A DNA stretch of 64,000 nt from Plantactinospora sp. BC1 (GTDB taxonomy: Bacteria > Actinomycetota > Actinomycetes > Mycobacteriales > Micromonosporaceae): positions 4,216,001 through 4,280,000 of the forward strand of contig NZ_CP028158.1 of NCBI RefSeq assembly GCF_003030345.1. Reading direction: 5' to 3'. A program made the translations under genes and the position numbers. Each line of letters opens with the position of its first letter. Positions within the stretch are counted from its first letter, which is position 1. The notes below the pieces were generated by a model. The model did no database searches, had not been told where the DNA came from, and saw only the letters and a list, made by a program, of their open reading frames with translations. This document shows positions 1 through 64,000 of this stretch, piece by piece.

Positions 1-57
1 ATTACCGAGTGCGGCCCCCGGTGCGGGACCAATCCGGGCCTTTCCGGTACCCGCCCC

Positions 58-1419
58 TCATCGCCGCGCGGCCGACCCCGGCGCGTACCGCCAGACCCGG
101 ATGACGCCGTCCCCGGTCCGGCAGGCGAGCAGCCGGGCGGTCCACCGGCAGGAGGAGAGGGCGTACGGCAGCGGGCCCAGCGGGCGGATCGCCGTACCCT
201 CCGGATCCAGCAGGCCCACCCAGGTCCGGCTTCCGTCGCCGGCATGCCTGAGCAGCAACATGGGCTCGGACTCGGTCAGGGTCGGAACCCTGGTCCAGCC
301 GGTGAGGTCCACCACGGTACGCCCGGAGCGCGGGTCCACCGCCCGGCGGACGGCGCCGTTCCCGCCGACCTCCACCAAGTGCCCGCCGTGCCCCCGCAGC
401 GACACCTGCCCGGCGTCGTGCCACGCCGTACCGCCGGTGACCGGGTCGATCACCTCGACGCCGGCCCGCCCCTCCAGACAGAGCATCGACCCGCAGGCCC
501 CGACCTGTCCCCGGTCCGTCGACAGTGCCCGGATCCACCGGCGCTGCCACCGGTCCGCCGAGTAGACGGCGAGGTGCGAGTCCGACCGCACCAGCACCGA
601 GTCCCCGGCCGGCTCCGCGTAGAGCGGCGGACCGCCCACCGGGTCGAGCGGTTGCCGGACCGCCCCGGTCCGGGGGTCGCGCAGGTCGAGCCGGCCGTCC
701 GGGCGCCCGGTCAGCAGCGCGGCGGGCCGTCCGGCGACGGCCGGCACGGCGGCGACGCCGGTGAGCAGCGGCGAGGTCCAGAGTTCCCGGCCGGTGTCGA
801 GGTCGAGCACCCGAACGGTCTGCCCGATCGGCGCCGCCGTGTACATCCCGGCACCCCACTGCGGGTGGTGGATCGGGGTGCCGACCGGCGGTGGGTCGTC
901 CGGATCGACCCGCGAGCCCGGTGGGAACACCTCCTCGACGACCAGCCCGATCCCCGCCCTGTGCAGCGTCGCGAACTGGCTCGACGTCGACCAGCGCGTC
1001 CGGCCGGTGCCGGGATCCAACGCCGTGCTGCGGTACGGGCCGTTCTGGACGCCCCCCTCCACCAGCAGCAGCAGGCCGTCCTCCTCGACCAGTGCCGCCT
1101 GCTGGTGCTCGGTCCGGTACGTCTCGTTCCAGACCTGTCGCCGCCGCCCCACCTCGTACGCGCTGACCCGGTGTCCGCCGGTGAGCGGCTCGGCGACGAA
1201 GAGCCGGTCACCGGCGAGCAGGAAGTATCCGGTGTTGCCCACCTGGTACACCTCGGCGAGCTGCGGTACGCCCGGCGGCGCCGCACCGCCGGTACCGGCC
1301 ACCAGCGCCGCGACCAGCACCAGCGCGGGCGTCCGGAGCCGACGTCGGCGCGAGCGGCGGGACGGGGCAGGGTCGGGCGGCGGGGCGTAGCGCTCCTCGC
1401 CGAGTTCGATCAACGCCAC
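58..1419 (-). CDS. PQQ-binding-like beta-propeller protein, membrane-anchored
   Basis: I read a 453-residue protein from a GTG at 1419. The frame is open further upstream, but this GTG follows an AAGGGTGA-type ribosome site and the upstream residues look non-coding. An Arg-rich patch (SRRSRRRRLR) precedes one hydrophobic segment (TPALVLVAALVAG), giving a type II membrane anchor. The rest is a series of short strands with Trp and Gly turns (GRTRWST, GRELWTS, GTAWHD, WQRRW) typical of PQQ-like seven- or eight-bladed propellers. Such domains act outside the cell as scaffolds or ligand-binding modules, and no catalytic residues are visible. It lies downstream of the PP2C phosphatase on the same strand, separated by about 130 bases with no clear terminator, so co-transcription is possible. 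The precise role is unknown. Confidence 0.75.
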   Translation of the reverse strand: MALIELGEERYAPPPDPAPSRRSRRRRLRTPALVLVAALVAGTGGAAPPGVPQLAEVYQVGNTGYFLLAGDRLFVAEPLTGGHRVSAYEVGRRRQVWNETYRTEHQQAALVEEDGLLLLVEGGVQNGPYRSTALDPGTGRTRWSTSSQFATLHRAGIGLVVEEVFPPGSRVDPDDPPPVGTPIHHPQWGAGMYTAAPIGQTVRVLDLDTGRELWTSPLLTGVAAVPAVAGRPAALLTGRPDGRLDLRDPRTGAVRQPLDPVGGPPLYAEPAGDSVLVRSDSHLAVYSADRWQRRWIRALSTDRGQVGACGSMLCLEGRAGVEVIDPVTGGTAWHDAGQVSLRGHGGHLVEVGGNGAVRRAVDPRSGRTVVDLTGWTRVPTLTESEPMLLLRHAGDGSRTWVGLLDPEGTAIRPLGPLPYALSSCRWTARLLACRTGDGVIRVWRYAPGSAARR

Positions 1420-1548
1420 GGCCTCACCCTTCGCCACCGGGGCCGGTCGGGTACCGAGGCAATTATCCGGCCTCGCCGCCACCCGGCAGGGGCGACCGGG
1501 GGCCCCGGGTCTGCGCCGGCGGCCGGCCAGCGACGCGACCGGAGGGGG

Positions 1549-2268
1549 CTATTCGGCGGTGACGTCGGCCACGACGAGCGTCACGTTGTCCGGGGCACCT
1601 GCCTGGTGGGCGAGTTTCACCAACTGCCTCGCGCACTCCTCCCGGTCGGGGAAACCCGCCAGCGTCGCGGCGATGGCGTCGTCGTCGACCACGTCGGAGA
1701 GGCCGTCGCTGCACAGCAGCAGCCGGTCACCCGCCTGGGCGATCAGCGCGATCGTGGCCGGTTCCAGCGGGCCGCCCTGCACCACCCGGGTGACCAGGGA
1801 CCGCTGCGGATGCCGCCGGGCCTCCTCCGGAGTCAGCCCACCCTGGTCGACCAGCGCCTGCACGAAGGTGTCGTCCCGGGTGAGCTGCGCCAGCCGGCCG
1901 CCGCGCAGCAGATAGCCCCGGGAGTCGCCGACGTGCGCCACCGCGAGCCGGCGGCCGGCGAGCAGCATCGCGGTGACGGTGGTACCCATCCCCTCGGTGG
2001 CCTGGTCCGCCTCGGTCACCGCCCGGATCCGGCCGTTGGCCGTAGCGATCGCCTCCCGCAGGGCGGTCACCGGTTCCCCGTCGGGCGCGGACCCCTCCAC
2101 CGGGGCGAGGGTGCTGATCACGATCTCGCTGGCCACCTCGCCGGCCGGTGCGCCACCCATCCCGTCGGCGACGGCGACCAGGCGGCTGCCGGCGAACGCC
2201 ACGTCCTCGTTGTTCGGCCGGACCAGGCCAGGGTCGCTGACGGCCAGGCTGCGCAGGACAAAGGTCAT
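1549..2268 (-). CDS. PP2C-family serine/threonine protein phosphatase
   Basis: This 239-residue protein is a stand-alone PP2C domain of the usual bacterial size. The metal-binding and catalytic motifs are all present: RPNNED (17-22), ADGMGG (34-39), GTTVTAML (95-102), VGDSRGYL (113-120), CSDGLSDVV (186-194) and GAPDNVT (224-230). It should dephosphorylate Ser/Thr residues in a Mn/Mg-dependent reaction in the cytoplasm and is the normal antagonist of Hanks-type kinases. No kinase gene is present in the window. There is no transmembrane segment. It is divergent from the LuxR-type regulator, with only 63 bases between the two starts and a perfect palindrome in that space, so the two genes are probably controlled together. 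Confidence 0.93.
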   Translation of the reverse strand: MTFVLRSLAVSDPGLVRPNNEDVAFAGSRLVAVADGMGGAPAGEVASEIVISTLAPVEGSAPDGEPVTALREAIATANGRIRAVTEADQATEGMGTTVTAMLLAGRRLAVAHVGDSRGYLLRGGRLAQLTRDDTFVQALVDQGGLTPEEARRHPQRSLVTRVVQGGPLEPATIALIAQAGDRLLLCSDGLSDVVDDDAIAATLAGFPDREECARQLVKLAHQAGAPDNVTLVVADVTAE

Positions 2269-2304
2269 ACCGTGCAGCTTGCCCCGAGATCCACGGCAAA
2301 GTCA

Positions 2305-2322
2305 CTACGCAGTACTGCGTAG
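2305..2322. promoter_or_regulatory. 18-bp perfect palindrome in divergent promoter
   Basis: CTACGCAGTACTGCGTAG is a perfect 18-base palindrome between the PP2C and LuxR-type genes. Its right end overlaps TAGGGT (2320-2325), a good actinobacterial -10 box, six bases before the ATG at 2332, so the LuxR-type gene is probably leaderless. A dimeric repressor bound here would block both promoters. The binding protein is not known. Confidence 0.65.
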
Positions 2323-2331
2323 GGTTGACTC

Positions 2332-3315
2332 ATGATGCCGGTCTCGATGGTCGGGCGTGCCGGCGAGTTGGCCGAGTTCGCCGCCGCCTGGGCCATGGTC
2401 ACCGGTGGCCGCCCCCGGACCGGCTGCGTGGTGGTCACCGGCGCCGCCGGGGTGGGCAAGAGCCTGCTGATCAGCGCCGCCCTCGACGGCCTCTCGCCCC
2501 GACCGGTGACCATCCTCAGCGGTACGGCCCGGGTGCACACCCCGGCGCCGTACGACTGGCTCGCCGCCGCGCTCAGCGGTCGGGACACCGGCGACCTGCC
2601 GCTGCCGCCGGACGCGCTGGCCTGGCTGGCCCAGCACCCGAACGCGCCCCGCGAGCGGTACGCCCCGGACGCGCTGTTGCGCCTCGCGGTGCGCACCGTA
2701 CGGGCCCTGGTCGGTGCCGGGCCGGCGGTACTGGTGGTGGAGGACCTGCACGCGCTCGACCCGGCCAGCCTCAACCTGGTCGGCGAGCTGGCCACCGCGC
2801 CGGACCTGCCGGCCCTGCTGCTCGTCGGCAGCCGGCCGGCGGAGGAGGCGGTGTCGCCCCGGCTGGTCGCGGCCACCCTGGCCCGGCTCTCCGGCGCGCC
2901 CGGTGCGATCCGGCAGCACCTCGGGCCGCTGGGCCGACCGGACGTGGCCGCGGTGCTCGGTCAGGTCTATCCCGGACCGCCGGTGCCCCCGACGGTCGTC
3001 GACGCGGTCTGGCGGCGTACCGGCGGCAACCCCTACCGGCTGGTGGAGCTGCTGGTCGCGGAGCGCGGCCGCCGGCCGGAGGAACTCGTCGCGCCGGCAC
3101 CCACCGCCGAGCTGACCGGCCGGGAGATCGAGGTGCTCTCCTGTCTGGCCGCCGGCATGTCCAACAAGCAGGTGGCCCGGTCGCTCGGCATCTCGGTACG
3201 GACGGTCACCGTGCACGTCTCCAACCTGCTCCGCAAGACCGGCTCGGCGTCGCGTACCGAGGCGGCGCTCTGGGCGGTACGCCAGCAGCTCACCGACCCG
3301 GCCCGGCAGGGCTGA
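2332..3315 (+). CDS. Short ATPase-LuxR (LAL-like) transcriptional regulator
   Basis: The 327-residue protein has an N-terminal AAA-type NTPase and a C-terminal LuxR helix-turn-helix. The Walker A is GAAGVGKS (37-44) and the Walker B is VLVVEDLH (133-140). The LuxR HTH begins at LTGREIEVLSCLAAGMSNKQVA and continues through the recognition helix SVRTVTVHVSNLL (about 262-315). LAL regulators are usually near 900 residues with a long TPR region between these domains, and here that region is absent, so this is a reduced form. Two ATGs (2332, 2335) are possible. With the -10 box at 2320-2325 the first is near the expected transcription start. The target genes are unknown, but the adjacent palindrome and the divergent PP2C gene are the obvious first candidates. 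Confidence 0.88.
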   Translation: MMPVSMVGRAGELAEFAAAWAMVTGGRPRTGCVVVTGAAGVGKSLLISAALDGLSPRPVTILSGTARVHTPAPYDWLAAALSGRDTGDLPLPPDALAWLAQHPNAPRERYAPDALLRLAVRTVRALVGAGPAVLVVEDLHALDPASLNLVGELATAPDLPALLLVGSRPAEEAVSPRLVAATLARLSGAPGAIRQHLGPLGRPDVAAVLGQVYPGPPVPPTVVDAVWRRTGGNPYRLVELLVAERGRRPEELVAPAPTAELTGREIEVLSCLAAGMSNKQVARSLGISVRTVTVHVSNLLRKTGSASRTEAALWAVRQQLTDPARQG

Positions 3316-3439
3316 TCCGGCCCGGGTGCCCCGCCCGGACACGACGTCGCTGGTGAGCGGCTCGGCGAGCTGTTCCGCCCGCCTTGACGCGTACGCCATC
3401 ATTGATGGATAGGCCCGAGATGCGAAGGGGGTGGCCGCG

Positions 3440-3502
3440 GTGAAACGTGGCACCACTGTGGAAAGGCCGACCAGTCCGGCGTTGACCAGCATCTTCCTTT
3501 GA
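3440..3502 (+). CDS. Candidate 20-codon ORF upstream of SCO2524-family gene
   Basis: The GTG at 3440 is preceded by GAAGGGGG (3424-3431) at a normal distance. It opens a 20-codon frame ending in the residues SIFL and a TGA at 3500. The same frame is open again directly after this TGA and runs to 3658. It could be a leader peptide, the start of a broken gene, or chance. I do not recognise it. The interval 3316-3654 otherwise holds no recognisable gene. Confidence 0.3.
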   Translation: MKRGTTVERPTSPALTSIFL

Positions 3503-3514
3503 TCGCACCCGGTC

Positions 3515-3658
3515 GTGGAGCCGGGGCTGCCGCAGCCGGTCGGTCACGTCTCTATCATCGAGGCGCGTGCGGGAGCCATCCTGGACTTCCCGACGCACAA
3601 CATGAGTGCCGCTCGACCTAGCCGGTGTTTTTCGCGGATGGTGGTGCACGATAGATGA
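3515..3658 (+). CDS. Candidate 47-codon ORF coupled to SCO2524-family gene
   Basis: This frame ends in a TGA (3656-3658) that overlaps the ATG of the next gene (3655) in the ATGA arrangement typical of translational coupling. About 33 codons before the internal AACATG have strongly GC-biased third positions, like real genes here, whereas the last 17 do not. No ribosome site precedes the GTG at 3515. It is in frame with the 20-codon ORF above, separated only by one TGA. I do not recognise the product. It may be the rest of a gene broken by that stop, or a real short coupled peptide. Confidence 0.3.
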   Translation: MEPGLPQPVGHVSIIEARAGAILDFPTHNMSAARPSRCFSRMVVHDR

Positions 3659-5487
3659 GGATCCAGCCCCGTCAGGAGCTCCTGGAGATCTGGGCGGCCA
3701 CCGTCCGGACGAGCTGGCAGGACGGAAAGTGGCAGTGGGGCGGGCGGGACGGGCCCAATTCGATCAGTGACGCCGAGCAGTTGCTCTGCATCCTGCTGCC
3801 GGCGACCCAGGCGGACTTCGGACTGGACCGTCCGGACGAGACCGCCGAGGAAATGATCAGGGCGCTGCGCCCGCTCGGTACCGCCACCCAGATTCCCCGG
3901 ATCCTGATCCAGGTGTTGACGGAGTATTACCAGCGTTACACCGACAAATCCGGGACGCCGGTCTTCTCCGGCCGGACATATTTCCAGACCGACGGTGGCG
4001 AGCCCTCCGAACAGCAACTCGATCTCGACATCGTCGACTCGTTCGCCATGTCGATCACACTCTCCCTGGCCGCCATCGGTTTCGCCCGGGTCTTCCGCAC
4101 GGCGGTACGCCGGGAGGAGATCCTCCGGGAGATCGACGAACTGGAGAGCATGGCGAGCGCGCGGCTGACCGCCGCCATGGTGGGTCTGCTGCGCAGCTTC
4201 GCGGTGAACGTCTTCGACGTCGACTCCGACGAGGGCCAGGCGCTGGTCCGTACCCTCAACCAGAGCAACCTGCCGCAGCGGCAGATCGTCGCGCAGTTGC
4301 GCCGCCGGCTGCGGCAGACCATCGCCAGCTTCCGCGAGGTCATGATCGGTTCCGGCCAGGTGGCCGACCTGGACAGTCCGAACCGGCTCTTCGAGTGCGG
4401 CTGGTCCTGGGGCATCGTCCGGGACGCCCCGGACGTCGAGACGACCGAGCCGGTCGGCCAGCAGCCGGTCGGCGTGGCGCCGGAGGAGCCCTACCTCTAC
4501 TTCACCGTCATCGCGATCGACGCGATCGAGGAGCTCTTCACCGAGCGGACCCGGATCCTCGGTCTGCTCAACGAGGAGCAGCAGCGGCTCTCCCGGGCGC
4601 TGCAACTGCGCTGGGACCTGACCCGGGGCTACTGGGCCACCGTCGCCACCTTCGGCGACGGGCACCGCTGGCCGCTGGAGGACATCCCCTGGCGGACCAC
4701 CGACCGGGACGCGACCGACTACTACACCCTGCTGGTGACCTCGCTGGCGGTCAAGGGTCTGGTGGTCGAGCGCGGCGCCGACGCCGAGCTGGGCCGGGTC
4801 GGTGCGGTGTTGGAGGAGCTGGCCAACCGGGCGCGGATCACCCGCCGACCCTTCGACCAGGATCCGGCGCTCGCGCTGCACTCCCCGGGCGTACGGATGA
4901 CGTTGCAGAACAGCGAGAAGCTGGGCGGCCCGACGCTGCGCTGGACGGTGACCGAGTTCTCCGCCCTGCTGTTGCAGCGCACCGTCTACATCGCCGGCCT
5001 GCTCAGCGACGCCGAGCAGCGGGCCAGGATGTTGGACCTGGCCGACCTGGTCTGGGACCATCTGGTGCTCCGCCGCCTCGAACGCGGCAGCGGCCGGAGC
5101 CTCTGGGACCAGCCGGCCCGGGTGTTCCGGCAGTTCGACGAGTTCCACGACTCCCCGTCGTGGTATTACACCGAGCGGGTGGTGCAGGGGCTGGTCACCA
5201 CCGTCCGCGTGCTGCGCCGGCCACCGCTGCGCAGTGAGCGGCTCACCATGCACGCGCTGGACCTGCTCAACGAGGCCGAGCACCTCTACGACATGGAGCT
5301 GCTGGCCGGTGCGGCGGAGGCGGGTCCGAAGATGCAGCAGACGCTCCAGGTGGTCCGGGTGAACCTGCGGCGGGCCAGGGAGATCGTGCACGAGCGGCCC
5401 GGTACGGCGGCGGCGCTGACCAGTTCGGTGTTGCGCTGGCTGGACGAGTTGAACGCGGCCCGCCGCGACGTCGCGGAGGCTGGCTGA
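3655..5487 (+). CDS. SCO2524 family protein
   Basis: The 610-residue protein matches my recollection of the actinobacterial SCO2524 family, which has no known biochemical role. The N-terminus (RIQPRQELLEIWAATVRTSW, then GGRDGPNSISDAEQLLCILLPATQ) and the section SMSITLSLAAIGFARVFR are as expected. The protein looks mainly helical and soluble, with no signal peptide or catalytic motif that I can identify. It is the first gene of a tight three-gene operon. Only one base separates it from the SCO2523-family gene, and its ATG overlaps the stop of a small upstream frame. In other actinomycetes SCO2521 to SCO2525 lie together, which suggests one complex or pathway. I do not see the SCO2525-type methyltransferase here. 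Confidence 0.8.
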   Translation: MRIQPRQELLEIWAATVRTSWQDGKWQWGGRDGPNSISDAEQLLCILLPATQADFGLDRPDETAEEMIRALRPLGTATQIPRILIQVLTEYYQRYTDKSGTPVFSGRTYFQTDGGEPSEQQLDLDIVDSFAMSITLSLAAIGFARVFRTAVRREEILREIDELESMASARLTAAMVGLLRSFAVNVFDVDSDEGQALVRTLNQSNLPQRQIVAQLRRRLRQTIASFREVMIGSGQVADLDSPNRLFECGWSWGIVRDAPDVETTEPVGQQPVGVAPEEPYLYFTVIAIDAIEELFTERTRILGLLNEEQQRLSRALQLRWDLTRGYWATVATFGDGHRWPLEDIPWRTTDRDATDYYTLLVTSLAVKGLVVERGADAELGRVGAVLEELANRARITRRPFDQDPALALHSPGVRMTLQNSEKLGGPTLRWTVTEFSALLLQRTVYIAGLLSDAEQRARMLDLADLVWDHLVLRRLERGSGRSLWDQPARVFRQFDEFHDSPSWYYTERVVQGLVTTVRVLRRPPLRSERLTMHALDLLNEAEHLYDMELLAGAAEAGPKMQQTLQVVRVNLRRAREIVHERPGTAAALTSSVLRWLDELNAARRDVAEAG

Positions 5488-5488
5488 A

Positions 5489-6406
5489 ATGTTGATCTTC
5501 GCAGCCTCCGACAAGGGCGGCACCGGGCGCTCGGTCACCAGCAGCAACATGCTCTACCGGAGCGCGTTGCAGGGCAGCGACGTCTGCTATCTCGACTTCG
5601 ACTTCGGGTCGCCGACGGCCGGCGCGATCTTCAACATCGACTCCGCCGTGCACGGCACCACCCGGGGCGGGCTGCACGACTACCTCGACGGCGCCCTGGC
5701 CGAGCCGCAGCGGATCGAGGTCTGGACCGAGTCCGACCGGCCCAGCCTGCGCAACCGGCCGCCCGGCGCCGGCCGGCTGGTGCTGCTGCCCGGCGACAGC
5801 GGCGGCGGGGAGTTCCCGGCCACCCGGGAGCGGATCGAACGCTGCGCCCGGCTCTTCCTGCGGCTGGAGGAGGAGTTCGACCTCAGCCTCGTCGACCTCA
5901 GCGCCGGCCGGTCGTACGCCACCCAGATGGTGCTGGCGGCCACCGCCATGCCGGAGCTGAAGTCGGTACGGTCGCGCTGGCTGGTCTTCCACCGCTGGAC
6001 CCGGCAACACGTCCTCGCCGCCTCCGGCCTGGTCTACGGCACCCGCGGCATCCTGGACGCCGGCACCCTGGTCGGGCACGACCACGACGAACTGGTGAAC
6101 CGGCTCCGGTTCGTGCGGACCGCCGTGGTCGACCCGGACTCGCCGGAACTGGAGGGGCTGCGGCCGGCGCAGGTCGCCTGGCTGCGGGAGTGCAACCAGG
6201 ACCTGCTGGAGCTGGCCAGCAACAACCGGGTGGGCCGGACGATGCTGATCGGCTCCGTACCGCTCGACCCGGTGCTGCAATGGCGCGAGCAGCTCATCTC
6301 CGACAACGACGTGTACGCGCGCAAGATCGCAAACCTGGAGACCGTGGAGGCCTTCTCGGCACTGGCAAAGCTCATCGTGGACGACGCGGCCTGGGAGATG
6401 CTGTGA
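5489..6406 (+). CDS. SCO2523 family variant P-loop protein (ParA/MinD-like)
   Basis: This 305-residue protein resembles the MinD/ParA/Mrp class of deviant Walker ATPases, but its P-loop is altered. SDKGGTGRS (7-15) keeps the signature lysine of KGGxGKS and replaces the phosphate-contacting second lysine with Arg. A YLDFDFGSPTAG section follows as the switch-like region, and SLVDLSAGRS takes the Walker B position. The start ATG is one base after the previous stop, and the end overlaps the next start (TGATG). The family is known only from genome annotation. The altered loop suggests nucleotide binding with slow or absent hydrolysis, which is an inference. Its genetic partners are the SCO2522 and SCO2524 families. 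Confidence 0.82.
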   Translation: MLIFAASDKGGTGRSVTSSNMLYRSALQGSDVCYLDFDFGSPTAGAIFNIDSAVHGTTRGGLHDYLDGALAEPQRIEVWTESDRPSLRNRPPGAGRLVLLPGDSGGGEFPATRERIERCARLFLRLEEEFDLSLVDLSAGRSYATQMVLAATAMPELKSVRSRWLVFHRWTRQHVLAASGLVYGTRGILDAGTLVGHDHDELVNRLRFVRTAVVDPDSPELEGLRPAQVAWLRECNQDLLELASNNRVGRTMLIGSVPLDPVLQWREQLISDNDVYARKIANLETVEAFSALAKLIVDDAAWEML

Positions 6407-7365
6407 TGAGACCGGATGTGACCTTCGAGGAGACGGCGGCCAGACGCAGTGTCGAGTCCGTACCGCTCTCGCACCTCTCCGTCGAGCTGGGGCACCTCTA
6501 CATCGAGGAGTTCGCCGGCGGCATCGACCAGCTCCGCCGGCACTTCGCCCGGGTCGCGCCCTGGGCGGCGGCGGCCCGGCAGGCCTGCGCCGACCGGCTG
6601 CCGGGTGGCCGGCCCCGGATCAGCACCTGCTTCCTGATCGACGACTACTTCACCCGGTTCAGCACCCCCCGGGTGGTGATGGAACAGGTCCGCGAGGCCG
6701 CGCAGGACACCGGGCTGGTGATCGACTACTTCGCCCGGGAGGCCGGCTGCGCCCAGGCCGACGACATCCCGCTCGCCGAGCTGGTGCTCACCCAGCTCGT
6801 CTCCGATCCGGTCCCGGAGACCACCGGTGACCGCCCGCCGACCACGGAGACCGGCTGGCTCTGCAACGGCAGGCGGTCGCCGACCTCCGGCCCGGGGCAG
6901 GCGATGAGCGCCGGCCGGACCTGGCAGCCGCCGGTGCAGAACGCGGCGAACCGGCACTCCATCTTCATGGACGTCGAGCTGTGGGACTACGAGGACGACG
7001 GCCAGCGGCGCTGGTCCTGCCCCTTCCTGGCGGCCGTCTGGCAGCTCATGCGGCTGGGTCTGCTCCGGCACGAGGGCGAGGGCGTCACCAATCCCTACCA
7101 GCTCGACGACTGGCCGGACGACTGGGACGAGATGCCGGCGGTGGTGAAGCTCAACCCGCACGCCGCGCCGTTCAGCGCGTACCGGACCTTCTCGGTGCTC
7201 GGCTCGCGCTTCCTCCCCATCGAGCACGCCGTCCGGACGATCCTGAGCCAGGTCTCGATCAGCCCGGCGGTGCTGGACCAGATCCAGACCCGCAGCCGCA
7301 ACGAGCACATCGACCTGCCCAAGGACCTGGTCGAGCGGGCGGACTACGTCTTCGTCGGCGACTGA
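6406..7365 (+). CDS. SCO2522 family protein
   Basis: I start this gene at the ATG at 6406, which overlaps the preceding TGA and gives 319 residues. Features I associate with the SCO2522 family are RVPLSHLSVE-like text (here SVPLSHLSVELGHLYIEEF), STCFLIDDYF, WLCNGRRS, WSCPFLAAVWQL and MPAVVKLNPHAAPFSAYR. No enzyme family is evident. The conserved Cys, Asp-Asp and Asn-Gly-Arg-Arg blocks could form an active site, but this is speculation. The gene closes the operon and stops only 11 bases from the stop of the convergent NACHT gene, so read-through antisense transcription is likely. Its function is not known in any organism to my knowledge. Confidence 0.82.
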   Translation: MRPDVTFEETAARRSVESVPLSHLSVELGHLYIEEFAGGIDQLRRHFARVAPWAAAARQACADRLPGGRPRISTCFLIDDYFTRFSTPRVVMEQVREAAQDTGLVIDYFAREAGCAQADDIPLAELVLTQLVSDPVPETTGDRPPTTETGWLCNGRRSPTSGPGQAMSAGRTWQPPVQNAANRHSIFMDVELWDYEDDGQRRWSCPFLAAVWQLMRLGLLRHEGEGVTNPYQLDDWPDDWDEMPAVVKLNPHAAPFSAYRTFSVLGSRFLPIEHAVRTILSQVSISPAVLDQIQTRSRNEHIDLPKDLVERADYVFVGD

Positions 7366-7376
7366 CCGCACGCCGC

Positions 7377-10300
7377 TCACCGCCGTACGTCCGGCAGGTG
7401 GTCGGGGTCCGCGTCGGGTAGCCAGGTGAGCACCTGACCGGCCCGGCGCCGGAAATCGGGGTCCGGGTCGTCCCGGGCGAGTTCGGTGAGGAGTTCCCGG
7501 GTCTGGCGGTCGTCGCCGAAGTGGGTGCCGAGGGCCTGCACCGTGGCGGCCCGCACCGACCAGTCCTGGTCGCGCAGCCGCTCCACGAAGAGGGTACGCA
7601 CCTCCGGATGCTCGGCGAGGCGTTCACCGAGCACTCGCAGCACCTCCCGGCGCACCTGCACGTCCTTGTCGTTGCCGGCCCGCTCGATCAGCAGCTCGCG
7701 TACGGCCCGGTCGGCGCCGAAGTGCTCGCCGAGGATGCGTACCGCCACGGTGCGGATCTGCGGGTCCTCGCCGGTGGCCCGGGTCATCAGCACCTCGCAC
7801 TGCTCCACGTCGGTGCCGAGCCGGGTGGCGAGTTCCACGGCGGCCTCGTGCACGAGTTCGGCGTCGGGATCGTGCCGGATCCGTTCCAGCAGCGCCTCCC
7901 GGACGTCGGCGTCGACACCGACCCGCTGCACCAGCAGGCGTACGGCGGCGAGCCGGACCCGGGCGTTGCTGTCCCCGTGTACCCGACCGGCGAGCAGGTC
8001 GTGCACGTCGTCGCGGGAACCGCCCCGTTCCATCACCGCGGTGGCGGCGAGCGCGAAGACGGCGGCGTCCGGGTCGTGGTGCGCCCGGTCGACCAGCACC
8101 TGGTGGACCTGGTCGGAGAGCTGCGGCTCCCGGGTCAGCGCCCGGAGCGCGGCGAGCCGCACCTCCGCGTCGGAGTCGGTACGGGCCCGGTCGAGCAGCA
8201 CCTCCCGGGTGGCCGGATCCCGGCGTACGGTGTCGGCGAGGGCGTTGACGGCGGCGAGGCGTACGGCCGCGTCGGAGTCGTCCCGGGCGAGCCCGGCGAG
8301 CACCTCGGAGACGGCGGAGTCCATCCCGACCCGCTCGATCAGGGCCCGGGCGGCGACCAGCCGGATCCGGGCGTCCCGGTCCCGCAGCGCCAGCTCGCCG
8401 AGCGCGGCTCCGACCGACGCCTCGGCGCCGATCTCGTCGGTCAGCGCCCGGGCGGCGAGCAGCCGTACGTCGGCGTCCCGGTCGTGGCGGGCGGTGGTGA
8501 CCAGCAGGTCGATCAGGGCGGTGTCCCGGTCGAAGTGCTCGACCAGCATCCGGAGCGCGACCAGCCGGACGGCCTCGTCGATGTCCCCGCCGGTGCGGCT
8601 GACCAGCAGGTCCCGGGTGGCGGTGTCCGGCCCCTGCTGGTCGATCAGGGCGCGGGCGGCGGCCCGGAGCACGCCCGGGTCACGGTCGACCCGGACCCGC
8701 TCGACGAGCACCGACCGGACCTTGGCGTCGCCGGCCAGCCGCTCGCCGAGCACCCGCACGCTGGTCCGCCGGGTCACCGGGTCGGTGTCGTCGCGGGCGC
8801 GCTCGATCAGCAGGTCCCGGACGTGCCGGGTGGCGGCGAACCGCTCGACCAGGACGTGCGCGGCGGTCCTGGTCACCTCGGCGTCGGTGTCGGTGCGCAG
8901 GCACTCCACGAGTACGTCCCGGAGTTCGTCGTCGCCGCCGTACCGGTCACCGAGGGTCTGGATCGCGGTACGCCGTACGCTGGCGTGCTCGTCGGCGTGC
9001 GCGCGTTCCCGGAGCAGGTCGCGGACGTTCGGCTCGTCCCGGAAGCGTTCCCCGAGCGACTGCACGGCGGCGAGCCGCACCCCGGCGTACCCGTCGGCGC
9101 GGACCCGCTCGATGAGCAGGTCGCGGGCCTCCGGATCGGTGCCGAACCGCTCCCCGAGGGCCTGTACGGCGGCGAGCCGCACCCCGGCGTGGTTGTCGGC
9201 CCGGGCGCGCTTGATCAGCCGGGTCCGGGCCCGGGCGGCGGCGGCCTGGTGCGCGGGGCTGTCCACGGCGTTGGTGGCGAGCTGGGCCAGCTCGGCCAGG
9301 CCGGCGACCGAGGCGTAGGAAGCCGGGCTGTCGTCCATGCTGGCGAGCACGTCGTCGAAGAGGTCGTCGATCCGCTCGGCCGGGGTGGAGAGCATCGCGG
9401 CCAGCCGGGCGGCGTGGGTGGAGACGGGGTTCCAGACGACCCGGACGCCCCGGCGCCGGTACCAGGAGAGGTAGATCTTGCGGCCGGGCCAGTTCGGACC
9501 GATCGCCTTGGCGGCCGGCAGGATCTCCTCGTCGATCAGCCGGGCGGTCTCCCGGTCGTCGATCGAGACGCAGTGCTCCAGCAGCAGGATGAGCTGCCGC
9601 AGCAGCGTCTCCGCCGGCTTGGCGGCGGCGCTGTGCAGGTTGCGGACCTCGGCCAGGCACTGCACGGCCAGCGCCAGGTTCCACGGCGGCGGGGCGAAGT
9701 CGGCCGGCGGCCACGGCTGGTTGACCTCGGTGGTGAGCAGCTGGATGAGCTGCGCGGTGTGGTTCTGGTGCAGCGCGCCGGCGAGCAGCCGGAGCACCTC
9801 CCGCCAGGACAGGTCGGCCCAGTGCTGCCGGAAGAGGTCCTTGAGCTGTTCGAAGGAGAGCACCTGGTCGTGCTGGAACTTCGCCAGGATGGCGTCGGCG
9901 CAGAAGAACTCCAGGAAGGTGCGGTGCACGAAGCCGTAGACCTGCGGGCCGTACCGGCTGAGGATGAAGTTCCGCTCCCGAAACTGGTCGATCATCGCCA
10001 GCGCGATGCTCCGGGCGGTGGCGGCGTCCCGCCGGTAGCGCTCGACGAGATATTGCTCGAAGACGTCGCTGAGTTCCGTCCGGTCGATGTAGTTGACCGT
10101 CAGGCCACGGTCGGCGGACTGCATCCGGTACGCCAGCCGGCGCAGCAGCTCCTTCTTGTCCTCCGGGTCCAGGAAACCGGCGACCGAGGACTGCTCCCGC
10201 AGGTGCCGGTCGGTGTCCCACTGCGCCACCAGCACGGTCGCGGCGTGGTCGTAGAGCTTCCAGCGTTCCCGGGGGAGCGGCTGGTGCTTGCCGATGATCG

Positions 10301-11738
10301 CCAGGATGGTCAGCAGCAGCGGGTTGCCGGCGAGTTCCCGGATCGCGTGCGAGTGCCGCATCGCGTCCAGCAACCGGGCCCGCTGGGCGCGGGCGTCCTC
10401 CGGCCGGTCCCGGATCGCCAGCCGGTACCAGCTCGACAGGAAGTCGCCGGTCTGCTCCTCGTCCAGGTCCTGCAAGGTGTAGTGCACGAAGCCGACGCTG
10501 GTCAGGATGCGCCGCGAATAGCCGATGATCCGGGACGTGACGATCATCCGTACCTGCGGGTGGTTGGCGGCGAAGCCGGCGATCTGCCGGGCCACCTCCT
10601 CCCGGCGGTGCCGGTCGAAGACCTCGTCCAGACCGTCCAGGATCATCACCGCCCGGCCGCCGACACCGAGGTGCCGCAGCAGCGCGGCCCGCTCGATGCC
10701 GAGCCCGTCGGTGCCGGCCCGGTGGTCGAGATAGTCGACGAAGTTGTCGCACTTCCCCTCGGCGACCAGGGTGATGAAGGAACGCAGCTCGATCAGCAGC
10801 GGCAGGTGGTCGGCGAGCGCGGTCAGCCGGTCGTCGACCGGACCACCGGTGAGGCTGAGCGTGACGTACCGGGCCGCGGTCGACTTGCCGGAGCCGGGAT
10901 CGCCGAGCAACACGATCGCCCGCTGGTCCGGCGCGCCGAGCACGTCGAAGAGCCGCTGCAACGGCTTCGCCCGGTACGACTCGTGCAACTGCACCAACTC
11001 CCGGGGATCGACCTCCTCCGGTACGTCCTCGGTGCCGATCCGCCCCTCGGACTGCATCCGGCGCAGCCACTCCCGGGGCAGCTCGGCCGGGGGCGGATCC
11101 TCGCGTACCCACTGCTCGACGAAGACCGACATCAACTGGATCCGCAGGTAGTCCTCGGTCTGCTCCGGGGTCAGCGCGTCCAGGTCCAGCACCCCGTAGT
11201 GCTGCCGCAGCCGGAGCAGATACTGCTTCAGGGTTTCCCGGCTCAGCGCGTGCATGCCGTCGCCGATCGGCACCCCGGCGTCGGTGAGACAGTTCGCCAC
11301 CGCCGCCGTCACCATCGCGGCCAGGTCGGCCGGGTCCCGGAAGGTGCTGCACATGTGCCGGTCGGCCAGCTCAGCCCGGAGCGCCTCGATCTTCTCCGCG
11401 TCCCGTCCCCGGTCCACGAAGCTGCGCGGCCAGGGCGCCTCCTCGTCCAACAGGAAGATCAGGCACGGCTTGCCGCCGGTGAGCGCCTCCCGATATTCGA
11501 GTTCGGTGATCGAGCGGTCGTAGCCGGCCGGGATGAAGCCGTACCGCCAGGCGAAGATGCCGACGTAGACGTCACATTCGGCGACGTCGGCGAGGCAGCG
11601 TTCGAGGGGACGCCGGTCCTCGGCCACGTACGACTCCATGGCCATGTCCTCGACCCGCAGCCGGCGCAGCGCCAGTTGCACGGCGGCCCGGCAGTCTTGC
11701 AGATCCCGGAAAGTGGCCGAGACGTAGACCTTGGTCAC
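7377..11738 (-). CDS. DUF4062-NACHT-HEAT repeat STAND NTPase
   Basis: This 1453-residue protein starts at a GTG behind AGGAG. Residues 1 to about 140 form a DUF4062 domain (KVYVSATFRDLQDCR, RCLADVAECDVYVGIFAWRYG). Residues about 270-620 form a NACHT NTPase with Walker A GDPGSGKST (279-287), Walker B MILDGLDEVFD (365-375), TSRIIGYS (401-408) and the distal VHRTFLEFFCA (604-614). A helical section follows. From residue 838 to the end there are 18 HEAT-like units of almost exactly 34 residues with the theme LLxERAxxDxDxxVRLAAVxALxER. This architecture (an N-terminal effector or adaptor, a switch NTPase and a C-terminal sensor array) is that of NLR-like STAND proteins, several of which are antiphage systems. 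Defence is therefore a reasonable guess, not a demonstrated role. It sits inside the SCO2521-2524 locus on the opposite strand. No signal peptide or membrane segment is visible. Confidence 0.9.
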   Translation of the reverse strand: MTKVYVSATFRDLQDCRAAVQLALRRLRVEDMAMESYVAEDRRPLERCLADVAECDVYVGIFAWRYGFIPAGYDRSITELEYREALTGGKPCLIFLLDEEAPWPRSFVDRGRDAEKIEALRAELADRHMCSTFRDPADLAAMVTAAVANCLTDAGVPIGDGMHALSRETLKQYLLRLRQHYGVLDLDALTPEQTEDYLRIQLMSVFVEQWVREDPPPAELPREWLRRMQSEGRIGTEDVPEEVDPRELVQLHESYRAKPLQRLFDVLGAPDQRAIVLLGDPGSGKSTAARYVTLSLTGGPVDDRLTALADHLPLLIELRSFITLVAEGKCDNFVDYLDHRAGTDGLGIERAALLRHLGVGGRAVMILDGLDEVFDRHRREEVARQIAGFAANHPQVRMIVTSRIIGYSRRILTSVGFVHYTLQDLDEEQTGDFLSSWYRLAIRDRPEDARAQRARLLDAMRHSHAIRELAGNPLLLTILAIIGKHQPLPRERWKLYDHAATVLVAQWDTDRHLREQSSVAGFLDPEDKKELLRRLAYRMQSADRGLTVNYIDRTELSDVFEQYLVERYRRDAATARSIALAMIDQFRERNFILSRYGPQVYGFVHRTFLEFFCADAILAKFQHDQVLSFEQLKDLFRQHWADLSWREVLRLLAGALHQNHTAQLIQLLTTEVNQPWPPADFAPPPWNLALAVQCLAEVRNLHSAAAKPAETLLRQLILLLEHCVSIDDRETARLIDEEILPAAKAIGPNWPGRKIYLSWYRRRGVRVVWNPVSTHAARLAAMLSTPAERIDDLFDDVLASMDDSPASYASVAGLAELAQLATNAVDSPAHQAAAARARTRLIKRARADNHAGVRLAAVQALGERFGTDPEARDLLIERVRADGYAGVRLAAVQSLGERFRDEPNVRDLLRERAHADEHASVRRTAIQTLGDRYGGDDELRDVLVECLRTDTDAEVTRTAAHVLVERFAATRHVRDLLIERARDDTDPVTRRTSVRVLGERLAGDAKVRSVLVERVRVDRDPGVLRAAARALIDQQGPDTATRDLLVSRTGGDIDEAVRLVALRMLVEHFDRDTALIDLLVTTARHDRDADVRLLAARALTDEIGAEASVGAALGELALRDRDARIRLVAARALIERVGMDSAVSEVLAGLARDDSDAAVRLAAVNALADTVRRDPATREVLLDRARTDSDAEVRLAALRALTREPQLSDQVHQVLVDRAHHDPDAAVFALAATAVMERGGSRDDVHDLLAGRVHGDSNARVRLAAVRLLVQRVGVDADVREALLERIRHDPDAELVHEAAVELATRLGTDVEQCEVLMTRATGEDPQIRTVAVRILGEHFGADRAVRELLIERAGNDKDVQVRREVLRVLGERLAEHPEVRTLFVERLRDQDWSVRAATVQALGTHFGDDRQTRELLTELARDDPDPDFRRRAGQVLTWLPDADPDHLPDVRR
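7380..9227 (-). repeat. 18 tandem 102-bp units encoding HEAT-like repeats
   Basis: The 3' part of the NACHT gene is built of 18 tandem units. Nearly all are exactly 102 bases (34 codons), two are 33 codons, and the last has a short tail. The units have diverged at DNA level but keep length and the ER-D-D-VRLAA pattern. Confidence 0.85.
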
Positions 11739-11909
11739 GGCGGCTCCTAGGGGGCGGCGTGAGCGGCGCGTAACGCAACCGTATCAATAGGACGCAACAG
11801 CCTGATTTGCGCTGGTGGGAGGCGGTGGGCACCGGGTACCGGACGTTCGCCGACAGACCCTGCCGAATTGCTGCCGACCGATCACCGTCCCCGGCGCGAA
11901 CATCGGTTA

Positions 11910-11926
11910 CCGTGACGCTGTCACGG
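11910..11926. promoter_or_regulatory. Inverted repeat before SCO2521-family gene
   Basis: CCGTGAC and GTCACGG face each other across three bases. A further GTCACGG copy lies at 11947-11953, upstream of the GGAGG ribosome site (11969-11973). The arrangement suggests a dimeric regulator site. The remaining 11739-11909 stretch between the divergent genes contains two ACGCAAC direct repeats (11773, 11792) flanking a possible promoter for the NACHT gene. Confidence 0.45.
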
Positions 11927-11978
11927 CGACCCGGCCCGGTGATGCGGTCACGGTGCCCACGAGGTTGCGGAGGAGCAC

Positions 11979-12911
11979 ATGCTCACCCTGGGCGAGGTCC
12001 ACACCGGACTTCTACAGAACTCCAGCTCGCTTTCGCTGGAGAACACCGCCCAACTCCTCGACCTCCTGGTCGGCCAGCGGGTCCGCCGGTCCGAGCGCCC
12101 GATCGCGTACGCGGTCTCGCCGGATCAGCTCACCGGGGTCGACTGCAGGCTGCCGACCCGGACCGGCAGCCGTACCCGGGGCGTGGGGACGGTGGTCTCG
12201 CACGCGGCGGTGACCGGCGGGCACGTCCTACAGGGCTCCACCTACACCCGGCTGGACCGGGCGGCCAGCAACCGCCGGTTGATCTGGTCGCACTACCTGT
12301 CCCGGCCCGGCTGGGTGGAGACGATCGGCAAGGTCGACATCCGGGACGTGGCGCAGGGCTTCCTCGGCCCCACCTACCAGCCGCAGACGCTCAACCTCGG
12401 TGCGATCAGCGCCCGGCTGATCGACGGGGTGCAGAGCTCCTCCCGGCTGGACCGGCGGCCGCCGTTCCGGACCAAGCGCACCCGGCTGCGCTGGGCGGTG
12501 CTGCCGGCCGCCGAGCCGGGGACCGAGGCGCACGGCAAGTTCCGGATCGAGTCCGACACGCTGCGTACCCTGGAGTTGACCGCGCCGCAGGAGGCGGTGC
12601 CGGCGCTGGTGGAGTTCTGTGAGGACCTCGCCCTGCACGACTGGCTGCTCACCACGCTGCTGTCGCTGATCGAGTTCAGCCTCACCGGGCCGGGCACCCG
12701 GACGCAGAAGATCGACCGGCTGCGACCGGCAATCGACTGCCTGCTGCACCTCTGGATGCCGGCCGCCCGGCTCGACGAGTCGGTGCTGCCGGTGTGGCGG
12801 GACCTCGAACACCGGCCCGGGTTCACCCGGCAGTGGCAGACCTCGGTGACCCGGATCCGCGACCAGGTGACGCTGAGCACCATCGCCCTGCTGGAAGCGC
12901 CGTCCCGCTGA
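11979..12911 (+). CDS. SCO2521 family protein
   Basis: The 310-residue protein begins at an ATG with GGAGG at a good distance. It matches what I recall of the SCO2521 family: TLGEVHTGLLQNSSSLS at the start, YAVSPDQLTGVDCRLPT, GVGTVVSHAAVTGGHVLQGS, LIWSHYLSRPGWVETIGK, DLALHDWLLTTLLSL and PGFTRQWQTSVTRIRDQVTLSTIALL near the end. It is soluble, without recognised catalytic motifs. In Streptomyces the corresponding gene lies next to SCO2522-2524. Here it is separated from them by the 4.4-kb NACHT gene and has its own promoter region. The function is unknown. The shared conservation suggests it works with the three upstream family members. Confidence 0.8.
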   Translation: MLTLGEVHTGLLQNSSSLSLENTAQLLDLLVGQRVRRSERPIAYAVSPDQLTGVDCRLPTRTGSRTRGVGTVVSHAAVTGGHVLQGSTYTRLDRAASNRRLIWSHYLSRPGWVETIGKVDIRDVAQGFLGPTYQPQTLNLGAISARLIDGVQSSSRLDRRPPFRTKRTRLRWAVLPAAEPGTEAHGKFRIESDTLRTLELTAPQEAVPALVEFCEDLALHDWLLTTLLSLIEFSLTGPGTRTQKIDRLRPAIDCLLHLWMPAARLDESVLPVWRDLEHRPGFTRQWQTSVTRIRDQVTLSTIALLEAPSR

Positions 12912-12966
12912 CCACGGGCGCCGTCCCGCCGACCGTCGGCACCGCTGCGTCGAGCCGGGCGGTCGG

Positions 12967-13203
12967 TCATCGGGCGCCGGGCGGCCGGGCGGAGAGTTCC
13001 CGCCAGGTGTCGGGCCCGGTCAGCAGGGTCCGGACCACGTCGTACGCCGCCTCCTCGCTGTCGAACTCGTAGAACCGGGAGATCCCCTCGGCGCCGCCCG
13101 CGCGCTGCTCCACGTGCCACTGGTCGGCATCCGCCCGGAGGTAGACGTCGCGCCGGGCCAGGCGCCCCCACTTGCCGTTCCACCAGTGCTTTCGTTGCTC
13201 CAT
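12967..13203 (-). CDS. Small conserved protein under LexA control
   Basis: This 78-residue protein starts at an ATG (13203) only 12 bases downstream of a perfect SOS box, with no clear ribosome site, so the message is probably nearly leaderless. The sequence is rich in Trp, Arg and acidic residues (HWWNGKWGRLARRDVYLR, ISRFYEFDSEEAAYDVVRTLL) and looks like a compact alpha/beta domain. I do not recognise a named family. The position of the SOS box indicates DNA-damage induction, which makes a role in the damage response likely. Nothing in the sequence gives the mechanism. mscL lies upstream on the same strand but is separated by the box. Confidence 0.8.
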   Translation of the reverse strand: MEQRKHWWNGKWGRLARRDVYLRADADQWHVEQRAGGAEGISRFYEFDSEEAAYDVVRTLLTGPDTWRELSARPPGAR

Positions 13204-13215
13204 GCGGGGACCTTA

Positions 13216-13231
13216 TCGAACGTACGTTCGA
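13216..13231. promoter_or_regulatory. LexA SOS box
   Basis: TCGAACGTACGTTCGA is a perfect palindrome and an exact match to the actinobacterial LexA consensus TCGAAC-N4-GTTCGA. On the minus strand it is followed by GATAAG, a possible -10, and the ATG of the 78-residue protein. LexA bound here would cover the promoter. Confidence 0.85.
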
Positions 13232-13282
13232 GAAGATCGCCGGGTGCCGGACCGTCACCCTGGCAGGTGACGGTCCGGGGGC

Positions 13283-13744
13283 TCAGGGGCGGCGCGGAGC
13301 CGGCGGGTACTGCTGGCCGAACCGCTCGTCCGGGCCCTCCGGGTGCCGGTTCGGCGCCCGGCCGGCGGCGACCAGCGCGTCACGGATCTCGGTGAGCAAC
13401 TTGATCTCCTCGCTCGGCGCGGCCGGCTCCGGCTCCTCACCCCGGCGGCGCCGCTCGGCGAGCCTGTTCAGCGGAAGGACCACCAGGAAGTAGAGCACGG
13501 CGGCGGTCATCAGGAAGGTGATGGTGGCGTTGACGAACGCGGCCCAGTCGACCTCCGCCTTGTTCGGCAGTGTCCATTTGCCGGCGGTGATGCCCTCCTC
13601 ACCGCCGAACATGGTGATCAGCGGCTTCAGGAACGAGTTGGTGAACTGGGTGACCAGGCCGGTGAAGGCCGCGCCGATCACCACGCCGACGGCGAGGTCG
13701 ACGACGTTCCCCCGCATGATGAAGTCTTTGAAGCCCTTGAGCAT
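13283..13744 (-). CDS. mscL: Large-conductance mechanosensitive channel MscL
   Basis: The 153-residue protein is a standard MscL. The N-terminal amphipathic segment is MLKGFKDFIMRGNVVD, TM1 is LAVGVVIGAAFTGLVTQF, a periplasmic loop follows, and TM2 is ATITFLMTAAVLYFLVVLPLNRL. The cytoplasmic C-terminal bundle (EEIKLLTEIRDALV) is present, with a short Pro-rich tail. As a homopentamer in the cytoplasmic membrane it opens under extreme tension to release solutes on osmotic downshock. It appears to be a single gene with its own promoter. Confidence 0.96.
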   Translation of the reverse strand: MLKGFKDFIMRGNVVDLAVGVVIGAAFTGLVTQFTNSFLKPLITMFGGEEGITAGKWTLPNKAEVDWAAFVNATITFLMTAAVLYFLVVLPLNRLAERRRRGEEPEPAAPSEEIKLLTEIRDALVAAGRAPNRHPEGPDERFGQQYPPAPRRP

Positions 13745-13849
13745 TGGCGTCTCCAGGTTGCCGGATTCGTGTCGGTCGACAACCTAGTGCCCAGTGCGGG
13801 GGAGACGAAAAGCGGCGGGCGGCCGGCGCGGGACCGGCGGGTGACGCCG

Positions 13850-14203
13850 TCAGTCGGTGGCGACGGGGCCGCCGGCCACCGCCTCGTCCACCGTGGCGTG
13901 CGTCTGGAGCACCTCCACCAGGCCGCTCACCTCGAGGATGCGCAACACCCCCCGGCGCGGCGCCGCCAGCCGGACCATCCCGCCGGCCTCGTCGGCGCTG
14001 TTCCGGGCGCGGACGAAGACGGAGAGTCCGGTGGAGTCGCAGAACGTCAGCTCGGCCAGGTCGAAGACCAGCCGGGCGTGCCCCTTCTCCAGCAGGTCCG
14101 TGATCTGGTCCTGCAGTTGCGGCGCGGTGGCCATGTCGAGTTCGCCCGCGACCGACACGACGACGACGTCGGCCCGCTCCTCGGTGTGCACCGTCAGGGA
14201 CAT
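13850..14203 (-). CDS. STAS-domain anti-sigma factor antagonist
   Basis: This 117-residue protein is a lone STAS domain of the SpoIIAA/RsbV type. The strand-helix core is VVVVSVAGELDMATAPQLQDQI, and the conserved phosphorylation motif is FCDSTGL with Ser57. When unphosphorylated, such proteins bind an anti-sigma kinase and free the sigma factor. No kinase or sigma gene adjoins it. The SpoIIE/HATPase protein at 36-38 kb and the second STAS protein at 43.6 kb belong to the same type of circuit and could interact, which is inference. Confidence 0.9.
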   Translation of the reverse strand: MSLTVHTEERADVVVVSVAGELDMATAPQLQDQITDLLEKGHARLVFDLAELTFCDSTGLSVFVRARNSADEAGGMVRLAAPRRGVLRILEVSGLVEVLQTHATVDEAVAGGPVATD

Positions 14204-14370
14204 TCGCGACCTCCTGGGATATCGGTCGAACCGTACTCCACAACCGGCCCGGTATGCATGACGGGCGGCGGAAGTCGACCGTCGGACCGCCGTACCGGTG
14301 TCGGCGACCGTACTCCGCTCTGCGCGAACAGGGGTTACCGGAGACCGCCCGCGCCGGGCACCATCGCCGG

Positions 14371-15363
14371 ATGCGAATCCTCGTCCTCGGCGGCACCGTC
14401 TTCCTCGGCCGGGCCGTCGCCCGGCACGCCCTCGCCGCCGGCCACGACGTCACCTGCGCCGCCCGGGGCTCCTCCGGGGACCCGGTGGACGGCGTCCGCT
14501 TCGTCCGGGTGGACCGGGCCGACCCGGCCGGCCTGGCCGCGCTCACCGGCGACTTCGACGCGGTCGTCGACGTGGCCCGGCACCCCGGGCACGTCCGGCA
14601 CGCGGTCGCCGCGCTTGCCGGCCGAGTGGGGCATTTCACGTTCGTCTCGACCGGCTCGGTGTACGCGGACACCGCCACCGTCGGCCAGCGGGTCGACACC
14701 GCCCCGCTCCTGGCACCGGCGCCCCCGGACGCGGAGGACCCGGAACTCTCCGCCGAGTCGTACGGCGCCTGCAAGGTGACCTGCGAGCAGCTCGTGACGG
14801 AGGCGTTCGGTGCCGACCGGGTCTTCGTCTGCCGGGCCGGGCTGATCGTCGGGCCGGAGGATCCGAGCGGACGCTTCGAATACTGGGTCCGGCGGGCGGC
14901 CCGGGGTGGCGAGGTCCTCGCACCCGGCTCGCCCGACGACGCGGTGCAGTTGGTGGACGTACGCGACCTGGCGGCCTGGATCGTCGCGGCCGCCGAACGC
15001 GGGCTCACCGGCACGTACGACGGCACCGGCGCGCCGACGACCAGGGCGGCGCTGCTGGCCGACGTAGTCCCCGACGGTGCCGAGCTGAGCTGGGTGCCCC
15101 AGGAGTTCCTGGCGGAGCAGGGGGTGCAGCCCTGGTCCGGCCCGCGTTCGCTGCCGCTGTGGCTGCCTCTGCCCGAGTACGCCGGTTTCCTCACCCGGGA
15201 CGTCTCCCCGAGCCTGGCGGCGGGGCTGCGGACCCGGCCACTGGCCGAGACCGTCCGGGACACCAGCGCCTGGCTGGCCACCGCCGGCCCGGAGGCGGGC
15301 CGGCGGATCGGTCTCACCGAGGCGGAGGAGGCCGAGGTCCTCGCCGCCTGGCGGGCCCGCTGA
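14371..15363 (+). CDS. NAD-dependent epimerase/dehydratase (extended SDR)
   Basis: I start at the ATG at 14371 because MRILVLGGTVFLGRAVARHAL is the canonical Rossmann beginning. The open frame extends upstream but carries no family signal. The protein has 330 residues. The nucleotide motif GGTVFLG (7-13) is a GxxxxxG variant. VSTGSVYAD is followed by SYGACKVTCE, giving the Tyr-x-x-x-Lys pair. These residues fit an extended SDR acting on a nucleotide sugar or a related isoprenoid or flavonoid-type substrate, but the substrate cannot be told. It is divergent from the STAS gene and not part of an evident operon. Confidence 0.85.
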   Translation: MRILVLGGTVFLGRAVARHALAAGHDVTCAARGSSGDPVDGVRFVRVDRADPAGLAALTGDFDAVVDVARHPGHVRHAVAALAGRVGHFTFVSTGSVYADTATVGQRVDTAPLLAPAPPDAEDPELSAESYGACKVTCEQLVTEAFGADRVFVCRAGLIVGPEDPSGRFEYWVRRAARGGEVLAPGSPDDAVQLVDVRDLAAWIVAAAERGLTGTYDGTGAPTTRAALLADVVPDGAELSWVPQEFLAEQGVQPWSGPRSLPLWLPLPEYAGFLTRDVSPSLAAGLRTRPLAETVRDTSAWLATAGPEAGRRIGLTEAEEAEVLAAWRAR

Positions 15364-15385
15364 CCCGGCCGTACCCGCCGGGCGG

Positions 15386-16387
15386 CTATCCGGTGCGGAC
15401 CTGGATCCCGGGCGAGGTGGCGGCGGTACGCAGCCGGAGCCGGACGATCCGGGCGTCCGGCGGGATGTCGTAGACCACCGCCCCGGTGACCCGGTTGCCG
15501 GGGTTGATCTCGCTGAGGAAGCTGACCTGGTCGGCGTTGGCGAGCAGTCCGGCCGAAGTGTCGACCCCGAACCGCTGCCCCGCCGGTCCGTACGCGATCT
15601 GAAGGCTGTCCTGGAAGGTCACCGGTCGGGCGCCCAGGTTGCGTACCGCGAGGTCGACCAGGCAGAACTGCCCGACCGCGAGCTGGCTGACCAGCGGGTC
15701 GCCGACCTCGGTGAAGCCGCAGCGCACGGAGTGCACCTGGAATTCGAGGTCGCCGTCCCGGGCCGGCTGGTTGAGGCCGACGATCCGGGGGGCCGGGTCG
15801 CGCAGCCCGGTGTAGAAGTCCGGCCCCCAGGCGAGCGCGATCACCGCGGCGGCCACGCAACAGCAGGAGAGCACCGCGGCGACGAGACCGAGTACGAACC
15901 ACCACCGCCGGTCGGTCTGGCGTACGAACTCGGGAGTCCGGGCGGGTCCGCCGGGCGGTGGTCGGCCCGCCTCCGGCCCGGTTCCCGCCTCCGGTGCGGC
16001 CGGTTGGGATGCCCAGATCGGCGGCTGCGGTGGCTGCGGCGGGGGGTAACCGCTCAGCGGCGGAGTGCTGACCCGGGTCTCCGGCGTGGACCAGTCCGGT
16101 GGTGGCGGCCCCTCGGGGCGGGGTGGGGAGGGCGGGCCCGCGCCGGGGGCGACCGTGTCGGGGAAGCGGCCGGTCAGCGGGATTGGATCCGGGATCTCGT
16201 CGACCGAGGACCCGGCCGCCGGATCCGGGGTCGGCTCCCGGGTCGGCCCCTCCGGCGGCGGCGGGTCGATCGCCCAGTCCCACGACCGGGGGACCGGCTC
16301 GGCCGGGCGGTCCCCGGCCGGCGGTGGCTCGCCGGAACCGCCGCCGGGCCGGTACGGCTGCTCGCCGGGCTGGTCGGGGCTGGTCAT
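15386..16387 (-). CDS. Proline-rich membrane protein with DUF4352-like domain
   Basis: I chose the ATG at 16387 (333 residues), preceded by GAGGAT-type ribosome sites and a TACTAT -10-like box further upstream. Residues 1 to about 165 are a Pro/Gly-rich, low-complexity cytoplasmic part. One transmembrane segment follows (WWFVLGLVAAVLSCCCVAAAVIALAW). The extracellular part resembles DUF4352 immunoprotective-like beta domains (RIVGLNQPARDGDLEFQVHSV, LVDLAVRNLGARPVTF, VVYDIPPDARIVRLRLR). Such proteins are common in actinobacteria and of unknown role. A leaderless or longer form starting at an upstream ATG remains possible. Confidence 0.75.
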   Translation of the reverse strand: MTSPDQPGEQPYRPGGGSGEPPPAGDRPAEPVPRSWDWAIDPPPPEGPTREPTPDPAAGSSVDEIPDPIPLTGRFPDTVAPGAGPPSPPRPEGPPPPDWSTPETRVSTPPLSGYPPPQPPQPPIWASQPAAPEAGTGPEAGRPPPGGPARTPEFVRQTDRRWWFVLGLVAAVLSCCCVAAAVIALAWGPDFYTGLRDPAPRIVGLNQPARDGDLEFQVHSVRCGFTEVGDPLVSQLAVGQFCLVDLAVRNLGARPVTFQDSLQIAYGPAGQRFGVDTSAGLLANADQVSFLSEINPGNRVTGAVVYDIPPDARIVRLRLRTAATSPGIQVRTG

Positions 16388-16544
16388 CGCGATCCTCGTA
16401 TCCTCCGGGGCCTCTGAGGAATAGTAGGCTTTAGCCGTATTCATCCCGGTAGGGATCGTCATTCTGATACCCGCGGAGGCGGGACGGGGCCGGCCGAGCC
16501 GCCGCTCCGGGCCACCGTCGGAGCCGCGGTGGCAGGATGATCGG

Positions 16545-17504
16545 GTGGTTGATCTCGTTACCGTCGACGACGTACGGGCCGCAGCGGGGGACCTGACCGG
16601 TGTGGTGCTGCGTACGCCGTTGCTGCCCTGCCGCTGGGACGACCGGCTCTGGCTGAAGCCGGAGAGCCTGCAACCGGTCGGCTCGTTCAAGCTGCGCGGC
16701 GTGACGCACGCGGTGGCCCGGCTCGACGCCGAACGGCGGGCCCGGGGCGTGGTCACGCACTCCTCCGGCAACCACGGGCAGGCGCTCGCCTACGCCGCCC
16801 GGGCCCGGGGCGTGCCGTGCACGGTCGTGATTCCCGAGGGCGCCACGGCGGCAAAGGTCGACCAGGTACGCGCCCTCGGTGCCGAGGTGCGCATGGTCGC
16901 CCCGGCCGACCGGCTGCCGGTCGCCGAGGCGATCGCCGCCGAGCAGGGACGGACCCTGATCCCGCCCTTCGACAACCGGCGGATCATCGCCGGTCAGGGC
17001 ACCATCGGGCTGGAGGTGCTGGCGGACCTGCCGGAGCTGGACGTGTTGCTGGTGCCGGTCGGCGGGGGCGGGCTCTCCTCCGGGGTCGCGACCGCGGTCA
17101 AGGCGCTGCGCCCGGCAGCCCGGGTGATCGGGGTCGAGCCGGCGCTCGCCGCCGACGCCGCCGAGTCGCTGCGCAGCGGCGAGCTGCGGCAGTGGGAACC
17201 GGCCCGTACCTACCGGACCAGCGCGGACGGGCTGCGAACCAACCTTTCGGCGCTGACCTTCGCCCACCTCCGCGCCCGGCTGGACGGCATCGTGACGGTC
17301 AGCGAGGAGGAGATCGCCGCCGCGACGACCCGGCTGGTCCGGGACGCCCGGCTGGTGGTGGAGCCGAGCGGCGCGGTGGCCACCGCCGCCCGGATGTTCC
17401 ACGCCGCCGAGCTGCCCGCCGGGCGTACAGTGGCGGTGGTGAGCGGCGGCAACGTCGACCCGGCGGTACTGGCGGCCGCCGCCGGCCGCCCCGACCCGGG
17501 CTGA
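16545..17504 (+). CDS. PLP-dependent threonine/serine dehydratase-like enzyme
   Basis: The 319-residue protein starts at GTG and belongs to fold-type II PLP enzymes. The Schiff-base lysine is in GSFKLRG (Lys49), the phosphate or substrate loop is SSGNHGQ (73-79), and the glycine-rich cofactor loop is GGGGL near residue 166. The length lacks the C-terminal ACT-type regulatory domain, so it resembles catabolic threonine dehydratases and serine racemases rather than biosynthetic IlvA. It would convert threonine to 2-oxobutanoate and ammonia, or serine to pyruvate. It is divergent from the DUF4352-like gene. The next gene, an IclR regulator, lies 77 bases downstream on the same strand. Confidence 0.88.
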   Translation: MVDLVTVDDVRAAAGDLTGVVLRTPLLPCRWDDRLWLKPESLQPVGSFKLRGVTHAVARLDAERRARGVVTHSSGNHGQALAYAARARGVPCTVVIPEGATAAKVDQVRALGAEVRMVAPADRLPVAEAIAAEQGRTLIPPFDNRRIIAGQGTIGLEVLADLPELDVLLVPVGGGGLSSGVATAVKALRPAARVIGVEPALAADAAESLRSGELRQWEPARTYRTSADGLRTNLSALTFAHLRARLDGIVTVSEEEIAAATTRLVRDARLVVEPSGAVATAARMFHAAELPAGRTVAVVSGGNVDPAVLAAAAGRPDPG

Positions 17505-17581
17505 CGGGGTGACGATCCGAGCTGGCGGCGCGACGAGGCGGCGCCACCGAGCCGGTCGGCGGTGTTCCCTACATTGGAACC

Positions 17582-18346
17582 ATGGCTGACCGGACCGGTG
17601 CGAGCGCCTCGGACAAGACGTTCGCGGTGTTGGAGGCACTGGTCGAGCACAGCCGGCTGACCGACATCGCGGCGGCGACGAACCTGCCGAAGGCAACCGT
17701 GCACCGGATTCTCCAGGTGATGGTCGAACGCGGGCTGGCCCGGCCCGCCGGCAACGGGGACTATTTCACCGGCCCCCGGATGCTGGCGCTGGCCGGCCGG
17801 GTGATGCACCGGCTGGACCTGCCCGCCCGGGTACGCCCGGAGCTGGAGGAGCTGCAACGGCGCACCGGCCGTACCGTGCACCTGGCGCTGCTGCACGGTG
17901 ACGAGGCGGTCTACGTGGCCAAGGTGGAGGCGGGCAAGCCGTACCAGCTCGCCTCCCGGGTCGGGATGAGCCTCGACCTGCACAGTACGTCGATCGGCAA
18001 GGCCGTCCTGGCGACCCTGGACGACGACCGGGTGGTGGCGCTCGCCGAGCGGACCGGGCTGCGCCGGCACACCCCGGGGACGATCGTCGAGGTCGGGAAG
18101 CTGCTCGCCGAACTCGCCACGGTCCGGTCCCGGGGCTGGGCCGAGGACCACGAGGAGAACGAGCCCGGGGTCTCCGCGACCGGCGCGGCGGTGTACGACC
18201 ACGCCGGGCACGTGATCGGCGGGGTGAGCGCGGCGACGCTGAGCTACGAGGCGGCCGACCAGCCGGCGGACGAGGTGGGCCGGCAGGTGGTCGAGGCCGC
18301 CGGCCAGGTCTCCCGGGCCCTCGGCGCCCGCACCGTCCCGGGCTGA
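17582..18346 (+). CDS. IclR family transcriptional regulator
   Basis: The 254-residue protein has the standard IclR layout. The N-terminal winged HTH (about 12-70) contains LTDIAAATNLPKATVHRILQVMVERGLARP. The effector-binding domain follows, with TGRTVHLALLHGDEAVYVAKVE, HSTSIGKAVLA and GWAEDHEENEPGVSATGAAVYD. It should bind an organic acid or aromatic ligand. Palindromes at 18640-18664, just before the Ldh-MHS-SDR operon, fit IclR-type sites, so it probably controls that operon. The 5' boundary is well supported, with the ATG at 17582 and no extension of the domain upstream. Confidence 0.92.
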   Translation: MADRTGASASDKTFAVLEALVEHSRLTDIAAATNLPKATVHRILQVMVERGLARPAGNGDYFTGPRMLALAGRVMHRLDLPARVRPELEELQRRTGRTVHLALLHGDEAVYVAKVEAGKPYQLASRVGMSLDLHSTSIGKAVLATLDDDRVVALAERTGLRRHTPGTIVEVGKLLAELATVRSRGWAEDHEENEPGVSATGAAVYDHAGHVIGGVSAATLSYEAADQPADEVGRQVVEAAGQVSRALGARTVPG

Positions 18347-18639
18347 CGGGGCGCCTGACCACCGGGTGCTGCTGCCGGTGGTGTCGGTCGTGTCGGTCGC
18401 ACCGGTTGGCTGGGGTCCGGTCGGCCCGGGACGAGTGTCTGTCGGGCGCCCTTTAGAGCTGGGTGCACAGCCGGGGCGGGTGGCCGGCTCGTGGTCGAGT
18501 CCGGTCGGGCCCGGGCGCACAGACGGGGCAGCTCGACAGGCTGTTGAAGAAGTGGTGGCAGCCCCGGCTCGGCAGCGAATTGTTTCCATCCGGTTGCGTC
18601 GCTCGACGTTACAGGCCAGACTGTGACGAAGGTAACTGT
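18347..18639. other. Non-coding stretch upstream of catabolic operon
   Basis: This interval between the IclR gene and its presumed target operon contains no open frame I can support. Short frames exist on both strands but have no family signal. The last part leads into the operator and promoter of the Ldh-family gene. Confidence 0.5.
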
Positions 18640-18664
18640 GGAACGGCGTTCCGCAGGACGGAAC
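18640..18664. promoter_or_regulatory. Overlapping IclR-type operator palindromes
   Basis: Two palindromes share bases. GGAAC-ggc-GTTCC spans 18640-18652 and GTTCCG-cagga-CGGAAC spans 18648-18664. IclR proteins favour GTTCC/GGAAC-type sites, and an IclR gene lies immediately upstream, so these are probably its operators. They sit 25 bases before the first possible ATG of the Ldh-family gene. Confidence 0.6.
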
Positions 18665-18689
18665 GACCGTGCTCTGGGGGTGACACCAG

Positions 18690-19952
18690 ATGGCGCACGG
18701 CGAGGACCGCGACCAGACCGGCGACCGGGCGACGGCACACCGTTCGCCGTCCTGGTCGACCGTGCCGACCAGCCGCGCGCCGGACCAGCCCGCAGCGGGG
18801 GCCGACGACGGGGTGACCCCGGTCGCCGTACCCGCCGACGAGCTGGTGGAGATCGCCGCCCGGATCCTCGCCACCGCCGGCAGCCCGGAACCGACCGCCC
18901 GGACCGTCGCCGTCTCGCTGGTCGAATCCGACCTGGTCGGGCACGACTCGCACGGGGTACGCCGGCTGGTCCCGTACGTCGACGCGGTGCGCGGGGGCAT
19001 GATCGATCCCTCGGCCGACCCCGTCGTCCGACGCCGGCACCGGGCCACCGCCGTCGTCGACGGCCGGCGCGGATTCGGCCAGCTCGCCGCCCGGCTGGCC
19101 GTGACCGAGGCCCGCGACCTCGCCCGGGAGTACGGCGTCGGCGTGGTGACGATCGGCAACTGCAACCACATCGGCCGACTCGGCGAGTACGTGCAGACGC
19201 TCGCCGAAACGGACGCGGTCGGGCTGGCGTTCTGCAACATCGACCCGACCGTCGCCCCGTACGGCGGCCGGGAGCGCCGGCTCGGCACCAACCCGCTCGC
19301 CTGGTCGGCGCCCCGGGCCGACGGGCGGCCCCCGGTGGTCGTCGACTTCGCCACCTCCGCGATCGCCGAGGGCAAGCTCGCGCTCTCGCTGGCCCGGCAG
19401 GAGCGGGTCGGCACCGGCCTGCTGGTCGACGCGGAGGGCCGCGACTCGACCGACCCGGCCGACTTCTACACGGGAGGCGCGCTGCTGCCGTTCGGCCAGC
19501 ACAAGGGCTACGGCCTCAGCGTGATGATCGAGATCGTCGGCGGGCTGCTCTCCGGCGCCGGAGTGTCCAGCCTGCCCGGCTACGACAACACCAACGGCAC
19601 CGTACTGATCGCCATCGACATCGAGACCTTCGTACCGGTCTCCGGATTCCGGAGCCGGTCGGAGGAGTTCTGCCGACTGCTCGGCGACACCGCGCCCGCC
19701 GTCGACACCGACCCCGGCCCGGACGGCGTGCTGGTGCCCGGCGAGAAGGAGGCGCGGACCCGCGCCGCCCGGATCTCCGAGGGGATCACCCTCGCCCCGT
19801 CCACCTGGCGCGAACTGGCCGAGCTGCCGGGCGGACCCGAGCTGCCCGGCGTACCCGTACCCGTACCCCACCCCCGAAGCCGCGCCGACGGCGCGGCCCC
19901 CTCGCCCGAGGAGAACCCTGATGACACCGGTGGACCCCGCGCCCCCGCCTGA
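18690..19952 (+). CDS. Ldh family oxidoreductase (malate/L-lactate-type dehydrogenase)
   Basis: The 420-residue frame encodes an NAD(P)-dependent dehydrogenase of the Ldh/YlbC/DlgD family, which acts on 2-hydroxy or 2-keto acids such as malate, sulfolactate, ureidoglycolate or 2,3-diketogulonate. The recognisable blocks are ESDLVGHDSHGVRRL, NCNHIGRLGEYVQ with the catalytic His in the NHIG context, LGTNPLAWS, VVDFATSAIAEGKL and PFGQHKGYGLSVMIE. The canonical domain begins near VTPVAVPADELVEIA, so a GTG at 18813 is a strong alternative start, and the first 41 residues have no family counterpart. The 3' end overlaps the transporter gene by 32 bases. It is the first gene of an operon with a metabolite:H+ symporter and an SDR. 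Confidence 0.87.
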   Translation: MAHGEDRDQTGDRATAHRSPSWSTVPTSRAPDQPAAGADDGVTPVAVPADELVEIAARILATAGSPEPTARTVAVSLVESDLVGHDSHGVRRLVPYVDAVRGGMIDPSADPVVRRRHRATAVVDGRRGFGQLAARLAVTEARDLAREYGVGVVTIGNCNHIGRLGEYVQTLAETDAVGLAFCNIDPTVAPYGGRERRLGTNPLAWSAPRADGRPPVVVDFATSAIAEGKLALSLARQERVGTGLLVDAEGRDSTDPADFYTGGALLPFGQHKGYGLSVMIEIVGGLLSGAGVSSLPGYDNTNGTVLIAIDIETFVPVSGFRSRSEEFCRLLGDTAPAVDTDPGPDGVLVPGEKEARTRAARISEGITLAPSTWRELAELPGGPELPGVPVPVPHPRSRADGAAPSPEENPDDTGGPRAPA

Positions 19953-21345
19953 GCCCGAAACCACCTCCGCTCCCTCCGACCAGGAGCGCACCCCACCCGC
20001 CGAGCTGCGCCGGGTCGTCTCGGCCTCGCTGGTCGGCACCGCCCTGGAGTGGTACGACTTCTTCATCTACGGCACCGCAGCCGCGCTGGTCTTCGACGAG
20101 ATCTTCTTCCCGGACGCCGAGCCGGCGGTCGGCACGCTCGTCGCGTTCGCCACCTTCGGGGTGGCGTTCCTGTTCCGTCCGGTCGGCGGCTTCTTCTTCG
20201 GCCGGCTCGGTGACCGGATCGGCCGGCGCTCCACACTGATCATCACCACCCTGGTGATGGGCATCGCGACCGGGCTGATCGGCCTGCTGCCGACGTACGA
20301 CCAGATCGGGGTCTGGGCGCCGATCCTGCTGGTACTGATGCGGATCTGCCAGGGGCTCGGCGCCGGAGCCGAGTTCGGCGGCGCGTCGACCCTGCTCGCC
20401 GAGCACGCCCCACCGGAGCGGCGCGGCTACTACGCCTCGTACGCCCAGACCGGGGTGCAGATCGGTCTGGTGCTCGGTACCGTCTCGTTCCTGCTGGTCG
20501 GGATGCTCCCCGACGACCAGCTCGAATCCTGGGGCTGGCGGATCCCGTTCCTGGCCAGCTTCCTGATGATCTTCGTGACCGTCTACGTACGGCTCCGGGT
20601 CACCGAGTCGCCGGTGTTCCGCCGGATGGAGCGCAGCCGCACCGTGGTCCGGACGCCGATCCTGGACACCCTGAAGATGTACCCCCGCAACTTCCTGGTC
20701 GGGATCGGGGCGCACATCTGCGACACCGCGATCGTCTACATCTTCGCCACCTTCAGCGTCGCCTACCTGACCAACGAACTCGACCAGCCGCGCTGGGTGG
20801 CGCTGACCGGCGTGATCCTGATGGGGCTGGTGGTGATCGCGGTCCAGCCGATCTACGGCGCACTCTCGGACCGGATCGGCCGCAAGCCGCTCAACGTGTT
20901 CAGCGTGGTCTTCACCGCCGCCTTCGCCTTCCCGTACTTCTGGCTGCTCAACACCGAGGTGACCGCGCTGATCTGGCTGGCACTGATCATCGCCGGTGGC
21001 ATCGGCTTCGCACCGATGATCGCCGTACAGCCGGCGTTCTACGCGGAACTGTTCGGTGCCGGGGTCCGCTACACCGGCTTCGCCGCCTCCCGGGAGATCG
21101 GCGCCGCCATCTCCGGCTTCTCCCCACTGGTCGCGGCGGCACTGCTCGGCGCCGCCGACGGCTCACCCTGGCTGGTCGCACTCTGGATCATCTTCACCGC
21201 CGTCGTGTCGCTGGTGGCGTTCCTGGTCGCCCGGGAGACCCGGACGATGGACATCAACGCCGTGCACGCGTACCAGGAGGGACCGGAAGCCGGTCCGGGA
21301 GCGACGCCGCCGACGGCCTCCACCCCGGTGGAGACGGCGCGATGA
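19921..21345 (+). CDS. MFS transporter, metabolite:H+ symporter (MHS) type
   Basis: The 474-residue protein is a twelve-helix major facilitator. The N-terminal block SASLVGTALEWYDFFIYGTAAAL is the hallmark of the MHS family (ShiA, KgtP, ProP relatives). The loop 2-3 motif GRLGDRIGRRSTL and a second copy ALSDRIGRKPLN lie at the expected places, and RICQGLGAGAEFGGA marks helix 5. It should import a carboxylate or related metabolite with protons. It overlaps both neighbours, so it is translated with them and probably delivers the substrate for the Ldh-family and SDR enzymes. The C-terminus is cytoplasmic and hydrophilic. Confidence 0.92.
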   Translation: MTPVDPAPPPEPETTSAPSDQERTPPAELRRVVSASLVGTALEWYDFFIYGTAAALVFDEIFFPDAEPAVGTLVAFATFGVAFLFRPVGGFFFGRLGDRIGRRSTLIITTLVMGIATGLIGLLPTYDQIGVWAPILLVLMRICQGLGAGAEFGGASTLLAEHAPPERRGYYASYAQTGVQIGLVLGTVSFLLVGMLPDDQLESWGWRIPFLASFLMIFVTVYVRLRVTESPVFRRMERSRTVVRTPILDTLKMYPRNFLVGIGAHICDTAIVYIFATFSVAYLTNELDQPRWVALTGVILMGLVVIAVQPIYGALSDRIGRKPLNVFSVVFTAAFAFPYFWLLNTEVTALIWLALIIAGGIGFAPMIAVQPAFYAELFGAGVRYTGFAASREIGAAISGFSPLVAAALLGAADGSPWLVALWIIFTAVVSLVAFLVARETRTMDINAVHAYQEGPEAGPGATPPTASTPVETAR

Positions 21346-22109
21346 ACCTGGAGAAGACCGTCGCCGTGGTCACCGGCGGAGGCACCGGGATCGGCCGGGC
21401 GGTGAGCCTGGCGCTGGCCCGGGCCGGCGCGGACGCCGTGGTGGTCAACTTCAGCCGGTCCCGGGCCGAGGCCGAGGAGACGGCGGAACGGGCCCGGGAG
21501 CGGGCCGGCCGCTCCCGGGCGTTCGCCGCCGACGTCACCGACGACGCCCAGGTACGCGCGATGGCCGAGCAGGTGGTCGCCACCTTCGGCCGGGTCGACG
21601 TGCTGGTCAACAACGCCGGTGGTACCCGGGCGGTCGAACACCCCGACCTGGACGGGCTGACCGACGACATCTGGCGGGACGTGCTCGACCTGAACCTGCT
21701 CGGCGCGTTCCGCTGCGCCCGCGCCTTCGCGCCCGCGCTGCGGGAGACCGGCGGGGCGATCGTGAACATCTCGTCGATCTCCGGCTACCGGGCCGGCGGC
21801 TCCTCGATCGCGTACGGGGTGAGTAAGGCGGCGATGCTCCAGCTCACCCGCAACCTGGCGGTGGCGCTCGCCCCCGAGGTACGGGTCAACGCGGTGGCGC
21901 CCGGCACGGTGCAGCACACCCGCTGGCAGCCCGGCCTGCACGGCGAGGAGGGTTTCGCCCAGCGGAGCGCCCAGGAGCGGGAGCTGGTGCCGCTGCGCCG
22001 GACCGCCGACCCGGAACACGTCGCGCAGGCGGTGCTCGGGCTGCTCGGCATGGACATGGTCACCGGCGAGGCGGTCATCGTGGACGGCGGCAAACACGTC
22101 GTGTACTAG
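21342..22109 (+). CDS. SDR family NAD(P)-dependent oxidoreductase
   Basis: The 255-residue classical short-chain dehydrogenase overlaps the transporter stop by four bases (ATGA). It has TGGGTGIG (11-18) for cofactor binding, NNAG (90-93), catalytic Ser145, and Tyr158 and Lys162 (YGVSK). No acidic residue is clear at the end of strand 2, where VVVNFSRSR is found, so NADP is more likely than NAD. The substrate is unknown, but the operon suggests a step in the same hydroxy-acid or sugar-acid pathway as the Ldh-family enzyme. A strong hairpin lies just after the stop and ends the operon. Confidence 0.9.
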   Translation: MNLEKTVAVVTGGGTGIGRAVSLALARAGADAVVVNFSRSRAEAEETAERARERAGRSRAFAADVTDDAQVRAMAEQVVATFGRVDVLVNNAGGTRAVEHPDLDGLTDDIWRDVLDLNLLGAFRCARAFAPALRETGGAIVNISSISGYRAGGSSIAYGVSKAAMLQLTRNLAVALAPEVRVNAVAPGTVQHTRWQPGLHGEEGFAQRSAQERELVPLRRTADPEHVAQAVLGLLGMDMVTGEAVIVDGGKHVVY

Positions 22110-22115
22110 TTCGCC

Positions 22116-22145
22116 GGGCGGGGTGGAGTTAGCTCCACCCCGCCC
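22116..22145 (+). terminator. Strong hairpin terminator after SDR gene
   Basis: GGGCGGGGTGGAG pairs perfectly with CTCCACCCCGCCC across a TTAG loop, a 13-base-pair GC stem beginning seven bases after the SDR stop. No T run follows, as is common in actinobacterial terminators. Confidence 0.75.
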
Positions 22146-22195
22146 CGGGACCTGACGCTCCTGACCGGGCGGCCCGGCGCTGGTGTGCTCGACTG

Positions 22196-23386
22196 GTGAC
22201 CACAGCCACCGCCGTAACGGCCCCCCGGACCCGCATCCCCGACCTCGACGCACTGCGCGCCTTCGCGCTGCTCGGCATCCTCGTCGTCAACATCACCTTC
22301 GTGGCGACCGGCTACAGCCTGAACGTGACCGACCCGGCGTACGACTCGTGGCTGGACGACGCGGTGCGCTGGGCCAACCTCAGCTTCTTCGGGATGAAGT
22401 TCTACCTGCTCTTCTCGTTCATGTTCGGCTACAGCTTCGTGCTCCAGACGGAGGCGGCGGCGCGGGCCGGGGCGGCGTTCCGGCCCCGGATGGTACGCCG
22501 GCTGCTCGGCCTGTTCGCCCTCGGCGCGGTCAACGCGGTCTTCCTGATCAGCGGCGACATCCTCACCGTCTACGCGCTGCTCGGCGCGGTCCTGCTGGCG
22601 ATGCGCGGGGTACGGGACCGTACGGCGCTGATCGTCGCCGCCGCGCTCTACGGCTATCTGCTGCTGAGCATCGGGTCGAGCATCCTCTTCCTGGACATGT
22701 CGAGCTACTTCGACCACGCGGGTCAGGTCGCCGCCGCACAGGAGTCGGCCGCCAACCTGGCCGGCGGGTTCGGCTCGGTGGTGCACGAGCACATCGCGAT
22801 CCTGCCGCTCTACGCCCTCTCCCAGTTGACCGTGCAGGGTCCGACCACGCTGGCGATGTTCCTGCTCGGCATGGTCGCCGCCCGGCGGCGGGTACTGGTC
22901 GGGCTCACCGGCCGCGAGTCGTGGCTGCGGATCGTCCAGCTCGTCGGTTTCCCGGTCGGCATCGTCGGCGGCGCCGTCTACGCCTCGCTCGGCGGCAACG
23001 GCAACACCCTCGGGGTACTCGTGAGTGCGATGACGGCGCCGCTGCTGGCCGCCGCGTACGCCGCCACGCTGATCCGGGTGGTGCACAGCGAACGCGGCCG
23101 CTCGCTCGGTACGGCGTTGGCCCCGGCCGGCCGGATGGCGCTGTCGAACTACCTCGGCCAGTCGGTCGCCACGCTGCTGATTTTCACCGGTGTCGGCTTC
23201 GGCCTGGTGGGTCAGGTGTCCCCGCTGGAGATGATGCTCTTCGCGGTCGCGATCTTCGCCGGCCAGGTCGTGCTCAGCCGCTGGTGGCTGGCGCGGCACG
23301 GACACGGCCCGGCCGAGTGGCTGCTGCGCTGGCTCACCAACGCGGAACGCCCCGCCTGGCGGCGTCTGCCCCGGCCGGTCGGCTAG
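22196..23386 (+). CDS. DUF418 domain-containing membrane protein
   Basis: This 396-residue protein has about nine or ten hydrophobic segments and the DUF418 signatures RIPDLDALRAFALLGILVVNI at the start and PAGRMALSNYLGQSVATLLIF with ISPLEMM-like text (VSPLEMML) near the end. It starts at GTG. DUF418 proteins relate to the YeiB family of multi-pass membrane proteins and acyltransferase-like folds, with no established reaction. The gene is flanked by terminators or convergent genes and appears monocistronic. Confidence 0.88.
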   Translation: MTTATAVTAPRTRIPDLDALRAFALLGILVVNITFVATGYSLNVTDPAYDSWLDDAVRWANLSFFGMKFYLLFSFMFGYSFVLQTEAAARAGAAFRPRMVRRLLGLFALGAVNAVFLISGDILTVYALLGAVLLAMRGVRDRTALIVAAALYGYLLLSIGSSILFLDMSSYFDHAGQVAAAQESAANLAGGFGSVVHEHIAILPLYALSQLTVQGPTTLAMFLLGMVAARRRVLVGLTGRESWLRIVQLVGFPVGIVGGAVYASLGGNGNTLGVLVSAMTAPLLAAAYAATLIRVVHSERGRSLGTALAPAGRMALSNYLGQSVATLLIFTGVGFGLVGQVSPLEMMLFAVAIFAGQVVLSRWWLARHGHGPAEWLLRWLTNAERPAWRRLPRPVG

Positions 23387-23818
23387 TCATCGCGTCGACG
23401 TCGCCGCGCGCTCGTCGTACCTGGTACGGGCGGCGGCGATCTCGTCCAGGTGGGATTCGGTCCAGTGCACCAGCGACTGGATCGTGTGGTGCAGGGTGAC
23501 GCCGAGCGGGGTGAGCGCGTAGTCCACCCGGGGCGGTACGACCGGGTGGACGGTGCGCTGGACGAGTCCGTCGCGTTCGAGCTGGCGCAGTGTGACGGTG
23601 AGCATCCGTTGGCTGATTCCGTCGATCTCCCGGCGCAGTTCGGTGAAGCGCAGGCTCTGCCGGTCGAGCAGGGCGATGACCAGCAACGACCACTTGTCGG
23701 CGATCCGGTCGAGGATCTGGCGTACCTCGCAGTCCTCGCGCCCGTCCCACTGCCGGGCCGTGTAGTCGCCCTCGGTTCCCGTGCAGTAACCGGGTGACTT
23801 CGAAGTGCCTTCTTCCAC
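23387..23818 (-). CDS. HxlR family winged-helix regulator
   Basis: I place the start at the GTG at 23818 (143 residues). The frame is open far upstream, but that part overlaps the divergent gene and has no family signal. The conserved HxlR order is visible: CEVRQILDRIADKWSLLVIALL, LRFTELRREIDGISQRMLTVTLRQLERDGLVQR, and VDYALTPLGVTL. An extra Cys pair (CTGTEG, REDCEV) might respond to redox or electrophiles, as in HypR/QorR-type members. It is divergent from an MFS exporter and probably represses it. An inverted repeat lies between the two genes. Confidence 0.9.
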   Translation of the reverse strand: MEEGTSKSPGYCTGTEGDYTARQWDGREDCEVRQILDRIADKWSLLVIALLDRQSLRFTELRREIDGISQRMLTVTLRQLERDGLVQRTVHPVVPPRVDYALTPLGVTLHHTIQSLVHWTESHLDEIAAARTRYDERAATSTR

Positions 23819-23847
23819 GATGGTCAAGCCTGACCGACGATTTCCTT

Positions 23848-23883
23848 GGTTACAAGAGGGAACTGACCAGCCGGGTGGTAACC
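23848..23883. promoter_or_regulatory. Inverted repeat between HxlR and MFS genes
   Basis: GGTTAC (23848-23853) and GTAACC (23878-23883), each with flanking TT/AA, face each other across 24 bases in the divergent promoter region. This is the likely binding region of the HxlR regulator for itself and the exporter. Confidence 0.4.
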
Positions 23884-23941
23884 GAACGACGCGCCCCGGC
23901 CGTTCCCTCGCGCGGTCCCGCCTGTGCTGAGGAGCCGTTCC

Positions 23942-25429
23942 GTGTCCAGTCCACCGACAGTCCAGCAGTCCACCGGTACGCACCGGCCCGACGCGCGCAC
24001 CTGGGGCGTGCTCGTGGTCATGTGCGGGGCGATCTTCCTGGAGGGCATCGACGTGGCGATGCTCAACGTCGCCCTGCCGTCGATCCGCGCCGACCTCGGC
24101 CTCTCCACCGGCACCCTGCAATGGGTGATGAGCGCCTACGTCCTCGGCTACGGCGGCTTCATGCTGCTCGGCGGTCGCGCCGCCGACCTCTACGGGCGGC
24201 GTCGGATGTTCCTCTGCTGGCTGCTCGTCTTCCTGCTCTTCTCCGGACTCGGCGGGCTGGCGACGCAGAGCTGGATGCTCGTGCTGGCCCGGTTCGTCAC
24301 CGGCGTCGCCGCCGCGTTCATGACCCCCGCCGGACTCTCGATCATCACCACCAGCATCCCCGAGGGACCGCAGCGAAACCGCGCCCTGCTGGTCTACGCC
24401 GGGATCGCCTCCGGTGGGTACTCGCTCGGGCTCGTCGTCGGCGGCCTGCTGACTGCGATCGACTGGCGCTGGGTCTTCTTCGCCCCGGTACTCTTCGCGC
24501 TGGTCCTGCTGATCGCGGCGGTACCGCTGGTGCCGCGATCGCCCCGGCCCGCGCCGACCGGCCAGGGGGTCGACCTGGCCGGCGCGGTCACCGTGACCGC
24601 CGCGCTGCTGCTCTTCGTCCTGACCGTCGAGCGGGCCACCCACACCGGCGTCGCGCAGACCATCGGTACGGCCGCCGCGTCGTTGGCCCTGCTCGGCGCG
24701 TTCCTCACCATCGAGGCACGGTCCCGTACCCCGCTGGTCCGGCTCGGCATCCTCCGCTCCGCGGCACTGGTCCGGGCGAACGTCACCGGGCTGCTCTTCC
24801 TCGCCGCCTTCGCCGGCTTCCAGTTCATCGCCGTGCTCTATCTCCAGGAACTGCGCGGCTGGTCGACCCTGGAGACGAGTCTCGCCCTGCTGGCCGTCAG
24901 CGTGGACGTCGTACTCGCCCCGTTGCTGACACCCCGGCTGGTCGCCCGGTACGGCAATCCTCGGGTGATCCTCGGCGGCCTGCTCCTCGCCGCCGTCTCG
25001 TACGCGCTCTTCCTGCGGATCGGCCCGGAGACGACGTACCCGGCGATGTTTCCGACGGTGATCATCCTCGGCGTGGCGTTCGCGCTGGTCTACGGGCCGC
25101 TCACCATCGCCGCCACCGACGGGATCGCGGAGCGGGAACAGGGCCTGGCCGGCGGGCTGCTCTACACGTCGATCCAGTTCGGAACCGCCCTCGGCCTCTC
25201 CGTGGTGACCGCCGTCAACGTCGCCGCCACCGGCACCGACGGCGGCCCGGCAGCGATGCTCGACGGCTATCGGGCGGCCCTGCTGGTGCCGCTGGCCGCC
25301 GTCGTCGTCGCGGCCGTGGTCACCGCCTTCGGGGTACGCCGCCGCATCTCCTCCGGGGATGTCGAGCCGGGGGACGGGGCCGACCTGTCGACCGCCGTCG
25401 TCAGGGCGCCGGCGGAACCCGTCCGCTGA
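23942..25429 (+). CDS. MFS drug:H+ antiporter (DHA2-like)
   Basis: I choose the GTG at 23942, which has GAGGAG at a normal distance; another GTG six codons earlier is possible. The 495-residue protein has the multiple hydrophobic segments of a 14-helix exporter. Family motifs are LEGIDVAMLNVALPSIRADLGLS in helix 1, GGRAADLYGRRRMF in loop 2-3, and GVAAAFMTPAGLSIITTSIPEG in the helix 5 region. DHA2 exporters remove drugs or antibiotics using the proton gradient. The divergent HxlR gene is the probable regulator. The 3' end is followed by the decayed DUF5753 gene. Confidence 0.92.
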   Translation: MSSPPTVQQSTGTHRPDARTWGVLVVMCGAIFLEGIDVAMLNVALPSIRADLGLSTGTLQWVMSAYVLGYGGFMLLGGRAADLYGRRRMFLCWLLVFLLFSGLGGLATQSWMLVLARFVTGVAAAFMTPAGLSIITTSIPEGPQRNRALLVYAGIASGGYSLGLVVGGLLTAIDWRWVFFAPVLFALVLLIAAVPLVPRSPRPAPTGQGVDLAGAVTVTAALLLFVLTVERATHTGVAQTIGTAAASLALLGAFLTIEARSRTPLVRLGILRSAALVRANVTGLLFLAAFAGFQFIAVLYLQELRGWSTLETSLALLAVSVDVVLAPLLTPRLVARYGNPRVILGGLLLAAVSYALFLRIGPETTYPAMFPTVIILGVAFALVYGPLTIAATDGIAEREQGLAGGLLYTSIQFGTALGLSVVTAVNVAATGTDGGPAAMLDGYRAALLVPLAAVVVAAVVTAFGVRRRISSGDVEPGDGADLSTAVVRAPAEPVR

Positions 25430-25559
25430 CCTCCCGACGGGTACGGGTCAGCCTCGGTTTCGCGGCTGGCCCGTACCCGCTGCCGGTGACGGGCCTATAT
25501 CCGCCGGATCGGAAGGCGGCCGGTCCGCCCGCCGGCACCACCCGGCGCGGCTTCGGTGG

Positions 25560-25811
25560 GCGCCGTCCACACCGCCGCACGTCGTGCCAGCGACGACCGG
25601 ACTCTGGCTCGGGCAGTCCGGGCCGTTCGTGATCGCGTCCTTTGAGGAGGGTCCGGACGTCGCGTTCCTGGAGGACCACCTACAGGGGCGGGTGGTCACG
25701 GATCCCAGGGCGGTTGCCGCCCTACAGCGGTCGTGGGAGATTGTCAGGGCGGTAGCGCTGCCGCGTGACCTCTCTCGGGACCTGATTCTGAAGCTGGTGA
25801 ACGAATTGTGA
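25560..25811 (+). pseudogene. 5'-truncated DUF5753 regulator remnant
   Basis: The last 70 or so residues of this frame match the C-terminal end of the DUF5753 domain of XRE-type regulators: GLWLGQSGPFVIASFEEG, DVAFLEDHLQGRVV and AVALPRDLSRDLI. The N-terminal HTH (normally about 200 residues upstream) is missing, and that space is occupied by the end of the MFS gene. The stop overlaps the GTG of the DUF397 gene (GTGA), the normal spacing of DUF5753-DUF397 pairs. It is therefore a gene fragment left by deletion or rearrangement. The left boundary is approximate. Confidence 0.7.
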
Positions 25812-26002
25812 GTACCGAGCCGCGCTGGAGGAAGTCGAGCCGAAGCAACGCCGGCTCCGCCGAGTGCGTGCAGGTTGCCGACGATCTGGGCGGGGCGGTC
25901 GGCGTACGGGACTCGAAGGATCCGGACGGGCCGGTGCTGGCCTTCGCGCCCGGGGCGTGGCGGGCGTTCGTCGCTGGTGTACCGGGCCGACGACGGTGGT
26001 GA
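25808..26002 (+). CDS. DUF397 domain-containing protein
   Basis: The 64-residue protein is a complete DUF397 domain: WRKSSRSNAGSAECVQVAD, VGVRDSKDPDGPVLAF and WRAFVAGV. DUF397 proteins (BldB-related small partners) are encoded directly after DUF5753 regulators in actinomycetes and work with them. Here the partner gene is a fragment, so this protein is probably an orphan and may rely on a regulator elsewhere. Its start GTG overlaps the upstream stop. Confidence 0.88.
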   Translation: MSTEPRWRKSSRSNAGSAECVQVADDLGGAVGVRDSKDPDGPVLAFAPGAWRAFVAGVPGRRRW

Positions 26003-26010
26003 CGCCGCGG

Positions 26011-26487
26011 CTAGCCGGCCGGGCCGCGTAGGTGGTGGCTGACGTCGCCGAGGAGATCCGTCCTGATCCACCGTTCCGTGAAGCGCCAACCGGCGTCGCG
26101 CCGCTCGAAGCGGTCCCGGCACCGTCCACTCGCCACCACCTGGAGCGGAAAGTCGGGTAGCGCCTGGAAGACCGTGACGTACGAGCTGGACTGGGCGCTG
26201 CCGGCCGCCTCGTCGACCTCTACGACGAGGTTGCTGGCCACATGCCTGGTACGCGGCGTCCCGTCGTCGTAGAGCACCAGCGTGTCGTGGACCAGCCGCT
26301 CGACCGCGTCCCGGCCGTCCAGGGGTGGGCCGCCGTCGAGGGTGACGCTGGCGTCCGCGACGAGGTCGGAGAGTCCGGCGAAGTCCCCGGTGTCCAGCAG
26401 TTCGTAGTACCGGGCGATCAGGTTCTCGATCGCCCGGTGGCTGGGCAGCTCGACGGGTGGGGCGTCGGCGAAGCGGTCGGTGTCCAT
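26011..26487 (-). CDS. SnoaL-like / nuclear transport factor 2 fold protein
   Basis: The 158-residue protein has an ATG behind GGAGG. The sequence AIENLIARYYELLDTGDFAGLSDLVADASVTL, then GRDAVERLV and RTRHVASNLVVEV, RDRFERRDAGWRFTERWI fits the SnoaL_4/NTF2-like fold. These are small cone-shaped domains serving as isomerases, dehydratases or non-catalytic ligand binders. A substrate is not suggested by the context, which consists of a LysR gene upstream and the decayed DUF5753 pair beyond. Confidence 0.85.
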   Translation of the reverse strand: MDTDRFADAPPVELPSHRAIENLIARYYELLDTGDFAGLSDLVADASVTLDGGPPLDGRDAVERLVHDTLVLYDDGTPRTRHVASNLVVEVDEAAGSAQSSSYVTVFQALPDFPLQVVASGRCRDRFERRDAGWRFTERWIRTDLLGDVSHHLRGPAG

Positions 26488-26613
26488 CTGGCTGCCTCCG
26501 GGCAGGTGAAACGCCGGGCGGAGGTGGCCGGGGTCAACTCTACTGTCGGGTGCCGGGCTCGGCGGTGCGGAACTGGCAAGACCGGTGGGCGGGCCGGCTG
26601 GGCAGTTCGCCGA

Positions 26614-27507
26614 TCACTGGGTCGCGGTCGTGCTCGATGTCGTCGGCGTGGCCGCTCCGGCGAGTGCGGCCAGTACGGCCGCGACGGCGGGCGGGTCGGG
26701 TGGTTCGCCGTAGGTGGCGGCGTGGATCTGGCGGCGGAAGCCGGTGAGTTCGCTGGCGTGGATGTCGGGCCGGCGATGGGCCTGGAGCGCGAGGCCGGGC
26801 AGGATCGCCACGCCTGTGCCGGCGGCGACGAGGGCTTGCACGACGACCATGTCGTCGCTGAGTGAGGCGATCCGGGGGGTGAAGCCCGCTCGCCGGCACG
26901 CGGCGGTCAGCTCCTCCTGGCACCGTGCGCACCCGCCGATCCAGGCGGAGTGGCGGTGGTTCGCGAGGCTGTCGTCGGGGCGCTGGCTGATGAGGTGGAT
27001 GGGGTCGTCGGCGAGGTGGCGGAGGCGGAATCCGTCGTCCTCGACCGGGGCGTCGGCGTGTCGGAAGACGAGTGCGACATCGATCTCGCCGTGTCGCAGC
27101 ATCTGCAACGCCTCGACCGGGTGGCGGTCGATCAGGCTCAGTTCGAGTCCCGGGTGCGCCTGGGCCAACGTGACGGCCGCCCTGGGCACGATTGTGCTCA
27201 ACGCCGACGCGTCGGCTGCGGTCCGGGCGGGTCCGGCTGGCCGCCAGACCTGTGCGGCGAGTTCGCTGGTCGCCGCGTCGACCCGTCCCACGATCTCGGC
27301 GGCCCGGTTGGCCAGCAGCCACCCTTCCGGGGTCAACCGGATGCCACGACCGATCCGCTGCACGAGCCGGACGCCGATGGCCGCCTCCAGGCGGGACAGG
27401 TGGTGGCTCACCGACGGTTGGGAGTAGTGCAGCTCTCTCGCCGCTTCGGTCACCGACTCGTGCCGGGCCACCGCAGCCAGGACCTTGAGGTGGACCAGAC
27501 TCAGCAT
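26614..27507 (-). CDS. LysR family transcriptional regulator
   Basis: The 297-residue protein has an N-terminal HTH, MLSLVHLKVLAAVARHESVTEAARELHYSQPSVSHHLSRLEAAIGVRLVQR in outline, followed by RIGRGIRLTPEG and a two-lobed periplasmic-binding-like effector domain (FRHADAPVEDDGFRL, VVVQALVAAGTGVAILPGLAL). It is divergent from the DHFR-family gene, with a LysR-type palindrome right at its start codon, so autoregulation and control of the reductase are likely. The Thr/Ala-rich tail is not conserved in the family. Confidence 0.93.
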   Translation of the reverse strand: MLSLVHLKVLAAVARHESVTEAARELHYSQPSVSHHLSRLEAAIGVRLVQRIGRGIRLTPEGWLLANRAAEIVGRVDAATSELAAQVWRPAGPARTAADASALSTIVPRAAVTLAQAHPGLELSLIDRHPVEALQMLRHGEIDVALVFRHADAPVEDDGFRLRHLADDPIHLISQRPDDSLANHRHSAWIGGCARCQEELTAACRRAGFTPRIASLSDDMVVVQALVAAGTGVAILPGLALQAHRRPDIHASELTGFRRQIHAATYGEPPDPPAVAAVLAALAGAATPTTSSTTATQ

Positions 27508-27524
27508 TGATCAAAGATATCAAT
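27506..27524. promoter_or_regulatory. LysR-type palindrome at LysR start
   Basis: ATTGAT and ATCAAT face each other across seven bases, giving the T-N11-A arrangement of LysR binding sites. It overlaps the first codon of the LysR gene and lies in the promoter region shared with the DHFR-family gene. This is unusually AT-rich for the window. Confidence 0.55.
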
Positions 27525-27636
27525 GAGTCTGCCACAGGATTGGCATTGGACGTCATGTCACGGCTGCTGAATGCTGATGTCCCGGACAGGAACCGCACCG
27601 CGAGGGCGACGCCAGGTCGCGCCAGGAGGACAGGCA

Positions 27637-28257
27637 ATGACCGCACATATCGGCAAGGTGGTCTGCGGCATCACGATCTCGGCCGACGGGTACTCGGCCG
27701 GGCTCAACCAGACCGAGGAACGCCCGTTCGGCGAGGACGGCGGCGACGGCTGGGGCGACAAGCTGCACGCCTGGTTCACCGACGCGCCCGAGGAGAGCAG
27801 GGCCGAGATCGACCAGATGACCGCGGCCAAGGCGTTCATCATGGGCCGCAACATGTTCGGCCCCGTGCGTGGCGAGTGGGATCGGCAGTGGAACGGCTGG
27901 TGGGGCGAGAATCCGCCGTACCACGCACCGGTGTTCGTGCTCACCCACCACCCGCGCGAGCCGCAGCCGATGGAGGGCGGCACCACGTTCCACTTCGTCA
28001 CCGACGGGATCGAGTCGGCACTGGCACAGGCGCGCGAAGCGGCCGGCGACGGCGAGGTCGCGATCATGGGCGGCGCGACGACCGTCAACCAGTACCTCGC
28101 CGCCGGCCTGATCGACGAGTTGCGGCTGCACATCGCGCCGCTCACGCTCGGCGCCGGTACGCGGCTGTTCGAGGGCGTCCCGCCGCTGAAACTGGAGCAG
28201 GTGACGTCACGGGCGACGAGCCTGGTCACGCACGTGACCTACCGCGTGCTCTCCTGA
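27637..28257 (+). CDS. Dihydrofolate reductase family protein (RibD C-terminal-like)
   Basis: I take the ATG at 27637, which has a strong AGGAGGA site (27624-27630); the frame extends upstream without signal. The 206-residue protein has the RibD-C/DHFR-like fold markers KVVCGITISADGYSAGLNQ at the start, AFIMGRNMFGPVRGEW, FVLTHHPREP, AIMGGATTVNQYLAAGLIDELRLHIAPLTLGAGTRLF. These enzymes reduce riboflavin intermediates or unrelated substrates with NADPH. True folate reductase activity is unlikely from sequence alone. It is under the probable control of the divergent LysR protein. Confidence 0.88.
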   Translation: MTAHIGKVVCGITISADGYSAGLNQTEERPFGEDGGDGWGDKLHAWFTDAPEESRAEIDQMTAAKAFIMGRNMFGPVRGEWDRQWNGWWGENPPYHAPVFVLTHHPREPQPMEGGTTFHFVTDGIESALAQAREAAGDGEVAIMGGATTVNQYLAAGLIDELRLHIAPLTLGAGTRLFEGVPPLKLEQVTSRATSLVTHVTYRVLS

Positions 28258-28329
28258 ACTGGCGGGCGCACACCCCGCCTACCAGCGGTGCGACGGCGCG
28301 GCCGGTTCGGCAGGGCCGGAGAAACGGCG

Positions 28330-28362
28330 CCGGCCCCGCACCGGGGTTCGGTGCGGGGCCGG
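28330..28362. terminator. Bidirectional terminator between DHFR-like and GH16 genes
   Basis: CCGGCCCCGCACCG pairs perfectly with CGGTGCGGGGCCGG across a GGGTT loop, a 14-base-pair stem between the convergent genes. It should end transcription from both sides. Confidence 0.8.
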
Positions 28363-28401
28363 GGTCGCGGCGGGTCGGCGTTCCGCCGCGCGTCTGACTC
28401 G

Positions 28402-29622
28402 TCAGGCGCGTCGCCACTTCTGGTTCGCGCCGCCCGTGCACTCCCAGAGTTGCAGCTTGGCACCGTTGGCGGTGCTCCGGTCGCGTACGTCGACGCACTT
28501 GTTCGCCTGCGGGTTCACCAGGTCACCGGCCGCGCTCAACACGAACTGCTGGGCGGGGTTGCCGTTGCAGCCGACGATCTGGATGTTGGCGCCGTTGGCC
28601 GTCGAGCCGTTCGCCACGTCCATGCACTTGCCCATCGCCCGGACCGTGCCGCCGGTGAAGGTCCAGCTCTGCGCGGCGGTGCCGTTGCAGTCCCAGATCT
28701 GCAACTGGGTGCCGTCGGCCGGGTTGGCGCCGGGGATGTCGATGCACTTGTTGCCGATCCCGACGATCTGGTTGCCGGTGCCGGGGTTGCCGCCGCCACC
28801 GGTGTTCCAGGCCCAGACCCGGACGTAGTCGACCAGCATCTGCTGCGGGAACGTGGTGCTGGCGTCGGGGTAGCCCGGCCAGTGGCCGCCAACCGCGATG
28901 TTCATGATCATGAAGAACGGGTGGTCGTAGACCCAGCGGTTGCCGTTCAGGTCAGCCGGGGTCTTGCGGCCGTACTGGATGCCGTCGACGTACCAGGTGA
29001 TCGAGTCCGGTGCCCAGTCCACGGTGAAGGTGTGGAAGGCGTCGGCGAACGCCTGGCCGCCGGGGAGCGTGTAGCGGGAGCTGATCGCGCTGCCGCCGGA
29101 GTAGCCGGGGCCGTGCAGCGTGCCGTACACGTTGCCGGGCTCCCGGCCGATGTTCTCCATGATGTCGATCTCGCCCTGGTCCGGCCAGGGCATGCCGCCG
29201 AGCATCCAGAACGCCGGCCAGATGCCCTGGCCGCGCGGCAGCTTCATCCGGGTCTCGAACCGGCCGTAGGTCTGGCTGAAGCGGTCCGCGGTGAGCAACC
29301 GGGCCGAGGTGTACTGGCAGCGGCCGTAGTGGCACTGGTAGTTGGCCGGGTTCTCCCGGCGGGCGGTGATCACCAGGTTGCCGTTGCCGTCGTGCGCGGC
29401 GTTGCTGGTGCTGTTGGTGTAGTACTGCTGCTCGTTGTTGCCCCAGCCGCTGCCGCCGATGTCGTACTTCCACTTGCTGCCGTCGGGCGGGGTGCCGGCT
29501 GCCGCGTTGAACTCGTCGCTCCAGGTGAGCGCGCCCGGCTCAGCGACGGCCGGGCTCGGTGGGGTTACCACCAGCGTCGTGGCCAGCAGGGCCAGGACGA
29601 GGGTGGCTCGGCGTGTACGCAT
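28402..29622 (-). CDS. Secreted GH16 beta-glucanase with ricin-type lectin domain
   Basis: I choose the ATG at 29622 (406 residues), which begins a clear signal peptide: MRTRRATLVLALLATTLVV with cleavage near AVA-EPG. The catalytic GH16 domain (about 30-270) contains GEIDIMENIG, with nucleophile Glu151, Asp153 and acid/base Glu156, plus the WPAFWMLG and VDWAPDSITWYVDG blocks. It is of the laminarinase or beta-1,3-glucanase type. After a Gly-rich linker, residues about 285-406 form a ricin-B/CBM13 lectin domain with three subdomains (CIDIPG, CMDVANG, CVDVRD, and QSWTF, QQFVL, QKWRR endings). It would degrade fungal or algal beta-glucans outside the cell. A LacI-type operator lies just upstream. 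Confidence 0.93.
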   Translation of the reverse strand: MRTRRATLVLALLATTLVVTPPSPAVAEPGALTWSDEFNAAAGTPPDGSKWKYDIGGSGWGNNEQQYYTNSTSNAAHDGNGNLVITARRENPANYQCHYGRCQYTSARLLTADRFSQTYGRFETRMKLPRGQGIWPAFWMLGGMPWPDQGEIDIMENIGREPGNVYGTLHGPGYSGGSAISSRYTLPGGQAFADAFHTFTVDWAPDSITWYVDGIQYGRKTPADLNGNRWVYDHPFFMIMNIAVGGHWPGYPDASTTFPQQMLVDYVRVWAWNTGGGGNPGTGNQIVGIGNKCIDIPGANPADGTQLQIWDCNGTAAQSWTFTGGTVRAMGKCMDVANGSTANGANIQIVGCNGNPAQQFVLSAAGDLVNPQANKCVDVRDRSTANGAKLQLWECTGGANQKWRRA

Positions 29623-29640
29623 GCAAATGTTTCTACGCCA

Positions 29641-29652
29641 GAGAGCGCTTTC
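29641..29652. promoter_or_regulatory. LacI-type (CebR/CelR-like) operator before GH16 gene
   Basis: GAGAGCGCTTTC is a near-perfect palindrome centred on AGCGCT, 19 bases before the start codon. It resembles the AGCGCT-centred operators of LacI-family sugar repressors such as CebR and CelR that control glycoside hydrolases, so induction by oligosaccharides is likely. No LacI gene is in the window. Confidence 0.65.
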
Positions 29653-29689
29653 TTGCAAGGTTGTTAACTGAAACGGCTCTGCTTGACCT

Positions 29690-29719
29690 TGACACAGTGC
29701 AAAGGTCTGCACTGTGTCA
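29690..29719. promoter_or_regulatory. MerR-type operator with 12-bp arms
   Basis: TGACACAGTGCA and TGCACTGTGTCA are perfect inverted arms separated by six bases. The left arm overlaps a consensus TTGACA -35 (29689-29694), and the right arm reaches the expected -10 region. An AGGAGG ribosome site follows. A dyad between -35 and -10 is typical of MerR activators, and the second gene of the operon is a MerR protein. Confidence 0.75.
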
Positions 29720-29733
29720 GGAGGTGGTCTGCG

Positions 29734-30402
29734 ATGGCTGGGCCGGAGAAAGACGCGGAGACGGTTGGAGCCCTGCGAGGGCTGGAGCACAGCGACCCGT
29801 CGGTGCGGCTGCGGTCGGCGTTGGCGGTCGGCACGACCCCGGACCAGCGGCTCGTCGACAAGCTCATCGAACGATGCGCGACCGAGCCGGAATTCTACGT
29901 GCGGGAGATGCTCACCTGGGCACTGATCCGCCACCCAGCGTCAACAACGGTGCCGAAGCTTGTCGACGAACTCCGCTCGCGACGGGCACAGGCACGGAGC
30001 CAGGCGTTGCACACGCTGTCCAAGATCGGGGATCGGCGAGCGTGGCCAGCGATCACGCGGGACCTGCTGACCGATGCCGAGGACGAGGTGGCGCGGAGCG
30101 CCTGGCGAGCAGCGGTCGCGCTGGTGCCCGACGGCGAGGAACCCGAATTGGCCGCAGTGTTGGCCACCCAGCTCGGGCGCGGCAACCATGAGACGCAGTT
30201 GAGCCTCAGCCGGGCGCTGGTCTCACTCGGTGAGGTGATCACGCCGATCCTGCACGCGGCGACGACCGATCCCGATCCTCGGGTGCGTCAGCACGCGCTC
30301 GCCACGGAACGGCTGTTGCGCGACCCGGATGCCGGATTCGGGTTCGCGATCGAGGAGGCGAAGCGCATAGTGGCCCTCGGCACAACTCGCCAGGAAAGGT
30401 GA
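29734..30402 (+). CDS. HEAT repeat protein, partner of MerR-HEAT regulator
   Basis: I take the ATG at 29734, which follows AGGAGG; the residues before it lie in the operator. The 222-residue protein consists of HEAT/PBS-lyase-like helical repeats: GALRGLEHSDPSVRLRSALAVG, FYVREMLTWALIRHP, LRSRRAQARSQALHTLSKIGD, DEVARSAWRAAVALV, DPDPRVRQHALATERLL. It has no enzyme motif and should be a protein-binding scaffold. It is co-transcribed with the MerR-HEAT gene six bases downstream. Codon usage is somewhat richer in A/T than the neighbours, so acquisition by transfer is possible. Confidence 0.85.
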   Translation: MAGPEKDAETVGALRGLEHSDPSVRLRSALAVGTTPDQRLVDKLIERCATEPEFYVREMLTWALIRHPASTTVPKLVDELRSRRAQARSQALHTLSKIGDRRAWPAITRDLLTDAEDEVARSAWRAAVALVPDGEEPELAAVLATQLGRGNHETQLSLSRALVSLGEVITPILHAATTDPDPRVRQHALATERLLRDPDAGFGFAIEEAKRIVALGTTRQER

Positions 30403-30408
30403 CCGGCA

Positions 30409-31410
30409 GTGTTGATCGGTGAGGTGGCCCGACGGTCCGGGGTGAGCGCCCGCATGCTCAGGCATTACGAGTCACTCGGCCTGATCTCGCCCACGGGTCG
30501 TACCGGAACCGGTTACCGCGAGTACTCCAGCGAGGACATCCGGCGGATCTTCCATATCGAGAGCCTGCGGTCACTGGGCCTGTCGCTGCGTGACGTCAGG
30601 CGCGCGTTCGATGATCCCGACTTCGCGCCAGCGGAGCTCGTCAACGACCTCATCCGCCGGACGCAGGAACGTGTCGCGGCTGCGACGGAGCTGCTCACGC
30701 GACTCCAGCGAATCGGGGCAGCAGAACCCGCAGACTGGGCGGATGTGCTCCAGACCGTCGCACTCCTGCAGCAACTGGGGTCGGAGAGCGCCGGTACGCG
30801 CCTGCGTGCGGCGCTCTCCTCGATCCAAGAGGTTCCGGCGCCAGCGGAAGCACTGGCCGAGGCAGCACTGAGCGAGACGGACCCGAACGTCGTCGGAGCC
30901 CTTCGGTGGGCCCTGGCGCAATCTGGCGACGGCGGGTTGGCGCTGCTGGCACAGGGACTCGACTCATCAGTGGCTGAGGTGCGGAAACGCGCCGTTCAGA
31001 CCATTGCGGAGATCCCGGACGGCGCCGCGACCGCACTGCTGCGCAACGCTCTCACCAACGCCGACATCGTGGTCCGCAGGTACGCCGCTCTGGCGCTCGG
31101 GGCACGTGGAGTGACCGATGCGGTTCCGACACTGCTGGAAATGATCGTCGATGCGGCGAACGACATCGACGCGGCCGACGCACTCAGCGCGCTGGCGACT
31201 GATCCTGCGTGGGCGGACCAGATCGCCAGCGGCCTGGTCCACCGCCTCGACCGCGCCACCGAGTCGGACACACGTCGACGGCTGACGCAGGCGCTCGCGG
31301 ACATCCCGGGGATCACCGCCGCTCGGGCCCTCGCAGAACTGTCACATGACGAAGACCGTGCAGTCGCGCTCACCGCGACCTACATCCTCGAACTCCGCGA
31401 CGCCCGATGA
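30409..31410 (+). CDS. MerR family regulator with C-terminal HEAT repeats
   Basis: The 333-residue protein starts at GTG with AGGAAAGG upstream. Residues 1-70 are the MerR winged HTH: LIGEVARRSGVSARMLRHYESLGLISPTGRTGTGYREYSSEDI. A coiled-coil dimerisation helix follows (about 85-115). Instead of a small ligand pocket, residues about 125-333 form HEAT-like repeats (SETDPNVVGALRWALAQSGDGG, SSVAEVRKRAVQTIAEIPDG, ADIVVRRYAALALGARG). The effector is therefore probably a protein or peptide, perhaps the HEAT protein encoded just upstream. Autoregulation through the 12-bp palindrome is likely. Confidence 0.9.
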   Translation: MLIGEVARRSGVSARMLRHYESLGLISPTGRTGTGYREYSSEDIRRIFHIESLRSLGLSLRDVRRAFDDPDFAPAELVNDLIRRTQERVAAATELLTRLQRIGAAEPADWADVLQTVALLQQLGSESAGTRLRAALSSIQEVPAPAEALAEAALSETDPNVVGALRWALAQSGDGGLALLAQGLDSSVAEVRKRAVQTIAEIPDGAATALLRNALTNADIVVRRYAALALGARGVTDAVPTLLEMIVDAANDIDAADALSALATDPAWADQIASGLVHRLDRATESDTRRRLTQALADIPGITAARALAELSHDEDRAVALTATYILELRDAR

Positions 31411-31437
31411 CACCGACCGGTACGGCGTACAGCGGCG

Positions 31438-33525
31438 CTATGCCGTGACGCGCAGCCGGTCGAGGATCCAGGCCGCGACGAACGCCTCCTCGCGCCAGGA
31501 GTCGTAGCGCCCGCTCGGACCGCCGTGCCCGGCACCCATCTCCGTCTTGAGCAGGTACGACCCCTGCGGGGCGACCGCCCGGAGCCGGGCGATCCACTTC
31601 GCCGGCTCGTGGTAGAGCACCCGGGTGTCGTTCAGGCTGGTGACGGCGAGGATCGGCGGGTAGTCCTGCGCGGTGACGTTCTCGTACGGCGAATACGACT
31701 TCATGTACGCGTACACCTCGGGGTCGGCCAGCGGGTTGCCCCACTCCTCCCACTCGGTGACGGTCAGCGGCAGCGACGGGTCGAGGATCGAGTTGAGCGG
31801 GTCGACGAACGGCACCTGCGCGACGATCCCGGCGAAGGCGTCCGGGGCGATGTTGGCCACCGCGCCCATCAGCAGCCCGCCGGCCGAGCCGCCCCGGGCG
31901 ACCAGCCGGTCCGCCGAGGTCCAACCGGCCTTGACCAGGTGTCGGGCGGTGGCCACGAAGTCGGTGAAGGTGTTCTTCTTGGCCAGCAGCTTGCCGGTCT
32001 CGTACCACCGGCGGCCCAGCTCGCCACCGCCGCGCACGTGCGCGATCGCGAAGACCACGCCCCGGTCCAGCAGGGAGAGCCGGGGGATCGAGAACCACGG
32101 GTCCATGCTGGCCTCGTAGGAGCCGTAGCCGTAGAGCACGCAGGGCGCCGAGCCGTCCCGGGGCGTGCCGACCCGGCAGACCAGCGAGATCGGCACCCGG
32201 GTCCCGTCGTCGGCCAGCGCCCAGTCCCGGTGCTGCTCGTAGTGCGCCGGGTCGAAGTCGCCGAGCACCGGCTTCCGCTTGCGCAGCACCATCTCCCGGG
32301 TGACCAGGTCGAAGTCGTAGACGGAGTCGGGGGTGGTCAGCGAGGCGTAGTGCAGCCGTACGCTGGTGGTCTGGTATTCGGGGTTGCTGTGCAGCCCGAC
32401 GTCGTAGAGCGGCTCCGGAAAGTCGATGTCGTACGACTCGGTACTGCCGACCGGCAGCACCCGGATCCCGGTCAGCCCCGCCGTGCGCAGCGACACCACG
32501 ATGTGGTTGGCGAAGGCGTCGACCGCCTCCAGTCGGGTACCGGGGGTGTGCTCGATCATCGGCACCCAGTCCCCGGGCGCGTCCGCCGAGGTGTACGCGA
32601 GCGCGAAGTCCTCCGCGCCGTCGTTGTGCAGGATCAGGAACCGGTGCCCGTGGTGCTCGATCGAGTATTCGATGCCCTGCCGCCGGGGCGCGATCACCGC
32701 CGGCTCGCCGGTCGGGTTGCTGGCCGGGATGACCCGGACCTCGCTGGTGACCTTGCTCTGCGAGTCGATGACGACGAAGTTCTCCGAGCGGGTCAGCCCG
32801 ACGCCGACCCAGAACCGCTCGTCGTCCTCCTGGTAGACGATCTCGTCGGCGTCCGCCGACGTGCCGACGGTGTGCCGCCAGACCCGGTAGGGCCGCCAGC
32901 TCTCGTCGACGGTCAGATAGAACAATGTGGAGCCGTCGGCCGACCAGGCGCTGCCGTAGAACGTGTTCGGCACCTCGTCGGCGAGCACCTCGCCGGTGCT
33001 GAGGTCCTTGACCCGCAGCGTGAACCGCTCGTCACCGGCGAAGTCGGTGGAGTAGGCGAGCCAGCGCCCGTCCGGGCTGACGCCGTAGGTGCCGAGGGCG
33101 AAGAAGTCGTGCCCCTGCGCCAGCGCGTTGCCGTCGAGCAGGATCTCCTCGCCGGGCAGCGGCAAGCCGTCCTCCGGCATCGACGGGGTCGCCTCGCCGT
33201 CGCGTACCGCCCGGCGGCAGTGGATGCCGTACTGCTGGCCTTCGACCGTCCGGGTGTAGTACCAGTGGCCGTTCTTGCGGCTCGGCACCGATAGATCGGT
33301 TTCTTTGGTCCGCCGCTTCGTCTCGTTGAACAGCGTCTCCCGCAACAGACCGAGTCGGGCCGTGGTCTGCTCGGTGTAGGTGTTCTCCGCGGTCAGGTAG
33401 CCGATCGTGTCCGGGTCGTCCTTGTCGGCGAGCCAGGCGTACTCGTCGATCACCGTGTCGCCGTGGTGGGTGCGCTCGGTCGGCACCCGCTTGGCGACGG
33501 GGGCGGCGGTCGTCTCAGTGGTCAC
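31438..33525 (-). CDS. ptrB: S9 family oligopeptidase B
   Basis: The 695-residue protein is a full-length prolyl oligopeptidase family member. An N-terminal beta-propeller (about 75-410) is followed by an alpha/beta hydrolase domain with the nucleophile in GGSAGG (Ser547), Asp633 in SLNDTRV and His667 in GAGHGG. SYGxY-like YGYGSYEASMDPWFS and AHVRGGGELGRRWYE mark the oligopeptidase B group, which cleaves short peptides after basic residues in the cytoplasm. No signal peptide is present. It is divergent from the FAD oxidoreductase gene and convergent with the MerR-HEAT operon. Confidence 0.93.
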   Translation of the reverse strand: MTTETTAAPVAKRVPTERTHHGDTVIDEYAWLADKDDPDTIGYLTAENTYTEQTTARLGLLRETLFNETKRRTKETDLSVPSRKNGHWYYTRTVEGQQYGIHCRRAVRDGEATPSMPEDGLPLPGEEILLDGNALAQGHDFFALGTYGVSPDGRWLAYSTDFAGDERFTLRVKDLSTGEVLADEVPNTFYGSAWSADGSTLFYLTVDESWRPYRVWRHTVGTSADADEIVYQEDDERFWVGVGLTRSENFVVIDSQSKVTSEVRVIPASNPTGEPAVIAPRRQGIEYSIEHHGHRFLILHNDGAEDFALAYTSADAPGDWVPMIEHTPGTRLEAVDAFANHIVVSLRTAGLTGIRVLPVGSTESYDIDFPEPLYDVGLHSNPEYQTTSVRLHYASLTTPDSVYDFDLVTREMVLRKRKPVLGDFDPAHYEQHRDWALADDGTRVPISLVCRVGTPRDGSAPCVLYGYGSYEASMDPWFSIPRLSLLDRGVVFAIAHVRGGGELGRRWYETGKLLAKKNTFTDFVATARHLVKAGWTSADRLVARGGSAGGLLMGAVANIAPDAFAGIVAQVPFVDPLNSILDPSLPLTVTEWEEWGNPLADPEVYAYMKSYSPYENVTAQDYPPILAVTSLNDTRVLYHEPAKWIARLRAVAPQGSYLLKTEMGAGHGGPSGRYDSWREEAFVAAWILDRLRVTA

Positions 33526-33596
33526 CCGGTCACGTTACCCGTCCCGACCGCTCCGACGGCGGCCGGTCCGAGCCGGACGTTGCCGAAAATTAGCAC

Positions 33597-35141
33597 ATGT
33601 GTACGATGACCAAGGTGGGGGAGATCTCGATAGAACGGCGCGGGGGCGCTGACATCGCACGGCGGCTGGCGGGCATCTGTGGTGCCCACTTCGCCCGGCC
33701 GGCGGGGGCGGCCGACGGCGTGGCCGGCACGGTGGCCCGCTGGGTCGCGGCGCCGGGCAACCCGGAGGCGGTCACCGAGGTGGTCCGGCTCGCCGCCGAA
33801 CACGACCTCTCGGTGGTGCCCCGGGGGGCCGGCACCAAACTCGACTGGGGCATGCCCCCGTCGCAGGTCGACATCGTGCTGGACACCGGGCGACTCGCCG
33901 GGGTCTGGCAGCAGCCGGAGGACGAGCTGGTGGCCGAGATCGGTGCGGGCACGCCGGTCCGGGCCGCCGAGGCGATCCTGGAGCGGACCGGGCGTCGACT
34001 GCCGATCGACGTACCCTCGGTCGGCGCCACCCTGGGCGGCGTGGTCGCGGCGAACGAGAGCGGCCCGCTCCGGCACCTGCACGGCCGCCCCTGCGACCAG
34101 CTCGTCGGGGTCAGCTACGTCGACGCCTCGGGGGTGCTCGCGCACGCCCGGGCCGGCGCGGCCGGCGACTCCGGGGAGCGGTCCGGCCAGGTGCCGGCCG
34201 ACCCCGACGTCGCCCGGCTGCTCTGCGGGTCGCAGGGCGCGCTCGGCGTGCTGGTCTCGGCGACCCTGCGGGTGCAGCCGATCCCGGCCAGCCGGGGTTG
34301 GGTGGTCCGTTCGGTCTGGACCCCGCTGGAGGTGCACGACCTGGTCCGGGCCGTCCTCGACGCCGAGCTGCGGCCGACCGCGATCGAGGTCGACCTGCCC
34401 GGCGGCCGCACGCAGGCGGCCGGGCGCGGCCCGCGGAGCCTCGGCTCCGGCGGGCACCTTCCGCCGGACGGTCCGGGTGCCACGGGGGCACCCGGCCCGT
34501 CCGGCCGGTCGTCGGCGCGAGGCTGGTTCGAGACGCCGGTCCGGCCCGGCGTTCCGGCCCGCCCCGTCGGCGGTTCCGGCGACCGGGCGGAACCCGGGTC
34601 GGGTCGGGCGGCCGGGCCGCGCGGTTGGTCCGGCGAGCCCGGCGCCGGCACCCTGGCCGTACTCCTCGAAGGCGGGCCGGCCGAGGTGGCCGAGCGGGCC
34701 GGCCGGTTGACGGCGCTGCTCGGCGGCGACGCCCGGGCGGTCGGCGCGGCACCCGGGTGGTGGCGCCGTTATCCGTTCCGGCCGGACGACGTCGCGCTGC
34801 GCATCGAGGTGCCGATCGGTGACCTGCACGCCGCCGTCTACGCGCTGCGGGACGCCGCCGGGGCGCCGGTGCCGGTACGCGGCTCGGCGGGGCTCGGTGT
34901 CGTGCACGCCGCGCTGCCGTCCGACTCGTCGCCGGAGCGGGTCGGCGCCATCCTCGACGGCGTACGGGCGGTGCTGCGCGCCCGCTCCGGCCGCTGCGTG
35001 GTGGTCGCCGCTCCGCCCCGGATCCGCGAGGCGGTGGACCTCTGGGGGGAACTGCCCGACCTTCCGCTGTTGCGCCGGGTCAAGGAGCGCTTCGATCCGG
35101 CCCGACGACTTGCCCCCGGGCGCTATCCGGGCGGCATCTGA
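33597..35141 (+). CDS. FAD-binding oxidoreductase, GlcE-like
   Basis: The 514-residue protein has an N-terminal FAD PCMH domain: PGNPEAVTEVVRLAAEHDLSVVPRGAGTKLDWG, then DELVAEIGAGTPVRAAEAIL, VPSVGATLGGVVAANESGPLRH and LLCGSQGALGVLVSATLRV. The C-terminal part (RIEVPIGDLHAAVYALRDA to VKERFDPARRLAPGRYPGGI) matches the GlcE subunit of glycolate oxidase. An insert rich in Gly, Pro, Arg and Ser (about 275-355) interrupts the fold and is unlike the family. No glcD or glcF gene is adjacent. The message is probably leaderless: AAAATT lies seven bases before the ATG at 33597, which sits inside the palindrome CACATGTG. A second ATG at 33606 is possible. Confidence 0.85.
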   Translation: MCTMTKVGEISIERRGGADIARRLAGICGAHFARPAGAADGVAGTVARWVAAPGNPEAVTEVVRLAAEHDLSVVPRGAGTKLDWGMPPSQVDIVLDTGRLAGVWQQPEDELVAEIGAGTPVRAAEAILERTGRRLPIDVPSVGATLGGVVAANESGPLRHLHGRPCDQLVGVSYVDASGVLAHARAGAAGDSGERSGQVPADPDVARLLCGSQGALGVLVSATLRVQPIPASRGWVVRSVWTPLEVHDLVRAVLDAELRPTAIEVDLPGGRTQAAGRGPRSLGSGGHLPPDGPGATGAPGPSGRSSARGWFETPVRPGVPARPVGGSGDRAEPGSGRAAGPRGWSGEPGAGTLAVLLEGGPAEVAERAGRLTALLGGDARAVGAAPGWWRRYPFRPDDVALRIEVPIGDLHAAVYALRDAAGAPVPVRGSAGLGVVHAALPSDSSPERVGAILDGVRAVLRARSGRCVVVAAPPRIREAVDLWGELPDLPLLRRVKERFDPARRLAPGRYPGGI

Positions 35142-35158
35142 CCCCTGGGCGGGGGTGC

Positions 35159-35194
35159 GCCCGGCCCGGTCGGTGTGAACCGGCCGGGCCGGGC
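35159..35194. terminator. Bidirectional hairpin between GlcE-like and M23 genes
   Basis: A 16-base-pair stem with one G-U pair and a GTGA loop lies between the stops of these convergent genes. The arms run 35159-35174 and 35179-35194. Confidence 0.8.
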
Positions 35195-35200
35195 CTGGGG

Positions 35201-35986
35201 TCAGCAGTTCGGCACCCCGGGCAGTTGTGCGGCGGGATGGTCGATGTAGATGTTGGTCATGAAGCCGTTCTGGTCCCGCAACCGGGACCACCAGTTGTTG
35301 GTGTAGCCCTCGGCGCTCACCGTGTCGCCCTGCTTCTGACAGAGCACGTAGACCAGGGTGGGTCCGGCCAGTGTGGTGACCGTGGGTGCGGCGAGCCGGG
35401 CGTCGGAGCGTACCCGCACCCCGCTGCCCCAGGTCCAGAAGGCGGTGCCGCCACCGCACCCGTTGTCGCTGGTCAGATGCCGCTGGTTGTACGAGCCGGG
35501 ATAGGGGGCGAGCGAGCCGCCGTTGATCACGATGGTCTGCCCGACCCCGTTGTAGAGCTGCTCGTAGTGGATGTGTGCCCCGGTCGAGTTGCCGGTGCTG
35601 CCGGTGGTGCCGATCTGCTGGCCCTGGCCGACCGTGGCCCCGTCGGCCACCGAGAACGCGGCGAGGTGGAAGTAGTACGTCGTCCAGCCGCCGCCGTGGT
35701 TGATCACGATGTAGTTGCCGGCGCCGCCGGCCTGGTAGTAGCGCCGGGCGGTGCCGCCGGCGGAGGCGAGCACCGGGGTGCCGGCGGTGGCGCCGCCGTC
35801 GGAGCGGACGAAGTCGAGCGCGAGGCGTACCTCGGCGCTGTGGTGGCTGTAGGTCCAGCGCTGTCCACAGGGGAACGGCGCCTTGAAGACCGGGGCGGCG
35901 TGTGCGGGGGTCGCCGCCACCAGTGTCGCGGCGAGCGTGGTGCAGACGGTTGCCGTCAGGACGATGAGTAACCGGATCGATCGCAA
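35201..35986 (-). CDS. Secreted M23 family metallopeptidase
   Basis: The 261-residue protein has a signal peptide (RSIRLLIVLTATVCTTLAATLVAATPAHA, cut near residue 30). The M23/LytM domain covers about 35-150. Probable zinc ligands are a His at 48 or 49, Asp58, and the second His of HIHYE (138-140), with His107 in YYFHLAAF. The spacing between the first His and Asp58 is longer than in the common HxxxD form. The remaining residues 175-261 contain an SH3-like domain (RVRSDARLAAPTVTTLAGPTLVYVLCQKQGDTV, NNWWSRLRDQNGFMTNIYI) for wall binding. It would cut peptide bridges in peptidoglycan outside the membrane. Confidence 0.88.
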   Translation of the reverse strand: MRSIRLLIVLTATVCTTLAATLVAATPAHAAPVFKAPFPCGQRWTYSHHSAEVRLALDFVRSDGGATAGTPVLASAGGTARRYYQAGGAGNYIVINHGGGWTTYYFHLAAFSVADGATVGQGQQIGTTGSTGNSTGAHIHYEQLYNGVGQTIVINGGSLAPYPGSYNQRHLTSDNGCGGGTAFWTWGSGVRVRSDARLAAPTVTTLAGPTLVYVLCQKQGDTVSAEGYTNNWWSRLRDQNGFMTNIYIDHPAAQLPGVPNC

Positions 35987-36029
35987 GGGTTCCGTCCTTC
36001 CCGAGCGGGGGTGGGGGAACGGCCGGCCT

Positions 36030-36115
36030 TTGCGTACGCAACGGAATGCTATCGAGCGGATCGGAACATGTAAATACTTACCCTAACGAATGTTCAGGCG
36101 TGAAGGTTTCCTTCA
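36030..36115. promoter_or_regulatory. Palindrome and hairpin between M23 and SpoIIE genes
   Basis: TTGCGTACGCAA (36030-36041) is a perfect palindrome in the M23 promoter region. GAACAT/ATGTTC arms lie at 36064 and 36090. TGAAGG-TTT-CCTTCA (36101-36115) is a small hairpin that may end the SpoIIE transcript. The binding proteins are unknown. Confidence 0.4.
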
Positions 36116-36141
36116 GTCCTGTGCCTCGGCGCGGATGGCGA

Positions 36142-38247
36142 TCAGCCGACAGAGTCGTTGCGGAGTACCAGGATCGCGATGTCGTCCCGGGGCGACTCGA
36201 CCGAAAAGTTGATCGCCGCCGCGCGCAGCCGGGCCGCCACCACGTCCGCCGAATAGCCGGCCAGCGGCGCCGCCGCGTCCCGCAGCCGCTCGGTGCCGAA
36301 GAGTTCCCGGCCGCGCCGCCGCTCGGTCACCCCGTCGGTGTAGAAGACCAGCGCGTCACCGGGGTCGAGCCGCACCTCGGCGACCGGCGAGGCGATCGAG
36401 TCGAGCAGGCCGAGCGCGGTACCCCCGGAACCCACGAACGACGCCCGCCCGTCGGCCCGGACCAGCACCGGCCGGTCGTGGCCGGCCAGGTAGAGCGAGA
36501 CGGTGAGCCGGCCGGCCGGGTCCCGGTCCACGGCGGCCAGCGCGAGCGTGCAATATCGGCCGCCGCCCCGCTCCACCAGCGTGCCGTTGAGCCGGTCCAG
36601 CGCCTCCGGCAGCGGCTTGCCGTCACCGACCAGCACCCGGATCACGTCCCGGACCAGCCCGGTCACCGCCGCCGCCTGCACGCCCTTGCCGGAGACGTCC
36701 CCGACCACCACCAGCCAGCGGTCCTCGGCCAGCGGTACGACGTCGTAGAAGTCGCCGCCCACCTCGGCCGCGTCCCCGGTCGGCACGTACTCGGCGGCGA
36801 ACCCGATGCCGTCCACCACCGGCAGCACCGGCGGCAGCAGCGACTGCTGGAGGGTCTGCGCCACCTTGCGCCGCTCGTCGTGGATCCGGGCGTTCTCGAT
36901 GGCCAGCGCCGCCCGCCGGGCCACGTCCTCCAGCACGGCGATCTCGTCCGGATCGTGCCGGTGCCGCTGGTGCCGGCCGACCGCCAGGGTGCCGAGCCGC
37001 TGCCCCCGGGCGACCAGCGGGATGGCGAAACCGTCCATCGGAGCGCCGATCGGCACCTGCCCCTGGCTGCGCGACGCCTCGCGCAACCGGGACTGCACCG
37101 AGTCGGGACCGTCCTCGGAGAGCATCTTGTGCAGCTGCGGCAGCACCGCCTCGTCGGCGTGGGTGGCGGCGGCCAGCTTCAACCGCCCCCACTCGTCGGT
37201 GACGTGCACCGCGCACCACTGCCCGAGCCGGGGCACCACGAGCTGCGGGATCAGCGCCATCGTCAGCTCGACGTCGAGCGACTGGGCGAGCAGTTCGCTC
37301 GCCTCGGCGAGGAAGGTCAGCCAGGTCTGCCGGCGTACGTCGGCGCGGCGCAGCCGGTCGTTCTCCAGGTGCAGGGAGAGCCGCTCGGCGACGAGCGCGG
37401 CGAGCGGGCGGGCGTACCCGGAGGGCGCGGCGTCGAGTTCCAACTCCCCGGCGTACGGCCGGTGCACGGTCAACGGCACCCGGATCAGCTCGTCGCCGGG
37501 GCGGGGCTGCCGGCCGTACCTGGCGAGCAGTTGCCAGCCGGCGCCGTCGCCCCGGTCGAGGCGTACCGCACCGCCGGCCGCGCCGACCATGTCGCCGACC
37601 CGGACCAGCAGGTCGGCGGCGAAGGTGGGCAGCGGATCGTCGGCGTACGGGTCGGGGGCGGTCTGCATCAGCGCGCTCATCGCCCCGGCGGTCGGCGCGG
37701 ACGGGCCGGGCGGGGCGCCGACGCCGCCGGCCATGCCGCCGACGACGCTGTGCGCCACCGTCTCCGCCGGGTGCTTCGTCGGGTCGGCCGGGCCCTTGCG
37801 GTCCAGCCGGAACCAGACGCCCTTGCCGGTGGCCTGGTGGGTGGTGCCCCACCGGCTGGCGAAGTGGTCGACCAGGAGCAGGCCCCGACCCCGCTCGGAG
37901 ACCTGCGAGATGTCCGTCAGGTCGTTTCTGGGCCGGGCCGTCACGTCGTCGATCGGTCCGGCCGCGAAGTCCGAGACCGTCACCGTCAGGCCGGAGGAGT
38001 CCGCGACGACCTCGATGTCCAGTTCGGTGCGGGCGTGCTCGACCGCGTTGGTGGAGAGTTCCGTGGTGAGCAGCAGTGCCTCGTTGAGCAGTTCCTCGAG
38101 CGCCGCCTCGGCGAGTACCGACCGGACCAGGGCGCGCGCAGCCGCCGGGGTACGCCGGTCGGCGGGTAGCCGTACCCGGCGCAGTTGCTCGCCCGTGCCC
38201 CCGCTGTCCGTCCCGCCGGTGCCCGTGCCGCCCGCCTCCGCTGACAC
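36142..38247 (-). CDS. SpoIIE family protein phosphatase with HATPase and GAF domains
   Basis: I take the GTG at 38247, which has GGAGG nine bases upstream (701 residues). The N-terminal part (about 20-145) is an RsbW-like HATPase_c_2 domain: LLTTELSTNAVEHARTELDI, VSDFAAGP and RGRGLLLVDHFASRWG. A central GAF-like sensory region spans about 255-455, with SLHLENDRLRRADVRRQ as a coiled helix. The C-terminal PP2C/SpoIIE phosphatase has VGGDFYDVV, VVVGDVSGKG, ALVFYTDGVTERR and PRDDIAILVLR. A protein carrying both kinase-type and phosphatase-type modules can set the phosphorylation state of STAS antagonists, and one such gene lies at 43.6 kb. It is divergent from the HAMP-array kinase. Confidence 0.92.
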   Translation of the reverse strand: MSAEAGGTGTGGTDSGGTGEQLRRVRLPADRRTPAAARALVRSVLAEAALEELLNEALLLTTELSTNAVEHARTELDIEVVADSSGLTVTVSDFAAGPIDDVTARPRNDLTDISQVSERGRGLLLVDHFASRWGTTHQATGKGVWFRLDRKGPADPTKHPAETVAHSVVGGMAGGVGAPPGPSAPTAGAMSALMQTAPDPYADDPLPTFAADLLVRVGDMVGAAGGAVRLDRGDGAGWQLLARYGRQPRPGDELIRVPLTVHRPYAGELELDAAPSGYARPLAALVAERLSLHLENDRLRRADVRRQTWLTFLAEASELLAQSLDVELTMALIPQLVVPRLGQWCAVHVTDEWGRLKLAAATHADEAVLPQLHKMLSEDGPDSVQSRLREASRSQGQVPIGAPMDGFAIPLVARGQRLGTLAVGRHQRHRHDPDEIAVLEDVARRAALAIENARIHDERRKVAQTLQQSLLPPVLPVVDGIGFAAEYVPTGDAAEVGGDFYDVVPLAEDRWLVVVGDVSGKGVQAAAVTGLVRDVIRVLVGDGKPLPEALDRLNGTLVERGGGRYCTLALAAVDRDPAGRLTVSLYLAGHDRPVLVRADGRASFVGSGGTALGLLDSIASPVAEVRLDPGDALVFYTDGVTERRRGRELFGTERLRDAAAPLAGYSADVVAARLRAAAINFSVESPRDDIAILVLRNDSVG

Positions 38248-38590
38248 CCTTCGTATCCTCCAGCGATCCGAGATCCAGGCCACCCTATCCGGGGCCGGGC
38301 AGGTCCGCGCCCCGCTCATGCCGGGCAGGCGGTCGCCGCGGGACCGCGCTAGGCTGGACGCTGCCCTACTTGACCGTTCTGCCCGCTTTGCCGCCTGGTT
38401 GGTCCCGTCGGTCGCCACCCGCGACCTCCGGCGTGCGCCGAGGGTGGCACTGGATGGACGAAAGGCACAATGATGGTGTGGCCGCCGCCCGTACGGAACC
38501 GCGGGGGGTGCGGCGGAGCGGATGTGCCGACCACCTGGCGGCGCGGGCCGGCGGACCGGCCCACCTCCTTCGAAACCTGAGCGAGGAACG
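38248..38590. other. Divergent intergenic region, SpoIIE / HAMP kinase
   Basis: This 343-base region must hold both divergent promoters. It includes a possible small frame (38454-38594) described separately. I see no strong palindrome or riboswitch-like structure. Confidence 0.4.
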
Positions 38591-38594
38591 ATGA
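38454..38594 (+). CDS. Candidate small upstream ORF coupled to HAMP kinase
   Basis: A 46-codon frame from ATG at 38454 (GAGGG nine bases before it) ends in a TGA that overlaps the ATG of the kinase (ATGA). The overlap suggests coupling, but third-position GC is only about 70 percent, well below neighbouring genes, and the product resembles nothing I know. Confidence 0.25.
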   Translation: MDERHNDGVAAARTEPRGVRRSGCADHLAARAGGPAHLLRNLSEER

Positions 38595-41500
38595 CCACGG
38601 CGAAACAGATCTCTGCCGAGGAGCGGTCCACCGCCGAGGACGCGGTGCTGCTCAGCGAGCTCGCCGAGGCGTTGCGGCGGGTCCGTCGCGGCGATCTGAA
38701 GGTACGGCTGCCGCGCCGGGCGGGTGTCGCGGGCGAAGTGGCCGACGCCTTCAACGAGGTGGTGTCGGTGCAGGAGCGGCAGCACCTGGACCTGCGCCGG
38801 ATCAGCCGGATCGTCGGTCGGGACGGCCGGCTCACCGAGCGGCTGGACGAGGAGGGGCTGGACGGCGCCTGGGCCGAGGGGCAGCGGGCGATCAACTCGC
38901 TCATCGACGACCTCGGCCGGCCGACCACCGAGATCGCCCGGGTCATCGTGGCGGTGGCCGACGGCGACCTCTCCCAGCACATGGCGCTGGAGATCGACGG
39001 TCGCCCGCTGCGCGGTGAGTACCTCCGGATCGGCCGCACGGTCAACACCATGGTCGACCAGCTCTCGTCCTTCTCCAACGAGGTGACCCGGGTGGCCCGG
39101 GAGGTGGGCACCGAGGGTGAGCTGGGCGGTCAGGCCGACGTACGCGGTGTCGCCGGCACCTGGAAGGACCTCACCGACTCGGTGAACACCATGGCGTCGA
39201 ACCTGACGTACCAGGTGCGGTCGATTTCCCAGGTGACCACGGCGATGGCCCGGGGCGACCTGTCGCAGAAGATCACCGTTTCCGCCAAGGGCGAGGTCGC
39301 CGAGCTGGCGCACACCATCAACGGGCTGACCGACACGCTGCGGCTCTTCGCCGAGCAGGTGACCCGGGTGGCCCGGGAGGTCGGCACCGAGGGCAAGCTC
39401 GGCGGTCAGGCGGACGTGCCGAACGTCGCCGGCACCTGGAAGGACCTCACCGACAGCGTCAACTCGATGGCGTCGAACCTGACCGCCCAGGTCCGGAACA
39501 TCGCCCAGGTCTCGACGGCGGTGGCCCGGGGCGACCTGAGCCAGAAGATCACGGTGGCCGCACAGGGCGAGATCCTGGAGCTGAAGGACACCGTCAACAC
39601 GATGGTGGATCAGCTCTCGTCCTTCGCCGACGAGGTGACCCGGGTGGCCCGGGAGGTCGGCATCGAGGGCAAGCTCGGCGGCCAGGCCCAGGTACGCGGC
39701 GTCTCCGGCACCTGGCGGGCGCTGACCGAGAACGTCAACCAGCTCGCCGGCAACCTCACCTCGCAGGTCCGGAACATCTCCCAGGTCTCCACCGCCGTCG
39801 CCAAGGGCGACCTGTCGCAGAAGATCACCGTGGACGCGCAGGGCGAGATCCTGGAGCTGAAGTCGACGGTGAACACGATGGTGGACCAGCTCTCGTCCTT
39901 CGCGGACGAGGTGACCCGGGTGGCCCGGGAGGTCGGCACCGAGGGCAAGCTCGGCGGTCAGGCCGAGGTGAAGGGGGTCTCCGGTACCTGGCGGGATCTC
40001 ACCGACAACGTGAACTCGATGGCGTCGAACCTGACCGCCCAGGTCCGGAACATCGCCTCGGTCACCACGGCGGTGGCGAAGGGTGACCTGTCGCAGAAGA
40101 TCACCGTCGACGCCCGGGGCGAGATCCTGGAGCTGAAGTCGACGGTGAACACGATGGTGGACCAGCTTTCGTCGTTCGCCGACGAGGTGACCCGGGTGGC
40201 CCGGGAGGTCGGCACCGAGGGCAAGCTCGGCGGCCAGGCCCAGGTACGCGGCGTGGCCGGCACCTGGCGGGACCTGACCGACAACGTGAACTCGATGGCG
40301 TCGAACCTGACCGCGCAGGTCCGGAACATCGCCCAGGTCTCGACGGCGGTGGCCCGGGGCGACCTGAGCCAGAAGATCACCGTGGACGCCCAGGGCGAGA
40401 TCCTCGAACTCAAGCAGACCGTGAACACGATGGTGGACCAGCTCTCGTCGTTCGCCGACGAGGTGACCCGGGTGGCCCGGGAGGTCGGCACCGAGGGCAA
40501 GCTCGGCGGCCAGGCCCAGGTGAAGGGGGTCTCCGGTACCTGGCGGGACCTGACCGACAACGTGAACTCGATGGCGTCGAACCTGACCGCCCAGGTCCGC
40601 AACATCGCCTCGGTCACCACGGCGGTGGCCCGGGGCGACCTGTCGCAGAAGGTCACCGTCGACGCTCGGGGCGAGATCCTGGAGCTGAAGGGCACCGTCA
40701 ACACGATGGTGGACCAGCTCTCGTCGTTCGCCCAGGAGCTGACCCGGGTCGGCCGCGAGGTCGGCGTCGAGGGCAAGCTCGGCGGTCAGGCCCAGGTCAA
40801 GGGCGTCTCCGGTACCTGGCGGGACATCACCGAGAACGTCAACCAGCTCGCCGCCACGCTGACCACCCAGCTCCGGGCGATCGCCCAGGTCTCCACGGCG
40901 GTGACCACCGGTGACCTGACCCAGCGGATCGCCGTACAGGCGCAGGGCGAGGTCGCGGAGCTGAAGGACAACATCAACCAGATGATCGTCACGCTCCGGG
41001 AGACCACCAAGAAGAACGCCGAGCAGGGCTGGCTCGACTCCAACCTGGCCCGGATCGGCGGCCTGCTCCAGGGGCAGCGCGACCTCGGCGAGGTCTGCCG
41101 CATGATCATGACCGAGGTGACCCCGCTGGTCGACGCGCAGCTCGGCGCCTTCTTCCTCGCCGACACCGACGAGGCGGTGATGCGGCTGCGGCTCACCGCG
41201 TCGTACGGCTACGTGGCCCGGCACCACGACGTCACGTTCGGCCCCGGTGAGGGGCTGGTCGGGCAGGCCGCGCTCTCCCGCCGGACGATCCGGGTCGGCG
41301 CCCCGCCGAACGGCAGCCTGACCGTCCGCTCCGGACTCGCCGCCACGCCGCCGGCCGACCTGGTCGTGCTGCCGGTGCTCTTCGAGGGGGAACTGCTCGG
41401 CGTCATCGAGTTCGCCAGCGTCTCGCCCTTCTCCGACCTGCACCTGGCCTTCCTGGAGCGGCTGGTCCTCACCATCGGCATCGCGGTGAACACCATCCAG

Positions 41501-42970
41501 GCCAACCGGCGTACCGAGGAACTGCTCTCGCAGTCCCAGCGGCTCGCCCACGAACTCCAGGAACAGTCCGCCGAACTCCAGCGCACCAACGCCGAGCTGG
41601 AGGACAAGGCGCAACTGCTCTCCGAGCAGAAGGGCAACATCGAGACCAAGAACCGGGAGATCGAACTGGCCCGGATCGGCCTGGAGGACAAGGCGCAGCA
41701 GTTGGCCCGGGCCTCGGCGTACAAGTCGGAGTTCCTGGCCAACATGAGCCACGAGCTGCGTACGCCGCTCAACTCGCTGCTGCTGCTGGCCCGGCTGCTC
41801 GCCGACAACTCGGAGAACAACCTCACCGAGAAGCAGATCGAGTTCGCCCGCACCATCCACAGTGCCGGCTCCGACCTGCTCTCGCTGATCGACGACATCC
41901 TCGACCTGTCCAAGATCGAGGCGGGTCGGATGGACGTCGAGCCGACCGAGGTGCGCTTCTCCGAGATCCGCAGCTACGTCGAGCAGGCGTTCGCGCCACA
42001 GGCCGAGGAGCAGGGCCTGGACTTCCAGGTACGCATCTCCAAGGAGCTGCCGGCGACCCTGGTCACCGACGCCCAGCGGTTGCAGCAGATCCTACGCAAC
42101 CTGCTCTCCAACGCGGTCAAGTTCACCGACAACGGGGCGGTGACGCTGCGGATCGGTCCGGCGCCGGAAGGGGCGTTCTTCGACGTACCGGCGCTGGCGA
42201 CCGCGCACCAGGTGGTGGCGTTCACCGTCATCGACACCGGCATCGGCATCTCGGACGACAAGCTCGGGCTGATTTTCGAGGCGTTCCAGCAGGCAGACGG
42301 GACCACCAGCCGGCGGTACGGCGGCACCGGGCTGGGGCTGTCGATCAGCCGCGACCTGGCCCGGCTGATCGGCGGCACGATCACGGTCTCGTCGGCACCG
42401 GGGCAGGGCTCGACGTTCACCCTCTTCGTACCGGACGTACTGGCGCCGGACGCGGTGGTCGCTCCGGTGCCGGTGCCCCCCATGCAGACGCCCCGGGGCG
42501 GGTTGCCGGCGATGCTGCGTGGCCAGAACGAGCCGGACCGGCCGATCACCCCGGCGGCCCGGCAGCTCGACGGCGCCACCGTACTGATCATCGACGACGA
42601 CGTCCGCAACGTCTTCGCCCTGACCAGCGCGTTGGAGCTGCACGGCATGACGGTGCTCTACTCGGACAACGGGGTGGACGGGGTACGCCTGCTCGCCGAG
42701 CATCCGGAGGTGGACATCGTGCTGATGGACGCGATGATGCCCGACCAGGACGGTTACGAGACGACCCGGGCGATCCGCCGCAACCACCGCTTCACCGACC
42801 TGCCGGTGGTCTTCCTGACCGCCAAGGCGATGCCGGGGGACCGCGAGTCGGCGCTCGGTGCCGGTGCGAGCGACTACATCACCAAGCCGGTGGACCTGGA
42901 CGAGTTGATCGAGCTGATGGCCTCCTGGGTCAACGGGGGCGGACGGGAGGTCGAGGGTGACCGCAGGTGA
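38591..42970 (+). CDS. Soluble hybrid histidine kinase with HAMP array, GAF and receiver
   Basis: I take the ATG at 38591, with GAGGAACG upstream, giving 1459 residues. There is no transmembrane segment. An array of HAMP-like modules fills the N-terminal half, with eight GDLSQ/GDLTQ sections and a 92-residue period (7 near-identical units). A GAF domain (about 830-980) follows, then a coiled coil, HisKA with [11 protein letters not shown] (phospho-His1054), and HATPase with DTGIGI and [11 protein letters not shown]-terminal receiver has phospho-Asp1380 in [13 protein letters not shown]. It resembles fungal Nik1-type group III kinases and their bacterial relatives, whose HAMP arrays sense stress. 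A response regulator gene follows after 33 bases and is the likely partner. Confidence 0.93.
39083..41014 (+). repeat. Seven tandem 276-bp HAMP-encoding units
   Basis: Starting at the GTGACCCGGGTGGCCCGGG motif, the same 276-base unit recurs at 39083, 39359, 39635, 39911, 40187, 40463 and 40739. Several units are almost identical in DNA, notably those beginning 39911-40463, which points to recent duplication or gene conversion. Confidence 0.9.
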
Positions 42971-43003
42971 TACGGGACTGATTCGCGGCGGGGGGACGAT
43001 CGG

Positions 43004-43558
43004 GTGAGTGAGCTGGCCAAAGCCCTGCTGGTCGACGACCGGCGGGAGAACCTGATGGCGCTCGAGGCGATCCTCCAGGGGCTTCCCGTCCAGGCGGTCG
43101 CGGTGGAGAGTGGCGAGGCGGCGCTGAAGCAGCTCCTGGTGGAGGACTTCGCGGTGATCCTGCTGGACGCCCAGATGCCGGACATGGACGGCTTCGAGAC
43201 CGCCAGCCACATCAAGCGGCGGGAGCGTACCCGGCACGTGCCGATCATCTTCCTCACCGCCGCCGACCGGGACGCCCAGCTCGCCCTGCGCGGGTACGCC
43301 GTCGGTGCGGTCGACTACCTGACCAAGCCGTTCGACCCCTGGGTACTCCGGGCGAAGGTCTCGGTCTTCGTCGAGCTGTGGGTGAAGACCCGGCAACTCG
43401 CCGCACAGTCCGAGCTGGTCCGGGAGCGGGACAACCAGTGGCGGACGATGACCGAGGCGGTGGACGACGCGGTGGCGCTGCTCCGCTCGGACGACCCGGA
43501 GGGTCGGGACCGGGCCGTGGAGCTGCTGGAGCAGGCGCGTTGGGGTGCGGTGGCCTGA
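43004..43558 (+). CDS. Response regulator
   Basis: The 184-residue protein starts at GTG 33 bases after the kinase. It has a CheY-like receiver with acidic pocket LLVDDRRENL, phospho-Asp55 in VILLDAQMPDMDG, Thr in IFLTAADRD and Lys in YLTKPF. The C-terminal 60 residues form a coiled helix (KTRQLAAQSELVRERDNQW) and a short tail, with no DNA-binding or enzymatic domain. It probably passes phosphate or changes protein contacts, as a partner of the HAMP-array kinase. Confidence 0.92.
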   Translation: MSELAKALLVDDRRENLMALEAILQGLPVQAVAVESGEAALKQLLVEDFAVILLDAQMPDMDGFETASHIKRRERTRHVPIIFLTAADRDAQLALRGYAVGAVDYLTKPFDPWVLRAKVSVFVELWVKTRQLAAQSELVRERDNQWRTMTEAVDDAVALLRSDDPEGRDRAVELLEQARWGAVA

Positions 43559-43607
43559 CCGGTGCGGCGCCCCCGCCCTGCGGCCCGGCGGTCAGCGGCC
43601 CGGTGGG

Positions 43608-43943
43608 TCAGCCGGTGGCCTGCTCGTTGCGGATCATCAGGGCGGAGCGCAGCCCGGTGATGTCCAGCACCCGGAGCAGGAATTCGCCGACGTTGGTCAG
43701 CACCAGCAGGCTCTGCGCGTGGCTGGCCTTGCGGCTGAGCACGACCAGGGTGCCGAGGCCCTGCGAGTCGCAGAACGTGACATCCGCCAGATCCAGCACG
43801 ATTCGGGACGGTGCGTCGCTGAGCACCTCGTTGACGACGCTGGAGAGCCTGGCGGCGGTGAGCATGTCGATCTCGCCGGCGAGGGCCAGCGTCACCTCGT
43901 CGGTGCCGCGCTGCACGCCGATGGTCAGGTCCGCCCGGTTCAC
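43608..43943 (-). CDS. STAS-domain anti-sigma factor antagonist
   Basis: The 111-residue protein is a lone STAS domain. LALAGEIDMLTAARLSSVVNEV is the core and DLADVTFCDSQGL holds the phosphorylatable Ser60. It is the second such protein in the window and lies 50 bases from the response regulator in convergent orientation. It is the nearest candidate substrate for the HATPase and SpoIIE modules at 36-38 kb, although this link is inferred. Confidence 0.9.
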   Translation of the reverse strand: MNRADLTIGVQRGTDEVTLALAGEIDMLTAARLSSVVNEVLSDAPSRIVLDLADVTFCDSQGLGTLVVLSRKASHAQSLLVLTNVGEFLLRVLDITGLRSALMIRNEQATG

Positions 43944-44142
43944 CCGATCAGCCTATCGCGACCTACCCGAACCGGCCTGTCGATGGCGATCCGCCCCGCC
44001 GTTCGGCGCGGGTACCGGCGCCGGGCGTGGCGCTGTCACCGGTGCCGGTGCGGTGGTCGGGTCGGCGTCCGGGCGTGACGTGGACGACGGCCCGAGGGGT
44101 GGGTGCCGGGCGCACAGGTACCGCTGACAGAATGGCGACACC

Positions 44143-45480
44143 GTGAGTGAGACGTACCCCGCCGGCCCCGGTCGCTATCCGGCCGCGGCACCGGCCTCCC
44201 AGGCCCTGTTCGACCGCGCCCGCACCCTCGTGCCGGGCGGGGTGAATTCTCCCGTGCGCGCATTCCTGGCCGTCGGCGGCACGCCGCGGTTCATGGCCAG
44301 GGGCGAGGGCGGGTGGCTCTTCGACGCGGACGGGCGACGCTACGTCGACCTGGTCTGCTCGTGGGGACCACTGATCCACGGGCACGCCCACCCCGAGGTG
44401 GTGGCGGCGGTGCAGGCCGCCGCCGCGTACGGGACCAGTTTCGGCGCACCGACCGAGGCGGAGGTCGAGCTGGCCGCCGAGATCGTCGCGCGTACCCCGG
44501 TCGAGCAGGTCCGGCTGGTCAACTCGGGGACCGAGGCGACGATGTCGGCGATCCGGCTGGCCCGGGGCTTCACCGGGCGGGGGCGGATCGTCAAGTTCGC
44601 CGGCTGCTACCACGGGCACGTCGACGCGCTGCTCGCCTCGGCCGGGTCCGGGGTCGCCACGCTCGGCCTGCCGGACTCGCCCGGGGTGACCGGTGCGGCG
44701 GCGAGCGAGACGGTGGTGCTGCCGTACAACGACGTGAGCGCGGTGGAGGCGGTCTTCGCGGCCCAGGGGTCGGAGATCGCGGCGGTCATCACCGAGGCCG
44801 CGCCGGGGAACATGGGCGTGGTGGCGCCACGGGACGGGTTCAACCAGGCGCTGGCCCGGATCGCGCACGCCCACGGCGCGCTGCTGATCGTCGACGAGGT
44901 GATGACCGGCTTCCGGGTCTCGGCGGGCGGCTGGGCCGGGCTCGACCCGGTCGACGCCGACCTCTACACCTTCGGCAAGGTGATGGGTGGCGGTCTGCCG
45001 GCGGCGGCGTTCGGCGGCCGGGCCGAGGTGATGGGGCGACTGGCTCCGGCCGGCCCGGTCTACCAGGCCGGCACGCTCTCCGGTAACCCGCTGGCCACCG
45101 CCGCCGGGTTGGCCTCGCTGCGGCTGGCGGACGCGGCGACGTACCAGCGGCTCGACTCCACGGCCGCCACCGTGGGCAAGCTGGCCAGCGACGCGCTGGC
45201 CGCCGCCGGGGTGCCGCACCGGCTCTCGTACGCCGGGAACATGTTCTCGGTCTTCTTCACCGACGCGGACGTCTACGACTACGACACTGCGCGGACCCAG
45301 GACGTCGCGGCGTTCCGGGCGTTCTTCCACGCGATGCTGGCCGGCGGGGTCTACCTGCCGCCCAGCTCCTTCGAGTCGTGGTTCGTGTCGACGGCGCTGG
45401 ACGACGCCGCGCTGGAGCAGGTCGCGGCGGTGTTGCCGGTCGCGGCGCAGGCTGCGGCGGCGGCCGGTCACGGGGGGTAG
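44143..45480 (+). CDS. hemL: Glutamate-1-semialdehyde 2,1-aminomutase
   Basis: The 445-residue PLP enzyme starts at GTG. It has the HemL blocks [74 protein letters not shown] and [11 protein letters not shown] with Lys279 as the Schiff base. It converts glutamate-1-semialdehyde to 5-aminolevulinate in the C5 heme pathway. It leads a run of genes ending with cytochrome c maturation, so heme production and use are linked in one transcript. Only five bases separate it from the next start. Confidence 0.96.
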
Positions 45481-45485
45481 GGAAC

Positions 45486-46136
45486 GTGGGCAGCACAACG
45501 GTCGTGCACGTGCTCCGGCACGGTGAGGTGTACAACCCGGAGAAGATCCTCTACGGCCGGCTGCCCGGCTACCGCCTCTCCGAGTTGGGCGTGCAGATGG
45601 CGAAGGCGGCGGCCCAGGCGCTCGCCGAGCGGGACGTCACGCACGTGGTGGCGAGTCCGCTGGAGCGGGCCCAGCAGACGGCGGAGCCGATCGCGGCGCA
45701 GTTCGGGCTGCCGGTCGGGGTGGACGAGCGGCTGATCGAGAGCGCCAACTGGTTCGAGGGGAAGCGGGTCTCGCCGGGCGACGGCTCGTTCCGGGATCCG
45801 CGCAACTGGTGGGTGTTGCGGGATCCGGTCACCCCGTCCTGGGGCGAGGCGTACACGCTGATCGCCGAGCGGATGTTCGCGGCCCTGCACGCGGCCCGGA
45901 TCGCCGCCGAGGGGCGGGAGGCGGTCTGCGTCTCGCACCAGCTTCCGATCTGGACCCTGCGCCGGTACGTCGAGCACAAGCGGCTCTGGCACGACCCGCG
46001 CAAGCGGCAGTGCGGGCTGGCCAGCCTGACCTCGTTCCACTTCGACGGCGCCAAGATCGTCGGTATCGGCTACACCGAGCCGGCCGCGCACCTGGTCGCC
46101 ATGTCGCCGACCGCGCGGACGGCCAAGGGGGCATGA
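45486..46136 (+). CDS. Histidine phosphatase family protein
   Basis: I choose the GTG at 45486 (216 residues), five bases after the hemL stop. VHVLRHGEVYNPEKILYGRLPGYRLSELGVQMA carries the RHG active-site motif with the nucleophile His. VASPLERAQQTAEPIA and CVSHQLPIWTLRR supply the second Arg and the C-terminal His. It belongs to the phosphoglycerate mutase-like branch and is a phosphomonoesterase of unknown substrate. A similar gene lies at this place in heme/cytochrome operons of other actinobacteria, as I recall. The stop overlaps the start of the thioredoxin-like gene. Confidence 0.92.
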   Translation: MGSTTVVHVLRHGEVYNPEKILYGRLPGYRLSELGVQMAKAAAQALAERDVTHVVASPLERAQQTAEPIAAQFGLPVGVDERLIESANWFEGKRVSPGDGSFRDPRNWWVLRDPVTPSWGEAYTLIAERMFAALHAARIAAEGREAVCVSHQLPIWTLRRYVEHKRLWHDPRKRQCGLASLTSFHFDGAKIVGIGYTEPAAHLVAMSPTARTAKGA

Positions 46137-46729
46137 TGAGCCGCCCCCGGCGGGTCGCCGGCCTCGGCGCGCTGCTCGCCGTCGCCGCGACGCTGGCGCT
46201 GACCGGCTGCTCGGGCGGCGACGGCGGGAGTGACTGGAAGGACGACTGCACGACGACGGACGGCATCGTCGAGTGCGCGCCGGAGCACCGCCCGGCGGCC
46301 CCGGCGGTCTCCGGCGAGCTGCTGGACGGCGGGACGTACGACCTGGCGCAGGAGCGCGGCCAGGTGGTGGTGGTCAACTTCTGGGGTTCCTGGTGCGCCC
46401 CGTGCCGCTCCGAGGCGGACGACCTGGAGGAGACCTACCAGGCGACCCGGGACCGGGGCGTACGTTTCCTCGGCATCAACATCCAGGACGGGCGGGACAA
46501 GGCGAAGGGCTTCGAGGCCGCCTTCAAGATCAGTTATCCGAGCCTCTTCGACCCGCCGAGCCGGCTGGCGCTGGCCTTCGACATCCCGCCGAACTCGATC
46601 CCGGCGACCATCGTCCTCGACCGGGAGAGCCGGATCGCCGTGGTGATCCGCTCCGGTGTCACCCGGGCCGGGCTGGAGCCGATCGTCGCCCGGGTCGCCG
46701 ACGAGCAGCCGCCGGGCGGGCCGAACTGA
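46136..46729 (+). CDS. TlpA/ResA-type thioredoxin-like lipoprotein
   Basis: The ATG at 46136 is preferred over the adjacent ATG at 46133 because AAGGGG lies five bases ahead. The 197-residue protein has a lipoprotein signal (ALLAVAATLALTGC) with the modified Cys near residue 23. The redox-active WCAPC motif follows VVVNFWGS. The fold continues with FLGINIQDG and the cis-Pro loop NSIPATIVLD. Held on the outer face of the membrane, it should reduce the CXXCH cysteines of apocytochrome c before heme attachment, receiving electrons from CcdA encoded next. Confidence 0.92.
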   Translation: MSRPRRVAGLGALLAVAATLALTGCSGGDGGSDWKDDCTTTDGIVECAPEHRPAAPAVSGELLDGGTYDLAQERGQVVVVNFWGSWCAPCRSEADDLEETYQATRDRGVRFLGINIQDGRDKAKGFEAAFKISYPSLFDPPSRLALAFDIPPNSIPATIVLDRESRIAVVIRSGVTRAGLEPIVARVADEQPPGGPN

Positions 46730-46763
46730 TGGCCGGGCGGACGAGTACGGGCGGGTCGGGCTG

Positions 46764-47609
46764 ATGGGCGAGACCTTCGCCGAGCTGGCCGAGAGCGGGC
46801 CGGTGCTGCTGGCGATCGGGGCGGCCGCGCTGGCCGGCCTGGTCAGTTTCCTCTCGCCGTGCGTGCTGCCGCTGGTTCCCGGCTACCTGTCGTACGTGAC
46901 CGGGTTGGCCGGCAGCGACCTGGAACAGCGCCGGGCCGCCGCCGACCCCGCCCCCGACGCGCCGGGCAGCGCGCCGGCCGGTGGCGGCGGGGTGGCGGTG
47001 GCGACCCGACCGGTCCGGACGCCCCGGGCGGTCCGGGGCCGGGTACTCGCCGGCACGCTGCTGTTCATCGCCGGCTTCACCGTCGTCTTCACCCTCACCG
47101 CAGTGCTCGTCACCGCCGTCGGTCAGGCGCTCTTCGCGCAGAAGCGACCGCTGGAGATCGGCATCGGCATCGTGATCATGCTGTTGGGCCTCTCCTACCT
47201 GGGGCTGGTCCCCGGCACGCAGCGGGAGTTCCGGATCCGCCGGCTGCCCGCCGCCGGCCTGCTCGGCGCCCCGGTCTTCGGCGCGGTCTTCGCGCTCTCC
47301 TGGGTGCCCTGCGTCGGCCCGACCCTCGGCGCGGTGGTCGGGATGGGCACCGCGAGCGGCCAGGCCGACCGGGCCGCCCTGCTCGCCGCCGCGTACTGCC
47401 TGGGGCTCGGGTTGCCGTTCGTGGTCTTCGGGCTCGGCTTCTCCCGGCTGCTCGGGCTCTTCCGGGCGGTGCGCCGGAACAGCCGCTGGGTCACCCGGGT
47501 CGGTGGGGCGCTGCTGATCGTGATCGGGCTGGCCCTGGTCACCGGCGGCTGGCAGGACCTGGTCATCTGGTTGCAGACCACGTTCGGCGTCGGCGAGGTG
47601 GGGATCTGA
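46764..47609 (+). CDS. ccdA: Cytochrome c biogenesis protein CcdA
   Basis: I take the ATG at 46764 (281 residues). Six hydrophobic segments are visible. The first contains SFLSPCVLPLVPGYLSYVTG and the fourth ALSWVPCVGPTLGAV, giving the paired Pro-Cys sites that carry electrons from cytoplasmic thioredoxin across the membrane. The insertion between helices 1 and 2 (AAADPAPDAPGSAPAGGGG) is Pro/Ala-rich, as often in actinobacteria. The stop overlaps the ResB start (TGATG). Confidence 0.94.
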   Translation: MGETFAELAESGPVLLAIGAAALAGLVSFLSPCVLPLVPGYLSYVTGLAGSDLEQRRAAADPAPDAPGSAPAGGGGVAVATRPVRTPRAVRGRVLAGTLLFIAGFTVVFTLTAVLVTAVGQALFAQKRPLEIGIGIVIMLLGLSYLGLVPGTQREFRIRRLPAAGLLGAPVFGAVFALSWVPCVGPTLGAVVGMGTASGQADRAALLAAAYCLGLGLPFVVFGLGFSRLLGLFRAVRRNSRWVTRVGGALLIVIGLALVTGGWQDLVIWLQTTFGVGEVGI

Positions 47610-49297
47610 TGTCGACCGAGGAGCGGGAGACCGTGACCGGCCGGGGTGCCGCGCCGGCCGGCGTCGCGCAGGCCGAGCCGCCGGCGGCCGCCGGCCCGAC
47701 CGGGGACGACGGACCGTCCCGGGTACGCCGTACCCCGCTGCCGCTGGCCCTGCTGCGCAACTCGTGGCGGCAGCTCACCAGCATGCGTACGGCGTTGATG
47801 CTGCTCTTCCTGCTGGCCCTGGCCGCGATCCCCGGCTCGGTGCTCCCGCAGCGCAACATCAACATCGAGAACGTCAACCGGTACGCCGTCGAGCATCCCG
47901 ATCTCTTCCCGATCCTGGACCGGCTCGGCGGCTTCGACGTGTACGCCTCGCCGTGGTTCTCCGCGATCTACGTCCTTCTGTTCACCTCGCTGGTCGGCTG
48001 CATCGTGCCCCGGCTGCGCGACCACCTCCGCGCGCTGCGTGCCGCCCCGCCGCCCGCGCCGAAGCGGCTGGACCGGCTGCCCCGGCATGCCGTGCTGACC
48101 GACTCCGACGGCGACCCGGCCCGGATCGCGGCGGTGCTGCGCAAGCGGCGCTGGCGGGTGGTGGTCCGCGGCGACACCGTGTCGGCGGAGAAGGGCTATC
48201 TCAAGGAGACCGGCAACCTGCTCTTCCACTTCTCGCTGATCGGGGTGCTGCTCGGCATCGGCCTCGGCTCCTGGTACGGCTGGCACGGCAACCGGCTGCT
48301 GGTCGCCGGCCCGGACAACTCGTTCTGCAACACGCTCCAGCAGTACAGCGAGTCCAAGCTCGGGCACCGGGTGGACGGCAGCGACCTGCCGCCGTTCTGC
48401 CTGGAGCTGACCGACTTCTCGGCGACCTTCCTGTCGACCGGGCAGCCGTCGTCGTTCCGGGCGACGACGCTGGTGGAGCAGGGCGACCGGGCGCCTTACC
48501 GGGCGAGTTTCTCGGTCAACGACCCGCTGCGGCTGGACGGGGCCAGCGTCTACCTGCTCGGGCACGGCTACGCGCCGATCCTGCGCTACACCGACCGCAG
48601 CGGCGAGACGCAGGAGAGCGACGAGGCGTTCCTGACCATCGACGGCAACCTGACCAGCGAGGGCGTGGCGGCGTTTCCGGACGTCAACCTCGACCCGGCG
48701 ACCGGGGCGCGCAACCCCGACCTCCAGGTCGCCTTCGAGGGGCTCTACCTGCCGACCGCGCCGGAGGCGCCGCCCTTCGTCCGCTCGACGTACCCGGCGG
48801 AGCGGTCCCCGGCGGTGATGCTCTTCGCCTACCGGGGCAACCTCGGGCTGGACGCCGGGGTCCCGGGTTCGATCTACCGGCTCGACCAGCGCCAGGTGAA
48901 CAGCGGCAAGCTCAAGCAGATCGGCGAGGGCAAGCTGCTGCGCCCGGGTGAGAAGTGGACGCTCGACGACGGCACGTCGGTGGAGTTCGTCGGCACCCGC
49001 AAGTACGTCACGATCTCGGTCCGCTCCGACCCGGGCGAGCGGATCGTGTTGATCAGCTCGGTACTGCTGTTGCTCGGGCTGATGCCGTCGCTCTTCGGCC
49101 GGCGGCGCCGGGTCTGGTTCCGGGTTTCTCCGGCACCGGCCGACGCGACCACGACAGGTCGTAGTAGTTTGGTGCAGGTCGGTGGCCTGCCGCGTACCGA
49201 GTACGCGGGGTTCGCCGAAGAGTTCGACCGGCTCGTCGCCGCCGTGCGATCCGACGGGGCACGGGACGACGGTGCGACGGAAGAGGAGACCGACTGA
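47609..49297 (+). CDS. resB: Cytochrome c biogenesis protein ResB
   Basis: The 562-residue protein is the ResB half of the System II cytochrome c synthase. Segments at SMRTALMLLFLLALAAIPGSVLPQ, SPWFSAIYVLLFTSLVGCIVPR and LFHFSLIGVLLGIGLGSWYGW are the first transmembrane helices, followed by a large external domain (about 240-480) and a last helix (RIVLISSVLLLLGLMPSLF). PGSVLPQ and the VxxxE-type region agree with the family. With CcsB it moves heme outward and attaches it to cytochromes. It overlaps both neighbours by single-base or codon overlaps, so expression is coupled. Confidence 0.93.
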   Translation: MSTEERETVTGRGAAPAGVAQAEPPAAAGPTGDDGPSRVRRTPLPLALLRNSWRQLTSMRTALMLLFLLALAAIPGSVLPQRNINIENVNRYAVEHPDLFPILDRLGGFDVYASPWFSAIYVLLFTSLVGCIVPRLRDHLRALRAAPPPAPKRLDRLPRHAVLTDSDGDPARIAAVLRKRRWRVVVRGDTVSAEKGYLKETGNLLFHFSLIGVLLGIGLGSWYGWHGNRLLVAGPDNSFCNTLQQYSESKLGHRVDGSDLPPFCLELTDFSATFLSTGQPSSFRATTLVEQGDRAPYRASFSVNDPLRLDGASVYLLGHGYAPILRYTDRSGETQESDEAFLTIDGNLTSEGVAAFPDVNLDPATGARNPDLQVAFEGLYLPTAPEAPPFVRSTYPAERSPAVMLFAYRGNLGLDAGVPGSIYRLDQRQVNSGKLKQIGEGKLLRPGEKWTLDDGTSVEFVGTRKYVTISVRSDPGERIVLISSVLLLLGLMPSLFGRRRRVWFRVSPAPADATTTGRSSLVQVGGLPRTEYAGFAEEFDRLVAAVRSDGARDDGATEEETD

Positions 49298-50319
49298 TGG
49301 CCGCGCTGTCCGACCAACTCCTGGTGGTCGCGATCCTGGGCTACCTGCTGGCGATGATCTGCCACGCCGTCGAGTACGCCTTCGGCACCCGCAGTGTCAT
49401 CGGCCGGGCGGCGGCACGACCGGAACGCGCCCGCGTGCTGGTCGGGGCCGGGGTCGGCGCGCCCGGTGGATCCGGTCCGGCGGACGGCCCGGACCCGGTC
49501 GTCGGGACCAAGCTCCCCGGCACCGACGGGCCGGCCCCGACCGGCGGGTCGCGGTCGCCCCGGGCGGTGCTGGCCGGCCGGGCCGCCGTCGCGCTCACCG
49601 TGCTCGCCGCCGTGGTGCACCTCGCGGTGCTGGTCACCCGGGGCATCGCCGCCGAGCGCATGCCGTGGGGCAACATGTACGAGTACCTGCTCTCGGTCAC
49701 CTTCGTCGGGGTGGTCGGCTGGCTGGTGCTGCTCTACCGGCGCTCGACGCTGCGGCACCTCGGGCTCTTCGTCGCGTTGGCCATGGTGCTGCTGCTGGCC
49801 GTCGCCGGCCTGGTGCTCTACGTGCCGATCGTGCCGCTGGTGCCGGCGCTCGACTCGTACTGGTTCGTCGTGCACGTGGCGACGATCGCGGTCTCCTCCG
49901 GCATCCTGCTGCTCGGCGCGGTGCCGGCGGTGATGTACCTGATCCGGCACGGCTACGACCAGGGCAAGCGGAGCTTCCCGTACAGCCTGGGGGCGCGGGT
50001 GCCGGCCGCCGACACGCTGGAGCGGCTGACCTTCCGGCTGCACGCGTTCGCCTTTCCGATCTTCACCTTCGCGGTGATGGCCGGCGCCGTCTGGGCCGAG
50101 GCGGCCTGGGGCCGGTACTGGGGCTGGGACCCGAAGGAGATCTGGGCCTTCATCTCCTGGGTGGTCTACGCCGGTTACCTGCACGCCCGGGCGACGCCGA
50201 GCGTGAAGCGCCCGGTGGCGACCTGGATCGCCGTGCTCGGCTTCCTGACCATGCAGATGAACCTCTACGGCGTGAACATCTTCTTCGAGGGCCTGCACTC
50301 GTACGGCGGTCTCGACTGA
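49297..50319 (+). CDS. ccsB: Cytochrome c biogenesis protein CcsB
   Basis: The 340-residue protein is the CcsB/ResC subunit of System II. Multiple helices flank the tryptophan-rich WWD domain AAWGRYWGWDPKEIWAFISW, which presents heme. Conserved His residues occur in helices around it (HAVEYAF, VHVATIAVSSG, YLHARA). The segment 45-85 is a cytoplasmic Gly/Pro-rich insert. The ATG overlaps the resB stop. It is the last gene of the hemL to ccsB run. Confidence 0.94.
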   Translation: MAALSDQLLVVAILGYLLAMICHAVEYAFGTRSVIGRAAARPERARVLVGAGVGAPGGSGPADGPDPVVGTKLPGTDGPAPTGGSRSPRAVLAGRAAVALTVLAAVVHLAVLVTRGIAAERMPWGNMYEYLLSVTFVGVVGWLVLLYRRSTLRHLGLFVALAMVLLLAVAGLVLYVPIVPLVPALDSYWFVVHVATIAVSSGILLLGAVPAVMYLIRHGYDQGKRSFPYSLGARVPAADTLERLTFRLHAFAFPIFTFAVMAGAVWAEAAWGRYWGWDPKEIWAFISWVVYAGYLHARATPSVKRPVATWIAVLGFLTMQMNLYGVNIFFEGLHSYGGLD

Positions 50320-50360
50320 CCTTTCTTCCGACTCCTCCGCCGGGGCGACTTCTTTCATCC

Positions 50361-50389
50361 TTGACTTATATAAGCGAGGCGTGAAAGAT
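50361..50389 (+). promoter_or_regulatory. Sigma-70-type promoter of VOC gene
   Basis: TTGACT (50361-50366) and AAAGAT (50384-50389) are separated by 17 bases, in a locally AT-rich patch. They precede the GTG of the VOC-family gene by about 70 bases. Confidence 0.5.
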
Positions 50390-50456
50390 CGGGTCGTACG
50401 CGTGATCGACCGCGCGTACCCATCTGCCGCCCCGTACCGGGAAGGAGTCCCGCGAA

Positions 50457-50885
50457 GTGTCTGCGATCGCGCCCCAGAAGGTCACCACGTTCCTGATGTT
50501 CCAGGATGGCAACGCCGAGGAGGCGATGACCTTCTACACGTCACTCTTCGACGGCGGTGAGGTGCTCGCCGTCGACCGGTACGGCCCCGGCCAGGACGGT
50601 CCCGAGGGTTCCGTCCGGCACGCGACGTTCGCCCTGGCCGGTCAGCAGTTCATGTGCATCGACAGCAGCGTCCGGCACGAGTTCGGCTTCACCCCGGCGG
50701 TCTCGCTCTACGTGACCTGCGAGTCGGAGAAGGAGATCGACCACCTCTACGGCGCGCTCGTCGAGGGCGGTCAGGAGCTGATGCCGCTCGGCTCGTACGG
50801 CTTCAGCGCCAAGTTCGGCTGGGTCAACGACCGCTTCGGCGTCTCCTGGCAGCTCACCCTGCCCACCGAGGCAGCCCCGGCCTAG
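50457..50885 (+). CDS. VOC family protein (PhnB-like)
   Basis: The 142-residue protein starts at GTG with AAGGAG nine bases ahead. It begins QKVTTFLMFQDGNAEEAMTFYTSLF, with the PhnB/3-demethylubiquinone methyltransferase-like pattern VRHATFALAGQQFMCID and GWVNDRFGVSWQL at the end. The VOC fold often binds a metal or serves in resistance or metabolism. Neither metal ligands nor substrate can be set from sequence alone. It has its own promoter and stands alone. Confidence 0.9.
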   Translation: MSAIAPQKVTTFLMFQDGNAEEAMTFYTSLFDGGEVLAVDRYGPGQDGPEGSVRHATFALAGQQFMCIDSSVRHEFGFTPAVSLYVTCESEKEIDHLYGALVEGGQELMPLGSYGFSAKFGWVNDRFGVSWQLTLPTEAAPA

Positions 50886-50910
50886 CCCGCAACCCTCTGA
50901 ACCGGACGCC

Positions 50911-50967
50911 CCATGATTCTTGTCGAGTTGTGGTCAGCAGCGCGCCACAACCCGCCAAGAATCATGG
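50911..50967. repeat. Nested inverted repeat (hairpin in hairpin)
   Basis: Outer arms CCATGATTCTTG (50911-50922) and CAAGAATCATGG (50956-50967) are perfect. Inside them, GTTGTGG (50927-50933) and CCACAAC (50945-50951) form a second perfect stem. It lies between the convergent VOC and sigma factor genes and overlaps the last codons of the sigma factor. It could be a terminator or a palindromic dispersed element. Confidence 0.7.
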
Positions 50968-52299
50968 CGGCCCGGGGAGCCGGGCGGCACGGTCGAGGAA
51001 GAGCGTCCGTTCCCGGGCGTTGCGGGTCAGCTCGGCGGCCCGGCTGAACTCGCGTCGGGCCTCGTCGTGCCGTCCCAGCCGGGCCAGCAGGTCACCCCGG
51101 ACGGCGGGTAGCTGCGGATAGCCCGCCAGGACCGGCTCGGCGACCAGCGTCTCGACGATGGCCAGACCGTCGGCCGGGCCGGTGGCGTTGGCGACCGCGA
51201 CCGCCCGGTTCAGCTCGACGATCGGCGACGGTGACACGTGCACCAGCACCCGGTAGAGCGCGGCGACGCGTACCCAGTCGGTCTCGGCGGCGGTCCGGGC
51301 CCGCGCGTGGCAGGCCGCGATCGCGGCCTGCAGGGTGTACGGGCCGATGCCCAGCGACTCAGCCCGGTCCAGGGCGGCGAGGCCGCGCCGGACCAGCAGC
51401 CGGTCCCAGCGCCGACGATCCTGGTCCGGCAGCAGGATCGGCTCGCCGTTCGGCCCGGTCCTGGCCGGGATCCGGGACGCCTGCAACTCCATCAGCGCCA
51501 GCAGGCCGTGCACCTCGGCCTGTTCCGGCATCAGCCCGGCCAGGATCCGGCCGAGCCGCAGCGCCTCGGCGCAGAGCGCCGGCCGGGTCCAGTCGGCACC
51601 TGCGGTCGCCGAGTAGCCCTCGTTGAAGACGAGGTAGACCACCTCCAGCACCGAGCCGAGCCGGTCGGCCAGCTCGGCCCGGGGCGGCAGCTCGAACGGT
51701 ACGTGTTTCGCCGCGAGGGTACGTTTCGCCCGGGTGATCCGCTGCCCGACCGTCGGCTCCGGCACCAGGAACGCCCGGGCGATCTCGTCGGTACGCAGTC
51801 CGCCGAGCAGCCGCAGCGTCAACGCCACCCGCCCTTCGGTGGGCAGCACCGGATGGCAGGCGGTGAAGATCAGTCGGAGCAGGTCGTCGTCGATCCGGTC
51901 GGGGTCCAGTGCGGCGGCCAGTTCCGCCTCGGTCGGGTCCGGCCGGCTGCCCACCTCCCGGCCCAGCTCCTGAAGCTTCCGCTGGTACGTCGTACGCCGC
52001 CGGAGCAGGTCGACCGCGCGGTGCTTGGCGGTCGACATCAGCCAGCCGCCCGGATTCGCCGGTATCCCCTCCCGGGGCCACTGCTCCAACGCGGCGACCA
52101 GCGCGTCCTGGGCGAGTTCCTCGGCGAGCCCGACGTCCTGGACCAGCCGGGCGACCCCGGCGACGATCCGGGCGGACTCGATCCGCCAGACCGCCTCGAC
52201 CGCCTGCCGGCCAGCCTCGACAGGCTGCCGGTTGGCCTCGACCGCCTGCCGGTTGGCCTCCGGATGCCCCGCCACCGCCACGACTCCCGATCCAAGCAC
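50962..52299 (-). CDS. ECF sigma factor, ECF42-like, with DUF6596 domain
   Basis: The 445-residue protein has sigma region 2 (VWRIESARIVAGVARLVQDVGLAEELAQDALVAALEQWP) and region 4 (RLLGGLRTDEIARAFLVPEPTVGQRITRAKRTL). A long C-terminal DUF6596/TPR-like extension follows, as in ECF42. These factors have no anti-sigma protein and are paired with a DGPF/YciI protein, which is encoded just upstream. The first 40 residues include a seven-residue tandem repeat (EANRQAV-type, three copies) that I do not expect in the family. The start (GTG at 52299) is uncertain because other GTGs follow. Confidence 0.92.
   Translation of the reverse strand: MLGSGVVAVAGHPEANRQAVEANRQPVEAGRQAVEAVWRIESARIVAGVARLVQDVGLAEELAQDALVAALEQWPREGIPANPGGWLMSTAKHRAVDLLRRRTTYQRKLQELGREVGSRPDPTEAELAAALDPDRIDDDLLRLIFTACHPVLPTEGRVALTLRLLGGLRTDEIARAFLVPEPTVGQRITRAKRTLAAKHVPFELPPRAELADRLGSVLEVVYLVFNEGYSATAGADWTRPALCAEALRLGRILAGLMPEQAEVHGLLALMELQASRIPARTGPNGEPILLPDQDRRRWDRLLVRRGLAALDRAESLGIGPYTLQAAIAACHARARTAAETDWVRVAALYRVLVHVSPSPIVELNRAVAVANATGPADGLAIVETLVAEPVLAGYPQLPAVRGDLLARLGRHDEARREFSRAAELTRNARERTLFLDRAARLPGPP
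52194..52256 (-). repeat. Three 21-bp tandem repeats in sigma factor N-terminus
   Basis: Three 21-base units (52194-52214, 52215-52235, 52236-52256) encode seven-residue repeats ahead of sigma region 2. They differ by a few bases and keep the frame. Confidence 0.85.
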
Positions 52300-52358
52300 G
52301 CCGCCGCCGTCCGACGGTCCGGACCTCGACGACCTGTTGCCGTTCCGACGACCTCCGC

Positions 52359-52733
52359 TCAGGCCGGCGGGGCTGCGAAATCCTCCGGCCCGAAGACCCG
52401 GAGTACCTCACCCTCGCCCTCCCAGCCCGGCCACATGTCGCGGTGCAGCTTCAGGAACCGGGAGACCCACTCGACAGCCTCCTCCTTGGAGCGCACCTCG
52501 TACAGCGCGTAGCTGATCGTCTCCTTCGCCTCGGCGAACGGCCCGTCGGTCACGCTGAGCTTGCCGGTGGCGACCTGGAGGCGGGACCCCTCCGCGCTCG
52601 GGGCCAGCCCGCCCTGATCGAGCAGGGCACCGGCGGCGGTCGCCTCCTCGCCGAGCTGCATGATCGCCTCCATCAGCCCGGGCGGCGGCGGTGCCGTGGT
52701 CCGGGTGGCCCGCAACAGTGCCAGGTAGCGCAT
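52359..52733 (-). CDS. YciI/DGPF-domain protein, partner of ECF42 sigma factor
   Basis: The 124-residue protein shows MRYLALLRATR at the start, LMEAIMQLGEEATAAGALLDQGGLAPS, and the DGPF motif in SVTDGPFAEAKETISYALYEV. DGPF proteins are almost always encoded next to ECF42 sigma factors and are thought to be their targets or partners. The sigma gene starts 60 bases downstream on the same strand. Confidence 0.93.
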   Translation of the reverse strand: MRYLALLRATRTTAPPPPGLMEAIMQLGEEATAAGALLDQGGLAPSAEGSRLQVATGKLSVTDGPFAEAKETISYALYEVRSKEEAVEWVSRFLKLHRDMWPGWEGEGEVLRVFGPEDFAAPPA

Positions 52734-52829
52734 CTCTCGTTCTCCTTCGGTCGGTTGTTCGCTCAGCTTCGTCGTTTCGAGACAGCCGGCTGGCCGGATC
52801 AGACCCGGCCGGCGATGCCACCGGTCGGG

Positions 52830-53612
52830 TCAGGCGGCCGAGGCAGGGGTGGCCCGACGGTAGAGGTGGGCCGCCACGGCCGAGACCCAGGCCCAGGACA
52901 GCACGACCGCCCCGGTGAAGGCGAGGTTGGACCAGACGGCTCCGCCACCGGCCGCCATCGCCAGGAAGCCGGCGAGGAAGAGCACGCCGGTCGACCGCGA
53001 GAAGGCCGCCCAGCCCCGCCGTCCCTCCGCCGGGAACCGGCGGCCGAGCACCAGGCAGGCCGCGACCAGGCAGGCGAAACCGATGCCACCGGCCAGGAAG
53101 TGCAGCGTGCCGTGCCACGTTACCGCCGTACCGGTCTGCGGGGTGCCGATCGGGAAGCCCAGCGCCGGGTCCGCCCGGAACGCCCCGGCCGCGACGAGGC
53201 TGATCCCGTACGCCCCGAGCAGCCGGGGCGCCCAGACCGCACCGGTGCCCGGGGCGAGGCCACGGCGCAGTCCGAGCGCGAGTGCACAGGTCATCAACCC
53301 GGTCATGACCAGGTTGCCGATCTGGATCCAGCCGAGCCCGCCGTTGGCCAGCAGGCTCCAGGCATGCCGGGTCAGGTCGAATCCGTCCCGGGTGAGTGCC
53401 TGGGCCAGCGACACCAGGACGTAGCTCGGCCCGGCGAGCACGCCGTACGCCAACAGCGTCCTCGTGACGCCGCCCGCCGGATCGCAGGGCTGGCCGGCCA
53501 CCCCGGAGCCGGTGCCCTGCCGCTGCACCGTCGTGCTGGGCGGGCTCGCCGTCGTGCTGTGCGGGTTCGCCACCGTGGTGTGCGGGCTTGCCGTCGTGCT
53601 GGGCTGGTTCAT
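52830..53612 (-). CDS. DUF998 domain-containing membrane protein
   Basis: The 260-residue protein begins with about 30 Ser/Thr/Pro/His residues in seven-residue repeats, followed by six or seven hydrophobic segments (LLAYGVLAGPSYVLVSLAQAL, GNLVMTGLMTCALALGL, LLGAYGISLVAAGAF, LHFLAGGIGFACLVAACLVLG). The pattern with FRADPALGFPIG and HGTLHFLAGG is DUF998. The function is unknown. It lies upstream of the YciI gene on the same strand with a gap of about 100 bases, and may be a member of the ECF42 regulon. Confidence 0.85.
   Translation of the reverse strand: MNQPSTTASPHTTVANPHSTTASPPSTTVQRQGTGSGVAGQPCDPAGGVTRTLLAYGVLAGPSYVLVSLAQALTRDGFDLTRHAWSLLANGGLGWIQIGNLVMTGLMTCALALGLRRGLAPGTGAVWAPRLLGAYGISLVAAGAFRADPALGFPIGTPQTGTAVTWHGTLHFLAGGIGFACLVAACLVLGRRFPAEGRRGWAAFSRSTGVLFLAGFLAMAAGGGAVWSNLAFTGAVVLSWAWVSAVAAHLYRRATPASAA
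53530..53612 (-). repeat. Four 21-bp tandem repeats at start of DUF998 gene
   Basis: Units begin at 53530, 53551, 53572 and 53593 and encode TTASPxx-type heptads at the N-terminus. The start codon lies in the last unit. Confidence 0.8.
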
Positions 53613-53812
53613 CGTCGTCCTCCTCGGGTTCCACCGGTCCGGTTCGGCGCCCGGACCGGCCGCTACCCATGCCTCGAACAGGCGACGGCGGATTCGACAG
53701 GTCGGTCGGATTTTCTTCGACGAATTTCCCCGGTACCGGCGGGCACGGCTCTGAACTGGGCATATCCGCCGGTCGCCTGTCGTACGGCGGGTGCGGTCGT
53801 AGGCTCGGAATC

Positions 53813-54442
53813 ATGTCCTGGACGACCTATGGCAGCTTCCTGGTCTTCGCGGTGGTGCTGATCGTGGTGCCCGGGCCGGACTTCGCGGTGGTCACCCGGA
53901 ACACCCTCGCCGCTGGTCGGGGGAGGGGCTGGTGGAGTGCGGTCGGCGTCGCCTGCTCCAACGCCGTACAGGGCAGTGCGGCCGCGGCCGGGCTGGGGGC
54001 GGTGATCGTACGGTCCCAACCGCTCTTCCAGACCATCAAGTGGGTGGGGGTCGGCTACCTCGCCTTCCTCGGCCTCCAGGCGCTCCGCTCGGCCTGGCTC
54101 GGCCGGTACGCCCCGATCGGCGGGGACCAGCCCGACCCGCCCGGAGCGGCGCTCGCCGGCTGGCGACAGGGGTTCCTCTCCAACATCACCAACCCCAAGG
54201 TGTTGGCCTTTTATCTCGCGGTACTCCCGCAGTTCGTCGGGCATCGCGCCCCGCTGGCCGTACTGATGCTGTTCGCGCTGAGCCACGCGGTGCTCTCGCT
54301 GCTCTACCTGCTGACCCTGGTCGGGCTGTTGCACCGGGCCCGCCGGGTGCTGTCCCGGCGCCGGGTACGGCGGGCGATGGACGCCGGCACCGGTGTCGCG
54401 ATGCTCGGCTTCAGCGTCCGGCTCGCCACCGAGCGGGCCTGA
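53813..54442 (+). CDS. LysE family translocator
   Basis: I choose the ATG at 53813 (209 residues). The protein has about six hydrophobic segments and the LysE/RhtB motif FAVVLIVVPGPDFAVVTRNTLAAGRGRGWWSAVGVA, then WVGVGYLAFLGLQALRSAW and FLSNITNPKVLAFYLAVLPQF. LysE proteins export amino acids such as lysine, threonine or homoserine lactones. The substrate cannot be told. It is divergent from the DUF998 gene. The 200 bases between them hold no gene or clear palindrome. Confidence 0.92.
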   Translation: MSWTTYGSFLVFAVVLIVVPGPDFAVVTRNTLAAGRGRGWWSAVGVACSNAVQGSAAAAGLGAVIVRSQPLFQTIKWVGVGYLAFLGLQALRSAWLGRYAPIGGDQPDPPGAALAGWRQGFLSNITNPKVLAFYLAVLPQFVGHRAPLAVLMLFALSHAVLSLLYLLTLVGLLHRARRVLSRRRVRRAMDAGTGVAMLGFSVRLATERA

Positions 54443-54471
54443 CCGGCCCCGCCGGCTCCCACCGAGGGCAG

Positions 54472-54529
54472 TCTTGCTGTTGACAAGATGCCGCCTCGGC
54501 AGGCAATCTTGACGGTGCCAAGTTATGCT
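54472..54529 (+). promoter_or_regulatory. Repeated TCTTG/CAAGA sites and -10 box
   Basis: Half-sites TCTTG (54472), CAAGA (54484), ATCTTG (54506) and CAAG (54519) alternate in orientation. TATGCT (54524-54529) ends six bases before the GTG at 54535, which indicates a leaderless transcript. A MarR- or TetR-like regulator could bind here. Confidence 0.4.
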
Positions 54530-54534
54530 TCGTC

Positions 54535-54960
54535 GTGCCGCCCCGGGAGACCCTGATGTCGTCCGCCACCCAGACCACCGCCGCCATCCTGCTGATCACC
54601 GTCTCGACCATCGCGTTCGGCGGGCTCTCCCTGCTCATGCAGCTGGTCCGACGGATACCCGGCTATCTGGACAACCCCGTCCGGCGGGCGCTCTGGACCG
54701 CCGGACACGCCCACGCCGGCGTACTCGTGCTCTTCGCGCTCGTCGCGCTCCTCTATCTGGACCGGGCCGACTACGGCGAGGGGATGCGGACGCTGATCCG
54801 GGTCCTGCTGGTCTCCGCGCCGATCCTGATGCCGATCGGCTTCTTCCTCTCCGTCGTACGCCCCTCGGACACCCGACCCAACAAGCTGATCTGGCTGGTG
54901 GGAGTCGGTGGGCTGAGCCTGACCGTCGGCACCCTGCTACTCGGCGTCGGCCTGCTCTGA
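54535..54960 (+). CDS. Small four-helix membrane protein of unknown function
   Basis: The 141-residue protein starts at GTG 54535, supported by the -10 box directly upstream; an ATG at 54556 is the alternative. Four hydrophobic segments are visible: AAILLITVSTIAFGGLSLLMQLV, AHAGVLVLFALVALLYL, RVLLVSAPILMPIGFFLSVV and LIWLVGVGGLSLTVGTLLLGVGLL. I recognise no named family. The Arg/Asp-rich loops suggest it is a plain membrane protein, not a channel. It may respond to the regulator of the upstream repeated sites. Confidence 0.75.
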   Translation: MPPRETLMSSATQTTAAILLITVSTIAFGGLSLLMQLVRRIPGYLDNPVRRALWTAGHAHAGVLVLFALVALLYLDRADYGEGMRTLIRVLLVSAPILMPIGFFLSVVRPSDTRPNKLIWLVGVGGLSLTVGTLLLGVGLL

Positions 54961-55089
54961 CGCGTCGCCCGGCGGTGGGCCGGAGGGAGGCTCCGGGGTG
55001 CGTCGACGGGACCGGTGCCGACGGGAGCCGGGTCACGGTGGGGGACCCGGCCGTGTCGCCCCGACCGGGGGTGCGACAGACTAGCGACC

Positions 55090-56553
55090 ATGGCGGCTCG
55101 TGGCTTCCCGTACACCGATCTCCGGGAGTTCCTCACCGCGCTGGAGGGCGCTGGCGAGTTGCGCCGGGTTCCGGTACCCGTCGACCCGACGCTGGAGATC
55201 AGCGAGGTGGTCACCCGTACCGTCCGGGCGAACGGGCCGGCCCTGCTCTTCGAGCGCCCGACCCGGGGTGAGATGCCGGTCGCGATCAACCTGTTCGGCA
55301 CCGAACGGCGGATGGCGATGGCGCTCGGCGTCGACCGGCTGGACGAGATCGGCGAGCGGATCGGTTCACTGGTCAAGCCGGAGCTGCCGGTCGGCTGGTC
55401 CGGGATCCGCGAGGGCCTGGGCAAGGTGATGCAGCTCAAGTCCGTACCGCCGAAGAAGGTCAGGACCGCCCCCTGCCAGCAGGTGGTCTACCGGGGCGCC
55501 GACGTCGACCTGAACCGGCTGCCCGGCCTCCAGGTCTGGCCCGGCGACGGCGGGATCTTCCACAACTACGGGCTGACCCACACCAAGCATCCGGAAACCG
55601 GCAAGCGCAACCTCGGGCTCTACCGGTTGCAGCAGCACTCGCACAACACGCTCGGCATGCACTGGCAGATCCACAAGGACTCCACCGCGCACCACGCCGT
55701 CGCCGAGCGCCTCGGCCAGCGGCTGCCGGTGGCGATCGCCATCGGCTGCGACCCGGTGGTCAGCTACGCCGCCTCCGCCCCGCTCCCCGGCGACATCGAC
55801 GAGTACCTCTTCGCCGGGTTCCTGCGCGGCGAGCGGGTCGAGATGGTCGACTGCCTGACCGTGCCGCTCCAGGTGCCGGCGCACTCCCAGATCGTGCTGG
55901 AGGGCTACATCGAGCCCGGCGAGCGGCTGCCGGAGGGACCGTTCGGCGACCACACCGGCTTCTACACCCCGGTCGAGCCCTTCCCGGTGCTGCACGTCGA
56001 GGCGATGACCACCCAGCGGGAGCCGGTCTACCACTCGATCATCACCTCCAAGCCGCCGCAGGAGGACCACGGGCTCGGCAAGGCCACCGAGCGGATCTTC
56101 CAACCGCTGCTCAAGCTGCTGATCCCGGACATCGTCGACTACGACCTGCCGGCCGCCGGGGTCTTCCACAACTGCGCGATCATCTCGATCCGGAAGCGCT
56201 ATCCGAAGCACGCCCAGAAGGTGATGAACGCGATCTGGGGCGCCCACCTGATGTCGCTGACCAAGCTGATCGTGATCGTCGACGAGGACTGCGACGTGCA
56301 CGACTACGCCGAGGTGGCCTGGCGGGCCTTCGGCAACGTCGACTACGCCCGGGACCTGCTGCTCACCGAGGGACCGGTGGACCACCTCGACCACTCGTCG
56401 TACCAGCAGTTCTGGGGTGGCAAGGCCGGGGTGGACGCCACCCGCAAGCTGCCGACCGAGGGCTACACCCGAGACTGGCCCGAGGAGATGACCATGTCGC
56501 CGGAGATCCGGTCGCTGGTGGACAAGCGCTGGAAGGAGTACGGCATCTCATGA
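55090..56553 (+). CDS. Menaquinone biosynthesis decarboxylase, UbiD family
   Basis: I choose the ATG at 55090 (487 residues). The UbiD fold is clear: YTDLREFLTALEGAGELRRV, INLFGTERRMAMALGV, WPGDGGIFHNYGLTHTKHPETGKRNLGLYRLQ, EGPFGDHTGFYTPVEPFPVLHVEAMT and LIVIVDEDCDVHDYAEVAW. These hold the metal and prenyl-FMN pocket, with Glu in the EGPFGDHTG loop. The overlap with the MqnP-type prenyltransferase gene places it in menaquinone formation through the futalosine route, acting on the 1,4-dihydroxy-6-naphthoate side of the pathway. It needs prenylated FMN made by a UbiX enzyme encoded elsewhere. Confidence 0.9.
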   Translation: MAARGFPYTDLREFLTALEGAGELRRVPVPVDPTLEISEVVTRTVRANGPALLFERPTRGEMPVAINLFGTERRMAMALGVDRLDEIGERIGSLVKPELPVGWSGIREGLGKVMQLKSVPPKKVRTAPCQQVVYRGADVDLNRLPGLQVWPGDGGIFHNYGLTHTKHPETGKRNLGLYRLQQHSHNTLGMHWQIHKDSTAHHAVAERLGQRLPVAIAIGCDPVVSYAASAPLPGDIDEYLFAGFLRGERVEMVDCLTVPLQVPAHSQIVLEGYIEPGERLPEGPFGDHTGFYTPVEPFPVLHVEAMTTQREPVYHSIITSKPPQEDHGLGKATERIFQPLLKLLIPDIVDYDLPAAGVFHNCAIISIRKRYPKHAQKVMNAIWGAHLMSLTKLIVIVDEDCDVHDYAEVAWRAFGNVDYARDLLLTEGPVDHLDHSSYQQFWGGKAGVDATRKLPTEGYTRDWPEEMTMSPEIRSLVDKRWKEYGIS

Positions 56554-57452
56554 CGGCGGTGGCGGAGTCGCCGGGGCGGGTGAAGTCCTTCCTCCGGCTC
56601 GTGGCGATCGAGCACTCGGTCTTCGCGCTGCCGTTCGCCTACCTGTCGGCGCTGACCGCGATGCAGCGGCACGGCGGGGAGGTGCGCTGGCTCGACCTGC
56701 TCCTGATCACCATCGCCATGGTCGGGGCCCGGACCTTCGCCATGGCGGCGAACCGGATCATCGACCGGCGCATCGACGCGCGCAATCCGCGTACCGCCGG
56801 TCGGGAGCTGGTGACCGGCGCGGTGAGCGTCCGGACGGCCTGGACCGGCGCGGTCGTCGCGCTGGCGGTCTTCCTCGGCGCCGCGGCGGCGCTCAACCCG
56901 CTCTGCCTGGCCCTTGCCCCGCTCGCCGCGATCCCGCTGGTCGTCTACCCCTACGGCAAGCGGTTCACCGACTGGCCGCACGCGATCCTGGCCCTGGCCC
57001 AGGCGGTCGGCCCGGTCGGCGCCTGGCTCGCGGTGACCGGCACCTTCGACGGCTCCGGGCCGGCCTGGCTGCTCGGCGCGGCGGTCGGACTCTGGATCGG
57101 CGGCTTCGACCTGATCTACGCCTGCCAGGACATCGAGGTCGACCGCCGGATCGGGGTACGCAGTGTCCCCGCCCGCTACGGTCTCCGGTTCGCCCTGCAC
57201 GCGTCGACCGTGGCCCACGTCGTGACCTTCGGCCTCTTCTTCTGGTACGGCGAACTGGTCGGACTCGGCTGGCTCTGGTGGGTCGGGCTGGCACTGACCG
57301 CGCTCGCCTTCGGCTACCAGCACGTGGTGGTGAGCCCGACCGACCTGTCCCGGGTCAACCGGGCCTTCTTCACCGCCAACGGCTTCGTCGGGATCGCCCT
57401 CTTCGTCTTCGCCCTGCTCGACCTGGTGATCCGGCTCCACCTCGCAGGCTAG
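56550..57452 (+). CDS. mqnP: UbiA-type prenyltransferase MqnP
   Basis: The 300-residue membrane protein overlaps the decarboxylase stop by four bases. It has the two Asp-rich motifs of UbiA enzymes, NRIIDRRIDARNPRT in the first half and YACQDIEVDRRIGVRS in the second, with about eight hydrophobic segments. It joins a polyprenyl chain to dihydroxynaphthoate in the membrane. The gene pair with UbiD is standard for actinobacteria using the futalosine pathway. Confidence 0.93.
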   Translation: MTAVAESPGRVKSFLRLVAIEHSVFALPFAYLSALTAMQRHGGEVRWLDLLLITIAMVGARTFAMAANRIIDRRIDARNPRTAGRELVTGAVSVRTAWTGAVVALAVFLGAAAALNPLCLALAPLAAIPLVVYPYGKRFTDWPHAILALAQAVGPVGAWLAVTGTFDGSGPAWLLGAAVGLWIGGFDLIYACQDIEVDRRIGVRSVPARYGLRFALHASTVAHVVTFGLFFWYGELVGLGWLWWVGLALTALAFGYQHVVVSPTDLSRVNRAFFTANGFVGIALFVFALLDLVIRLHLAG

Positions 57453-57626
57453 GCGGCGACGGGTCCGAAGCGGCTGACGGCGGGCCCGGTACAACCGGTC
57501 GACCCACCACATCAGACGGAACAGTCGCGGGCACGATGGTCGTCGTTGCCCGGCGGCGTATCGGGCGACGGCAACTACTCGCTAGGACTATCGACACTCC
57601 TCCCTGTACGCATCAACAATGACGCC

Positions 57627-60600
57627 GTGACAAGGAGTGAGCGCACGCGCTGGGTCATCGGCGGGTTGGTACTGGCGGCGATTCTGGTGGCGACCGCCGT
57701 CGTCTGGTGGCTGCGCGGCCGTGAGGTGGCCAGCGTGGTCGTCGGGGTCGGCAGCCTCCTCGCCGCGATCGTCGGTCTCGTCCCGCTGCTGGCCGGACGA
57801 TCCGCGCCCGCGGCGGGTGCCGCGCCGGAATCCGTCACGGTGATCCGGGCCGGCCTGCTCGGCCGGGTACGGCGGGTGCTGGTCCGGGCCGCCAGCGGAA
57901 GCCGGAACGAGGTCTCGGCCGGAGCGGGCGGCATCGTCGAGGACACCGGAGTCGAGAACCAGTCGGCACCGCCCCGGCAGTTCGGGCCAACCGGGCAGCT
58001 TGCGCCGGCTCCGACGGAACCGGCTGCGCTGGTCGGTACCCCGGCTCCTGCGCCACAGGACGGCGGCACGGTGCAGCCGAGCCAACCCGGCCGCCCCGTA
58101 GCGGCGACCGCTCCAACCGCATCGGCGGCCGTCTCACCGGCTGGTCCGGTGCGTGGTCGGCTGGTGCCGGCGGTGGATGGGGGTGCTCGTACCCCGCCAG
58201 GTGCCGGCGGCAGCCCGTCCGGCGTGGGGCTGGAAGCCCGGGTGGTCGACGGGATGGTGAGCCGGGACGTCCAGCTCGACCGGATCCTCGAAAAGATCCA
58301 CAGTGGCGAGACCGGGATCTTCGCGGTGCTCGGCGGGCACGGCATGGGCAAGTCGGCGTTCCTGCGGCAACTGCACGACCGGGTTGCCCGGGACGCGCCG
58401 GACGTCCTGCGACTGCCCGCGGAGGGGGCGATGCTCGTCGACAAGTACGGCCTCTCCGAATCGCTCAGTGGCCAGTACGGCGACGGTCTCACCCCGACCG
58501 CGGCGGGCCTGCTGCTGGAGCGGTCGTCGAACCTGCTCGGCAACCTGGTCAACGACCTTCTGCCCGAGTTCGGGCTGGCCGGGCCGGGCGGCGGGAACCG
58601 GCGGTTCGAGAGGTTCGTCCTGGCGATCGCGGCGGCGAAGACGGCCGGCGACCGTCCGGTGCAGGTCAAGAACGAACTCTCCGCCTTCGGCTTCGGGCGG
58701 ATGACGGACACCCGGATCGACGTCACCCTCACGGAGACCGCGGCCGCCATCGTCGACCGGGCCCGGAAGGCGCAGTGGCGGATCGACGAGGCGTTCATCG
58801 CGGACTGGCAGGCCTGGCTGAACGGCCGACGCGCCGTGGTGATCCTGGACGGGTTCGAGACACTCATCGACGACGCGGTGGGACAGTGGCTGGTCGGGCT
58901 CGCCTGGCGGCTGCCGAACACCCTCGTCGTCGTGCCGCTCATCCCCCGCGACTACGCCGAGCACGTCCGGAGCCTGGTGGACCCGAACCGCTCGGAGGAA
59001 CTGCCGCTGCTCTCCACCGGCGAGGTGTGGGAGTACCTGCGGCACCACCTGGGCGGCGGCGCGACCACGGAGCTGGCCCAGGCGGTGTACGACTTCACCG
59101 GCGGCCACCCGTCCGCCGTCGGGCTGGTGCACCGGCTCATCCAGGAGCGCGGCGCGGAAGCCCGGCAGGCCGATCAACTGCGTGGGATGCTGGCGCGCCT
59201 CTCCGCCGACGGCGGGCTGAACGTCGCCGGTCTGGTCGAGGCGATCCTCGGCCGTCGGCGGCGGGCGCTGCTGCGGGCGGTCGAGGTGGCCGCGCTGCTG
59301 AACTCCTTCGACCCGCCACTGCTGCAACGACTCCTGGAGACCGACGCGGAACCCGACGGGGGGCCGGGCGGTGCGGAGCGGGCGGCATCCGACGCGAGCA
59401 GTGTCATCGCGGAGTTCCAGCGGCTCGGCCTCCTCGACCGGGTCACCGACGGGACCCGGTTCCGGGTGCACGAGTTCATCCGTCCGGCCCTCGCCGCCCG
59501 GATGGCCCGGCTCTATCCGCAGCGGTGGACCCCGATCCACCGGGCCGCCGCGGCCCACTACTTCGAGCTGATCACCGAGTTCGAGGACAAGACCGACAAG
59601 GCGTACGGCTCCTGGTACAAGTACGAGGATCCGGTCTGGCAGGCGTACGAGACCGAGTGGCTCTACCACTGCGCCCAGCTTCCCGACGAGCGCTACCTGA
59701 CCCGTACCCGGTTCGTGCTCATCTTCATGGAAGCCTTCTGGTGGTGGGGGCTCTACGTCGACTTCCCCTTCTGCCACCACCTGCTGGAGAGCTGGGAGTC
59801 GGCGGCCCAGGACGACGACGACCGGAAGCTGCTGCGTCAACTGCACCGGTTCCAGCTCAACTACCTGCCCGGCCCCGACAAGCCAGCCGGTCCACACTGG
59901 ACGGAAGTGCGTAGGGCGCTGCGGGCGGTCCGCGAGGTCTGCGGGCTGCGCGGCGGCTGGCGGGACCCGCGGTTGCCGGCCGACGTCCAGGAGAGCCAGT
60001 TCCGCACCTCGCTCTACCTGCGACTCTTCGACGCGCACGCGCTCTGGTACGACGGCCGGCCGGAGCAGGCCGCCGAGGAGTACCGGAAGCTCGAACCGGA
60101 TTTCCTGGAGCTGGGCGACGACGTGATGACCGCCTGGTTCTACTACGAGTGGGGCGACATCGGGCTCTCCGCCGGTGATCCGGGCACGGCGGCGACCCGG
60201 GTCGGTCAGGCGCTGCGGCTGGCCGGGGAGATGGCCGACGGGCCGGAGGGCGAGGTCGACTCGGAGTTGCTGGCGAATTTGCACCGCTGCCTCGGTGACC
60301 TCTGCTGGCCGCGCGATCCGGTCACCGCCGCCACCGAGTACGGGCTCGCGGTCCGGCACGCCTTCCTGTTCCAGCGCACCGACAACGCCCTCGACCGCAG
60401 CGTCAACGCGCCCGACGAGTACACCCAGCGCTTCTACCAGGAGATCACGGACCGGGCCACCGCCAGGGCCCGCGAGTCGGCGGACCGGCCCGATCGGGAC
60501 GAGATCATGGCCGCCCTGGTCGCGCCGACCGGCGGTGCGGCGCCGGGCGACCTCCGGTCAGCGGTGCTGGCCGGACTCTTCCCACGCAACGCGCTCGATG

Positions 60601-60740
60601 CGGAACTGCATCTGCGGGAGTCGGAGTTCGCCGACTACTGGGGCGACGTGGTGGAGGGGTGGGACCTCGACATCCCCGCCGAACTGGAGCGGGCGATCAC
60701 CCTCGCCGACCAGATCGGCCCGGAGCAGCCGCCCGGATAG
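57627..60740 (+). CDS. Membrane-anchored STAND-like NTPase with helical C-terminus
   Basis: I choose the GTG at 57627 (1037 residues), just ahead of the membrane segments; an upstream TTG is possible. Two hydrophobic helices lie at about 10-28 and 36-56. A Pro/Ala-rich linker (about 110-200) follows. The NTPase has Walker A GGHGMGKS (236-243) and Walker B VVILDGFETL (404-413), followed by a winged-helix-like section (GTRFRVHEFIRPALAARMARL). Residues about 640-1037 are helical, TPR-like (ALWYDGRPEQAAEEYRKLEPDFLELGDD). No effector domain is evident, so signalling or defence roles are both possible. It converges on the operon of the GNAT-sigma protein. Confidence 0.85.
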   Translation: MTRSERTRWVIGGLVLAAILVATAVVWWLRGREVASVVVGVGSLLAAIVGLVPLLAGRSAPAAGAAPESVTVIRAGLLGRVRRVLVRAASGSRNEVSAGAGGIVEDTGVENQSAPPRQFGPTGQLAPAPTEPAALVGTPAPAPQDGGTVQPSQPGRPVAATAPTASAAVSPAGPVRGRLVPAVDGGARTPPGAGGSPSGVGLEARVVDGMVSRDVQLDRILEKIHSGETGIFAVLGGHGMGKSAFLRQLHDRVARDAPDVLRLPAEGAMLVDKYGLSESLSGQYGDGLTPTAAGLLLERSSNLLGNLVNDLLPEFGLAGPGGGNRRFERFVLAIAAAKTAGDRPVQVKNELSAFGFGRMTDTRIDVTLTETAAAIVDRARKAQWRIDEAFIADWQAWLNGRRAVVILDGFETLIDDAVGQWLVGLAWRLPNTLVVVPLIPRDYAEHVRSLVDPNRSEELPLLSTGEVWEYLRHHLGGGATTELAQAVYDFTGGHPSAVGLVHRLIQERGAEARQADQLRGMLARLSADGGLNVAGLVEAILGRRRRALLRAVEVAALLNSFDPPLLQRLLETDAEPDGGPGGAERAASDASSVIAEFQRLGLLDRVTDGTRFRVHEFIRPALAARMARLYPQRWTPIHRAAAAHYFELITEFEDKTDKAYGSWYKYEDPVWQAYETEWLYHCAQLPDERYLTRTRFVLIFMEAFWWWGLYVDFPFCHHLLESWESAAQDDDDRKLLRQLHRFQLNYLPGPDKPAGPHWTEVRRALRAVREVCGLRGGWRDPRLPADVQESQFRTSLYLRLFDAHALWYDGRPEQAAEEYRKLEPDFLELGDDVMTAWFYYEWGDIGLSAGDPGTAATRVGQALRLAGEMADGPEGEVDSELLANLHRCLGDLCWPRDPVTAATEYGLAVRHAFLFQRTDNALDRSVNAPDEYTQRFYQEITDRATARARESADRPDRDEIMAALVAPTGGAAPGDLRSAVLAGLFPRNALDAELHLRESEFADYWGDVVEGWDLDIPAELERAITLADQIGPEQPPG

Positions 60741-60799
60741 CGCCCGATCAGCCGAGCAGCCGGCTAAACAGCGGAGCAGCCGGCCGGAGAGCGGAGCGG

Positions 60800-61447
60800 T
60801 CAGCCGGTCGGCAGCTCCAGCCGGTCGCTCAGCCACCGCACCTGCCACTCGCGCTCCACCTGGTAGCGATCGACGCCGACGGTCGGGGTGCGGGCCTCGG
60901 CGGCCCGCGCCGCGACGTAGCCGAGCGCGGCGACGGGATAGCTCTCCGTCATCTCGATCGCGTCCGCGAGGTAGCCGCAGTTCCGGGCGGCGGCGCTGCG
61001 GCCGCGCAGGGCCGCGCGTTCCTGCCGGTCCAGGGCGAGGGCGGCGAGTTCCGCGAGATCGACCGGCCCGTCCTCGGCCAGCCGCTCGGCGGCGGCGGCG
61101 AGTGGACCGTCGTCCAGCGCGGCACCGCACTCCTGCGCGGCGTGCCCGGCGATCCGGGCCAGGCAGGCGCGGACGAACTCCCGCCGGGCCTGCGCGTTCC
61201 AGCCGTCGACCTGGGCGCGGAGCCGAGCGCGTCCGGCGACCACCTGGCGCTCCAGTTCCAGCACCGGCCCGTCGACCTCCACCTCCCAGAGTTCGTCGTG
61301 AATCCAGTACGGCAGATCCGTGACCCGGCAGACGTGCAGCCCCTGCCGGCAGGGCACGATCGCCGGCTCGGAACGCCAGCCGGTCGACCAGGTCTGTCGG
61401 GAGAAGGGCCCGGACCGGCCGGCGGTGAGGAACTTGTAGTACCTCAC
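60800..61447 (-). CDS. Uncharacterised protein, DUF7666-like N-terminus
   Basis: The 215-residue protein starts at GTG overlapping the previous stop (GTGA), so it is translationally coupled to the zf-HC2 gene. The first 70 residues (MRYYKFLTAGRSGPFS, GWRSEPAIVPCRQGLHVCRVTDLPYWIHDELWEVEV) look like the small domain annotated as DUF7666, with the CRQGLHVC pair of Cys and a His. The remainder is helical and acidic, without a known motif. The operon suggests it is the sensor or output of the anti-sigma system. This is inference. Confidence 0.65.
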   Translation of the reverse strand: MRYYKFLTAGRSGPFSRQTWSTGWRSEPAIVPCRQGLHVCRVTDLPYWIHDELWEVEVDGPVLELERQVVAGRARLRAQVDGWNAQARREFVRACLARIAGHAAQECGAALDDGPLAAAAERLAEDGPVDLAELAALALDRQERAALRGRSAAARNCGYLADAIEMTESYPVAALGYVAARAAEARTPTVGVDRYQVEREWQVRWLSDRLELPTG

Positions 61448-61668
61448 GGCGTCTCCTCTCCCCGCGTCAGCAGGTGCTCCGGGGAGTGCGGTCCGGTCAG
61501 GCTCAGCAGCGCGGCCCGCAGGTCGTGCACCTTGCCGACGTAGGCCAGGCAGGGCGGGCAGACCAGCAGGTGCAGCTCGACCAGCTCCCGCTGCTCCGGG
61601 TCGAGCGCGCCGTCGAGCCAGTTGCCGACCAGCCGCACGGTCTGGTCACAGCGGAGATAACCGTCCAT
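61444..61668 (-). CDS. zf-HC2 putative anti-sigma factor
   Basis: The 74-residue protein is little more than a zinc-binding anti-sigma domain. CDQTVRLVGNWLDGALDPEQRELVELHLLVCPPCLAYVGKVHDL has the HxxxCxxC motif (His33, Cys37, Cys40). No transmembrane part is present, so it would be cytosolic, like RsrA-type anti-sigma factors. Its gene lies nine bases after the GNAT-sigma4 gene, the place where a sigma gene usually stands, and overlaps the next gene by four bases. Confidence 0.88.
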   Translation of the reverse strand: MDGYLRCDQTVRLVGNWLDGALDPEQRELVELHLLVCPPCLAYVGKVHDLRAALLSLTGPHSPEHLLTRGEETP

Positions 61669-61677
61669 CCGCCGGCC

Positions 61678-62919
61678 CTACCGGGCGCTCTCGTCCAGGA
61701 AGGCGACGACCTCCATGCGGGCCGCCTCCAGGATCCCGAGGTAGTGCTCCGGCGCCTGCCCGGTCAGTTCGACCGCCTCCGGCAGGGTCAGCCCGACCAC
61801 GTCGGAGAGGAGCAGGAGGAGCCGGGGCAGCGGCGGCAGGCGGCGTACCGCCCGTTCGAGCCGCTCCGGGGTCGTCACCTCGGCCCCCCAGCTCGGGGGC
61901 GTCTCCCGCCACCAGCCCGCCCACGGGTCGGCCTCGCCCGCGAACCAGTCGGCCAGCACCGAGGCGTCGCCCGGCTCGGCGGAGACGAAGACGAGCCCGT
62001 CGGCGGAGAGCCGCGCCAGGAACTCGGCGAGGACGGTACGGCGGGGCCGGGGAAGCTCCTCACCGGCCGCCATCCGGGCGAGTACCCGCTGCCACACCTC
62101 GTCCAGCAGCGCGACGCCCCGGTCGTCGACGGCGAGCAGCCGGGCGGCGACCGCCGTACCCGGATAGTCCCGCCGCAGCAGTTCGGCGTCGACCCGCAGC
62201 GGCGGCACCTCGGCGTACTGCTCGGGGGCCAGCAGGACCAGCGGGTCGGGCTCGTGGTCGAGCCGGGCCAGCAGTCCCGCGTACGCCATGTCCTCGGCCT
62301 CGTCGACCGCCTCCGAATCCGTGTAGTACTCGGTGACGAAGTCGCGCAGGGTCTGGCGGGGGAGCGTCTCGTCCCCGGTGGCGGCGAGCAGCAGCATCCC
62401 GCCCACCCGTTCGGTGCCGGGCCGGACCCGGGGCTGCACGAACGGGCTCGGCACCAGCCGGAACCCGGCCCGGCCGTAGAACCGCAGCCGCTTGTCCGGG
62501 TCGCCGTGCGGCCCGGCCGAGTGAAAGCGGGGGTCCTCGACCTCGGCGACCGCGACGACCGCGTCGGCCCGCTCCCGCCAGGTCGGCAGCACGCGCAGGA
62601 GCGTCGAGCCGATCCCGCCGCCGCGCTGGCCCGGCCGGACCGCGAGGTAGCTCAGCAGCAGCACCCGGGAGTCGGGGAAAGAGTCGGCGATCATCACGCC
62701 GACCGGTGTGCCGTCGGTGAGGGCCACCGCCGCGAACGTCGAGGGGTCGCCGGAGGCCATCCGGCCGGCGAGGCTCTCCGCCGTCTCCAGCTCGTCGGTG
62801 GGAAAGTTCGGTTCGAGAACCTCCTCGTACGCCCGCCGGAACAGGTCGGGATCGTACTCCGCCACGAGGTCGTGGACCTGGACGTGGCCACGGGGGGAGC
62901 CGACTGCCGGGGCGCTCAC
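61678..62919 (-). CDS. GNAT acetyltransferase fused to sigma region 4-like domain
   Basis: I choose the GTG at 62919 with GGAGG eight bases upstream (413 residues). The first 165 residues form a GNAT fold: LEPNFPTDELETAESLAG, VGVMIADSFPDSRVLLLSYLAVRPGQRGGGIGSTLLRVLP with the acetyl-CoA loop RPGQRGGGIGS, and RLRFYGRAGFRLV. A middle section (about 180-340) has no recognised family. The last 60 residues, LERAVRRLPPLPRLLLLLSDVVGLTLPEAVELTGQAPEHYLGILEAARMEVVAFL in outline, follow sigma-70 region 4, though region 2 is missing. The zf-HC2 gene directly downstream is the expected partner of a sigma factor. The fusion could be a sigma-like regulator or a relic used only for binding. Confidence 0.8.
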   Translation of the reverse strand: MSAPAVGSPRGHVQVHDLVAEYDPDLFRRAYEEVLEPNFPTDELETAESLAGRMASGDPSTFAAVALTDGTPVGVMIADSFPDSRVLLLSYLAVRPGQRGGGIGSTLLRVLPTWRERADAVVAVAEVEDPRFHSAGPHGDPDKRLRFYGRAGFRLVPSPFVQPRVRPGTERVGGMLLLAATGDETLPRQTLRDFVTEYYTDSEAVDEAEDMAYAGLLARLDHEPDPLVLLAPEQYAEVPPLRVDAELLRRDYPGTAVAARLLAVDDRGVALLDEVWQRVLARMAAGEELPRPRRTVLAEFLARLSADGLVFVSAEPGDASVLADWFAGEADPWAGWWRETPPSWGAEVTTPERLERAVRRLPPLPRLLLLLSDVVGLTLPEAVELTGQAPEHYLGILEAARMEVVAFLDESAR

Positions 62920-62982
62920 CCGGCCATCCTCCAAGCCGGCTCCGGCGGCCCGCAAGCCCCCGAACGGTCCGACACCCGGGCG

Positions 62983-64000
62983 CTAGGAGCGGTAGCGGCC
63001 GCTCTCCAGGGACCAGTCCATGGTGCCGCGCACCGAGTTGGCCAGCCCGTCCAGGTACTGCCGCAGCGGCCCGTCCAGCGCCGGGCCGAACGACGGTACG
63101 GCGGCGCGCAGCTCGACGAAGTGCCGCATGCTCTGCTGCCACCGCCGGACGACCGCCTCGATCGCCGCCTCGACTGGAATCCCCTCCTCCCGGGCCACCG
63201 CCAGCACCAGGTTGTGCCCGCCGGAGGTGGCCGCGTCCCGTTCCAGCGACAGCAGGTCGTTGAACCAGGAGAGCAGGTCGTTGGCGGTGTCGGCGACGGC
63301 GCGTACCGCCGGGTGGTGGTAGACGGCGTCCGGCACCCGTTGCCCGGTGGCGAACTCGATCAGGGCGTACGAGACGTACGCGGCGGAGGTCGCCCGGCGC
63401 AGCGGCACGTACTCGGCGACGCCGGGCAGCCGCCCGTTCGCCTTGTTGGTCGCCTCGGTGACCACGCCGTCCAGGTGGTGCGCCACCGCGTCGACGAAAC
63501 GGTCCCGCCAGGCCGCCGGCATCCGGTGGCTCGGGACCTGCCAGGCGTCGGCGAGCATCCGCCGGAGCGGTCCGTCGAACGCCTCGGAGCGGGGTGCCGG
63601 CCGGTTCGCCGCCCGGCTCTGTGCCGGGGTGGTCAGCCGGGTCGCCGGCTGGTTGGCGGCCCGGGGAGCGGGTGTCGGGGTGGATGGCTGCTGCCCGGGG
63701 CGCGGCTGCGGGGCGGTCGCCGGCTGCTGACGGGTCTGCCGGGGTTGCCCCGGAGCGGCGGTCGGCTGCTGTGCCGGGCGGGACTGGGCGGCGCCCGGGT
63801 GCCCCGCCCGGCCCGGCCTGCCTACGCACTCGACCGCCGGGTTCCCGGGTCCGGCGGTGGTCGGCACCGGCCGCCCGGTGCCGACCGGTGGCCTCGGCTG
63901 TGCCTGCCGGGCTGCCGCTGCGGCCGTTGGCGGTGCGGCCGGTGCCGCTGGTGCCGGTGCCGGCGCGGCCCGGAGCAGCCGCAGCACCCCGTCGCAGAGC
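62983..64000 (-). CDS. Terpene synthase family protein, 5' end off the window
   Basis: The visible C-terminal 339 codons hold a class I terpene synthase end. MPAAWRDRFVDAVAHHLDGVVTEATNK, GRLPGVAEYVPLRRATS and WFNDLLSLERD provide the helix with the NSE-type Mg-binding motif (final residue Asp in place of Glu). The stretch before it, about 130 residues of Pro, Ala, Gln and Arg, is disordered and sits where normal enzymes continue directly from the DDxxD half. The frame runs past the edge (LCDG before the first visible Met), so the DDxxD part should lie beyond 64000. It would cyclise a prenyl diphosphate in the cytoplasm; the product is unknown. Confidence 0.83.
   Translation of the reverse strand, partial: LCDGVLRLLRAAPAPAPAAPAAPPTAAAAARQAQPRPPVGTGRPVPTTAGPGNPAVECVGRPGRAGHPGAAQSRPAQQPTAAPGQPRQTRQQPATAPQPRPGQQPSTPTPAPRAANQPATRLTTPAQSRAANRPAPRSEAFDGPLRRMLADAWQVPSHRMPAAWRDRFVDAVAHHLDGVVTEATNKANGRLPGVAEYVPLRRATSAAYVSYALIEFATGQRVPDAVYHHPAVRAVADTANDLLSWFNDLLSLERDAATSGGHNLVLAVAREEGIPVEAAIEAVVRRWQQSMRHFVELRAAVPSFGPALDGPLRQYLDGLANSVRGTMDWSLESGRYRS

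Follow-up and report, generated by a model that had tools for sequence, protein, structure and literature searches.

What a sigma factor-like domain does on an acetyltransferase encoded beside a zinc anti-sigma protein is the question raised by a locus of Plantactinospora sp. BC1, which we analysed within a window of 64,000 nucleotides (the whole stretch of DNA studied). The preliminary description had placed a coupled operon of three genes here, and this operon is real and correctly located. The genes occupy 60800-62919 on the minus strand and encode, in order, a GNAT-sigma fusion, a zf-HC2 protein (P0002) and a third protein, P0003. A gap of 9 bp separates the fusion (62919-61678) from the zf-HC2 gene (61668-61444), which in turn overlaps the P0003 gene (61447-60800) by 4 bp. 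The extent of the locus had to be revised, as a convergent gene for a STAND-like NTPase (P0005) had been left out; it is assigned to the locus on comparative grounds, because it is conserved beside the operon in relatives. A tie to the terpene synthase gene upstream (62983 onward) was dropped because the genes upstream differ in other loci. Features of the locus are listed in Table 1.

Table 1. Predicted features of the GNAT-sigma locus, with positions in the window.
Feature	Position	Strand	Basis or remark
GNAT acetyltransferase domain	62350..62919	-	fusion residues 1-190; Pfam Acetyltransf_1
Acetyl-CoA loop R-x-x-G-x-G (R99-G104)	62608-62625	-	read in the fusion sequence
Hinge, residues 191-244	62188..62349	-	also in stand-alone GNATs; fusion junction at its end
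Degenerate sigma2-like domain, residues 245-311	61987..62187	-	ECF alignment, model, PDB matches, charge
Sigma2-sigma4 linker, residues 312-350, with DPWAGWW...PPxW motif	61870..61986	-	motif and ECF alignment
Degenerate sigma4-like domain (residues 351-413) and stop codon	61678..61869	-	Sigma70_r4_2, SigR superposition, charge
zf-HC2 zinc anti-sigma protein (P0002), 74 aa	61444..61668	-	Pfam zf-HC2; C7 ... H33-x3-C37-x2-C40
P0003, 215 aa, function not assigned	60800..61447	-	homologues follow zf-HC2 immediately at 13 distinct loci
STAND-like NTPase (P0005), convergent with the operon	57546..60740	+	AAA_16 below cut-off; start codon uncertain

The N-terminal part of the fusion has both the GNAT profile (Pfam Acetyltransf_1, 32.2 bits; cut-off 20.7) and the acetyl-CoA loop motif of GNATs, R/Q-x-x-G-x-G/A. 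Stand-alone GNATs align to the fusion up to approximately residue 240, and the match to the GNAT-only relative G343 stops between residues 237 and 246 in the five fusions; the hinge belongs to the GNAT subfamily. A search for the same fusion and operon in other actinomycetes recovered both, with the same gene order, in four further genomes of the family (five with the window), and the fusion is therefore not a chance event. CATRA-type conflict systems were considered as a possible context of the stand-alone GNATs, and neither Pfam nor open-access papers supported them among the neighbours checked.

The remainder of the fusion had been described as a sigma region 4-like domain without region 2. 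The acetyltransferase and the sigma4 part of that description held, whereas the absence of region 2 was ruled out by a full-length ECF alignment and a structure model, and residues 245-413 are well supported as a whole, degenerate ECF sigma factor with sigma2, linker and sigma4 (hereafter pseudo-sigma). Residues 253-410 matched full-length ECF sigma factors in two loci (tblastn, E 1.6e-7 and 4e-6), the alignment spanning sigma2, the linker (DPWAGWW vs DPYPGHW) and sigma4. The linker motif DPWAGWW...PPxW, which aligns with DPYPGHW...PPAW of canonical ECFs, occurs in all five fusions (once as EPWAGWW). Furthermore, a region 2.2-like stretch keeps the canonical pattern (DEVWQRVL vs QEAWLGVL).

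In a model of residues 232-413, built on five sequences and of modest confidence (pLDDT 68.9, under 50 in the linker), three helices resemble sigma2 and four form sigma4, with a loosely arranged linker between them. The structures in the PDB that match it best, over its entire length, are those of ECF sigma factors (Z 12.6 to 10.6). They are led by RpoE-NepR with Z 12.6 over 136 residues, a value below the 13 that helical bundles can reach by chance according to the tool's own caution, and include SigW in complex with its zinc anti-sigma RsiW (Z 11.9) and PhyR-NepR (Z 11.0, 4.0 A, 119 residues). Foldseek returned a single match with E under 0.001. In answer to the proposed structure-prediction check, the modelled C-terminal segment adopts a sigma-4 fold, superposing on region 4 of SigR at 1.7 A over 65 residues. 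At the sequence level, Sigma70_r4_2 scored 19.0 and 20.9 bits in separate searches with the fusion of the window, below the cut-off of 25.7. The sigma segment of the window, searched by itself against PDB sequences, matched no sigma factor, its top hit being an unrelated protein with E 0.61; a profile including canonical ECFs matched ECFs and PhyR, partly by construction.

The regions by which a sigma factor contacts DNA are altered. Sigma70_r2 (Pfam, E up to 1) was found in none of ten pseudo-sigmas, one of which (L047) is incomplete at its start, and was recognised in all eight canonical relatives; region 2 is too degenerate for recognition by Pfam. The net charge of region 2.3-2.4 was -2 to +1 in six pseudo-sigmas vs +5 to +7 in five canonical ECFs, in which the compared segment is 4 residues longer, and that of region 4.2 was -7 to -3 vs 0 to +2 in the same numbers of proteins. 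This loss of basic residues, like the gene linkage and the domain anatomy, is evident from sequence, and DNA binding by the pseudo-sigma has probably been lost. The preliminary description had reasoned that region 4 alone cannot direct a promoter. The inability is likely, but its premise falls with the recovery of a whole ECF fold: the likely cause is not a missing region 2 but the degradation of both regions that contact DNA. These data also bear on the alternative that the fusion is a working, very divergent ECF with an N-terminal acetyltransferase and a normal zinc anti-sigma, perhaps regulating the NTPase gene. The complete sigma2-sigma4 layout and the zf-HC2 partner fit such a protein, and two relatives, Frankia L049 (29.7 bits) and G323 (26.5 bits), still pass the Sigma70_r4_2 cut-off; nevertheless, given the lack of Sigma70_r2 in all ten and the charges of both regions, we regard it as improbable.

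Ten distinct loci, spread over at least three families of actinomycetes, combine GNAT, pseudo-sigma, zf-HC2 anti-sigma and P0003, and nine of these loci also carry the NTPase. In three other Actinomycetota (G745, G790 and G843), a canonical ECF, a zf-HC2 protein and P0003 follow one another in that order, and neither GNAT nor NTPase was seen in the stretches retrieved. On the evidence of these three loci, the pseudo-sigma/anti-sigma pair is probably derived from a working transcription switch. Descent of the whole module from a canonical ECF module has support but is not yet settled: pseudo and canonical forms separate with values of only 74/81 in the sigma tree and 60/96 in the P0003 tree. 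Four hits of the P0003 surveys with E about 1e-3 (G630, G426, G607 and G848) were set aside as chance; the weak hits of another search were used only as canonical ECF examples, and those in G091, G106, G204 and G021 were left out.

In all nine genomes of the family having the NTPase, the GNAT is encoded within the NTPase's cluster, and in three of the family's genomes the two are clustered without a sigma part; GNAT and NTPase thus appear to form a separate core. G343, nested among the fusions (99/98), has kept GNAT and NTPase and has lost pseudo-sigma, zf-HC2 and P0003 together, which shows that this cassette is not always needed. The forms seen comprise a working ECF and a pseudo-sigma that is a gene of its own, fused to the GNAT, fused to the anti-sigma, or deleted.

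A sigma part of no use, left over from a dead sigma factor and fused by chance, would agree with the lost DNA-binding residues, with the missing cassette of G343 and with a dN/dS near 0.9 in one pair (G000 vs G026: sigma4-like part 0.87, hinge 0.89). Against such decay, dN/dS was below 1 in 35 of 35 segment comparisons over five pairs and lowest in the sigma2-like part in three of the five, although these are rough values (simple Nei-Gojobori on GC-rich genes, dS 0.40 to 1.28, pairs sharing genomes). Purifying selection thus persists on the pseudo-sigma. Together with the spread of pseudo-sigmas over at least three families and the presence of zf-HC2 at all ten loci, this makes a decaying remnant very improbable.

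The zinc anti-sigma protein of the preliminary description was borne out: P0002 scored 42.9 bits with zf-HC2 (Pfam; cut-off 22.2), and the zinc motif C ... H-x3-C-x2-C is intact in all 11 aligned rows. The RsrA model gave only 28.3 bits (cut-off 62.5), and RsiW was matched among PDB sequences at E 0.72. At all 13 distinct loci, the zf-HC2 gene immediately precedes the P0003 gene; these loci were collected through a P0003 search, so that the presence of P0003 there is not independent evidence. In Frankia G688, the pseudo-sigma and zf-HC2 are fused in one reading frame. The earlier suggestion that the fusion is controlled by the anti-sigma protein fits the 13/13 adjacency, the intact motif and the G688 fusion, and from gene order and that fusion we infer that zf-HC2 binds the pseudo-sigma.

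Titration of the PhyR kind is an alternative: the pseudo-sigma would be a decoy that takes up zf-HC2 and frees a true ECF encoded elsewhere, and the GNAT would set the availability of the decoy, a role that falls to the receiver domain in PhyR. In PhyR, too, a degenerate sigma domain sits on a regulatory partner, and PhyR's promoter and RNA polymerase regions are described as degenerated in the available text of PMC8103513. PhyR structures are among the best matches of our model, and the Pfam model of the PhyR sigma-like domain outscores Sigma70_r4_2, while staying below its own cut-off, in three of five fusions. The fusion of the window is not one of these: its best Pfam model is Sigma70_r4_2, with no PhyR match, and PhyR models weakly match canonical relatives too. 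Moreover, a canonical ECF query found no ECF of the parental kind around the fusions. With one such query, matches in eight genomes having the system were at 32-41% identity in five and absent at E 1e-10 in G323, G546 and G393; such whole-genome searches score few candidates per genome (two in one survey), and distant relatives can escape them. As G688 additionally joins pseudo-sigma and zf-HC2 in one protein, titration seems unlikely, though an ECF of another subgroup might be its target.

A further alternative is that the sigma2-like part binds core RNA polymerase, cannot open promoters and delivers the GNAT to the enzyme. This is close to the idea of the preliminary description that transcription proteins might be acetylated, for which we found no support. 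The canonical region 2.2-like stretch is compatible with it, but nothing found ties the locus to polymerase, and the three genomes with GNAT and NTPase clustered without a sigma part speak against it; we give it little credence.

The P0003 model (pLDDT 87.2) has a beta-rich N-terminal part and a helical C-terminal part and matched nothing in the PDB at E 0.001 or better. A second structural comparison gave DUF416 proteins (Z 8.2), which according to the tool may share only a common helical arrangement, and the best match of a P0003 profile among PDB sequences was ribosomal protein L18 (E 0.2). DUF7666 matched the Actinomadura orthologue only (16.8 bits; cut-off 27) and not P0003 of the window. 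P0005 consists of hydrophobic N-terminal segments, a P-loop and a long C-terminal part. AAA_16 scored 23.3 bits in it, below the Pfam cut-off of 32.6, and 34.5 bits, above that cut-off, in its Actinomadura orthologue, which also gave TPR_12 at 26.0 bits (below 30.1); P0005 had no match among PDB sequences at E up to 1. A known defence system was rejected as the identity of the locus: among the systems in PADLOC, P0001-P0004 had no match at E up to 1 and P0005 matched only BrxD (E 0.02), while in PHROGs nothing better than E 0.31 (P0003) and 2.3 (P0005) was found.

We propose that a sigma/anti-sigma pair, inherited together with P0003 from an ECF module, has been turned into a protein-level switch for the GNAT-NTPase unit, a reading in which we place about even confidence. 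According to this proposal, the pseudo-sigma with its zinc anti-sigma and P0003 came from an ordinary ECF-antisigma-P0003 transcription module and then joined a GNAT of a subfamily that also clusters with the STAND-like NTPase without a sigma part. The zf-HC2 protein would clamp the pseudo-sigma as anti-sigmas clamp sigma factors, and thereby hold or block the attached acetyltransferase. The putative zinc protein or P0003 might read a signal (redox, metal or ligand) that opens the clamp, and the freed acetyltransferase might then act on either the NTPase or its target. With such a clamp, the pair would be a protein-level switch and not a promoter selector. In its strongest form, for which we see somewhat less than an even chance, the proposal holds that the pair has left transcription altogether and that the clamp gates an acetyltransferase controlling a membrane-linked STAND-like NTPase, as a signalling or defence unit.

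The proposed switch can be set beside known systems. SigR-RsrA is an ECF sigma factor with a zf-HC2 anti-sigma, and the locus shares with such pairs (as in SigW-RsiW) the two-protein layout, gene order, fold and zinc ligand pattern; it differs in the degraded DNA-contacting parts of sigma, the N-terminal acetyltransferase, and the presence of P0003 and the NTPase. The operons of G745, G790 and G843 have the same anti-sigma and third-gene families in the same order, but a normal ECF, without GNAT or NTPase in the stretches retrieved. ECFs with fused domains, such as ECF41 and SigJ with SnoaL_2 and ECF36 with a fused anti-sigma (PMC8999054), likewise combine sigma and an extra regulatory domain in one polypeptide; unlike the fusion, they are treated as acting in transcription, and the string 'acetyl' has no occurrence in the available text of that paper. 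PhyR is similar in carrying a complete but degenerate ECF-like sigma domain on a different regulatory domain, with an anti-sigma in the system. However, its partner is a receiver domain phosphorylated by a histidine kinase rather than a GNAT, its anti-sigma is NepR rather than a neighbouring zf-HC2 protein, and it comes from alphaproteobacteria rather than actinomycetes; the present locus has the NTPase and a third protein in place of a working ECF of the parental kind. The preliminary description knew of no described system of this design, and we found none in open-access papers, although the ECF classification may hold GNAT-ECF fusions; sigma mimicry, with a degenerate sigma domain carried by another protein, is on the other hand known from PhyR, according to the available text of PMC8103513.

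If our reading is correct, actinomycetes would provide a separate case of sigma mimicry, in which the partner domain is an enzyme and the anti-sigma a zinc protein, and the forms seen would make up a series that begins with a working sigma factor and ends with a docking module. An annotation of 'sigma region 4' or zf-HC2 would then not have to imply a role in transcription.

The three genes of the operon are closely packed on the minus strand at 60800-62919, where the preliminary description had placed them, and no Pfam match above threshold was found for the product of the third, P0003. That finding was real and more interesting than stated, although its central anatomical claim, a GNAT acetyltransferase joined to a sigma region 4 without region 2, has to be corrected. 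Sigma70_r4_2 reached 19.0 bits in the fusion, below the Pfam cut-off of 25.7. Two full-length ECF sigma factors encoded within the same family aligned to residues 253-410 in tblastn (E 1.6e-7 and 4e-6), across region 2.2, the linker (DPWAGWWRETPPSW in the fusion vs DPYPGHWRSSPPAW) and region 4. The AlphaFold2 model of this part, built on five sequences, has a three-helix and a four-helix portion joined by a linker without structure (mean pLDDT 68.9; <50 in the linker). Foldseek returned ECF sigma factors, PhyR among them, as best matches over the whole length, with E <0.001 for one only. VIA-align superposed the model on RpoE bound to NepR (Z 12.6, 3.6 A, 136 residues), SigW bound to RsiW (Z 11.9, 3.4 A, 132 residues) and PhyR bound to NepR (Z 11.0, 4.0 A, 119 residues); since chance values for helical bundles can reach about 13, we rest this result on the identity of the top matches, all of them sigma factors or PhyR, and not on Z. 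The sigma segment alone matched no sigma factor among PDB sequences. Region 4 of the fusion, taken alone, fits its SigR counterpart at 1.7 A (65 residues). Together, the tblastn hits, alignment, model and structural matches indicate that region 2 is present and that the sigma part corresponds to a whole ECF sigma factor.

Features of the locus in the window, with Pfam scores in bits
Feature	Position	Strand or orientation	Remarks
GNAT-sigma fusion, 413 aa	62919-61678	minus	Pfam GNAT 32.2, cut-off 20.7
zf-HC2 zinc anti-sigma protein, 74 aa	61668-61444	minus	9 bp downstream of fusion; Pfam zf-HC2 42.9, cut-off 22.2
P0003, 215 aa	61447-60800	minus	4 bp overlap with zf-HC2 gene
P0005, STAND-like NTPase	57546-60740	convergent with operon	own Pfam scores sub-threshold
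Membrane-segment protein	window 57546-58200; L048:11135-11791; L072:8815-9303; L100:6041-6436		by eye
Terpene synthase family 2 gene	62983-64000	minus	directly upstream of fusion; Terpene_syn_C_2, 137.8

The terpene synthase gene carries an insertion of ~110 residues, rich in proline, alanine and glutamine, between its DDACD-bearing part and its C-terminal part (also L045:2983-4944).

The sigma part, hereafter pseudo-sigma, has lost the residues by which ECF sigma factors contact DNA. In the region 2.3-2.4 segment, canonical relatives read SLRTWVYRI...AK with a net charge of +5 to +7 (n=5, over a segment longer by 4 residues) vs -2 to +1 in pseudo-sigmas (n=6), which lack the SLRTW tryptophan and the basic run; in region 4.2 the charge is 0 to +2 vs -7 to -3. 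Pfam Sigma70_r2 matched eight of eight canonical relatives and none of ten pseudo-sigmas (one, L047, incomplete at its start). PF22233, the PhyR sigma-like domain, was the best sigma4 model in three of five fusions (8e-6, 1.3e-4 and 0.0025, all below its cut-off) but not in the window's fusion or that of G323, and canonical relatives also match PhyR models, weakly. The Sigma70_r4_2 cut-off of 25.7 is still passed by the Frankia form at L049 (29.7) and by G323 (26.5), so the degradation is uneven. From these sequences, pseudo-sigma has probably lost DNA binding. Its sequence is nevertheless under selection and not in free drift: dN/dS, roughly estimated, was <1 in 35 of 35 segment comparisons. 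The sigma2-like segment had the lowest value in three of five genome pairs (G314 vs G243: 0.14, GNAT 0.29); the G000 vs G026 pair gave 0.87 for the sigma4-like part and 0.89 for the hinge.

A search for the same fusion and operon in other actinomycetes recovered four further genomes of the family (G026, G314, G323 and G243), with fusion, zf-HC2, P0003 and P0005 in unchanged order; in G061 the sigma-like protein is a gene of its own and the GNAT is divergent. Across 354 family genomes, the sigma segment found these five and the window's genome, plus weak matches to other genes, and P0003 was found in the identical six. Neither was present in the six congeners searched. A weak match in G077, the source of L041, has an in-frame stop codon, and no sigma gene was seen at L041. 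P0003 gave eight matches among 394 class genomes, of which one was the window's own and four further ones were strong, and four among 396 phylum genomes, again with the window's own and with two strong ones. A named collection held five loci, namely a MAG contig matching G061, Candidatus Frankia meridionalis, Actinomadura meyerae, Frankia sp. CIT1 and Candidatus Frankia californiensis. Once loci that agreed in contig, coordinates and sequence had been merged as apparent duplicates, 13 distinct loci remained.

Pseudo-sigma occurs in 10 of the 13 and is adjoined by the GNAT in all ten, fused in five; unfused GNATs are encoded directly upstream in Actinomadura and Frankia, and divergently in G061. 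The NTPase accompanies nine of these ten (in G688 on another contig, which starts inside P0003), and the tenth, L049, is cut off at P0003 by the end of its contig. G843, G790 and G745 encode a canonical ECF, then zf-HC2, then P0003, and neither GNAT nor NTPase was matched in the stretches fetched (18.0 kb; 5.2 kb, the entire short contig; and 14.0 kb, starting just before the ECF gene, respectively). In each of the 13 loci the zf-HC2 gene immediately precedes P0003; as those outside the family were found via P0003, this linkage informs on zf-HC2 and the sigma part, not on P0003. We conclude from the two kinds of locus that ECF, zf-HC2 and P0003 are probably the older module, from which pseudo-sigma derived. 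Such descent is supported, and the sigma tree is consistent with it (canonical clade 100/100; deeper split weak, 74/81); the deeper split of the P0003 tree is weak too (60/96). Canonical ECFs of the parental kind lie in recurring clusters (L039, L040, L043, L044, L068 and L069). A small SnoaL-like protein (by eye) adjoins the ECF in L039, L040, L043 and L044, and the clusters also include an FMN_red-type reductase (L039 by Pfam; L040, L069 by eye) or a lactonase-like protein (L069 by Pfam; L043, L044, L068 by eye).

The locus is larger than the three-gene operon and includes P0005, whose Actinomadura orthologue passes AAA_16 (34.5 vs cut-off 32.6). NTPases of this type occur in 9 of 354 family genomes, each time clustered with a GNAT of the subfamily, and in three of the nine (G007, G187, G343) the cluster is without pseudo-sigma, zf-HC2 and P0003. 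The G343 GNAT nests among fusion GNATs as sister to G243 (99/98), its match to the fusions stops at the fusion junction, and the sigma part and P0003 were not found elsewhere in that genome; G343 has therefore lost the three parts while keeping GNAT and NTPase. This loss sets a GNAT-NTPase core apart from a regulatory cassette that can be removed. Judged by eye, the membrane-segment protein before the NTPase has a gene of its own in Actinomadura, G007 and G187, overlapping or adjoining that of the NTPase, and belongs to the NTPase itself in the window and in the fusion genomes; these loci thus show a second gene fusion. Stand-alone GNATs of the subfamily adjoin a protein of ~420-490 aa with no convincing Pfam match (L006, L015, L004, L008). 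In several family genomes (L072, L076, L099, L035, L037) the GNAT, fused or not, seemingly occupies one chromosomal place, near a gene for a small protein that starts with a C-x4-C motif and, in some of them, near a gene that we take to be WhiB-like; the GNAT may be old there.

The main rival explanation is titration as in PhyR, the alphaproteobacterial regulator described as correct in its ECF structure but degenerated in the promoter and polymerase regions, and as titrating NepR from EcfG (excerpt of PMC8103513). We consider it unlikely for this locus, in which no parental-type ECF lies, and one query found no close relative of the parental subgroup in eight system-bearing genomes (in five the identities were 32-41%; G323, G546 and G393 gave no match at E 1e-10). 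Simple titration also fits poorly with G688, a Frankia, where a single reading frame of 359 aa encodes both pseudo-sigma and zf-HC2 and shows a Sigma70_r4_2-like and a zf-HC2 segment; if the titrated ECF were an unrelated one, titration would be compatible with these observations.

Among the matches listed, the titles and abstract openings of the literature searched held no ECF/anti-sigma pair with a GNAT or other acetyltransferase, either in fusion or encoded together. Other fused ECFs are described, with no mention of acetyl groups in the excerpt of PMC8999054; within this literature the design appears not to be in print. Sigma mimicry is a known kind of regulation, of which the locus is a variant whose mechanism we infer. 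A sigma/anti-sigma pair would be reused as a protein switch, with a putative signal and a role for P0003: the zinc anti-sigma protein would bind and clamp pseudo-sigma, thereby controlling the attached acetyltransferase, which would act with or on the NTPase as its candidate target.
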